This document shows, piece by piece, positions 1-33,462 of a stretch of 33,462 nucleotides of DNA (its first letter is position 1; each line of letters begins with the position of its first letter). The translations under genes were made by a program, and so were the position numbers. The notes beneath the pieces are model-generated. The model was not told the DNA's origin and searched no databases. It saw nothing but the letters and a program-made list of their open reading frames with translations. The stretch is taken from the NCBI GenBank assembly GCA_017483225.1, contig JAFULF010000032.1:1-33462 (forward strand), written 5' to 3'. The DNA is from Alistipes sp. Its GTDB lineage: Bacteria; Bacteroidota; Bacteroidia; Bacteroidales; Rikenellaceae.

Positions 1-57
1 CTCCAGATGCCCTTACGGACCACATCAGAACTCCCGCAACGAGAGCACCTTTTTGTC

Positions 58-85
58 CATAATAATTATAAATACTGCAAATATA
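58..85 (-). promoter_or_regulatory. candidate promoter of a leftward transcript leaving the window
   Basis: On the minus strand TATATTTG (78-85) matches the Bacteroidetes -7 motif TAnnTTTG. An ATG lies just downstream at 58-60 but opens only an 11-codon frame (MDKKVLSLREF, then stop). No clear TTG -33 element is visible. The transcript may be a leader region of a gene beyond the left edge; nothing else can be identified in 1-120. Confidence 0.35.
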
Positions 86-175
86 CTATATCTCAGATAT
101 TTACCCCCTTTCGCAGGTCTCTTTTTTGACCATTAAGCCAGTTTTTTGTACGACAACCTTTTGCTTGTCGTCCGG

Positions 176-200
176 TGAACTCGCCGGGACTCGACCGGCG
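176..200 (-). pseudogene. tRNA-Lys 3'-end-like fragment
   Basis: Read on the minus strand, this stretch resembles the T-arm and 3' acceptor strand of the intact tRNA-Lys at 295-367. Positions 176-194 match 295-314 with only a few differences. The rest of a tRNA (D-arm, anticodon arm) is absent. It could be a duplicated tRNA 3' end, as left by integrative elements that use tRNA genes as attachment sites, or a local duplication. Confidence 0.4.
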
Positions 201-263
201 TAGCCGAAGCGAGGATACCATAAAGCGCAACGTAGTGAGCAATTGCTATATTCTCCAAAACAA

Positions 264-290
264 AACAACCACCCGATAAAGGTGGTTGTT
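264..290 (-). terminator. intrinsic terminator after tRNA-Lys
   Basis: A perfect 10-bp inverted repeat (AACAACCACC at 264-273, GGTGGTTGTT at 281-290) has a 7-nt loop. On the minus strand it is followed by a T-rich tract. It lies 5 bp past the tRNA-Lys 3' end. Confidence 0.8.
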
Positions 291-294
291 TGCG

Positions 295-367
295 TGAACT
301 CGCTGGGGCTCGAACCCAGGACCCCAACATTAAAAGTGTTGTGCTCTACCTGCTGAGCTACGAATTC
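295..367 (-). tRNA. tRNA-Lys (UUU)
   Basis: The 73-nt cloverleaf folds completely. The 7-bp acceptor is GAATTCG/CGAGTTC with one G-T pair, and the D stem is GCTC/GAGC. The anticodon stem CAACA/TGTTG encloses loop CTTTTAA, giving anticodon TTT. The T-arm is CTGGG/CCCAG with TTCGAGC loop. The discriminator is A and CCA is not encoded. Confidence 0.96.
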
Positions 368-403
368 ATCGTTCAAAATGGGTATTCCCCGATTTTGGTG
401 GTG

Positions 404-433
404 CAAATGTAGGGATTATTTTTATTTCTGCAA
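404..433 (-). promoter_or_regulatory. promoter of tRNA-Lys
   Basis: The minus strand carries TACATTTG (404-411) and an upstream TTG (431-433) with 19 bp between them. This is the Bacteroidetes sigma-ABfr consensus arrangement. It sits about 37 bp upstream of the tRNA 5' end. Confidence 0.75.
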
Positions 434-475
434 AATAAATTCCCACTTTTTCGCATTTGTCTGCCGCTTGGAGTG

Positions 476-853
476 TTACTGCGCCACCATTTTGGCCATA
501 AAACGCTCTCTGTCCACGATATATCGAGTGTGCTTGCCCTCGCCGATTATGCCCTGTGCATCCTCGGCGACGACCTCGAATGATAACTTGCGACCCTCTA
601 CGGCTACGAGTGTGGCTGTGGCTCTCACCACTGCACCTTCGGGTGTCGGGCGCAGGTGTGTTGTCGAAATCTCGGAGCCTACGGTTGTCTGCGACGGCTC
701 CAAAGCCTCCGCTACGGCGTTCATAGCGGCGTTCTCCATCAGTGCCACCATCGCCGGTGTCGCCAATACCGAGAGGTCGCCGGAGCCTACACTCTTGGCG
801 GTAATGCTCTCGGTAACCACCGTCTGAGATGTGTATTTTCTTCCTGTTTCCAT
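476..853 (-). CDS. FlK-like hotdog-fold acyl-CoA thioesterase
   Basis: This 125-residue protein has the size and pattern of the fluoroacetyl-CoA thioesterase (FlK)-like family, a single hotdog domain that hydrolyses acyl-CoA thioesters in the cytosol. The Thr/Glu/His triad known from FlK can be placed at T32 (ATPAM), E40 (LMENAA) and H66 (TTHLRP). The central stretch ALMENAAMNAV is the long hotdog helix. In most members of this group the physiological substrate is unknown, and fluoroacetate resistance should not be assumed. The gene is monocistronic and divergent from the DUF4294 gene; both promoters lie in the 73-bp gap between them. Confidence 0.8.
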   Translation of the reverse strand: METGRKYTSQTVVTESITAKSVGSGDLSVLATPAMVALMENAAMNAVAEALEPSQTTVGSEISTTHLRPTPEGAVVRATATLVAVEGRKLSFEVVAEDAQGIIGEGKHTRYIVDRERFMAKMVAQ

Positions 854-876
854 CTTTTGTGAAATTTTATCCGCCG

Positions 877-884
877 CAAATGTA
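877..884 (-). promoter_or_regulatory. promoter of the FlK-like thioesterase gene
   Basis: The minus strand carries TACATTTG, an exact TAnnTTTG -7 motif, 24 bp upstream of the start codon. It is back to back with the rightward promoter at 906-913, giving a compact divergent control region. Confidence 0.6.
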
Positions 885-905
885 CAACTTTCCTGCGGAA
901 ACCGT

Positions 906-913
906 TATATTTG
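906..913 (+). promoter_or_regulatory. promoter of the DUF4294 gene
   Basis: TATATTTG, an exact match to TAnnTTTG, sits 13 bp before the ATG at 927. This rules out starting the protein at the further upstream in-frame ATG at 831. Confidence 0.6.
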
Positions 914-926
914 TAGTGTTGAATTT

Positions 927-1517
927 ATGAAAAAAAGGCTTCTGATACTGCTTTTGATTGTCGGCATAGGCTTTGAACCGCTGTCGGCACAGTTGCGTAT
1001 GCGCCGTCGTCCACGTGGCTACGTCACGCAGGAGTGGGTGGTGGAGAATGGCGACTCTGTGGCATTGATTCATCTGTCGCCGGTGCGCAAGTATGCCCGC
1101 AAGCCTGATATGCGCCGCTATGTACGGATGGTGCGGGCGGTCAAGAAGGTCTATCCTATTGCGCAGGAGGCGAAGGCATTGATGGCATCTATGGAGGCGG
1201 AACTTGTGGCCCTGCCGACCAAGAAGCAGCGGCAACTATACACGAAGGGCGTGCAGAAGCGTCTGGTGCGTGAATATACGCCCGTCTTGAAGAGGATGAC
1301 AATATACGAGGGTCAGGTGCTCCTGAAACTTATTGACCGAGAGACAGAATCTACTGCTTACGAGATTGTTAAGGAGTTTAGAGGAGGCTTTGTTGCGAGC
1401 TTCTGGCAGACCTTCGCCAAGATGTTCGGCAACAATCTGAAACTCGACTATCAGCCGGGGCAGCGAGATAAGCAGTTGGAGCAGATTGTGACCCTCTACG
1501 AAAAGGGTCTGTTGTAA
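927..1517 (+). CDS. exported DUF4294 family protein
   Basis: This protein has 196 residues from the ATG at 927. It begins MKKRLLILLLIVGIGFEPLSA, a Sec signal peptide with predicted cleavage after residue 21. The mature part is basic and matches DUF4294, a family of exported Bacteroidetes proteins with no known function. Recognisable family elements are the DSVALIHLSPVRKYAR segment, the long helical region LVRAVKKVYPIAQEAK-like after residue 70, and the C-terminal GRSSF-type segment represented here by EFRGGFVASFWQTFAKMFGNNLK. It is probably periplasmic. An in-frame ATG at 831 would overlap the divergent gene and precede the promoter, so I prefer 927. There is no operon partner. Confidence 0.75.
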   Translation: MKKRLLILLLIVGIGFEPLSAQLRMRRRPRGYVTQEWVVENGDSVALIHLSPVRKYARKPDMRRYVRMVRAVKKVYPIAQEAKALMASMEAELVALPTKKQRQLYTKGVQKRLVREYTPVLKRMTIYEGQVLLKLIDRETESTAYEIVKEFRGGFVASFWQTFAKMFGNNLKLDYQPGQRDKQLEQIVTLYEKGLL

Positions 1518-1561
1518 TAATCCCGCCATTCGGTGTTGTTAAATGCCGTTGTTTGCACAAT

Positions 1562-1905
1562 ATAAGGTCGAGTAAGGTCACGCACCCTGCGGGTGCTTTA
1601 AGGTCAAGTAAGGAGAGCGCAAAAGGGAATTTAATGAGTTTAAGGCGTTTAGTGAGAATAGCCTTGCGCTCTCTAAATTCCCTAATCTCCTTAATTTCCC
1701 TAATGTTGCGCCAAGCCCGTTGCGCAGCTCCGAAGGAGATACCTTACTCGACTTTACTTGACCTTACCTGACTTTAAGCCTGCGCAAAAGGGAGCGCACA
1801 AGATTAAGGGGTATTAAGGGAGTTAAGGGATATTAAGGGCTGTTAATGGTGCGCAATATGCTGGCGGACTTGTACAGCCTTGCCATAAACCGCCTGCGTT
1901 CCCCT
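1562..1905. repeat. dispersed non-coding repeat, copy 1
   Basis: The gap 1518-2052 has no convincing gene. It holds a repeat shared with 22613-22779. Block A (1562-1605, with hairpin GCACCC-TGC-GGGTGC) is essentially identical to 22613-22656. Block B (1787-1905) matches 22663-22779 with scattered differences. Between the blocks this copy has about 180 bp extra, including short inverted runs such as AAGGTCAAGTAAGG and CCTTACTCGACTTTAC. The element is rich in TAAGG/CCTTA words and lies 3' of a tRNA terminator. Its function is unknown; it resembles a non-autonomous, palindrome-containing intergenic repeat. Confidence 0.75.
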
Positions 1906-1961
1906 TAATCACCTTTAATAACCTTTAACAACCTTTACTGTCTGCGCAAACGATAAGGTCG

Positions 1962-1993
1962 GGTAAGGTAAGGTAAGGTAAGGTAAGGTAAGG
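1962..1993. repeat. GGTAA microsatellite
   Basis: Six perfect tandem copies of GGTAA run from 1962 to 1991, plus two bases of a seventh. This extends the TAAGG vocabulary of the adjoining dispersed repeat. The tract is non-coding and probably length-variable by slippage. Confidence 0.85.
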
Positions 1994-2052
1994 CGCTTGC
2001 GCCGAGTCGCAAACACACAAGAAACAGCTTTCTCCCTCCCCGTAAAACGACA

Positions 2053-2074
2053 AAAGACGTCCGAAGACGCCTTT
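2053..2074 (-). terminator. intrinsic terminator after tRNA-Gln
   Basis: A 9-bp stem (2053-2061 with 2066-2074, one G-T pair) is closed by a TTCG tetraloop on the minus strand. A T-rich tract follows. It lies 6 bp beyond the tRNA-Gln 3' end. Confidence 0.75.
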
Positions 2075-2080
2075 GTTGTG

Positions 2081-2151
2081 TTGAGCTGCCGGGACTCGAA
2101 CCCAGAACGACAGAACCAAAATCTGCTGTGTTACCATTACACCACAGCTCA
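2081..2151 (-). tRNA. tRNA-Gln (UUG)
   Basis: This is a 71-nt cloverleaf. The acceptor is TGAGCTG/CAGCTCA and the D stem GTGT/ACAC. The anticodon stem GCAGA/TCTGT encloses loop TTTTGGT, giving anticodon TTG. The T stem is CTGGG/CCCGG with TTCGAGT loop. The discriminator is A and CCA is not encoded. Confidence 0.95.
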
Positions 2152-2172
2152 ATCCCTTGCTCGAAAGCGATG

Positions 2173-2202
2173 CAAAGGTAGAAAAATAAAATTAAAGTGC
2201 AA
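2173..2202 (-). promoter_or_regulatory. promoter of tRNA-Gln
   Basis: The minus strand carries TACCTTTG (2173-2180) with TTG at 2200-2202 and a 19-bp spacer. It has the same architecture as the tRNA-Lys and tRNA-Asp promoters. Confidence 0.75.
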
Positions 2203-2335
2203 AATATTTCTACAACGAAAGGCTGTTTGCAGGCTGCCAATCGGGAAAACGGCGGATTGTTGTCAATATCGTTGTTTTTCATCTCCTATTTGGCGAGAAT
2301 CTCCCGTAATTGGGAAATTAAGTATAAATACCTGC

Positions 2336-2397
2336 TTGCAAATTGGGTAAATTTTGCTATCTTTGTCAAGTTTATAGAGCCTTGCCCTTGGAGGGCA
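2336..2397 (+). promoter_or_regulatory. promoter and leader hairpin of the cysteate synthase-like gene
   Basis: TTG (2336-2338), a 19-bp spacer and TATCTTTG (2358-2365) form a consensus Bacteroidetes promoter. Transcription should begin near 2372, leaving a leader of about 68 nt. The leader opens with a compact hairpin, TGCCCT-TGG-AGGGCA (2383-2397). It is not followed by a T tract, so it is not an obvious terminator, and no known riboswitch class was recognised. Confidence 0.6.
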
Positions 2398-2439
2398 GTG
2401 TGATGAAAAGGAAAGAAACAATAAAAATATATTACAACT

Positions 2440-3735
2440 ATGTCCAAATTTGAACCTACCGAGTATAAACTCGTGTGCCTTGCAACAGGCGAGCAGTTTG
2501 AGGATGCAGGATGGACCCTCTCGTGTCCTACTTGCGAGAAGCCGTCGCTCATCAGAGCCGATTATGCGAAGAAGCAGCTTACGGTGCGTGATGACGAGGA
2601 GTGTGGCCTCTATAAGTTCCGTGATTGGCTTCCGATGAAGCGTATGTTGAAGTGTTCGTCGTCGCCGGTGACCTACAAGAGCGAGGGACTGGCTGCGGCA
2701 CTCGGTTTGAAGAACCTCTATATCACCTTCAACGGCTACTTCCCGGAGAGGGGTGCTACGATGCCTACCTGCTCGTTCAAGGAGACCGAGGCGTATAGCG
2801 TTTGTGCCCGTATGGACGAGAAGAATGAGAAGGTCTTGGTTGTGGCTTCGGCAGGAAATACGGCACGTGCCTTTGCGAAGGTGTGCTCGGATAACAACAT
2901 AAAGTTGTTGCTCTCGGTGCCGTCGGACAATCTGAATGCGCTGTGGTTTGATGAGCCGCTGAATGATTGTGTGAAGCTTATCGCCTGCGAGAAGGGCGGC
3001 GACTACTTCGATGCCATTCATTTGAGCAATCTGGCTCTCAAATCGCCAAAGTTCTATGCCGAGGGTGGTGCGCAGAATATCGCACGCCGTGACGGTATGG
3101 GTACGACGGTATTGTCGGCGGTGACTACCATCGGCCGTATTCCTGACTACTACTTCCAGGCCGTAGGTAGCGGTACGGGTGCCATTGCTGCGTGGGAGGC
3201 CAACCTGCGACTTATCGAGGATGGCCGCTTCGGCAGCAACGTGATGAAACTGATGGTTTCGCAGAATGCTCCGTTCTTACCTATGTATAATGCGTGGAGG
3301 GCAGACTCACGTGATATGCTCCCGTATGATGAGAATCAGGCTCGCAAGGATGTGGAGATAATTGATGCCAAGGTGCTCTCGAATCGTAAGCCACCGTATG
3401 GTATATGCGGAGGTCTGTACGATGCTTTGAAGGCTACGGATGGCGATGTGCTGATGGCAACCAACGAGCAGGCCGTCGAGGCTGCAAAGCTCTTCCTCGA
3501 AACCGAGGGTGTGGATATCTATCCTGCACCTGCAATCGCTCTGGCAACACTGATTGACTGCGTAAAGCAGGGACGTATCGAGCCGGAGGCTACCGTGATG
3601 CTCAATATTACGGGCGGTGGCGAGAAGAAACTGTTGCAGAATCGTGAGCCGTGGATGCTCGCACCTACGCACGTATTCCCGCTCAATCCTGACGAGAAAG
3701 ATGTGGTCGAGAAGGTGGAGTCTTTGTTTAACTAA
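2440..3735 (+). CDS. PLP-dependent threonine-synthase-family enzyme, probable cysteate synthase
   Basis: This 431-residue fold-type II PLP enzyme has its lysine in SFKETEAY (K114). The phosphate-binding loop is ASAGNTARA, and the C-terminal cofactor loop is LNITGGGEKK. An N-terminal Cys-rich stretch (SCPTCEKP) is present. Automated pipelines could call it ThrC. However, the usual Bacteroidetes threonine synthase is a different type (E. coli-like, starting MKYYSTN), SFKE replaces the common SFKD, and no hom or thrB gene is nearby. The layout fits cysteate synthase, which makes L-cysteate from phosphoserine and sulfite. In Alistipes and Odoribacter cysteate feeds sulfonolipid (capnoid) synthesis. 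It is monocistronic or leads into manA after a 26-bp gap. Confidence 0.68.
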   Translation: MSKFEPTEYKLVCLATGEQFEDAGWTLSCPTCEKPSLIRADYAKKQLTVRDDEECGLYKFRDWLPMKRMLKCSSSPVTYKSEGLAAALGLKNLYITFNGYFPERGATMPTCSFKETEAYSVCARMDEKNEKVLVVASAGNTARAFAKVCSDNNIKLLLSVPSDNLNALWFDEPLNDCVKLIACEKGGDYFDAIHLSNLALKSPKFYAEGGAQNIARRDGMGTTVLSAVTTIGRIPDYYFQAVGSGTGAIAAWEANLRLIEDGRFGSNVMKLMVSQNAPFLPMYNAWRADSRDMLPYDENQARKDVEIIDAKVLSNRKPPYGICGGLYDALKATDGDVLMATNEQAVEAAKLFLETEGVDIYPAPAIALATLIDCVKQGRIEPEATVMLNITGGGEKKLLQNREPWMLAPTHVFPLNPDEKDVVEKVESLFN

Positions 3736-3761
3736 ACGAAATATTAAACTGATTATCAATA

Positions 3762-4742
3762 ATGTACCCGATTAAGTTAAAGCCAATATTTAAGCAGCAC
3801 CCGTGGGGTGGTCAGACCCTCTTCGATATCAAGAAGGGGCAGGGAGTTCGTGTCGATCGTAGCAAACTCTATGGCGAAAGTTGGGATGTGTCGGGTATTG
3901 ATGGCAGTGTCTCTGTGGTCTCTAACGGCTTCTTGAAGGGGAATAACCTTCAAGAGTTGATAGAGGTATATATGGGTGACCTCGTGGGCGAGTCGGTCTT
4001 CGAGCGTTTTGGCTTGGAGTTTCCGCTGCTGCTCAAAACATTGACGAGCGAGGGGTGCCTCTCCGTGCAGGTGCACCCTGACGACGAGGTGGCTGCCGAG
4101 CGTCACGACTCGTGCGGCAAGACAGAGATGTGGTACGTCGTGTCGGCGAAGCCGGAGTCGAAGATATACCTCGGATTTAAGGATAAGAATATCACACGAG
4201 AGGAGTATATCGAGGCTGTCGCCAAGGGCACGGTTGCCGATATTATCCGCCCCGTGAGTGTTAAGGCGGGCGATGCCTTCCTGCTGAAATCGGGCACGGT
4301 ACACTCTATTTCGGAGGGTGTATCTCTGCTCGAAGTGCAGCAGCCTGTCGATTTGACGTACAGAATCTTTGACTGGAACAGAGTCGATGCAGAGGGCAAT
4401 TCGAGAGAGTTGCACACGGCGCAGGCGGTGGATGTCATCGACTTCGGGATAACGGCGGAGGATTGCCGTTGCAGCTATGAGTTGCGACCTAACGAGATGG
4501 TTGAGATAGTCAAGTGTGACTATTTCACGGTCAAGATATTACAACTCGATGGTGTGTCCCGACAAGACTACTGCTCCTTGGACTCGTTTGTCATATACTC
4601 CTGCACCGAAGGCTCTGCCGAGATTGTGACAGATGGTGGCAGTGAGAGTATCAAGGCGGGTGAAGTTGTGCTTATTCCTGCCGAGATGGGGGAGGTTACC
4701 ATAAGTGGCAAGGCGACGCTTTTGGAGTATTCGCTTGGGTAA
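3762..4742 (+). CDS. manA: mannose-6-phosphate isomerase, class I
   Basis: This 326-residue cupin-fold zinc enzyme interconverts fructose-6-phosphate and mannose-6-phosphate, supplying GDP-mannose and GDP-fucose precursors. It shows the HPWGGQTLF start typical of the short bacterial type. The zinc-site motifs are VQVHPDDE (Gln and His), KTEMWYV (Glu) and GTVHSISEG (His). The substrate-site block LLEVQQPVDLTYRIFDW follows. The length fits the Bacillus/Bacteroides short ManA class rather than the longer E. coli form. It is cytoplasmic. It is 26 bp downstream of the cysteate synthase-like gene and 11 bp upstream of lrgA, so the group may be cotranscribed. Confidence 0.9.
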   Translation: MYPIKLKPIFKQHPWGGQTLFDIKKGQGVRVDRSKLYGESWDVSGIDGSVSVVSNGFLKGNNLQELIEVYMGDLVGESVFERFGLEFPLLLKTLTSEGCLSVQVHPDDEVAAERHDSCGKTEMWYVVSAKPESKIYLGFKDKNITREEYIEAVAKGTVADIIRPVSVKAGDAFLLKSGTVHSISEGVSLLEVQQPVDLTYRIFDWNRVDAEGNSRELHTAQAVDVIDFGITAEDCRCSYELRPNEMVEIVKCDYFTVKILQLDGVSRQDYCSLDSFVIYSCTEGSAEIVTDGGSESIKAGEVVLIPAEMGEVTISGKATLLEYSLG

Positions 4743-4753
4743 AAAATTCTGTT

Positions 4754-5113
4754 TTGAAGGGTATTTTTCAAATACTTATATGTTGGCTTGTCGGCAATGC
4801 GTTAAGCGCACTTGCCGACAATTACATTTCCGGTAATATTATTGGTATGGTGTTGATGTTCATAGCCTTGAAGAGCCGCCTTTTTGAAGCGGAGTCGGTG
4901 CGGCCTGTGGCTAAATTCCTTCTTGGTACTATGGCGCTCTTCTTTGTTCCTTTTGGTGTCGGAATCATCAACTCCTTTGACCTTATAGCCGATAATGCCC
5001 TTGCAATTGTGACCGCTACGGTGGTGAGCACCTTTGCGGTTATTGTGGCTACGGGCTGGTGTTTGCAGTACCTAAACCGTCGCAATAGAAGAGAGGAGGT
5101 AAAGCGTGATTAA
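4754..5113 (+). CDS. lrgA: LrgA/CidA family holin-like membrane protein
   Basis: This 119-residue protein is almost entirely hydrophobic and has about four transmembrane segments. It carries the family signature YISGNIIGMVLMFIAL and an FFVPFGVGII segment. LrgA/CidA proteins are inner-membrane, holin-like partners of LrgB/CidB, linked to export of small metabolites, murein hydrolase control and cell death. I take the TTG at 4754 as the start because no ATG or GTG precedes the first membrane segment in frame. The 3' end overlaps lrgB by 8 bp, indicating translational coupling. Confidence 0.85.
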   Translation: MKGIFQILICWLVGNALSALADNYISGNIIGMVLMFIALKSRLFEAESVRPVAKFLLGTMALFFVPFGVGIINSFDLIADNALAIVTATVVSTFAVIVATGWCLQYLNRRNRREEVKRD

Positions 5114-5789
5114 CCAGATAATTACATCGGATATTTTTCTGCTTGCGCTGACCATCGGCATCTATCTGCTCGGAGGTGCAGTCTTCCGTAAGACGAGGTC
5201 GATTCTGCTCCACCCCGTGCTTATTACGGCCGTGGGTGTCATTGCATTTCTGAAACTGTTTGACGTTGATTACGGACAGTATCGTGAGGCTACGTCGCTA
5301 CTCGACTTCGCCCTCGGGATGTCGGTAGTTGCGCTGGGCTACCTGCTCTATGAGCAGTCGGAGCAGTTGCGGGGACGTATTACAGCAGTGCTTGTGACGA
5401 CTGTTGTGGGTGTCGTTGTCGGGGTGTTTAGCGTTATAGGCATCGCCTTTATGCTTGGCGCCGACTCGACGGTTATAACCTCCATAGCTCCGAAGTCGGT
5501 CACCGTACCTATCGCCATTGCAATATCGGAGCCACGGGGAGGCGTTGTGGCTGTGACCTCGGTGGTGGTCTTCTGTACCGGAGTGCTCGGAAGTATCTGT
5601 GGAGCGAAACTGCTTGATATAAGCCGAGTTACCGACCCTATGGCAGTAGGCTTTGTCCTCGGTGCGGCCTCGCACGGCATCGGCACGTCGAGGGCGGTGG
5701 AGATTGGTGCCTTGGAGGGTGCTATGGCAGGCTTGGCGATGGCATTGACGGGTTTTGTGACGGCGTTGCTGCTTCCGTTGGTGCTTTGA
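5106..5789 (+). CDS. lrgB: LrgB/CidB family membrane protein
   Basis: This 227-residue multi-spanning protein has the LrgB signature ITSIAPKSVTVPIAIAIS (about residues 124-141). The conserved C-terminal block GFVLGAASHGIGTSRAVEIG also marks LrgB/YohK/CidB. It works with LrgA in the inner membrane; plant and bacterial relatives move small organic acids such as glycolate or pyruvate. Translation starts at a GTG inside the lrgA stop region (8-bp overlap). The next gene has its own promoter, so the lrgAB unit probably ends here. Confidence 0.9.
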   Translation: MINQIITSDIFLLALTIGIYLLGGAVFRKTRSILLHPVLITAVGVIAFLKLFDVDYGQYREATSLLDFALGMSVVALGYLLYEQSEQLRGRITAVLVTTVVGVVVGVFSVIGIAFMLGADSTVITSIAPKSVTVPIAIAISEPRGGVVAVTSVVVFCTGVLGSICGAKLLDISRVTDPMAVGFVLGAASHGIGTSRAVEIGALEGAMAGLAMALTGFVTALLLPLVL

Positions 5790-5808
5790 CGATAAATTAG
5801 TATCTTTG
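5778..5808 (+). promoter_or_regulatory. promoter of rlmD operon
   Basis: TTG (5778-5780), a 20-bp spacer and TATCTTTG (5801-5808) form a consensus promoter. The -33 element lies within the last codons of lrgB, 20 bp before the rlmD start codon. Confidence 0.7.
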
Positions 5809-5827
5809 CACATTCAAATATATAAAG

Positions 5828-7240
5828 ATGGCAAGAAAAAGACGAGAACTCCCTTTTATCGAGGGATTGGAGATAACGACCCTCGCAGCCGAGGGTAAGG
5901 CTATTGGCCACTATGACGGTATGGTTGTCTTCGTACCGATGACCGTGCCGGGAGATGTTGTTGACGTGCAGGTCAGGGCGAAGCATCGCCGCTTTATGGA
6001 GGGCGTGGCGATAAATTTCGTTAAGAGGTCGCCGATGCGCTGTGAGCCTGTATGTGAGCACTTTGGCGTATGTGGTGGCTGTAAGTGGCAGAACCTGCCG
6101 TATGAGGAGCAGCTGCGCCATAAGACGGTGCAGGTGCGTGACCAACTCACCCGTATCGGCAAGTTGGACTTGCCCGAGATAAGCCCCTGCCTTGGCTCCG
6201 CCGAGCAGCTCTTCTATCGCAATAAGTTGGAGTTCACGTTTGCCGACCGTCGTTGGCTGACCTACGAGGAGATTGCCGAGGGTGGCGATATTGCGCCGGC
6301 ACCTGCGCTCGGCTTCCACGTGCCTAATATGTTCGATAAGGTGCTTGATATCAAGAGGTGCTACTTGCAGGCCGACCCGTCGAATGCTATCCGTGACTTC
6401 GTGAAGCAGTATTGCATCGAGAATGGTTACTCGTTCCATAATGTCCGTGAGCATCAGGGCCTTATGCGTGGCATCATTATCCGCACGGCATCCACGGGTG
6501 AGATTATGGTCAGCGTGGTGTTCAACGAGAACGAAGAGGCGAAAATCAACGCTCTGCTCTCGGCTCTGCAAGAGAACTTCCCGCAAATCACTTCGCTCAT
6601 ATACTTCGTGAACGAGAAGTGGAACGACTCGCTCACCGACCAGACTCCTATCTGCTTTGCCGGCAAGGACCACATCTTCGAGGAGATGGAGGGCTTGCGC
6701 TTTAAGGTGGGACCAAAATCCTTCTACCAGACCAACTCTGCGCAGGCTTATGAGCTCTATAAGGTGACACGAGAGTTCGCCGACTTGCAACCCGAGGATA
6801 CCCTCTACGACCTCTATACGGGAACGGGTACGATTGCCAACTTCTGCGCACGCCGTTGCAAGAGGGTTGTCGGTATTGAGTATGTGCCGGAGGCGATAGA
6901 GGATGCGAAGGTGAACTCCGCAATCAACGGCATTGACAATACGACATTCTACGCCGGCGATATGAAGAGGGTACTCAGCGATGCCTTCATCGCCCGCAAT
7001 GGTCGTCCCGATGTGATTATCCTCGACCCGCCACGTGCCGGTGTCGATGAGCCGGTTATAGATGTTATCCTCAACGCCGCACCACGACGTATCGTCTATG
7101 TGAGTTGCAACCCTGCGACCCAGGCCCGAGATTTGGCCCTTATGAGCGGAATGTATAGGGTGGTGGCGGTGCAGCCTGTCGATATGTTCCCTCATACGCA
7201 CCACGTTGAGAATGTCGTGAAGTTGGAAAGAATAAAATAA
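5828..7240 (+). CDS. rlmD: 23S rRNA (uracil-5-)-methyltransferase, RlmD/RumA type
   Basis: This 470-residue SAM-dependent enzyme makes m5U in 23S rRNA. An N-terminal TRAM domain (residues 10-65) precedes a [4Fe-4S] cysteine cluster (C72, C76, C82 and C85 in CEHFGVCGGCKW). The C-terminal methyltransferase half shows the SAM loop LYDLYTGTGTIANF, the DPPRAG motif, and the catalytic cysteine in YVSCNPATQARDL. The length matches the family. Bacteroidetes members of this group are annotated RumA/RlmD, but the exact target uridine cannot be read from sequence. It leads an operon with the metallo-hydrolase (11-bp gap) and trmD. Confidence 0.9.
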   Translation: MARKRRELPFIEGLEITTLAAEGKAIGHYDGMVVFVPMTVPGDVVDVQVRAKHRRFMEGVAINFVKRSPMRCEPVCEHFGVCGGCKWQNLPYEEQLRHKTVQVRDQLTRIGKLDLPEISPCLGSAEQLFYRNKLEFTFADRRWLTYEEIAEGGDIAPAPALGFHVPNMFDKVLDIKRCYLQADPSNAIRDFVKQYCIENGYSFHNVREHQGLMRGIIIRTASTGEIMVSVVFNENEEAKINALLSALQENFPQITSLIYFVNEKWNDSLTDQTPICFAGKDHIFEEMEGLRFKVGPKSFYQTNSAQAYELYKVTREFADLQPEDTLYDLYTGTGTIANFCARRCKRVVGIEYVPEAIEDAKVNSAINGIDNTTFYAGDMKRVLSDAFIARNGRPDVIILDPPRAGVDEPVIDVILNAAPRRIVYVSCNPATQARDLALMSGMYRVVAVQPVDMFPHTHHVENVVKLERIK

Positions 7241-7251
7241 GAGATAAAGAT

Positions 7252-7920
7252 ATGGAATTTGTAAAGTTTGCGTTTAATCCGCTCCAAGAGAACACCTACG
7301 TAGTGTGGGATGAGAGCCTCGAATGTGTGGTCATTGATGCGGGTAATGCCTCCGCCAAGGAGGATAGGATGCTCGCCGAGTTTATCGCCGGGAAGGGGCT
7401 GAAACCGGTGCTTGCCGTGAATACACACGGGCACTTCGACCACGCTATGGGTGTGCAGTTTGTCAAGGATACCTATGCGGTGCCGTTTGCACTCTCTTCT
7501 GCCGATAAGGTGCTGATGGAGCAGGGCGTGGCTCACGCAATGATGTTCGGTCTGGATGCCCCTAATATGCCATCCGAGGTGGAGGTTGATTTGGCGACGA
7601 CCGACGTTGTACGCTTCGGCAATACCGAGTTGAAGGTGATACCTTCGCCGGGCCATACCCCCGGAGGTGTGGTGCTCTATCACGAGCCGAGCGGTACGCT
7701 CTTTACGGGCGATACGCTCTTTAAGGGCAGCATAGGCCGTACCGACCTGCCGGGTGGCGACTATACGGCACTGATGCACTCGATACTGAATAATATCATA
7801 CCTCTCGGCGATGAGGTCAAGGTCTGCCCGGGACACGGCGAATCCTCTACTATCGGTCAGGAGTCGCTCTATAACCCGTTTGTCACCGAGGCTCTGAACG
7901 GAGAGGTAAACTATAAATAG
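7252..7920 (+). CDS. metallo-beta-lactamase-fold hydrolase, GloB-like
   Basis: This 222-residue cytosolic protein has the glyoxalase II-type dinuclear metal site. H59, H61, D63 and H64 form THGHFDH. A further His lies in PSPGHTPGG, an Asp in FTGDTLF, and the last His in CPGHGESS. The segment GSIGRTDLPGGD is typical of the small bacterial group often annotated as hydroxyacylglutathione hydrolase-like. Most Bacteroidetes lack glutathione, so the true substrate is uncertain. It sits between rlmD (11 bp) and trmD (9 bp). Confidence 0.85.
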   Translation: MEFVKFAFNPLQENTYVVWDESLECVVIDAGNASAKEDRMLAEFIAGKGLKPVLAVNTHGHFDHAMGVQFVKDTYAVPFALSSADKVLMEQGVAHAMMFGLDAPNMPSEVEVDLATTDVVRFGNTELKVIPSPGHTPGGVVLYHEPSGTLFTGDTLFKGSIGRTDLPGGDYTALMHSILNNIIPLGDEVKVCPGHGESSTIGQESLYNPFVTEALNGEVNYK

Positions 7921-7929
7921 CAGGGTAGA

Positions 7930-8604
7930 ATGAGAATAGATATCATTACCGTTGTTCCGGAGTTGCTTACTTCGCCGCTTAACGAGTCGATACTCAAACG
8001 TGCACAGGAGGGTGGATTTGCCGAGATTCATATCCACAATCTGCGTGACTATACCGACGATAAACGTCGCACGGTGGATGACTATCCGTTTGGTGGCGAG
8101 GCGGGTATGGTTATGAAGATTGAGCCGGTCTATCGCTGCATCGAGAAACTCAAAAGCGAGCGTGAGTACGACGAGATAATCTTCACCTCGCCCGATGGCG
8201 TGCGCTATGACCAGCACGAGGCAAACCGCCTCTCGACCCTCGAAAATATCATCATCCTCTGCGGCCACTATAAGGGGGTGGACTATCGCATCCGTGAACA
8301 TCTGATTACCAGAGAGATATCTATCGGTGACTATGTGCTGACGGGTGGCGAACTTGCTGCGGCGATTATCACCGACTCGGTAGTGCGCCTGTTGCCGGGT
8401 GCCATCGGCGACGAGGCCTCGGCCTTGACAGATTGCTTTCAGGATGATATGCTCGCACCGCCCGTATATACCCGCCCTGCGGAGTTCAACGGATGGAGGG
8501 TACCCGAGGTGCTCACCTCCGGAAACTTCGCCGAGATAGCCAAGTGGCAGGAGGAGCAATCCTACGAGCGCACCAAGGCATTAAGACCCGACTTATTGGA
8601 GTAA
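7930..8604 (+). CDS. trmD: tRNA (guanine-N1-)-methyltransferase TrmD
   Basis: This 224-residue SPOUT-class enzyme methylates G37 of tRNAs next to the anticodon and prevents +1 frameshifting. It begins [13 protein letters not shown] and has the conserved block [12 protein letters not shown]. The trefoil-knot SAM site is [16 protein letters not shown] followed by [16 protein letters not shown]. The C-terminal tRNA-binding part ends with [14 protein letters not shown]. It is the last gene of the rlmD operon, 9 bp after the hydrolase and followed by a strong terminator. In many bacteria trmD is linked to rimM and rplS, but not here. Confidence 0.96.
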
Positions 8605-8632
8605 GAGCCGCCTGCCGGTTTTTGCAAACTAA

Positions 8633-8660
8633 AAGGGCTGTCGCAATCACGACAGCCCTT
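8633..8660. terminator. bidirectional intrinsic terminator between trmD and the BspA-like gene
   Basis: A perfect 11-bp stem, AAGGGCTGTCG (8633-8643) with its complement at 8650-8660, has a 6-nt loop. It lies between two convergent genes and can serve both. Confidence 0.8.
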
Positions 8661-8694
8661 GCTTTGTACCTCTGTACGCCTTGTTATGACCCTA

Positions 8695-9900
8695 TTAGAA
8701 GTCGTAGCCCACGATTGAGTATGTGTAATCGCTCCAATACTCGGCAGATTTATATGCATTGACCGATGCTCGTGGTACATAAATCTTGCGAATAGAAGCA
8801 TTGTTATGGAACATATAGCCTCCTCCGCTTGGCGGTGTTGTGGCCTTGCAATAGATATTCGTTAAAGAGCTACACATATGGAATGCATACCATCCAATCG
8901 AAGTAATGCTATTGGGAATAGTTAAATTTGTCAAACTGTTGCAATCAGAGAAGGCATGAACCCCAATATGAGTAACACCATTAGGAATCACCACATTTGT
9001 CAGCGAATTGCATGTAGAGAATGCATAATTTCCAATCGACGTAACACTATTCCCAATGGTAACCTTTGAGAACCCTGCACCCCAAAATGCGCCATTTTGA
9101 TGAGATGAAGCATTTGGTATATTGCAATTTACTATTAGTTCTCCGATGCAACCATAGAACGCCTGCTTTCCAATCGAAGTGACGCTTTCAGAAATAGTTA
9201 CACTATTCAGACTACCACAACCATAGAATGCATAATCTCCAATCGACGTGACACTATTTCCAATGGTGACCTTTGAGAATCCTGAACCACAGAACACGCC
9301 ATCATAGGATGAGCCATTTGGTATATTACAATTTACTATTAACTCGCCTATGCAACCAGAAAATGCCTCTTTTTCAATCGAAGTAACACTTTCTGGAATT
9401 GTTATGCTTGTGAGCGAAGTGCAACCCTTGAATGCTTCATATCCAATCGAAGTAATTCCATTAGGTATCGTTATACCCTGCAAGCTATTGCAACTCCGAA
9501 ATGCAGACTCTCCAATTGAAGTAACACTTTTTGGAATCTCCACACTTTTCAGCGAGGTGCAACCATAGAATGCAGACTCTCCTATTGAGCATATGCTGTC
9601 AGGAAACTTTATATACTCCATAGAGTTGCATCCATAGAATGCGTTGTCCGGTATCGCAATAACATCATTGCCAAAGATAAGGCGGCCAACTCCATTTTCG
9701 TATGTATTATATACAAGGTTACTGCCAAAACCGTGTATGTTGCCTAACTCAATGGGTAATCCATATTTTGTGGTATATAATATTTCGTTAGGTGCACAGG
9801 TAAAATCAGAGAATGGATTCTCCTCCTCCTCAAAGCCATTGTCGTCGCAAGCGGTTGCCAACATACCAACCACAGCCAATAAAAGAAATAGTTTCTTCAT
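8695..9900 (-). CDS. BspA-like leucine-rich-repeat surface lipoprotein
   Basis: This 401-residue protein starts at the ATG at 9898-9900. MKKLFLLLAVVGMLATAC is a signal peptide with a lipobox (LATAC), so it is lipid-anchored and probably surface-exposed. The body is a run of LRR_5 (BspA/Treponema) repeats of about 23 residues with the core SVTSIGxxAFxGCxSLxxVxIP. A larger unit containing GELIVNCNIPN and FSKVTIGNSVTSIG occurs twice in tandem, so part of the array grew by segmental duplication. The C-terminus (APRASVNAYKSAEYW-like, here VPRASVNAYKS) is the usual cap. Such proteins mediate adhesion or host interaction. Its composition is more AT-rich than its neighbours. A longer reading frame upstream lacks a signal peptide and is rejected. 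Confidence 0.88.
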   Translation of the reverse strand: MKKLFLLLAVVGMLATACDDNGFEEEENPFSDFTCAPNEILYTTKYGLPIELGNIHGFGSNLVYNTYENGVGRLIFGNDVIAIPDNAFYGCNSMEYIKFPDSICSIGESAFYGCTSLKSVEIPKSVTSIGESAFRSCNSLQGITIPNGITSIGYEAFKGCTSLTSITIPESVTSIEKEAFSGCIGELIVNCNIPNGSSYDGVFCGSGFSKVTIGNSVTSIGDYAFYGCGSLNSVTISESVTSIGKQAFYGCIGELIVNCNIPNASSHQNGAFWGAGFSKVTIGNSVTSIGNYAFSTCNSLTNVVIPNGVTHIGVHAFSDCNSLTNLTIPNSITSIGWYAFHMCSSLTNIYCKATTPPSGGGYMFHNNASIRKIYVPRASVNAYKSAEYWSDYTYSIVGYDF

Positions 9901-10218
9901 AATATTGTCATTGTTGCCCACCAACCCCAAGAGGACATTATAAAATAAGAAAGTGTGAGGCTGTTCGTTCATCTGATAACAGGCATTTGGCGTGGCCCAA
10001 GAGCAAATAAACAATACCTCACACCGTATGGTACATTGAAAATGATATACCAAATGCGGAGTAGAGTGCTATTGCCATCCTTGCTCTTTCAAAATCGCCA
10101 AATTTCGTTATCAAGGATTAGCGAAACACTTTCGCAATAAATATGTCTGTAATCCTGCGGACTACGTTACAAAATTAGAAAATATTTTTATAAGTGTGGT
10201 ATTGTCCACTATTTTTTT
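9901..10218. other. intergenic region without recognisable gene
   Basis: About 320 bp lie between the divergent BspA-like and lpxB genes, and I see no protein or RNA gene. A distant minus-strand TAATTTTG (10170-10177) could be the -7 element of the BspA-like gene, but it lacks a TTG -33 box and would leave a 260-nt leader. Confidence 0.5.
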
Positions 10219-10226
10219 TACTTTTG
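10219..10226 (+). promoter_or_regulatory. promoter of lpxB operon
   Basis: TACTTTTG is an exact TAnnTTTG motif 34 bp upstream of the lpxB start. A TTG at 10202-10204 is closer than usual (14 bp), so the -33 assignment is weak. Confidence 0.5.
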
Positions 10227-10260
10227 CAAATCGCTGATTGCTGTTTAATTCCTAATTTCG

Positions 10261-11388
10261 ATGAAGTACTACATCATAGCAGGAGAGCCGAGTGGAGATT
10301 TGCACGGTAGTAAGTTGATGCAGGGCATTGCATCGGCAGATGCCGAGGCGCAATTCCGCTTTTGCGGGGGTGACGGTATGGTGGCGGTCGGGGGTGCCGA
10401 GAATCTGCTGAAACACTACAAGCAGATGTCGTTCTTCGGCTTTGCCAACGTATTGCGCAACCTGCCTACCATCTTGGGGCAGATTGACGACTGCAAGCGA
10501 GATATCGAGGCCTTTGCTCCCGATGTGGTGATACTTATAGACTACCCGTCGTTCAATATGCGTATTGCCGAGTGGGCCCACAAAAAGGGAATCAGGGTCT
10601 ATTACTACATCGCCCCGAAGGTGTGGGCGTGGAAGGAGTGGCGAGTGAAGGGACTGCGCCGCTTTGTCGATAGGCTATACACGATTTTTCCGTTCGAGAC
10701 CGCCTACTTCCGCAACAAGGGCATAGAGCCTATATTTTGCGGCAACCCCTTGATGGATGATATTGCTTATCGCCGAGCGCAGATGCCTTCACGAGAGCAA
10801 TTTATAAAGGATAACGGCTTGGAAGACAAGCCGATAGTGGCCCTTCTGGCGGGTAGTCGCAGGTCGGAGATAAGGGAGAACCTGCCCGATATGGTAGCCC
10901 TCTCGGCCCGCTTTCCGGAGTATCAGTTCGTCGTTACGGCGGTGCCGTGGATTGAGCGGGAGGTGTACGACAAGCACCTCGCCGGCTCGGGGGTTAAGTA
11001 CTTGTGCGACAAGACACAGCAGACGCTTGCCGTGAGTGAGGCGGCGGTGGTCACCTCCGGAACGGCAACACTCGAAACGGCGTTGATGGGCATACCCGAG
11101 ATGGTGTTGTACCACGTGCCTAAACTCTACGAGGTGCTGCGACCTTATGTCTTGAAGATTCCGTTTATCTCGCTGGTAAATATCAACCTCGGCAGGGAGG
11201 CTGTGCGAGAGGTCGTGTGCGCAAAGCTCGACTTGGAGGATGCCGAGCGGGAGTTGCGCTCCATATTGAGCGGGGGAGTTAAGCGGGAGAGGATGCTCGC
11301 CGACTTTGACGAGCTCAAAGCCCTGATAGGCGACGAGGGAGCCTCGGCGAGATTTGCTAACGATATGGTAAAAAGTTTGAAACGATGA
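10261..11388 (+). CDS. lpxB: lipid-A-disaccharide synthase
   Basis: This 375-residue GT19 glycosyltransferase joins UDP-2,3-diacylglucosamine and lipid X to form the lipid A disaccharide on the inner leaflet of the inner membrane. It begins YYIIAGEPSGDLHGS, the family signature. It has the LIDYPSFNMRIA and YYIAPKVWAW blocks, the VALLAGSRRSEI donor-site motif, and the conserved SGTATLETAL with PEMVLY. The length is typical. It is the first gene of an operon; its stop overlaps the next start by 4 bp (ATGA). Confidence 0.96.
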   Translation: MKYYIIAGEPSGDLHGSKLMQGIASADAEAQFRFCGGDGMVAVGGAENLLKHYKQMSFFGFANVLRNLPTILGQIDDCKRDIEAFAPDVVILIDYPSFNMRIAEWAHKKGIRVYYYIAPKVWAWKEWRVKGLRRFVDRLYTIFPFETAYFRNKGIEPIFCGNPLMDDIAYRRAQMPSREQFIKDNGLEDKPIVALLAGSRRSEIRENLPDMVALSARFPEYQFVVTAVPWIEREVYDKHLAGSGVKYLCDKTQQTLAVSEAAVVTSGTATLETALMGIPEMVLYHVPKLYEVLRPYVLKIPFISLVNINLGREAVREVVCAKLDLEDAERELRSILSGGVKRERMLADFDELKALIGDEGASARFANDMVKSLKR

Positions 11389-11957
11389 AGATAATCTGTG
11401 TAGAGAACCTCTTTGGCGAGGGCGAGCCATATTTGAGCCTGCGCCCCGATACGGCGGCATTGCGCAATAATGACGACTTCTACCTGCCACATTTCTCTTC
11501 AAATGTTCTGTGTGGATGCGGTGTCACTCTGCGAGTTACACGCCTTGCAAAGTGTCTGGATGCACGCTTTGCCTCCCGTTGTTACGACGGCGTAGGTGTC
11601 GGCGTAGCCTTTGTGGCAGAAGATGTTCGCCAGCGTGAGATGGCTGCCGGCAGACCGTGGGAGGCTGCCTGCGTATTTGACCGCTCATTGGCCCTGTCGC
11701 ACGAGGAGATTGCTGCTGCGGAGGTAGGTGAAGGAGTTGTTGAGATGATGCTCGATAACGAGTTGGTACAGAAGTTCTCTGTTGCGACGTTGCGAGAGGG
11801 TCTTGATGCCTCGCTCGCCCGTGCCTCGCACCTGCTCACATTAAAGACCGGCGATATTATCTTTGTGCAGATGCCCGTCGAGGTCAAGCCGTCGCAGGGT
11901 AGTGCTGTAAAGGTTACACTCAATGGTGTGGAACTGCTTAATTTTCAAGTTAAATAG
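11385..11957 (+). CDS. fumarylacetoacetate hydrolase-fold protein lacking metal ligands
   Basis: This 190-residue protein aligns by eye with YcgM-type FAH proteins. It starts MKIICVENLF, has LRPDTAALRNNDDFYLPHF, then the CYDGVGVGVAF and RPWEAACVFDRS blocks, and ends in a C-terminal GDIIFVQMP. In active members the metal site is Glu-x-Glu in an HYEVE-type motif plus a later Asp in GIDFTARD. Here the positions read LCGCGV (G44 and G46 for the two Glu) and GVAFVAED (A75 for Asp). All three ligands are therefore missing and hydrolase activity is unlikely. The reading frame is clean and coupled to lpxB (4-bp overlap) and maf (3-bp gap), so it appears to be a maintained pseudoenzyme. Confidence 0.7.
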   Translation: MKIICVENLFGEGEPYLSLRPDTAALRNNDDFYLPHFSSNVLCGCGVTLRVTRLAKCLDARFASRCYDGVGVGVAFVAEDVRQREMAAGRPWEAACVFDRSLALSHEEIAAAEVGEGVVEMMLDNELVQKFSVATLREGLDASLARASHLLTLKTGDIIFVQMPVEVKPSQGSAVKVTLNGVELLNFQVK

Positions 11958-11960
11958 CCT

Positions 11961-12551
11961 ATGTTGTTAAAGGAACACTTAAATGGCTATCGCCTGATTC
12001 TTGCCTCGGCATCGCCTCGCCGTCGTCAGCTGCTTGCCGACTGCGATTTGGCATTCGAGGTGGCCCCGAAATTTGAGTGCGAAGAGTCGTTCCCGAAGAG
12101 TATGCCGAGTGATGAGGTCGCAGAGTATCTGTCGGGCGTGAAGAGCGATGCCTACCCGCAACCGTTAAACCCCAACGAGGTGCTTATCACGGCCGATACG
12201 GTTGTTATAGTGGATGACGAGATTCTCGGCAAGCCCTCCGATGCTGCGGAGGCCTGCGCTATGCTCGAAAAGTTGTCGGGTCGCTCTCATAAGGTTGTTA
12301 CGGGGGTTACCTTGCGCTCCTGCGACAGACGTTGCTCCTTCTCGGTGGAGAGTAGGGTGCAGTTCCGAGCCTTGAAGCGTGAGGAGATAGAGTACTATAT
12401 CAACGAGTACCGCCCCTTTGACAAAGCGGGGGCATACGGCATCCAAGAGTGGATAGGATGCGTCGCCATTGAGGGTATCGAGGGGTCGTTCTATAATGTT
12501 ATGGGGCTACCGATTCAGCGGCTGTATGTAGAGTTGGAACGCTTTGTATAA
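11961..12551 (+). CDS. maf: Maf-family nucleotide pyrophosphatase
   Basis: This 196-residue Maf/YhdE-type house-cleaning enzyme hydrolyses non-canonical or dTTP/UTP-like nucleotides. It shows the N-terminal LILASASPRRRQLL motif and the catalytic ADTVVIVDDEILGKPSD block. LEKLSGRSHKVVTGV and the C-terminal DKAGAYGIQEW...GSFYNVMGLP complete the signature. It is cytoplasmic. It is last in the lpxB operon, 3 bp after the FAH-like gene, and ends at the bidirectional terminator. Confidence 0.93.
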   Translation: MLLKEHLNGYRLILASASPRRRQLLADCDLAFEVAPKFECEESFPKSMPSDEVAEYLSGVKSDAYPQPLNPNEVLITADTVVIVDDEILGKPSDAAEACAMLEKLSGRSHKVVTGVTLRSCDRRCSFSVESRVQFRALKREEIEYYINEYRPFDKAGAYGIQEWIGCVAIEGIEGSFYNVMGLPIQRLYVELERFV

Positions 12552-12589
12552 AACGAATAAGCATCTCATTTCGAGATGCTTATTCGTTT
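12551..12589. terminator. bidirectional terminator between maf and the response regulator gene
   Basis: A perfect 17-bp inverted repeat (12551-12567 with 12573-12589) has a 5-nt loop, with AT-rich tails on both sides. The last base of the maf stop codon and the last bases of the leftward response-regulator gene fall inside the stem. Confidence 0.85.
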
Positions 12590-13367
12590 ATATGCTCTGC
12601 TCTCCGCTTTCGAGCCACGTGAGGAAGTCGGAGGTCTTGGAGCGACTGACAAAGGAGTCAATGCCGCTCGATGGTTTGAGCGTCAATTTGATTCGGTTGC
12701 CCAACCTCTTGGCTATGTTTCCGATGCTGCGGTCGGAGACGATGCAGCTACGTGAGATGCGGAAGAAGTGCGCCGGGTCGAGTTCCTTGCTTATCACATC
12801 CAGCGAGGAGTCCATCAGGTACCGCTCGCCACTTGCCGTCATAAGGTATGTGCACCCCTCCTCCGAGTAGAAATAGGCAATCTGCGAGGTCTCGACCATC
12901 ACAATCTTGTCGTTATATCGTAGCAGGTAACGCTGCTTGTAGCGACCAATTCCCCCCCCCGATTTTATTGCAGGTTTTGATTGTAGTGCGCTGTCTGTGT
13001 TTGCGTTATGCGTTTGCCTCCTGCAACGCTCAATGGCACGTTGCAGGTCTTTGAACTCTACGGGTTTCAGGATATAGTCGAGGGAGTTTACCTCGAAGGC
13101 CTTGATGGCGTAATTGTCGTAGGCGGTAACCATAATTACCGGACAATGGATGCTGATACGCTCGAAGATGTCGAAACACTTGCCGTCGGAGAGCTCCACA
13201 TCCATAAAGATAAGGTCGGGGTAAATCTCCGTATTGGAGAGCCACTCGACACTCTTGCTGACGCTGTCCAAGGTTGCGCAGATGGATATCTCCGGGAAGT
13301 TGTTCTTCAACATTCTCACCATTGCCTGTTGTGCAACAATCTCGTCTTCAATGATTAGTGCGTTCAT
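12588..13367 (-). CDS. LytTR-family response regulator
   Basis: This 259-residue protein has a receiver domain (residues 1-120) with acidic pocket E7/D8, phospho-acceptor D56 (IFMDVEL), VTAYDNYA and K102 (LDYILKPVE). A linker follows, then a C-terminal LytTR DNA-binding domain (about 150-255) with YFYSEEGCTYL, FFRISRSCIV and the GNRIKLTLKP strand. The linker is encoded partly by nine consecutive G residues (12952-12960 on the plus strand as C). It is the second gene of a leftward operon, 42 bp after its sensor kinase. LytTR regulators bind direct repeats as dimers; their targets here are not evident. Confidence 0.92.
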   Translation of the reverse strand: MNALIIEDEIVAQQAMVRMLKNNFPEISICATLDSVSKSVEWLSNTEIYPDLIFMDVELSDGKCFDIFERISIHCPVIMVTAYDNYAIKAFEVNSLDYILKPVEFKDLQRAIERCRRQTHNANTDSALQSKPAIKSGGGIGRYKQRYLLRYNDKIVMVETSQIAYFYSEEGCTYLMTASGERYLMDSSLDVISKELDPAHFFRISRSCIVSDRSIGNIAKRLGNRIKLTLKPSSGIDSFVSRSKTSDFLTWLESGEQSI

Positions 13368-13409
13368 ATAGTGGTTCGTTTTGGTTGTTCGGTTTTAGGT
13401 CTATATCAT

Positions 13410-14789
13410 CTATATTAAAGGTAGTTCTACGCAGTATTGTTCGTCGTTCTCGTTTATGACGATATCTCGCCCCGAGATGTTGATATATTGCTGCGAAATG
13501 CTCTTCAAGCCTACGTGGGTACTCTCGGCATTGGAGTATTTCGGCTGGCGGTTGTTGGTTACGGAGATAGTGTCGTTATGGGTGCTGATAGTGATGTGCA
13601 GAGGCCGCTCCGGATGCACGACATTGTGTTTGAGAGCATTCTCTATGAGGAGTTGCAGACTGCACGGCACGACGCTGTAAGTGGCCGTGTCGATGTCTAT
13701 CTTCTTGGTGACACTGAACCCGTTAGGGAACCTTACTTTAAGTAAATCTATATATCTGTCGGTGAACTCCAACTCCTCTTGCAGGCATACCGTGTGCTCC
13801 TTCTCGGTCTGCAACATATAGCGATATAGCGAGGCGAGTTTGTGGATGTACTCCGAGGCCTCCGTATTCTTCTGCTCCTCGACCAAACCATTCAGGATGT
13901 TGAGCGAGTTGAATAGGAAGTGGGGGTTCACCTGCTGTTTCAGGATGTTGTACTGGAACTGCGCCAGATGGCGTTTCTCCTTCTCACGAATGATGCGGTA
14001 GCGTGTGGTCTGAACGTAGTCGAGCAGTACGACTACAACATAGACTGCCAGATTCGCAAGGAGCGATATGGAGCATAGTTGGAGGAACGAGGCATCGGCA
14101 AAAGGTGTACTTGTGCCAAATGGGAGGTTGTAGCCGATGATGAGAGCCGTGAGTATGGAGATTGCGATGGACTCCGTCACGATACCTATCGTATATCCAA
14201 GGGGCTTGGAGAACCATTGCAGGCGGCGGGTAAGTATCACGTATATAATGTTGCTGCACACGAGTACAAGCGATGCGAAGGAGTTGCCGAGCAGCAGTCG
14301 GAAGGTTATGTTGGCAACATCCTCGTTGAGCAGGTTGTTGAATATGCGGGAGTAGGCTATGCGGAACAGAAACAGCAGTCCTATCAGAGGGATAATCTGT
14401 TTCAGTCCCGGCAGCCATTGCGCCAACGATGTGTTGTGGTGGCGATTGCTTCCGAAGCGGGAGAAGAGCAGCAGGAGTCCGAAGCCGAGAATCTCCGTGG
14501 CACAGAAGGAGGTTATTGCGTGTACCCACGCCTGACTCGAAATGAGGGGCGAGAGCAGCCTTGCGCCGTATGTTCCTATGACGAAGCCGAGGATGTTTCC
14601 GGCGATGATACACGCAGCCACGATGCCCAGACCCTGATTTCGACGTACAGCCAAGATGGTGATGAGGGCGATGGTTGCCACCGTCAGGAAGAACTCGTCA
14701 CGCACTCCCGAGGCGTAGCAGAGCAGTACGATGACGGCGTGGACAATCGCAAAAATGTGTATTATATGTCGGCTTCTCAGTTTTTGCAT
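13410..14789 (-). CDS. LytS/YehU-type sensor histidine kinase
   Basis: This 459-residue inner-membrane kinase has an N-terminal half (1-265) with roughly six to eight hydrophobic helices and no recognisable extracellular sensor domain. The His_kinase domain follows, with phosphorylatable H290 in QVNPHFLFNSLN. The HATPase is of the atypical LytS type (LIENALKHN N-box, a degenerate G-box region with THVGLKSI). The pairing with the downstream LytTR regulator is typical. Gene order, 42-bp spacing and strand indicate one operon. The signal is unknown. It is divergent from the starch operon. Confidence 0.92.
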   Translation of the reverse strand: MQKLRSRHIIHIFAIVHAVIVLLCYASGVRDEFFLTVATIALITILAVRRNQGLGIVAACIIAGNILGFVIGTYGARLLSPLISSQAWVHAITSFCATEILGFGLLLLFSRFGSNRHHNTSLAQWLPGLKQIIPLIGLLFLFRIAYSRIFNNLLNEDVANITFRLLLGNSFASLVLVCSNIIYVILTRRLQWFSKPLGYTIGIVTESIAISILTALIIGYNLPFGTSTPFADASFLQLCSISLLANLAVYVVVVLLDYVQTTRYRIIREKEKRHLAQFQYNILKQQVNPHFLFNSLNILNGLVEEQKNTEASEYIHKLASLYRYMLQTEKEHTVCLQEELEFTDRYIDLLKVRFPNGFSVTKKIDIDTATYSVVPCSLQLLIENALKHNVVHPERPLHITISTHNDTISVTNNRQPKYSNAESTHVGLKSISQQYINISGRDIVINENDEQYCVELPLI

Positions 14790-14836
14790 CGGTTTTAGGT
14801 TGTGTCTTGATACGTAGTGTGGTATCGAAACAGATT

Positions 14837-14867
14837 CAAATTTATATATTTTTTACTAAATAGGCAA
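14837..14867 (-). promoter_or_regulatory. promoter of the two-component operon
   Basis: The minus strand carries TAAATTTG (14837-14844) with TTG at 14865-14867, 20 bp apart. It is 47 bp upstream of the kinase start. The rest of the gap 14868-15061 holds the starch-operon promoter region; there the best hit is TAaaaTTTG (14992-15000), one base longer than consensus. Confidence 0.6.
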
Positions 14868-15061
14868 ATAATAGGTGCAAAATAAGGTAATAAGCCTTGC
14901 CATTCATAACGTTTTTCTTGCGCCTCATACGCTAAAAGTCCCCATTCGCTTGATGCAATTTTTTTATTTCGCCATAAAAAATAAAATTTGTAGTATCAAA
15001 GCTTATATATATAGGTGGACCGATAACCGAAATGTATAAAAATAGATAAAACTAACCTACT

Positions 15062-16330
15062 ATGAAAAGATTCTTTACACTTGGGGTACTGCTTGCCATT
15101 GTGGCTACGGCGTGCTCCCCAAAACAGGGTTTTGAACGTCCGGCAGATTGGGGCAATACGGTCGTTTATGAGATGAACGTGCGCCAATATACGCCGGAGG
15201 GCACTTTCGCCGCTACCGCCGAGCACCTGCCTCGCTTGAAGGAGCTGGGTGTGGATGTGGTTTGGCTGATGCCTATATATCCTATCGGCGTGCTTGAACG
15301 CAAGGGTACGCTCGGCTCGTACTATGCAATCTCGGACTACTGCGCCACAAATCCGGAGTTCGGCAGCCTCGAAGAGTTCGATGCCTTTCTGGCAAAGGCC
15401 CACGAGGAGGAACTCTTTGTTGTGTTGGACTGGGTGGCAAACCACACCTCGCCGGATGCGAAGTGGATAAACGAGAGCCCGGCAGATTGGTACGTGCGTG
15501 ACGAGAACGGCAAGACAATCGTTCAATACGATTGGACCGATATCGCCAAGCTCAACTACGATAACCACGATATGCGTGCCGAGATGGAGAAATCTATGCG
15601 CTTCTGGCTCGATAGAGGCGTGGATGGCTTCCGATGCGATATGGCGTGTGAGGTTCCGTTTGATTTCTGGCAGACGACCATTCCTGCCCTGCGCAAGGAT
15701 TATAAGAATATCTATATGCTGGCAGAGGGTGAGCACACGGAGTTGCACGTCAATTCGTTTGACGCCTCTTACTCGTGGGAGTTGCACCACCTGCTCAACG
15801 CCATTGCTCGTGGCGAGAAGGATTGCGAGCACCTTATCGAGTATGTCGAGAAGGATATGGCGACCTATCCGAAGCAGGCTCTGCGCCTGATGTTTACATC
15901 CAACCACGACGAGAACTCTTGGGCAGGCACCGAGTTCGAGCGTATGGGCGATGCCGCAAAGGTTATGGCGATGCTTACCTTTACGCTCCCTAACGGACAG
16001 CCGCTTATCTATACAGGTCAGGAGATGGGCTGGAACAAGCGCTTCGAGTTCTTCGAGAAGGATAATATCCCGGCGTGGGAGCAGAATGAGTACGAGACTC
16101 TGTACAAAGAGCTTACGGCGCTGCGCCACGCAAATCCCGCACTTGCCGCAGGAGTAAATGGTGGCAACTTCGAGCTGGTGGAGGATGTGCCGCAGGGCGT
16201 GTTTGCCTTTACCCGCTCCGTGGAGGGCAACTCCGTGACCGTATATGCCAACCTTACCTCGAAGCCGCTCTCTCTGGAAGAGAATATGCTTGCACCGTGG
16301 GGTTGGAGCATTGTGACAATTAATGAGTAA
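15062..16330 (+). CDS. GH13 alpha-amylase-family lipoprotein
   Basis: This 422-residue protein begins MKRFFTLGVLLAIVATAC, a lipoprotein signal (C18). It carries a compact GH13 TIM barrel. The four conserved regions are visible: DWVANHTS, GFRCD (nucleophile D193), MLAEGEH (acid/base E222) and TSNHDEN (D283). The short size leaves little room for accessory domains beyond the small C-terminal beta domain. It should cleave alpha-1,4-glucans at the cell envelope. It is first in a tight three-gene operon (24 bp, then 11 bp gaps) with another GH13 and a GH97 enzyme. Confidence 0.92.
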   Translation: MKRFFTLGVLLAIVATACSPKQGFERPADWGNTVVYEMNVRQYTPEGTFAATAEHLPRLKELGVDVVWLMPIYPIGVLERKGTLGSYYAISDYCATNPEFGSLEEFDAFLAKAHEEELFVVLDWVANHTSPDAKWINESPADWYVRDENGKTIVQYDWTDIAKLNYDNHDMRAEMEKSMRFWLDRGVDGFRCDMACEVPFDFWQTTIPALRKDYKNIYMLAEGEHTELHVNSFDASYSWELHHLLNAIARGEKDCEHLIEYVEKDMATYPKQALRLMFTSNHDENSWAGTEFERMGDAAKVMAMLTFTLPNGQPLIYTGQEMGWNKRFEFFEKDNIPAWEQNEYETLYKELTALRHANPALAAGVNGGNFELVEDVPQGVFAFTRSVEGNSVTVYANLTSKPLSLEENMLAPWGWSIVTINE

Positions 16331-16354
16331 CCGTACAAACCAAAGAGTAATAAT

Positions 16355-20445
<4,091 letters not shown>

Positions 20446-20490
20446 TATGGTTAGTTAGGAAGATGGGGTAGGATTTTTTCATTAGTGGGG

Positions 20491-20516
20491 AGAGGGTCGT
20501 CGCAAGATGACCCTCT
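20491..20516 (+). terminator. terminator of the starch operon
   Basis: AGAGGGTC (20491-20498) pairs with GACCCTCT (20509-20516), an 8-bp stem with a 10-nt loop, followed by a run of T. Confidence 0.8.
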
Positions 20517-20580
20517 TTTTGTTGGGATAAGGCGGGATGATGAATTTTGTTCAAAGATTATATTTATATACCAAATTTAG

Positions 20581-20609
20581 TTGTTGAGTCAGAGATTTTA
20601 TTAACTTTG
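20581..20609 (+). promoter_or_regulatory. promoter of the cas12f-like gene
   Basis: TTG (20581-20583), an 18-bp spacer and TAACTTTG (20602-20609) form a promoter. The predicted start near 20616 leaves a leader of only about 13 nt before the ATG. The gene therefore appears independently transcribed in its host. Confidence 0.7.
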
Positions 20610-20628
20610 TGAACTAAATGTTGGAAAT

Positions 20629-22095
20629 ATGGCAACAGAATATACCTGTATAACTCGCAAAATTGAGGTGCATCTTCACAAGCACGGCGATACTGAGGAG
20701 GCTGCACAACGATTAAAGGATGAATACCATATATGGGACAATATCAATGATAACCTCTATAAGGCTGCAAACCGTATTGTTTCGCACTGCTTCTTTAACG
20801 ATGCTTATGAGTATCGCCTAAAAATACATTCGCCAGAATTTAGGCAGATTGAGAAATCACTACAACATGCCAAGAAAAACAAATTGTCAGAAGATGATAT
20901 CAAAAAGTTGAAAGCCGAGCGCAAATCCCTATGTGCTGATTTCAGAGAACAACGATTAGCATTTCTGCGTGGCGGTGCAACGGAAGGGGCAAACCCGGAG
21001 CAAAATTCGACATACCAAGTTGTCTCGCACGAGTTTTTAGATGTGATTCCATCGGATATTCTGACGTGCCTAAATCAGAATATTGCGAGTGTTTATAAAC
21101 AATATGCATTAGAGGTTGAGATGGGTAAACGAACCATTCCAAACTTCAAGAAGGGTATTCCTGTGCCATTTGCAATAAAGCAAAATAAACAGTTAAGATT
21201 GAGAAAACGCAATGATGGCTCTGTATATGTACTTCTCCCCAGGGAATTGGAGTGGGATTTAAGTTTCGGACGTGATAGAAGCAATAACCGAGAAATTGTA
21301 GAGAGAGTTTTGAGCGGACAATACGATGTTGGTAACTCTTCTATCCAAGAAACCAGAAGCGGCAAGAGATTTTTGTTATTAGTTGTTAAGATTCCTAAGG
21401 CGAGTAGAACCTTGGATACTAAGAAAGTTGTTGGTGTTGATTTAGGCATTGCAACCCCATTGTATGCTGCTCTTAACGATAACGAATATGGAGGGTTAAG
21501 CATCGGCTCACAGGAGCAGTTTCTAAAAATTCGTATGCGTATGACAGCGCAGAAACGTGAATTGCAACGCAATCTTCGTTACACGACCAATGGTGGTCAT
21601 GGGCGTACACAAAAGTTGCAAGCACTGGAACGTTTAGAAGGTAAAGAGCGAAATTGGGTGCATTTGCAAAATCATATATTCAGTAAATCTATTATAGAAT
21701 ATGCCCTGAAAAATAATGCAGGTGTTATTCAAATGGAACGATTGACAGGATTTGGTCATGATAAAAATGATGAAGTTGGGACTGAGTATAAGTTTATCTT
21801 GCGTTATTGGTCATTCTTTGAGTTACAATCAATGATCGAATATAAAGCAAAGGCAGCAGGTATCGAGGTTAGATACATCAACCCTTACCATACCAGCCAA
21901 ACTTGTAGTTTTTGCGGAAAATACGAGAAGGGACAACGCATCAATCAAGCAACCTTCGTTTGCAAAAATCCTGACTGCGTAAAAGGTAAGGGTAGGCAGA
22001 AGTCGGATGGCACGTATGAGGGCATCAACGCAGATTGGAATGCAGCAAGAAATATAGCATTAAGCGAAGAATTTGTAGATAAAAAGAAAAAATAG
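20629..22095 (+). CDS. cas12f: Cas12f-like (type V-F / V-U) miniature CRISPR effector nuclease
   Basis: This 488-residue protein has a helical N-terminal half (1-185) and a wedge/RuvC half. RuvC residues are intact: D271 (VVGVDLG), E370 (IQMERL) and D469 (NADWNAARN). A four-Cys zinc finger lies before RuvC-III (C426, C429, C445, C450). The block from VERVLSGQYD through VVKIPK, then GGHGRTQKL and INPYHTSQTCSFCG, follows Cas12f1 order and wording (compare MNGDY, RAGHGAKNKL and TSKTCSKCG in Un1Cas12f1). Known Cas12f enzymes dimerise on one crRNA-tracrRNA and cut double-stranded DNA beside a T-rich PAM. A repeat-spacer array lies 213 bp downstream on the same strand. The gene is clearly more AT-rich than its neighbours. 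The alternative, a TnpB of an IS200/IS605 element, is less likely given the array and the absence of tnpA. Confidence 0.87.
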   Translation: MATEYTCITRKIEVHLHKHGDTEEAAQRLKDEYHIWDNINDNLYKAANRIVSHCFFNDAYEYRLKIHSPEFRQIEKSLQHAKKNKLSEDDIKKLKAERKSLCADFREQRLAFLRGGATEGANPEQNSTYQVVSHEFLDVIPSDILTCLNQNIASVYKQYALEVEMGKRTIPNFKKGIPVPFAIKQNKQLRLRKRNDGSVYVLLPRELEWDLSFGRDRSNNREIVERVLSGQYDVGNSSIQETRSGKRFLLLVVKIPKASRTLDTKKVVGVDLGIATPLYAALNDNEYGGLSIGSQEQFLKIRMRMTAQKRELQRNLRYTTNGGHGRTQKLQALERLEGKERNWVHLQNHIFSKSIIEYALKNNAGVIQMERLTGFGHDKNDEVGTEYKFILRYWSFFELQSMIEYKAKAAGIEVRYINPYHTSQTCSFCGKYEKGQRINQATFVCKNPDCVKGKGRQKSDGTYEGINADWNAARNIALSEEFVDKKKK

Positions 22096-22105
22096 CGTAT
22101 CTTTG
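22072..22105 (+). promoter_or_regulatory. promoter of the candidate tracrRNA / array transcript
   Basis: TATCTTTG (22098-22105) is an exact -7 motif just 2 bp after the cas12f-like stop codon. TTTG at 22072-22075 lies 22 bp upstream as a possible -33 element inside the gene's last codons. Transcription would start near 22112, ahead of purely non-coding sequence. Confidence 0.65.
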
Positions 22106-22111
22106 TACAAG

Positions 22112-22308
22112 AAACATATTTGTTCTTTGATATTTTTAGATATGGATTTCAATTCCCATTTTGGGAATGGGCGTGTTGGAACGCCTTAGTTTGAGGTTTG
22201 AACTTAAAAAGTGGAGTAAATGGAGATTTACAATACTTTCAAGCACTCAAAAAATTCACTTAATTTTTGTGATATATCGTTGGAATTCATTATATTCCAA
22301 TTTACACA
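22112..22308 (+). ncRNA. candidate tracrRNA
   Basis: This non-coding stretch lies between the effector gene and the first repeat, where known Cas12f loci encode their tracrRNA. Two adjacent hairpins are visible. ATTCCCA/TGGGAAT (22152-22158 with 22162-22168) has a TTT loop, and GGCGT/ACGCC (22170-22174 with 22181-22185) has a 6-nt loop. Downstream, ATTCACTTAA (22254-22263) is perfectly complementary to positions 19-28 of the repeats. Repeat 1 differs there by one A-to-G change that would still pair as G-U. A third hairpin, TTGGAAT/ATTCCAA (22280-22300), precedes repeat 1. The ends are inferred; the RNA could continue into the array as one transcript. Confidence 0.65.
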
Positions 22309-22541
22309 GTGTTGTAACTGTGATATTTAGGTGAATATCCAACCGACACGCCAAGCTATCCAATCTCCACCTCAGTGTTGTAACTGTGATATTTAAGTGA
22401 ATATCCAACCGACACGCCAAGCTATCCAATCTCCACCTCAGTGTTGTAACTGTGATATTTAAGTGAATATCCAACCCAGCGTACAACAGGCGGATTGAAG
22501 CCTTGGGTGTTGAAATATCAGTATCTGAGTGTATATCAAAC
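22309..22541 (+). CRISPR. mini CRISPR array, 4 repeats / 3 spacers
   Basis: The 35-bp repeats start GTGTTGTAAC and end ATCCAAC, at 22309-22343, 22375-22409, 22441-22475 and 22507-22541. The period is exactly 66 bp. Repeats 2 and 3 are identical and repeat 1 differs by one base. Repeat 4 keeps the ends but matches only 24 of 35 positions, as expected of a leader-distal terminal repeat. Spacers are 31 bp: 22344-22374 and 22410-22440 are identical to each other, and 22476-22506 differs. If the shared CA before repeats 1-3 is counted, the repeat is 37 bp. The CAAC 3' end and the degenerate last copy both orient the array rightward, like the effector. Confidence 0.85.
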
Positions 22542-22557
22542 ATCGATGATTTTTTTT
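22541..22557 (+). terminator. possible terminator of the array transcript
   Basis: A short palindrome (CATCGATG) is followed at once by eight T residues (22550-22557), directly after the degenerate last repeat. The stem is weak, so this is tentative. Confidence 0.35.
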
Positions 22558-22612
22558 GTTGCGTGAGTTTCAGTGTCGAGAAGGGGCGGTGCTGCTTGTT
22601 CTTGGCGCAATG

Positions 22613-22779
22613 ATAAGGTCGAGTAAGGTCACGCACCCTGCGGGTGCTTTAAGGTCGGGCGTAAAGGGAGCGCACAAGGTTAAGGGCTATTAAGGGAGTT
22701 AAGGGATATTAAGGGTTGTTAATGGTGCGCAAGAGGTTGCGGACTTGTACAGCCTTGCCATAAACTGCCTGCGCTCCCA
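22613..22779. repeat. dispersed non-coding repeat, copy 2
   Basis: This is the second copy of the element at 1562-1905. Block A (22613-22656) is essentially identical over 44 bp. Block B (22663-22779) is closely similar, including AGGGAGTTAAGGGATATTAA and the GGACTTGTACAGCCTTGCCA stretch. The 180-bp middle part of copy 1 is missing. Like copy 1 it sits 3' of a tRNA and its terminator. The gap 22558-22865 contains no gene that I can support. Confidence 0.8.
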
Positions 22780-22865
22780 TTAATTTTTTACATCCCCACC
22801 GGAATTTTACAGTGAGCCCCAATAAGCCCCATATTTTCACTTTCTTTTCAAGAGGACAAAAAAAT

Positions 22866-22891
22866 AACGACCTACATTTCTGTAAGTCGTT
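22866..22891 (-). terminator. intrinsic terminator after tRNA-Asp
   Basis: AACGAC-c-TACA (22866-22876) pairs with TGTA-a-GTCGTT (22881-22891) around a 4-nt loop. On the minus strand it is followed by a T run. It ends 11 bp from the tRNA 3' end. Confidence 0.8.
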
Positions 22892-22902
22892 GATTTTTAG
22901 TG

Positions 22903-22976
22903 CGGTGCGTAGGGGACTCGAACCCCTGACCCCGTGCGTGACAGGCACGTATTCTAACCAGCTGAACTAACGCACC
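22903..22976 (-). tRNA. tRNA-Asp (GUC)
   Basis: This is a 74-nt cloverleaf. The acceptor is GGTGCGT/ACGCACC. The anticodon stem CGTGC/GCACG encloses loop CTGTCAC, giving anticodon GTC. The T-arm is AGGGG/CCCCT with TTCGAGT loop. The discriminator is G, the known tRNA-Asp identity base, and CCA is not encoded. Confidence 0.96.
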
Positions 22977-23021
22977 AGAACCTGTTGCTCTCAGGCCCTC
23001 CATTGTTCCTGATTGCGAGTG

Positions 23022-23051
23022 CAAAGATAGGGCAAATTTTACATTCTGCAA
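23022..23051 (-). promoter_or_regulatory. promoter of tRNA-Asp
   Basis: The minus strand carries TATCTTTG (23022-23029) and TTG (23049-23051) with a 19-bp spacer. Confidence 0.75.
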
Positions 23052-23092
23052 ACTTTTGAGCAACTTTTTTACATTTTTTTTGCAATTTTTTT

Positions 23093-23626
23093 TCACTTGC
23101 GGAAGAACGAGAATTGCACGCTTCCGTAACTTCTTAATTGCCAAAAGTATTCGTGTTTGGAGAAGTCGTACTTGTCCGAGTGCTCAAAGATGAAGATTCC
23201 ATCCTCTCGCAGCACGTTGCCGCCCAAAACCAACTCCACAATCTGCTCCAACCCCTCCAAGTCGTATGGCGCATCCGAGAAGACTATGTCGAAAGACTTG
23301 GGGCAGGCACGCAGGTAGAGGAAGGCGTTTGCCTTCACCGCATAGATGTTCGATGCATCGAGGGCCTTGGCGGTCTGTCGGATGAAGTTGTGGTGCACGG
23401 CGTTTATCTCCACGGAGGTCACGCTGCGGGCTCCTCGTGAGGCGAACTCGTAGGTTATGGAGCCGGTGCCGGAGAAGAGGTCGAGCACGTCGCACTCCTC
23501 AAACTCCACAAGGTTGCCGAGCACGTTGAAGAGATTCTCCTTGGCGAAGTCCGTCGTGGGGCGGGCTCGCAGGTTCTTCGGAGGCGTGATGCTGCGACCA
23601 CGGTATTTGCCACTTATTATGCGCAT
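23093..23626 (-). CDS. rsmD: 16S rRNA (guanine(966)-N2)-methyltransferase RsmD
   Basis: This 177-residue enzyme begins MRIISGKYRGRSI, the RsmD signature, followed by RPTTDFAKENLFNVL. The SAM loop is LDLFSGTGSITYEFASRGA (about 48-66) with acidic SVEIN. The catalytic motif IV, normally DPPY/F, reads DAPY here (118-121). RsmD methylates G966 in 16S rRNA of the small subunit. It is last in a three-gene leftward operon, 2 bp after the DUF3822 gene. Confidence 0.92.
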   Translation of the reverse strand: MRIISGKYRGRSITPPKNLRARPTTDFAKENLFNVLGNLVEFEECDVLDLFSGTGSITYEFASRGARSVTSVEINAVHHNFIRQTAKALDASNIYAVKANAFLYLRACPKSFDIVFSDAPYDLEGLEQIVELVLGGNVLREDGIFIFEHSDKYDFSKHEYFWQLRSYGSVQFSFFRK

Positions 23627-23628
23627 AG

Positions 23629-24231
23629 TCAGATTACGGTTTTGTAATATTTTTTGAGCAGTTTTCGGGTCTCGTCGCTGCCTATTATATATATAGGTAT
23701 ATCTCCGAGGGTGTTAATCTCTGCTAGACGGGCAACGTAGTAGAGCACCTCCTCCGGGGAGTTTGTCTCTATCGCCTCGGCGATACGCAGTCCGCTTCGG
23801 TATAGGCGGATGTAGGCGGTGCGCTCGCCGCATATCACCACCAGAGCGTCGGTGTCGCTATGGCTGTTGTCGAGCAGTGGGGTAGAGAAGTGCGCCCTCT
23901 CGCCAAACTTGTGGCGTATGGCCTCGAAGGCCTTTGTGGCCACGGCGATAACTGCCACCATATCGTCGCACACGTCGCTGACGACGCACACCTCGTCGCT
24001 ACGGCAGCCAAGGCCATTCAGTGCGAGGTAGTCGGCGGCGATGCTCGGGTCGAACAGCTCCGTCGGAACGAGCGTCACTCGGGGTGTATCCGCAACGAAG
24101 AGTATGGGCTCGTCGTTGTTGCTCGTCGGCTGCGGAAGGGACTCCACCGAAAAAGAGTGTCCACCCAACGTCAGCTGAATGGACACACGATTGCTCGGTT
24201 GAGCGAGATTACTCCCAGTTACCTGCCTCAT
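23629..24231 (-). CDS. DUF3822 family protein
   Basis: This 200-residue protein of unknown function is recognised by its position directly before rsmD, a common Bacteroidetes order. The N-terminal SIQLTLGGHSFSVES and C-terminal VLYYVARLAEINTLGDIPIYIIG also resemble DUF3822. The family is thought to adopt an actin/ASKHA-like fold, and members I know are usually somewhat longer. The ATG at 24231 gives a 23-bp overlap with the upstream gene. The start is moderately certain. Confidence 0.72.
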   Translation of the reverse strand: MRQVTGSNLAQPSNRVSIQLTLGGHSFSVESLPQPTSNNDEPILFVADTPRVTLVPTELFDPSIAADYLALNGLGCRSDEVCVVSDVCDDMVAVIAVATKAFEAIRHKFGERAHFSTPLLDNSHSDTDALVVICGERTAYIRLYRSGLRIAEAIETNSPEEVLYYVARLAEINTLGDIPIYIIGSDETRKLLKKYYKTVI

Positions 24232-24841
24232 TGTTTCCGCTCTCCATCGAACCGAACTTGATGCCCGGATACTTGTTAAGCACGTTCAAGCAGTTGTCAA
24301 CAAGGTTTACTACCTCCTGACGATATGCTACCGTGTCGAGGAATGCGATATAAGGTGCACGGCACTCTACGGTAGGGATGACAATCTTCGACTCGGTGGT
24401 CAAGATGCCGGCATCGAGAAGGAACTCTGTCTTGTTGTTGGAGTAAGGGATATAACGCATATTTGCGATATCCTCATCCGAGAGGTGCTTGAAGAGCGAG
24501 TCCTTCACCGAGTAGGTAAACTTCTCGACATTCTTCTTACGCATTCTCTTCAATTTTGCCATTGCTACGGAGTCGTCCTCATCGACAATCTTGCGCTCAC
24601 CCTCCATTGTCTCGTTGAGTACGAAGTTAAGGAGCGAGTCGAAGTCAGCCGTAAAGTGCTGATACTTACTCTTGAACTGACGCTCGGCAGTACGGATGTC
24701 CTTGATGCGCTCAATAACTGCCTTCTCACGAAGTTTCTGTTCTGCCTCGAAGTTGATAGGCGTAGCGATGAGCACATAGACATAATAAGCCAATGCTGCG
24801 GCCACCAATGCGAGAACTACTTGAAGAATTTTCTTTCCCAT
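24209..24841 (-). CDS. membrane-anchored protein of unknown function
   Basis: This protein has 210 residues from the ATG at 24841. It has one N-terminal transmembrane helix (about 5-28, ILQVVLALVAAALAYYVYVLI). A helical, charged extracytoplasmic region follows, with EKAVIERIKDIRTAERQFKSKY (about 42-63), then a smaller C-terminal domain. The helix-plus-RxAxxxFK arrangement loosely resembles pilin-like or periplasmic Bacteroidetes conserved hypotheticals; I do not recognise a family with a known job. It is first in an operon with DUF3822 and rsmD. A longer frame upstream would overlap the divergent helicase gene and is not used. Confidence 0.7.
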   Translation of the reverse strand: MGKKILQVVLALVAAALAYYVYVLIATPINFEAEQKLREKAVIERIKDIRTAERQFKSKYQHFTADFDSLLNFVLNETMEGERKIVDEDDSVAMAKLKRMRKKNVEKFTYSVKDSLFKHLSDEDIANMRYIPYSNNKTEFLLDAGILTTESKIVIPTVECRAPYIAFLDTVAYRQEVVNLVDNCLNVLNKYPGIKFGSMESGNNEAGNWE

Positions 24842-24856
24842 TTTATTAATTTTTAT

Positions 24857-24864
24857 TAAGTTTG
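24857..24864 (+). promoter_or_regulatory. promoter of the RecD-like helicase gene
   Basis: TAAGTTTG is an exact TAnnTTTG motif in the 45-bp gap between divergent genes, 22 bp before the ATG. No TTG is visible at the expected -33 distance. Confidence 0.5.
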
Positions 24865-24886
24865 TAGCAAATAAAAGTAACGAACA

Positions 24887-26305
24887 ATGGAAAGTGCCAT
24901 TATTGCGACCCAAATTTACGCAAAATTATCGTTCCAGCCAACTATAAATCAAAAAAAAATCATCGAAAGTCTTTCGAATTATATTTCGGATGGAGATTTC
25001 TCGAAGATTTTCATCCTCAATGGTTACGCAGGAACGGGAAAAACCACGCTCATATCCGCTTTTGTGGCGGCCCTCAAAGAGTTGGGGCGACGTAGCATAC
25101 TGCTGGCACCTACGGGGCGTGCGGCGAAGGTGCTCTCCCGATACTCGGGGGAGAAGGCGCTGACAATCCATAAGCAGATATACCGAGAGAAGACCAACGC
25201 TGCCTACGAGTCGAAGTTCTCACTCGATATAAACCGAAATAAGGGGGCGGTGTTTATTGTGGATGAGGTTTCGATGCTCTCGGCGGGCGGAGGCTTCGAG
25301 CAGAATATCTTTGGCAGTGGCTCGTTGCTTGACGACTTGGTGCGTTATGTGCGCAGCGGTACGGAGTGCCGTCTGATACTTGTCGGGGATGGTGCGCAGT
25401 TGCCTCCCGTGGGGGAGGATTACTCGCCGGCACTCAACGCCGATGAGATGTTGCAGTATGGCGAGGTGGTCTATGAGCTGATGGATGAGGTGGTGCGTCA
25501 GGAGCAGTCGTCGGGCATCCTCTTTAACGCTACGATGGTAAGGTGTATGTTGGAGTGCAATATTATAGAGGTGCCTCGTTTCGAGATGGGCTTCGAGGAT
25601 GTGCAGGCGGTGCAGGGCGGCGAGTTCTTGGAACTGTTGCAGGATTGCTATGACCGCTATGGCAAGGATGAAACCATCGTCATCACTCGCTCCAACAAGC
25701 GGGCAAATCGCTATAATGAGGGTATCCGTCGCAATGTGCTCTTTGCTGACGAGGAGTTGGAGAGTGGCGATATGCTTATGGTTGTCAAGAATAACTACTT
25801 CTATACGGAGCAGGTAGAGAATTGCCCGATGAGTTTTATAGCCAACGGAGATACGGCCCGCTTGGAGCGACTGCGCCGAGAGGAGGAGTTGTATGGTTTC
25901 CGCTTTGCTACGGCGGTGCTCTCGTTTGGGGATTACGACGATACGGAGATTGAGTGCAAGATACTCCTCGATACGCTTGCCTCCGAGTCGCCGTCGCTGA
26001 CTCGGGAGGAGAGCCAACGGCTCTTCTACGAGGTAGAGCAGGATTATACGGATGTGGCAAGTAAGATAAAGAGATTCAAGCAGATACGTGAGAATCCATA
26101 CTTCAACGCCTTGCAGATAAAGTTCTCCTACGCCGTGACTTGTCATAAGGCGCAGGGCGGTCAGTGGAAGGCCGTATTTATAGATAGATGTCTGTTTGGT
26201 GACGAGCCTATGTCACGGGATATGTTACGCTGGCTATATACGGCGATAACACGTGCGACGGAGCGGCTCTACTTTGTCAATTTTGATGAAAGATTTTTCG
26301 AGTAG
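24887..26305 (+). CDS. RecD-like superfamily 1B DNA helicase
   Basis: This 472-residue AAA_30/UvrD_C_2 helicase has Walker A GYAGTGKTTL (46-55) and motif Ia LAPTGRAAKVLSRY. Walker B is IVDEVSML and motif III VGDGAQLPPVG. The C-terminal motif V/VI part includes SYAVTCHKAQGGQWK and LRWLYTAITRATERLYFVN. There is no RecB or RecC partner, and the short N-terminus distinguishes it from RecD2. It should be a 5'-3' ATP-dependent helicase in repair or replication restart. Bacteroidetes genomes commonly carry such a stand-alone gene. It lies 80 bp upstream of mutS. Confidence 0.88.
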   Translation: MESAIIATQIYAKLSFQPTINQKKIIESLSNYISDGDFSKIFILNGYAGTGKTTLISAFVAALKELGRRSILLAPTGRAAKVLSRYSGEKALTIHKQIYREKTNAAYESKFSLDINRNKGAVFIVDEVSMLSAGGGFEQNIFGSGSLLDDLVRYVRSGTECRLILVGDGAQLPPVGEDYSPALNADEMLQYGEVVYELMDEVVRQEQSSGILFNATMVRCMLECNIIEVPRFEMGFEDVQAVQGGEFLELLQDCYDRYGKDETIVITRSNKRANRYNEGIRRNVLFADEELESGDMLMVVKNNYFYTEQVENCPMSFIANGDTARLERLRREEELYGFRFATAVLSFGDYDDTEIECKILLDTLASESPSLTREESQRLFYEVEQDYTDVASKIKRFKQIRENPYFNALQIKFSYAVTCHKAQGGQWKAVFIDRCLFGDEPMSRDMLRWLYTAITRATERLYFVNFDERFFE

Positions 26306-26332
26306 AGGGGTGTGGGTTTCGCTAAAAATCAT

Positions 26333-26340
26333 TATCTTTG
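26333..26340 (+). promoter_or_regulatory. promoter of mutS
   Basis: TATCTTTG, an exact -7 motif, sits 45 bp upstream of the TTG start codon at 26386. A -33 TTG is not evident. Confidence 0.55.
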
Positions 26341-26385
26341 CCTCTATTAGATTTTGTTTCTAACCCGACTAAACGATAAGGTATT

Positions 26386-29061
26386 TTGGCAGCAAAAAAA
26401 GAGAAAAAAGAGAAGCAGTACGTGGAGACACCACTGATGAAGCAGTACTATGAAATCAAGGCGGTGCATCCCGATGCTATACTTCTGTTTCGTGTAGGCG
26501 ACTTCTATGAGACCTTCGGCGAAGATGCTATCGAGGCGAGCTCCATCCTCGGTATCACATTGACACGTCGAGCCAATGGCGCTGCATCCTTTGTTGAACT
26601 GGCGGGATTCCCGTACCACGCCGTAGATACCTACCTGCCGAAACTAGTGCGTGCCGGCAAACGAGTGGCCATCTGCGAGCAGCTCGAAGACCCGAAGATG
26701 GTCAAGGGCTTGGTTAAGCGAGGTGTTATCGAGTTGGTTACACCGGGAGTCGTGTTGGGTGAGAATATGCTCGAAAATAAGGAGAATGTCTATCTCGCCT
26801 CCGTCTATTTCGGGCGTGAGCATACGGGCGTTGCCTTTCTGGATATCTCTACCGGCGAGTTCTTTATCGCCGAGGGCGATGATGCCTATGTGGATAAGTT
26901 GCTGGCGGGAATGTCGCCCAAGGAGGTTGTCTATCAGCGAGGCTGTGACGACCGATTCAAGATGTCGTTTGGGACAAAATACTATACCTACCGTCTTGAT
27001 GATTGGGTCTTCTCCTACGATGTGAACATCGAGAAGCTGTGCACGCAGTTTGCCGTTCCAAACCTCAAAGGCTTTGGAGTGGAGGGTATGCGTGACGGTA
27101 TATCCGCCGCAGGAGCAATCCTCTACTACCTCGAATTTACCGAGCATAAGCATACGTCGCATATCGCCTCTATCGCACGACTCGACCGCAATGAGCACGT
27201 GTGGATTGACCGCTTTACGATTCGCAATCTGGAACTCTTCTACTCCAACGGTTCGGTCGAGGGCTCTTTTGCCAAGACCATAGACCGCACGCAGACACCT
27301 ATGGGTGGCCGTCTGTTGAAGCGATGGATTGCTATGCCGTTGCTCGACTTGGAGCGTATAAATCGCCGCCAGAGAGTTGTCTCGGCGATGATTGCCGATA
27401 AAGAGTTGAAGGATGTTATCTGCGAGCAGCTCTCCGAGATAGGGGATTTGGAGCGCATCGCCTCACGCATCGCCTCCCTGCGTGTTCTGCCCAGAGAGTT
27501 GTTGCGCTTGAAGGATTCGTTGCTCTCGCTCGAAATCTTGAAGGCGGCCCTCGAATCTACGTCGGATGAGCAGATGCACGCCATTGCTGCCGAGATAGAC
27601 TCTATGGAGGCGGTGTCGAGTCGCCTCTCGACGGACATATATCCCGATATACAGACAAATCAGATTCAGAAGGGCGGCATCATCGCCGATGGCGTGAATG
27701 CCGAGTTGGATGACCTGCGCCGTGTTGCTATGCGTGGCAAGGAGATTCTTGCGGAGATGCAGCAACGAGAGAGCGAACTGACGGGCATCCCATCGTTGAA
27801 GATTGCCTATAACAACGTCTTCGGATACTATATAGAGGTACGCAATACCCATAAGGATAAGGTGCCGGCCGACTGGATTCGCAAGCAGACCCTCACGGGT
27901 GCCGAGCGATATATCACGCCGGAGTTGAAGGAGTATGAGGAGAAGATTCGAGGTGCCGAGGTGCGTATTCTGGAACTCGAACAGCTGATTTTCAACGACC
28001 TTATAGCCTTTATCTCTCGCTGCCTGCATCTGTTGCAGCGCAATGCGAAGGCTGTGGCTCGCCTGGATTGCCTCCACTCCTTTGCGCAGATGGCCATCGA
28101 GGGCGGATATGTCTGCCCGACGCTGGACGACTCCCACGATATTGAGATTAAGGCGGGTCGCCACCCTGTGATAGAGCGACTGCTGAAAGTGGGCGAGGAG
28201 TATATCCCTAACGACCTGACGCTGGGGTGCGATAGCGAGCAGATAATAATGATTACCGGCCCTAATATGTCGGGTAAGTCGGCGTTGCTGCGACAGACGG
28301 CTCTCATTGTGCTGATGGCGCAGATGGGTTCGTTTGTTCCCGCAAAGAGTGCACGTATCGGCCTTGTGGATAAGATATTTACCCGTGTGGGAGCCTCCGA
28401 CAACATCTCGCAGGGCGAATCGACCTTTATGGTCGAGATGCTCGAATCGGCAAGCATCCTGAACAATATCTCTCCTCGCAGCCTTGTGTTGCTGGATGAA
28501 ATTGGCCGAGGTACAAGCACTTACGACGGTATCTCTATCGCTTGGGCTATGGTTGAGTATCTGCACAACCATCCTACGGCGCACCCTCGCACGCTCTTCG
28601 CTACGCACTATCACGAGCTTAACGAGATGGAGCATATGTGCCAGCGAGTGCGTAACTATCACGTCTCGGTGCGAGAGATTGACAATACGATAGTCTTCCT
28701 GCGTAAGTTGGAGCGTGGTGGCACGGAGCACTCATTCGGTATCCACGTGGCACGTATGGCGGGTATGCCTCGTACGATTGTGGAGCGGGCGACAGATATG
28801 TTGCACAGTCTGGAAAAGGTCTATGGCTCCAACGAGATTGTGCCGAGCGGCAACCTCCGCAACCGAGGTCGCAAGAACCCGTCGCCGAAGCTCTCGGAGG
28901 CGGCCGAGCAGTTGCCGTCGATGCAACTTTCGATGTTCCAACTGGATGACCCTGTGCTGGTGCAGATTCGTGACCAGATAAAGGGTTTGGATATCAACTC
29001 ATTAACCCCTCTTGAAGCACTAAATAAGTTGAGCGAGATAAAGAAGATTGCAGGACTATAA
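26386..29061 (+). CDS. mutS: DNA mismatch repair protein MutS
   Basis: This 891-residue mismatch sensor has the N-terminal mismatch-binding motif RVGDFYETFGEDA (the FYE wedge; Phe near residue 37). It has connector and lever domains. The ATPase Walker A is GPNMSGKSALLRQ (about residue 625), then STFMVEM, Walker B LVLLDEIGRGTSTYDG and the FATHYHEL His. A C-terminal helix-turn-helix tail ends it. The reading frame opens with TTG (then Ala-Ala-Lys-Lys); family members begin MAKK-like at this position and the next in-frame ATG is after residue 17, so the TTG start is favoured. It is single-gene and convergent with udk. Confidence 0.96.
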   Translation: MAAKKEKKEKQYVETPLMKQYYEIKAVHPDAILLFRVGDFYETFGEDAIEASSILGITLTRRANGAASFVELAGFPYHAVDTYLPKLVRAGKRVAICEQLEDPKMVKGLVKRGVIELVTPGVVLGENMLENKENVYLASVYFGREHTGVAFLDISTGEFFIAEGDDAYVDKLLAGMSPKEVVYQRGCDDRFKMSFGTKYYTYRLDDWVFSYDVNIEKLCTQFAVPNLKGFGVEGMRDGISAAGAILYYLEFTEHKHTSHIASIARLDRNEHVWIDRFTIRNLELFYSNGSVEGSFAKTIDRTQTPMGGRLLKRWIAMPLLDLERINRRQRVVSAMIADKELKDVICEQLSEIGDLERIASRIASLRVLPRELLRLKDSLLSLEILKAALESTSDEQMHAIAAEIDSMEAVSSRLSTDIYPDIQTNQIQKGGIIADGVNAELDDLRRVAMRGKEILAEMQQRESELTGIPSLKIAYNNVFGYYIEVRNTHKDKVPADWIRKQTLTGAERYITPELKEYEEKIRGAEVRILELEQLIFNDLIAFISRCLHLLQRNAKAVARLDCLHSFAQMAIEGGYVCPTLDDSHDIEIKAGRHPVIERLLKVGEEYIPNDLTLGCDSEQIIMITGPNMSGKSALLRQTALIVLMAQMGSFVPAKSARIGLVDKIFTRVGASDNISQGESTFMVEMLESASILNNISPRSLVLLDEIGRGTSTYDGISIAWAMVEYLHNHPTAHPRTLFATHYHELNEMEHMCQRVRNYHVSVREIDNTIVFLRKLERGGTEHSFGIHVARMAGMPRTIVERATDMLHSLEKVYGSNEIVPSGNLRNRGRKNPSPKLSEAAEQLPSMQLSMFQLDDPVLVQIRDQIKGLDINSLTPLEALNKLSEIKKIAGL

Positions 29062-29080
29062 AGCCCTGCAATCCTATTTT

Positions 29081-29121
29081 AGGTAATGATGCAAAAAGCG
29101 CCATCTTTTGCATCATTACCT
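29081..29121. terminator. bidirectional terminator between mutS and udk
   Basis: A perfect 16-bp stem (29081-29096 with 29106-29121) has a 9-nt loop and T-rich flanks. It lies between convergent genes. Confidence 0.85.
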
Positions 29122-29138
29122 TTTATATGGGTATGTGT

Positions 29139-29756
29139 CTATTTCGAGAGTAGCGAGCGGATGTTCTGAATCAACATCTGCACGGCAACGGAGTTGAAGC
29201 CACCCTCGGGGATAATCACGTCGGCATATCTCTTCGATGGCTCGACAAACTCCTCGTGCATAGGCTTGACGGTTGTCGTATATTGGGAGATGACCGACTC
29301 CATCGAGCGGCCACGCTCTCGAACATCTCGCAGGATGCGGCGAGCCAATCGCACGTCGGCATCGGTATCTACGAAGACCTTGATATCCATCAAATCACGC
29401 AACTCCTTGTTCTCGAAGATGAGGATTCCGTCGATGATGATTACCTTTGACGGCTTGACAAGCACCATCTCCTCGGTGCGGTTGTGCTCCACGAATGAAT
29501 ATACGGGACGCTCGACAGGTACGCACTGCTTCAATGTACGGATATGCTCGACAAGCATATCGGTATCGAAGGATTGCGGGTGGTCATAGTTGAGTTTGGT
29601 GCGCTCCTCGTAGGTCAATTCCGGATGGGCCTTGTAGTAATAGTCGTGGCAAAGTGTTGCCACATCCTCGTCGTGAAAAGCCTCTTGCAAACGCTTTACA
29701 AGGGTGCTTTTGCCGGAGCCGGTGCCACCTGCGACACCAATAACGGTCACTTCCAT
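29139..29756 (-). CDS. udk: uridine kinase
   Basis: This 205-residue P-loop kinase phosphorylates uridine and cytidine in pyrimidine salvage. Walker A is GVAGGTGSGKSTLVKRL (about 8-24). The substrate-site blocks are DYYYKAHPELTYEERTKLNYDHPQSF-like (about 41-66) and RPVYSFVEHNRTEE. The lid is FVDTDADVRLARRILRDVRERGRS. The length is normal for the bacterial enzyme. No consensus promoter is visible in the 80 bp before it, so it may be transcribed with gyrB. Confidence 0.94.
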   Translation of the reverse strand: MEVTVIGVAGGTGSGKSTLVKRLQEAFHDEDVATLCHDYYYKAHPELTYEERTKLNYDHPQSFDTDMLVEHIRTLKQCVPVERPVYSFVEHNRTEEMVLVKPSKVIIIDGILIFENKELRDLMDIKVFVDTDADVRLARRILRDVRERGRSMESVISQYTTTVKPMHEEFVEPSKRYADVIIPEGGFNSVAVQMLIQNIRSLLSK

Positions 29757-29836
29757 ACTCTTTTATGATTTAATGGTACGAAAAAGAGTTTCCGCCATTG
29801 GTGCTTCGGCGAAAACTCCTCTTCCTATATTGTTTG

Positions 29837-31798
<1,962 letters not shown>

Positions 31799-31833
31799 TT
31801 ATCTATGTCTAATCTGATATTCTTAAAAACGTA

Positions 31834-31864
31834 CAAAAATAGGATTTTTTTCTCAAATCTCCAA
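31834..31864 (-). promoter_or_regulatory. promoter of gyrB
   Basis: The minus strand carries TATTTTTG (31834-31841) with a TTG at 31862-31864, 20 bp apart. It is 36 bp before the gyrB start and lies just past the 3' end of the FtsE-like gene. Confidence 0.65.
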
Positions 31865-31865
31865 A

Positions 31866-32624
31866 CTAAATCGAAGATTTAGCACCTAATAACTCCTCTA
31901 CATCTATCTCTTGTACCCGATTGTGGGCAAAAAGCAGCGTTCTTGACGGATGGCTCTCGATAAAGGCGGTGTTATGCGTGGACATTATGACCGCTGTGCC
32001 GGAGGCCGCAATGCGGTGGAACAGCTGCACGATGCTCTCTGCCGTTACGGGGTCGAGGTTGCCGGTAGGCTCATCGGCCAGAATGATATCCGGAGAGTTG
32101 AGTAGTGCTCGTGCAACGACGAGCCTTTGGCGCTCGCCACCCGACAGTTCGAAAGGCATCTTGTAGTGCTTGTTTTCAAGGCCTACTTCTGCCAGCACCT
32201 CGTCAATGCGCTGCGAGATTCTCGCCTCCTCCTTCCAGCCGGTAGCGCATAGCACGAAGCGCAGATTCTCCTCTACGTTTCTGTCCGACAGCAACTCCTG
32301 CTCCTGAAATACAATGCCCAACTTGCGGCGCAACATAGGTATATCCTTGCGGCGGATGCTCTTCAAGTCAAACCCCGCAACATGACCCTCGCCCTCCAAG
32401 AGTGGCAACTCGGCATAAAGGAGCTTCAACAGCGAGGACTTTCCACTGCCGACACGCCCTATAAGATATAGGAAATCTCCACGATTGACACGTAGCGTAA
32501 CATCCGCAAGCACGAGCTCTCCCTGCTCCTTATAGCTCCTCTTTGAGAGCGATGCAAATGGGTTGGGCGAGTGGTATATCGCCACGTCTGTCAAGCTGGC
32601 AACACATTTATTTTGCTCTGTCAT
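31866..32624 (-). CDS. ftsE: FtsE-like ABC transporter ATP-binding protein
   Basis: This protein has 252 residues from the ATG at 32624. It is a cytoplasmic ABC ATPase with Walker A GRVGSGKSSLLKLLY, Q-loop VFQEQELLSDRNVEENL, signature LSGGERQRLVVARAL, Walker B IILADEPTGNLD and switch His in MSTHN. The NVxENL and DEPTGNLD wording is that of the FtsE/LolD/MacB group. In Bacteroidetes single genes of this form are FtsE, which with FtsX controls septal peptidoglycan hydrolysis. No ftsX is adjacent. An in-frame extension upstream (to 32720) lies beyond the promoter and is rejected. Confidence 0.85.
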   Translation of the reverse strand: MTEQNKCVASLTDVAIYHSPNPFASLSKRSYKEQGELVLADVTLRVNRGDFLYLIGRVGSGKSSLLKLLYAELPLLEGEGHVAGFDLKSIRRKDIPMLRRKLGIVFQEQELLSDRNVEENLRFVLCATGWKEEARISQRIDEVLAEVGLENKHYKMPFELSGGERQRLVVARALLNSPDIILADEPTGNLDPVTAESIVQLFHRIAASGTAVIMSTHNTAFIESHPSRTLLFAHNRVQEIDVEELLGAKSSI

Positions 32625-32644
32625 AAAACTCTGTTTTAATCTGT

Positions 32645-32674
32645 CAAAGATAACTTTTTTAATCGACACGACAA
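32645..32674 (-). promoter_or_regulatory. promoter of the FtsE-like gene
   Basis: The minus strand carries TATCTTTG (32645-32652) and TTG (32672-32674) with a 19-bp spacer, 20 bp before the start codon. This fixes the translation start at 32624. Confidence 0.75.
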
Positions 32675-32714
32675 AGTTTTCGGGGTAATAAATCTCCATA
32701 AAATCGCACGATTC

Positions 32715-32745
32715 TTGCAAAAACTATCAATTTGCGTTACCTTTG
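32715..32745 (+). promoter_or_regulatory. promoter of tmRNA
   Basis: TTG (32715-32717), a 20-bp spacer and TACCTTTG (32738-32745) form the promoter. The predicted start near 32752 leaves about 56 nt of 5' leader that must be removed, presumably by RNase P. Confidence 0.75.
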
Positions 32746-32807
32746 CACTCGAAATCGGAATGAGAGGTAACTATTGCCGCCTCGATTTTGGATTCGAACC
32801 TCTAAAA

Positions 32808-33206
32808 GGGGGTGACCGGTTTTGACAGCAGGCAGAGTCGGATTGTAAGCACGTCGAGCATTGTGTGGGGTCTCGTAAATCGCAACACTCAAACTACAAA
32901 TGGCAATAATAGCTACGCACTCGCTGCCTAATTTTCAAGGAAAATGGGCTTAATCAACGGGTTCAAGGAAATCCGATGACGAGTATCCCGGACGGACATT
33001 CCGCTCTTTAATGGCTGTCTATATGGGGTATCATCAATTAAGAGATAGTGCGATATGTGCCTCGGTTATCGTGCGAAATTAAGGGGCTGGGATTCGGGTT
33101 TGGCTGTCGCCTGCCGTGCTCGGATAGAAGGATTAAATGGCGACTAAACGTGTAGAAAGCCTTCGGGCTCCTTGTTTGGACGCGGGTTCGACTCCCGCCA
33201 CCTCCA
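32808..33206 (+). ncRNA. ssrA: transfer-messenger RNA
   Basis: This 399-nt tmRNA rescues stalled ribosomes. The tRNA-like ends are GGGGGTG at the 5' side pairing with CACCTCC at the 3' side, with GACCGGTTTTGACAG and the T-arm GCGGGTTCGACTCCCGC. The tag frame reads GNNSYALAA and stops at TAA (about 32902-32931); the exact resume codon is uncertain by one or two codons. The YALAA ending is the usual ClpXP-type degron. CCA is not encoded. It is one-piece, not permuted. Confidence 0.95.
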
Positions 33207-33262
33207 CTTTTAGCAGAAAAAGACACTATTAACGAGTGTCTTTTTTCTTTTTCTGCTAAAAG
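33207..33262 (+). terminator. tmRNA terminator with extended inverted repeat
   Basis: The core hairpin AAAAAGACACT (33217-33227) pairs with AGTGTCTTTTT (33235-33245) around a 7-nt loop. An outer arm CTTTTAGCAGAAAAA (33207-33221) is complementary to TTTTTCTGCTAAAAG at 33248-33262, so alternative pairings exist. T-rich tails follow. Confidence 0.75.
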
Positions 33263-33462
33263 TGAGGTGTTACCTATCCCCTAAATCCCCTTTCTGTAAA
33301 GGGGACTTGTATTGCGAAAAAGGCACTTTTGGCGAGTGTCTTTTTTCTTTTTCTGCTAAAAGTGAGGTGTTACCTATCCCCTAAATCCCCTTTCTGTAAA
33401 GGGGACTTGTATTGCGAAAAAGGCACTTTTGGCGAGTGTCTTTTTTCTTTTTCTGCTAAAAG
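33233..33462. repeat. 100-bp tandem repeat with terminator-like hairpins
   Basis: The period is exactly 100 bp. Two full copies (33233-33332, 33333-33432) are followed by a partial third that runs off the window. Each unit holds a TCCCCTTT-CTGT-AAAGGGGA hairpin (33286-33305 and 33386-33405) and a GGCACT/AGTGTC hairpin with a T tail. The second is a copy of the tmRNA terminator. No gene is visible in this stretch. Confidence 0.9.

Follow-up and report, generated by a model that had tools for sequence, protein, structure and literature searches.

It was found that a 33,462-nt stretch of Alistipes sp. DNA (hereafter the window) very likely carries a type V-F CRISPR-Cas locus that is complete, stands alone, and belongs to the Al3Cas12f lineage. 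The interval 20581-22557 covers the whole cassette. The effector gene cas12f (20629-22095, plus strand) encodes a protein of 488 amino acids, a length within the range of 400-700 residues given for compact Cas12f proteins (PMC13186708). The original prediction had described a RuvC triad and a CxxC/CxxxxC zinc finger in this protein. Both were located at the residues named there, with D271, E370, and D469 in a split RuvC domain and C426, C429, C445, and C450 in a C-terminal zinc ribbon. Residues 8-486 are matched by two PADLOC models, Cas12u3 (E 8.7e-101) and Cas12f (E 2.7e-97). The proposed assignment to a Cas12f effector in a stand-alone locus of a Bacteroidales genome is borne out. The protein was compared with its counterparts in a set of 11 loci, consisting of the window, L004, L006, and eight genomes designated by G numbers. 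The triad and the zinc cysteines are invariant in all 12 sequences when Al3Cas12f is added. A promoter-like TAnnTTTG box (TAACTTTG) lies upstream of cas12f at 20602-20609 (plus strand). Ten of the 11 loci have such a box in the 50 nt preceding the gene, the exception being G153. I take this box to be the Bacteroidota -7 element.

A search of the PDB returned 9NZO/9NZR first, with an E value of about 6e-267, while the next match had 2e-59. These two entries are Al3Cas12f, a nuclease from Alistipes sp. described in a 2026 paper (PMC13186708), and Al3Cas12f is apparently the same protein as Cas12f-MG119-28. The identity is 78.1% across 488 residues without a gap, and the identities of the loci to Al3Cas12f range from 64 to 84%. 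The two proteins have in common the length, the triad, the zinc ribbon, the length of the N-terminal half, and a tracrRNA and array adjacent to the gene. They differ at about one residue in five, including C102 instead of F102, and the window has its own repeat and spacers. The host of Al3Cas12f is a different sequence record from that of the window, and no exact match was seen. Judged from the sequence, the window protein is a new ortholog near Al3Cas12f, of a kind already described, and the earlier suggestion of a possibly divergent branch is not supported, given this ungapped identity. That suggestion had drawn on the lack of an N-terminal zinc finger like that of Un1Cas12f1. The lack fits the lineage, because Al3Cas12f is described as having REC and WED domains and a nuclease lobe with RuvC and the zinc finger (PMC13186708). 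In a check on the amino acid sequence alone for the extended REC helices of the Al3Cas12f clade (50-60 additional residues), the N-terminal half was aligned with that of Al3Cas12f without a gap.

Other solved relatives are less similar. The nearest are 8HR5 (E 2e-59) and RhCas12f (PDB 9NZP; E 4e-49), whose RuvC and zinc-ribbon halves align with the window protein, while the matches begin only at residues 147 and 163, respectively. The entry 8HR5 is titled 'Transposase' and is presumably CnCas12f1. The resemblance to Un1Cas12f1 seen in the original prediction is right in so far as the RuvC core is shared. However, Un1Cas12f1/Cas14a1 (PDB 7L48 and 7C7L) is a distant relative, matching residues 212-433 only, with an E value of 3.9e-23 against 5.7e-267 for Al3Cas12f.

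Changes of R49, Y60, R63, F102, and F112 lower the activity of Al3Cas12f, in which F102 contacts the non-target strand (PMC13186708). The window protein keeps four of these five residues, while F102 is replaced by Cys. Over the 12 sequences, R63 and F112 are conserved in all, Y60 in 11, and R49 in 10. Residue 102 is Phe in seven and Asp in three of the other loci. Thus, the activity of the window protein could differ from that of Al3Cas12f.

A structured non-coding gap had been predicted between the gene and the array, and this is supported both by folding and by covariation. A second promoter-like box (TATCTTTG, 22098-22105, plus strand) begins 3 nt past the cas12f stop codon, and its TTTG is invariant in all 11 loci. 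The region that begins at the putative transcript start and includes repeat 1 (22112-22343, 232 nt) folds with a z score of -5.1, and none of 200 shuffles was as stable. In the consensus fold, the putative tracrRNA body (22155-22251, plus strand), assigned from this fold and its pair counts, has stems at 22155-22166 and 22169-22186, followed by a long stem of 22190-22202 with 22238-22251 enclosing inner helices. The anti-repeat ATTCACTTAA follows at 22254-22263 (plus strand). It can form a covarying 10-bp helix with 22327-22336 in repeat 1, for which 94.5% of the cells in the 11-locus alignment are paired and two-sided changes occur at three pairs. A further hairpin (22279-22301, plus strand; helix 7, 93.2% of cells paired) stands between the anti-repeat and the array.

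The consensus fold of the 11-locus alignment has 52 pairs, 22 of which show two-sided changes, against a shuffle mean of 10.2; none of 500 shuffles was as high, in a control that leaves the relatedness of the sequences in (G153 and G149 are nearly identical copies). When the structure was held fixed, the share of paired cells was 93.7%, compared with 85.4% in the shuffles, and for none of the five measures did any of the 500 shuffles reach the observed value. When the partners were slid by one column, pairing fell to 53.6% or 49.2%, a comparison in which the true register has an advantage, as the consensus structure was derived from the tested alignment itself. An Rfam scan of 20000-23100 gave no match at the tracrRNA. 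Besides the tRNA itself, the scan gave two sub-threshold matches, one at 22081-22133 (minus strand) and one over the tRNA, which were taken as chance. The tracrRNA motif, with up to three mismatches, occurs in the same 9 of 200 family genomes as the cas12f gene.

The array lies on the same strand and has the predicted 35-nt repeats and 31-nt spacers, giving a spacing of 66 nt. It consists of three good repeats (22309-22343, 22375-22409, and 22441-22475), of which the first is identical to the other two at 34 of 35 positions, and a degenerate terminal repeat (22507-22541), which is identical at 24 of 35 positions, against 20 of 35 at the next best site of the window. Spacer 2 (22410-22440) is identical to spacer 1 (22344-22374), and spacer 3 (22476-22506) differs from them. 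An array and a separate tracrRNA stand beside cas12f in all 11 loci. The spacers of the 11 loci comprise 39 distinct sequences among 40, and none is common to two loci.

Is the protein a TnpB rather than a Cas12f? Its NCBIfam label is guided_TnpB (E 2.9e-44), Pfam assigns it a TNB domain common to both families (Cas12f1-like_TNB, E 2.5e-14), and OrfB_IS605 matches below its cut-off. These matches would suit a TnpB of the IS605 type whose omega RNA lies beside repeats by chance, serving a transposon and not immunity. The guided_TnpB label is explained by shared ancestry, since the RuvC and TNB domains of IS200/IS605 TnpB and the window protein descend from a common ancestor. In contrast to an omega RNA with a transposon end, however, the window has a separate tracrRNA with a covarying anti-repeat and an array, as do all of the loci compared. 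The promoter-like box of this RNA starts past the stop codon and the array lies at the far end of the cassette, so that neither an omega RNA nor a transposon end, as the original prediction had considered for the TnpB case, was seen over the 3′ end of the gene. The Cas12f models and Al3Cas12f match the protein at full length. A tree of the RuvC region (292 columns, few references) was rooted on TnpB proteins. It omits TnpB_G452 (under the score cut), G455 (internal stop), and the further guided-TnpB profile matches L082 and L086-L089, and its Glu column is poorly aligned in the TnpB rows. A split with a support of 100 has the window protein, the other loci, Al3Cas12f, CnCas12f1, RhCas12f, and three dead Cas12f-like proteins on one side, and AsCas12f together with seven TnpB proteins of Bacteroidales on the other. 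Placement inside the TnpB clades, the other outcome considered in the original prediction, was thus not obtained with these few references. The node uniting the 11 loci and Al3Cas12f has a support of 78 and most inner nodes are weak, while the grouping of AsCas12f with the Cas12f side has a support of only 64. Taken with the neighbouring genes described below, a TnpB serving a transposon is very improbable.

The three dead Cas12f-like proteins were found in two other Bacteroidales genomes, twice in G504 and once in G263 (L016, 1492-2580, minus strand; L018; L017, 1222-2358, plus strand). Their RuvC acidic residues are replaced and the zinc ribbon is missing. L016, which adjoins a TraG/TraD-type conjugation gene, matches PDB 9N9C, 'nuclease-deactivated Cas12f', with an E value of 2.5e-76, and the second G504 copy, L018, has internal stops within the match. 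I presume, from the PDB names, that these proteins belong to the named nuclease-deactivated Cas12f.

The existence of relatives in the same order with lost catalytic residues raises the idea that the window protein is a regulator like the natural nuclease-dead Cas12f of Bacteroidota, and not a defence nuclease. The 9N9C protein is shorter (365 residues) and matches residues 124-414 of the window protein with an E value of 5.4e-38. Unlike these relatives, the window protein has an intact triad, in positions that are invariant in the 12 sequences, and Al3Cas12f, with 78% identity, cuts DNA. A purely regulatory role is therefore hardly to be expected. The cas12f nuclease gene is intact and under purifying selection: in 10 comparisons, pN was 0.127-0.232 while pS was 0.755-0.894. 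As the synonymous sites are saturated, these values give no dN/dS and purifying selection alone can be stated.

The locus is probably functional, to judge from these features. It is somewhat unlikely, but conceivable, that the locus is complete and dormant, with a preserved nuclease, an array that takes up no spacers, and little immunity. The array is short, its first two spacers are identical, and its terminal repeat is degenerate. A search for Cas1 (PF01867) found none in the genome of the window. With three good repeats, a duplicated spacer, and no Cas1 found, the uptake of new spacers at the locus may have ceased. The two distinct spacers of the window gave no target by exact 20-mers against viral contigs or by blastn against phages and plasmids, and 24-mers with up to three mismatches matched only the array itself in 200 family genomes. 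Thus, immunity gets no support from a native target. On the other hand, purifying selection on the protein and covariation of the RNA speak against dormancy, and short arrays are the rule in this group, since each of the 11 loci has two to six good repeats.

Target searches covered four of the 39 distinct spacers, namely the two of the window and two from relatives (G131_2 and G189_3). By eye, G131_2 shows reverse-transcriptase YVDD-like wording in one frame; its exact 20-mers gave no match in viral contigs, and one phage match covered 18 nt (E 0.8). G189_3 (spacer 3 of L020 in G189) resembles a tRNA. It matches 65 phage records, 22 of them over at least 80% of the spacer, and the ten matches listed are weak (86-87% identity to tRNA-Gly or tRNA-Ala genes, E 0.2). 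Exact 24-mers of G189_3 gave no match in viral contigs. In five carrier genomes, with up to three mismatches allowed, its own genome matched at the array alone, while two of the four others hold a match with two or three mismatches on another contig.

As predicted, no cas1, cas2, or cas4 was found in the window: 26 other proteins, excluding small ORFs and 12544-12870, matched no Cas1, Cas2, or Cas4 model of PADLOC. Other PADLOC models were matched among them, mostly for generic domains. The absence is not unusual, because only 'some' Cas12f loci are described as having adaptation genes (PMC7229846). Among nine carrier genomes tested for Cas1 (85-96% complete; those of L004 and L006 are not among them), only G153 has it, on another contig, and eight lack it. 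The spacers differ between species, though eight of the nine tested carriers have no Cas1.

How widespread is this locus? The cas12f gene was found in 9 of 200 genomes of the same family, including that of the window. In a survey of the order, 3 of 393 genomes matched; one is that of the window, and the other two encode shorter proteins with only 32-38% identity. A set of named species gave three loci, each in a metagenome-assembled genome (Alistipes sp., a Rikenellaceae bacterium, and a Muribaculaceae bacterium). By its length and coordinates, the Rikenellaceae contig is that of G130, and its locus was counted once. G130 belongs to the genus of the window, in support of the placement in Bacteroidales. 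With the guided-TnpB profile, 2 of 61 family genomes matched at E 1e-15, the genome of the window holding this protein alone, and 9 of 295 order genomes, again including that of the window, matched at E 1e-20. A protein search in viral contigs found no relative of the 488-residue protein.

The cassette of the window is flanked by a GH97 glycosidase gene upstream and by tRNA-Asp and an rsmD-like methyltransferase gene downstream. Four relatives that lack the tracrRNA motif (G142, G146, G165, and G198) keep the GH97 and tRNA-Asp flanks, with other genes filling about 3.4-13.2 kb in between. Compared with the window by blastn, their similarity breaks off at 20444-20446 and begins again at 22894-22902. 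Since the gap (20446-22894) holds different genes in the four relatives, it is a variable spot. At 22679-22725, ahead of tRNA-Asp, units resembling GTTAAGGG/ATTAAGGG form a short tandem repeat, and similar wording was seen by eye downstream of the L005 array. An AAA/PIF1-RecD-like helicase is encoded at 24887-26305 (plus strand); it matches the phage-defence candidate PDC-M16A of PADLOC (E 2.1e-114) and, more weakly, RecD-like models. This helicase may simply be conserved, because G131 has an ortholog in the same place. A tmRNA gene with the tag peptide GNNSYALAA lies at 32808-33207.

In most of the 11 loci, the cassette of about 1.9 kb stands among different neighbours, a feature that would also suit the TnpB case. 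The neighbours differ even for the closest pair of proteins, G153 and G149 (91% identical). By blastp of the fetched stretches, G131 has the right side of the window and the left side of L004, while G153 has one distant match in common with the window. G100 and G149 share two left-side genes, about 4.7 and 1.8 kb away in opposite orientation. The remaining neighbours at the 11 loci are unmatched. Short flanks were fetched for L004 (right), G189 (left), and G149 (right), where sharing could be missed. A Pfam scan of 20 neighbours (four of the window and 16 at nine other loci) found no transposase, only housekeeping or metabolic and unnamed proteins, and no transposon ends common to the loci were seen by eye; both results argue against a TnpB element. 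Also by eye, the sequence similarity among the loci appears to start some 30 nt upstream of the start codon and to end in the last repeat. These results suggest that the cassette has spread as a unit, with homologous recombination and rearrangement as alternatives.

By analogy with Al3Cas12f, which is an obligate dimer guided by a tracrRNA and a crRNA, recognizes a T-rich PAM, and cuts both strands (PMC13186708), the window protein would dimerise and bind a dual guide. The tracrRNA of about 200 nt would be transcribed from the promoter at the end of the cas12f gene, at a presumed start, and its anti-repeat would pair with the 3′ part of the crRNA repeat. The complex may then seek a match to the first 20 or so nucleotides of the spacer adjacent to a T-rich 5′ PAM, where the RuvC site would cut both strands. 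Invading DNA would thus be destroyed, in a putative defensive role in the native cell.

With this locus, a compact editor that is described as highly active, and with which human cells have been edited (PMC13186708), gains a natural ortholog of 78% identity. The 11 loci give a guide-RNA model supported by covariation, and the natural variation of residue 102 (Phe, Cys, or Asp) invites comparison with the mutant in the paper. The locus also raises the question of how spacers enter stand-alone Cas12f arrays that lack Cas1, and how such arrays spread. One rather doubtful answer, made slightly more likely by the housekeeping and metabolic neighbours and the lack of a transposase among those scanned, is that the cassette, from the promoter box to the terminal repeat, moves between genomic sites as a sharply bounded unit without its own transposase, and that its array is rewritten between species though most of the tested carriers lack Cas1. 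If this is true, a transposon-derived CRISPR effector would have kept or regained mobility, and would borrow an adaptation machine or dispense with it.
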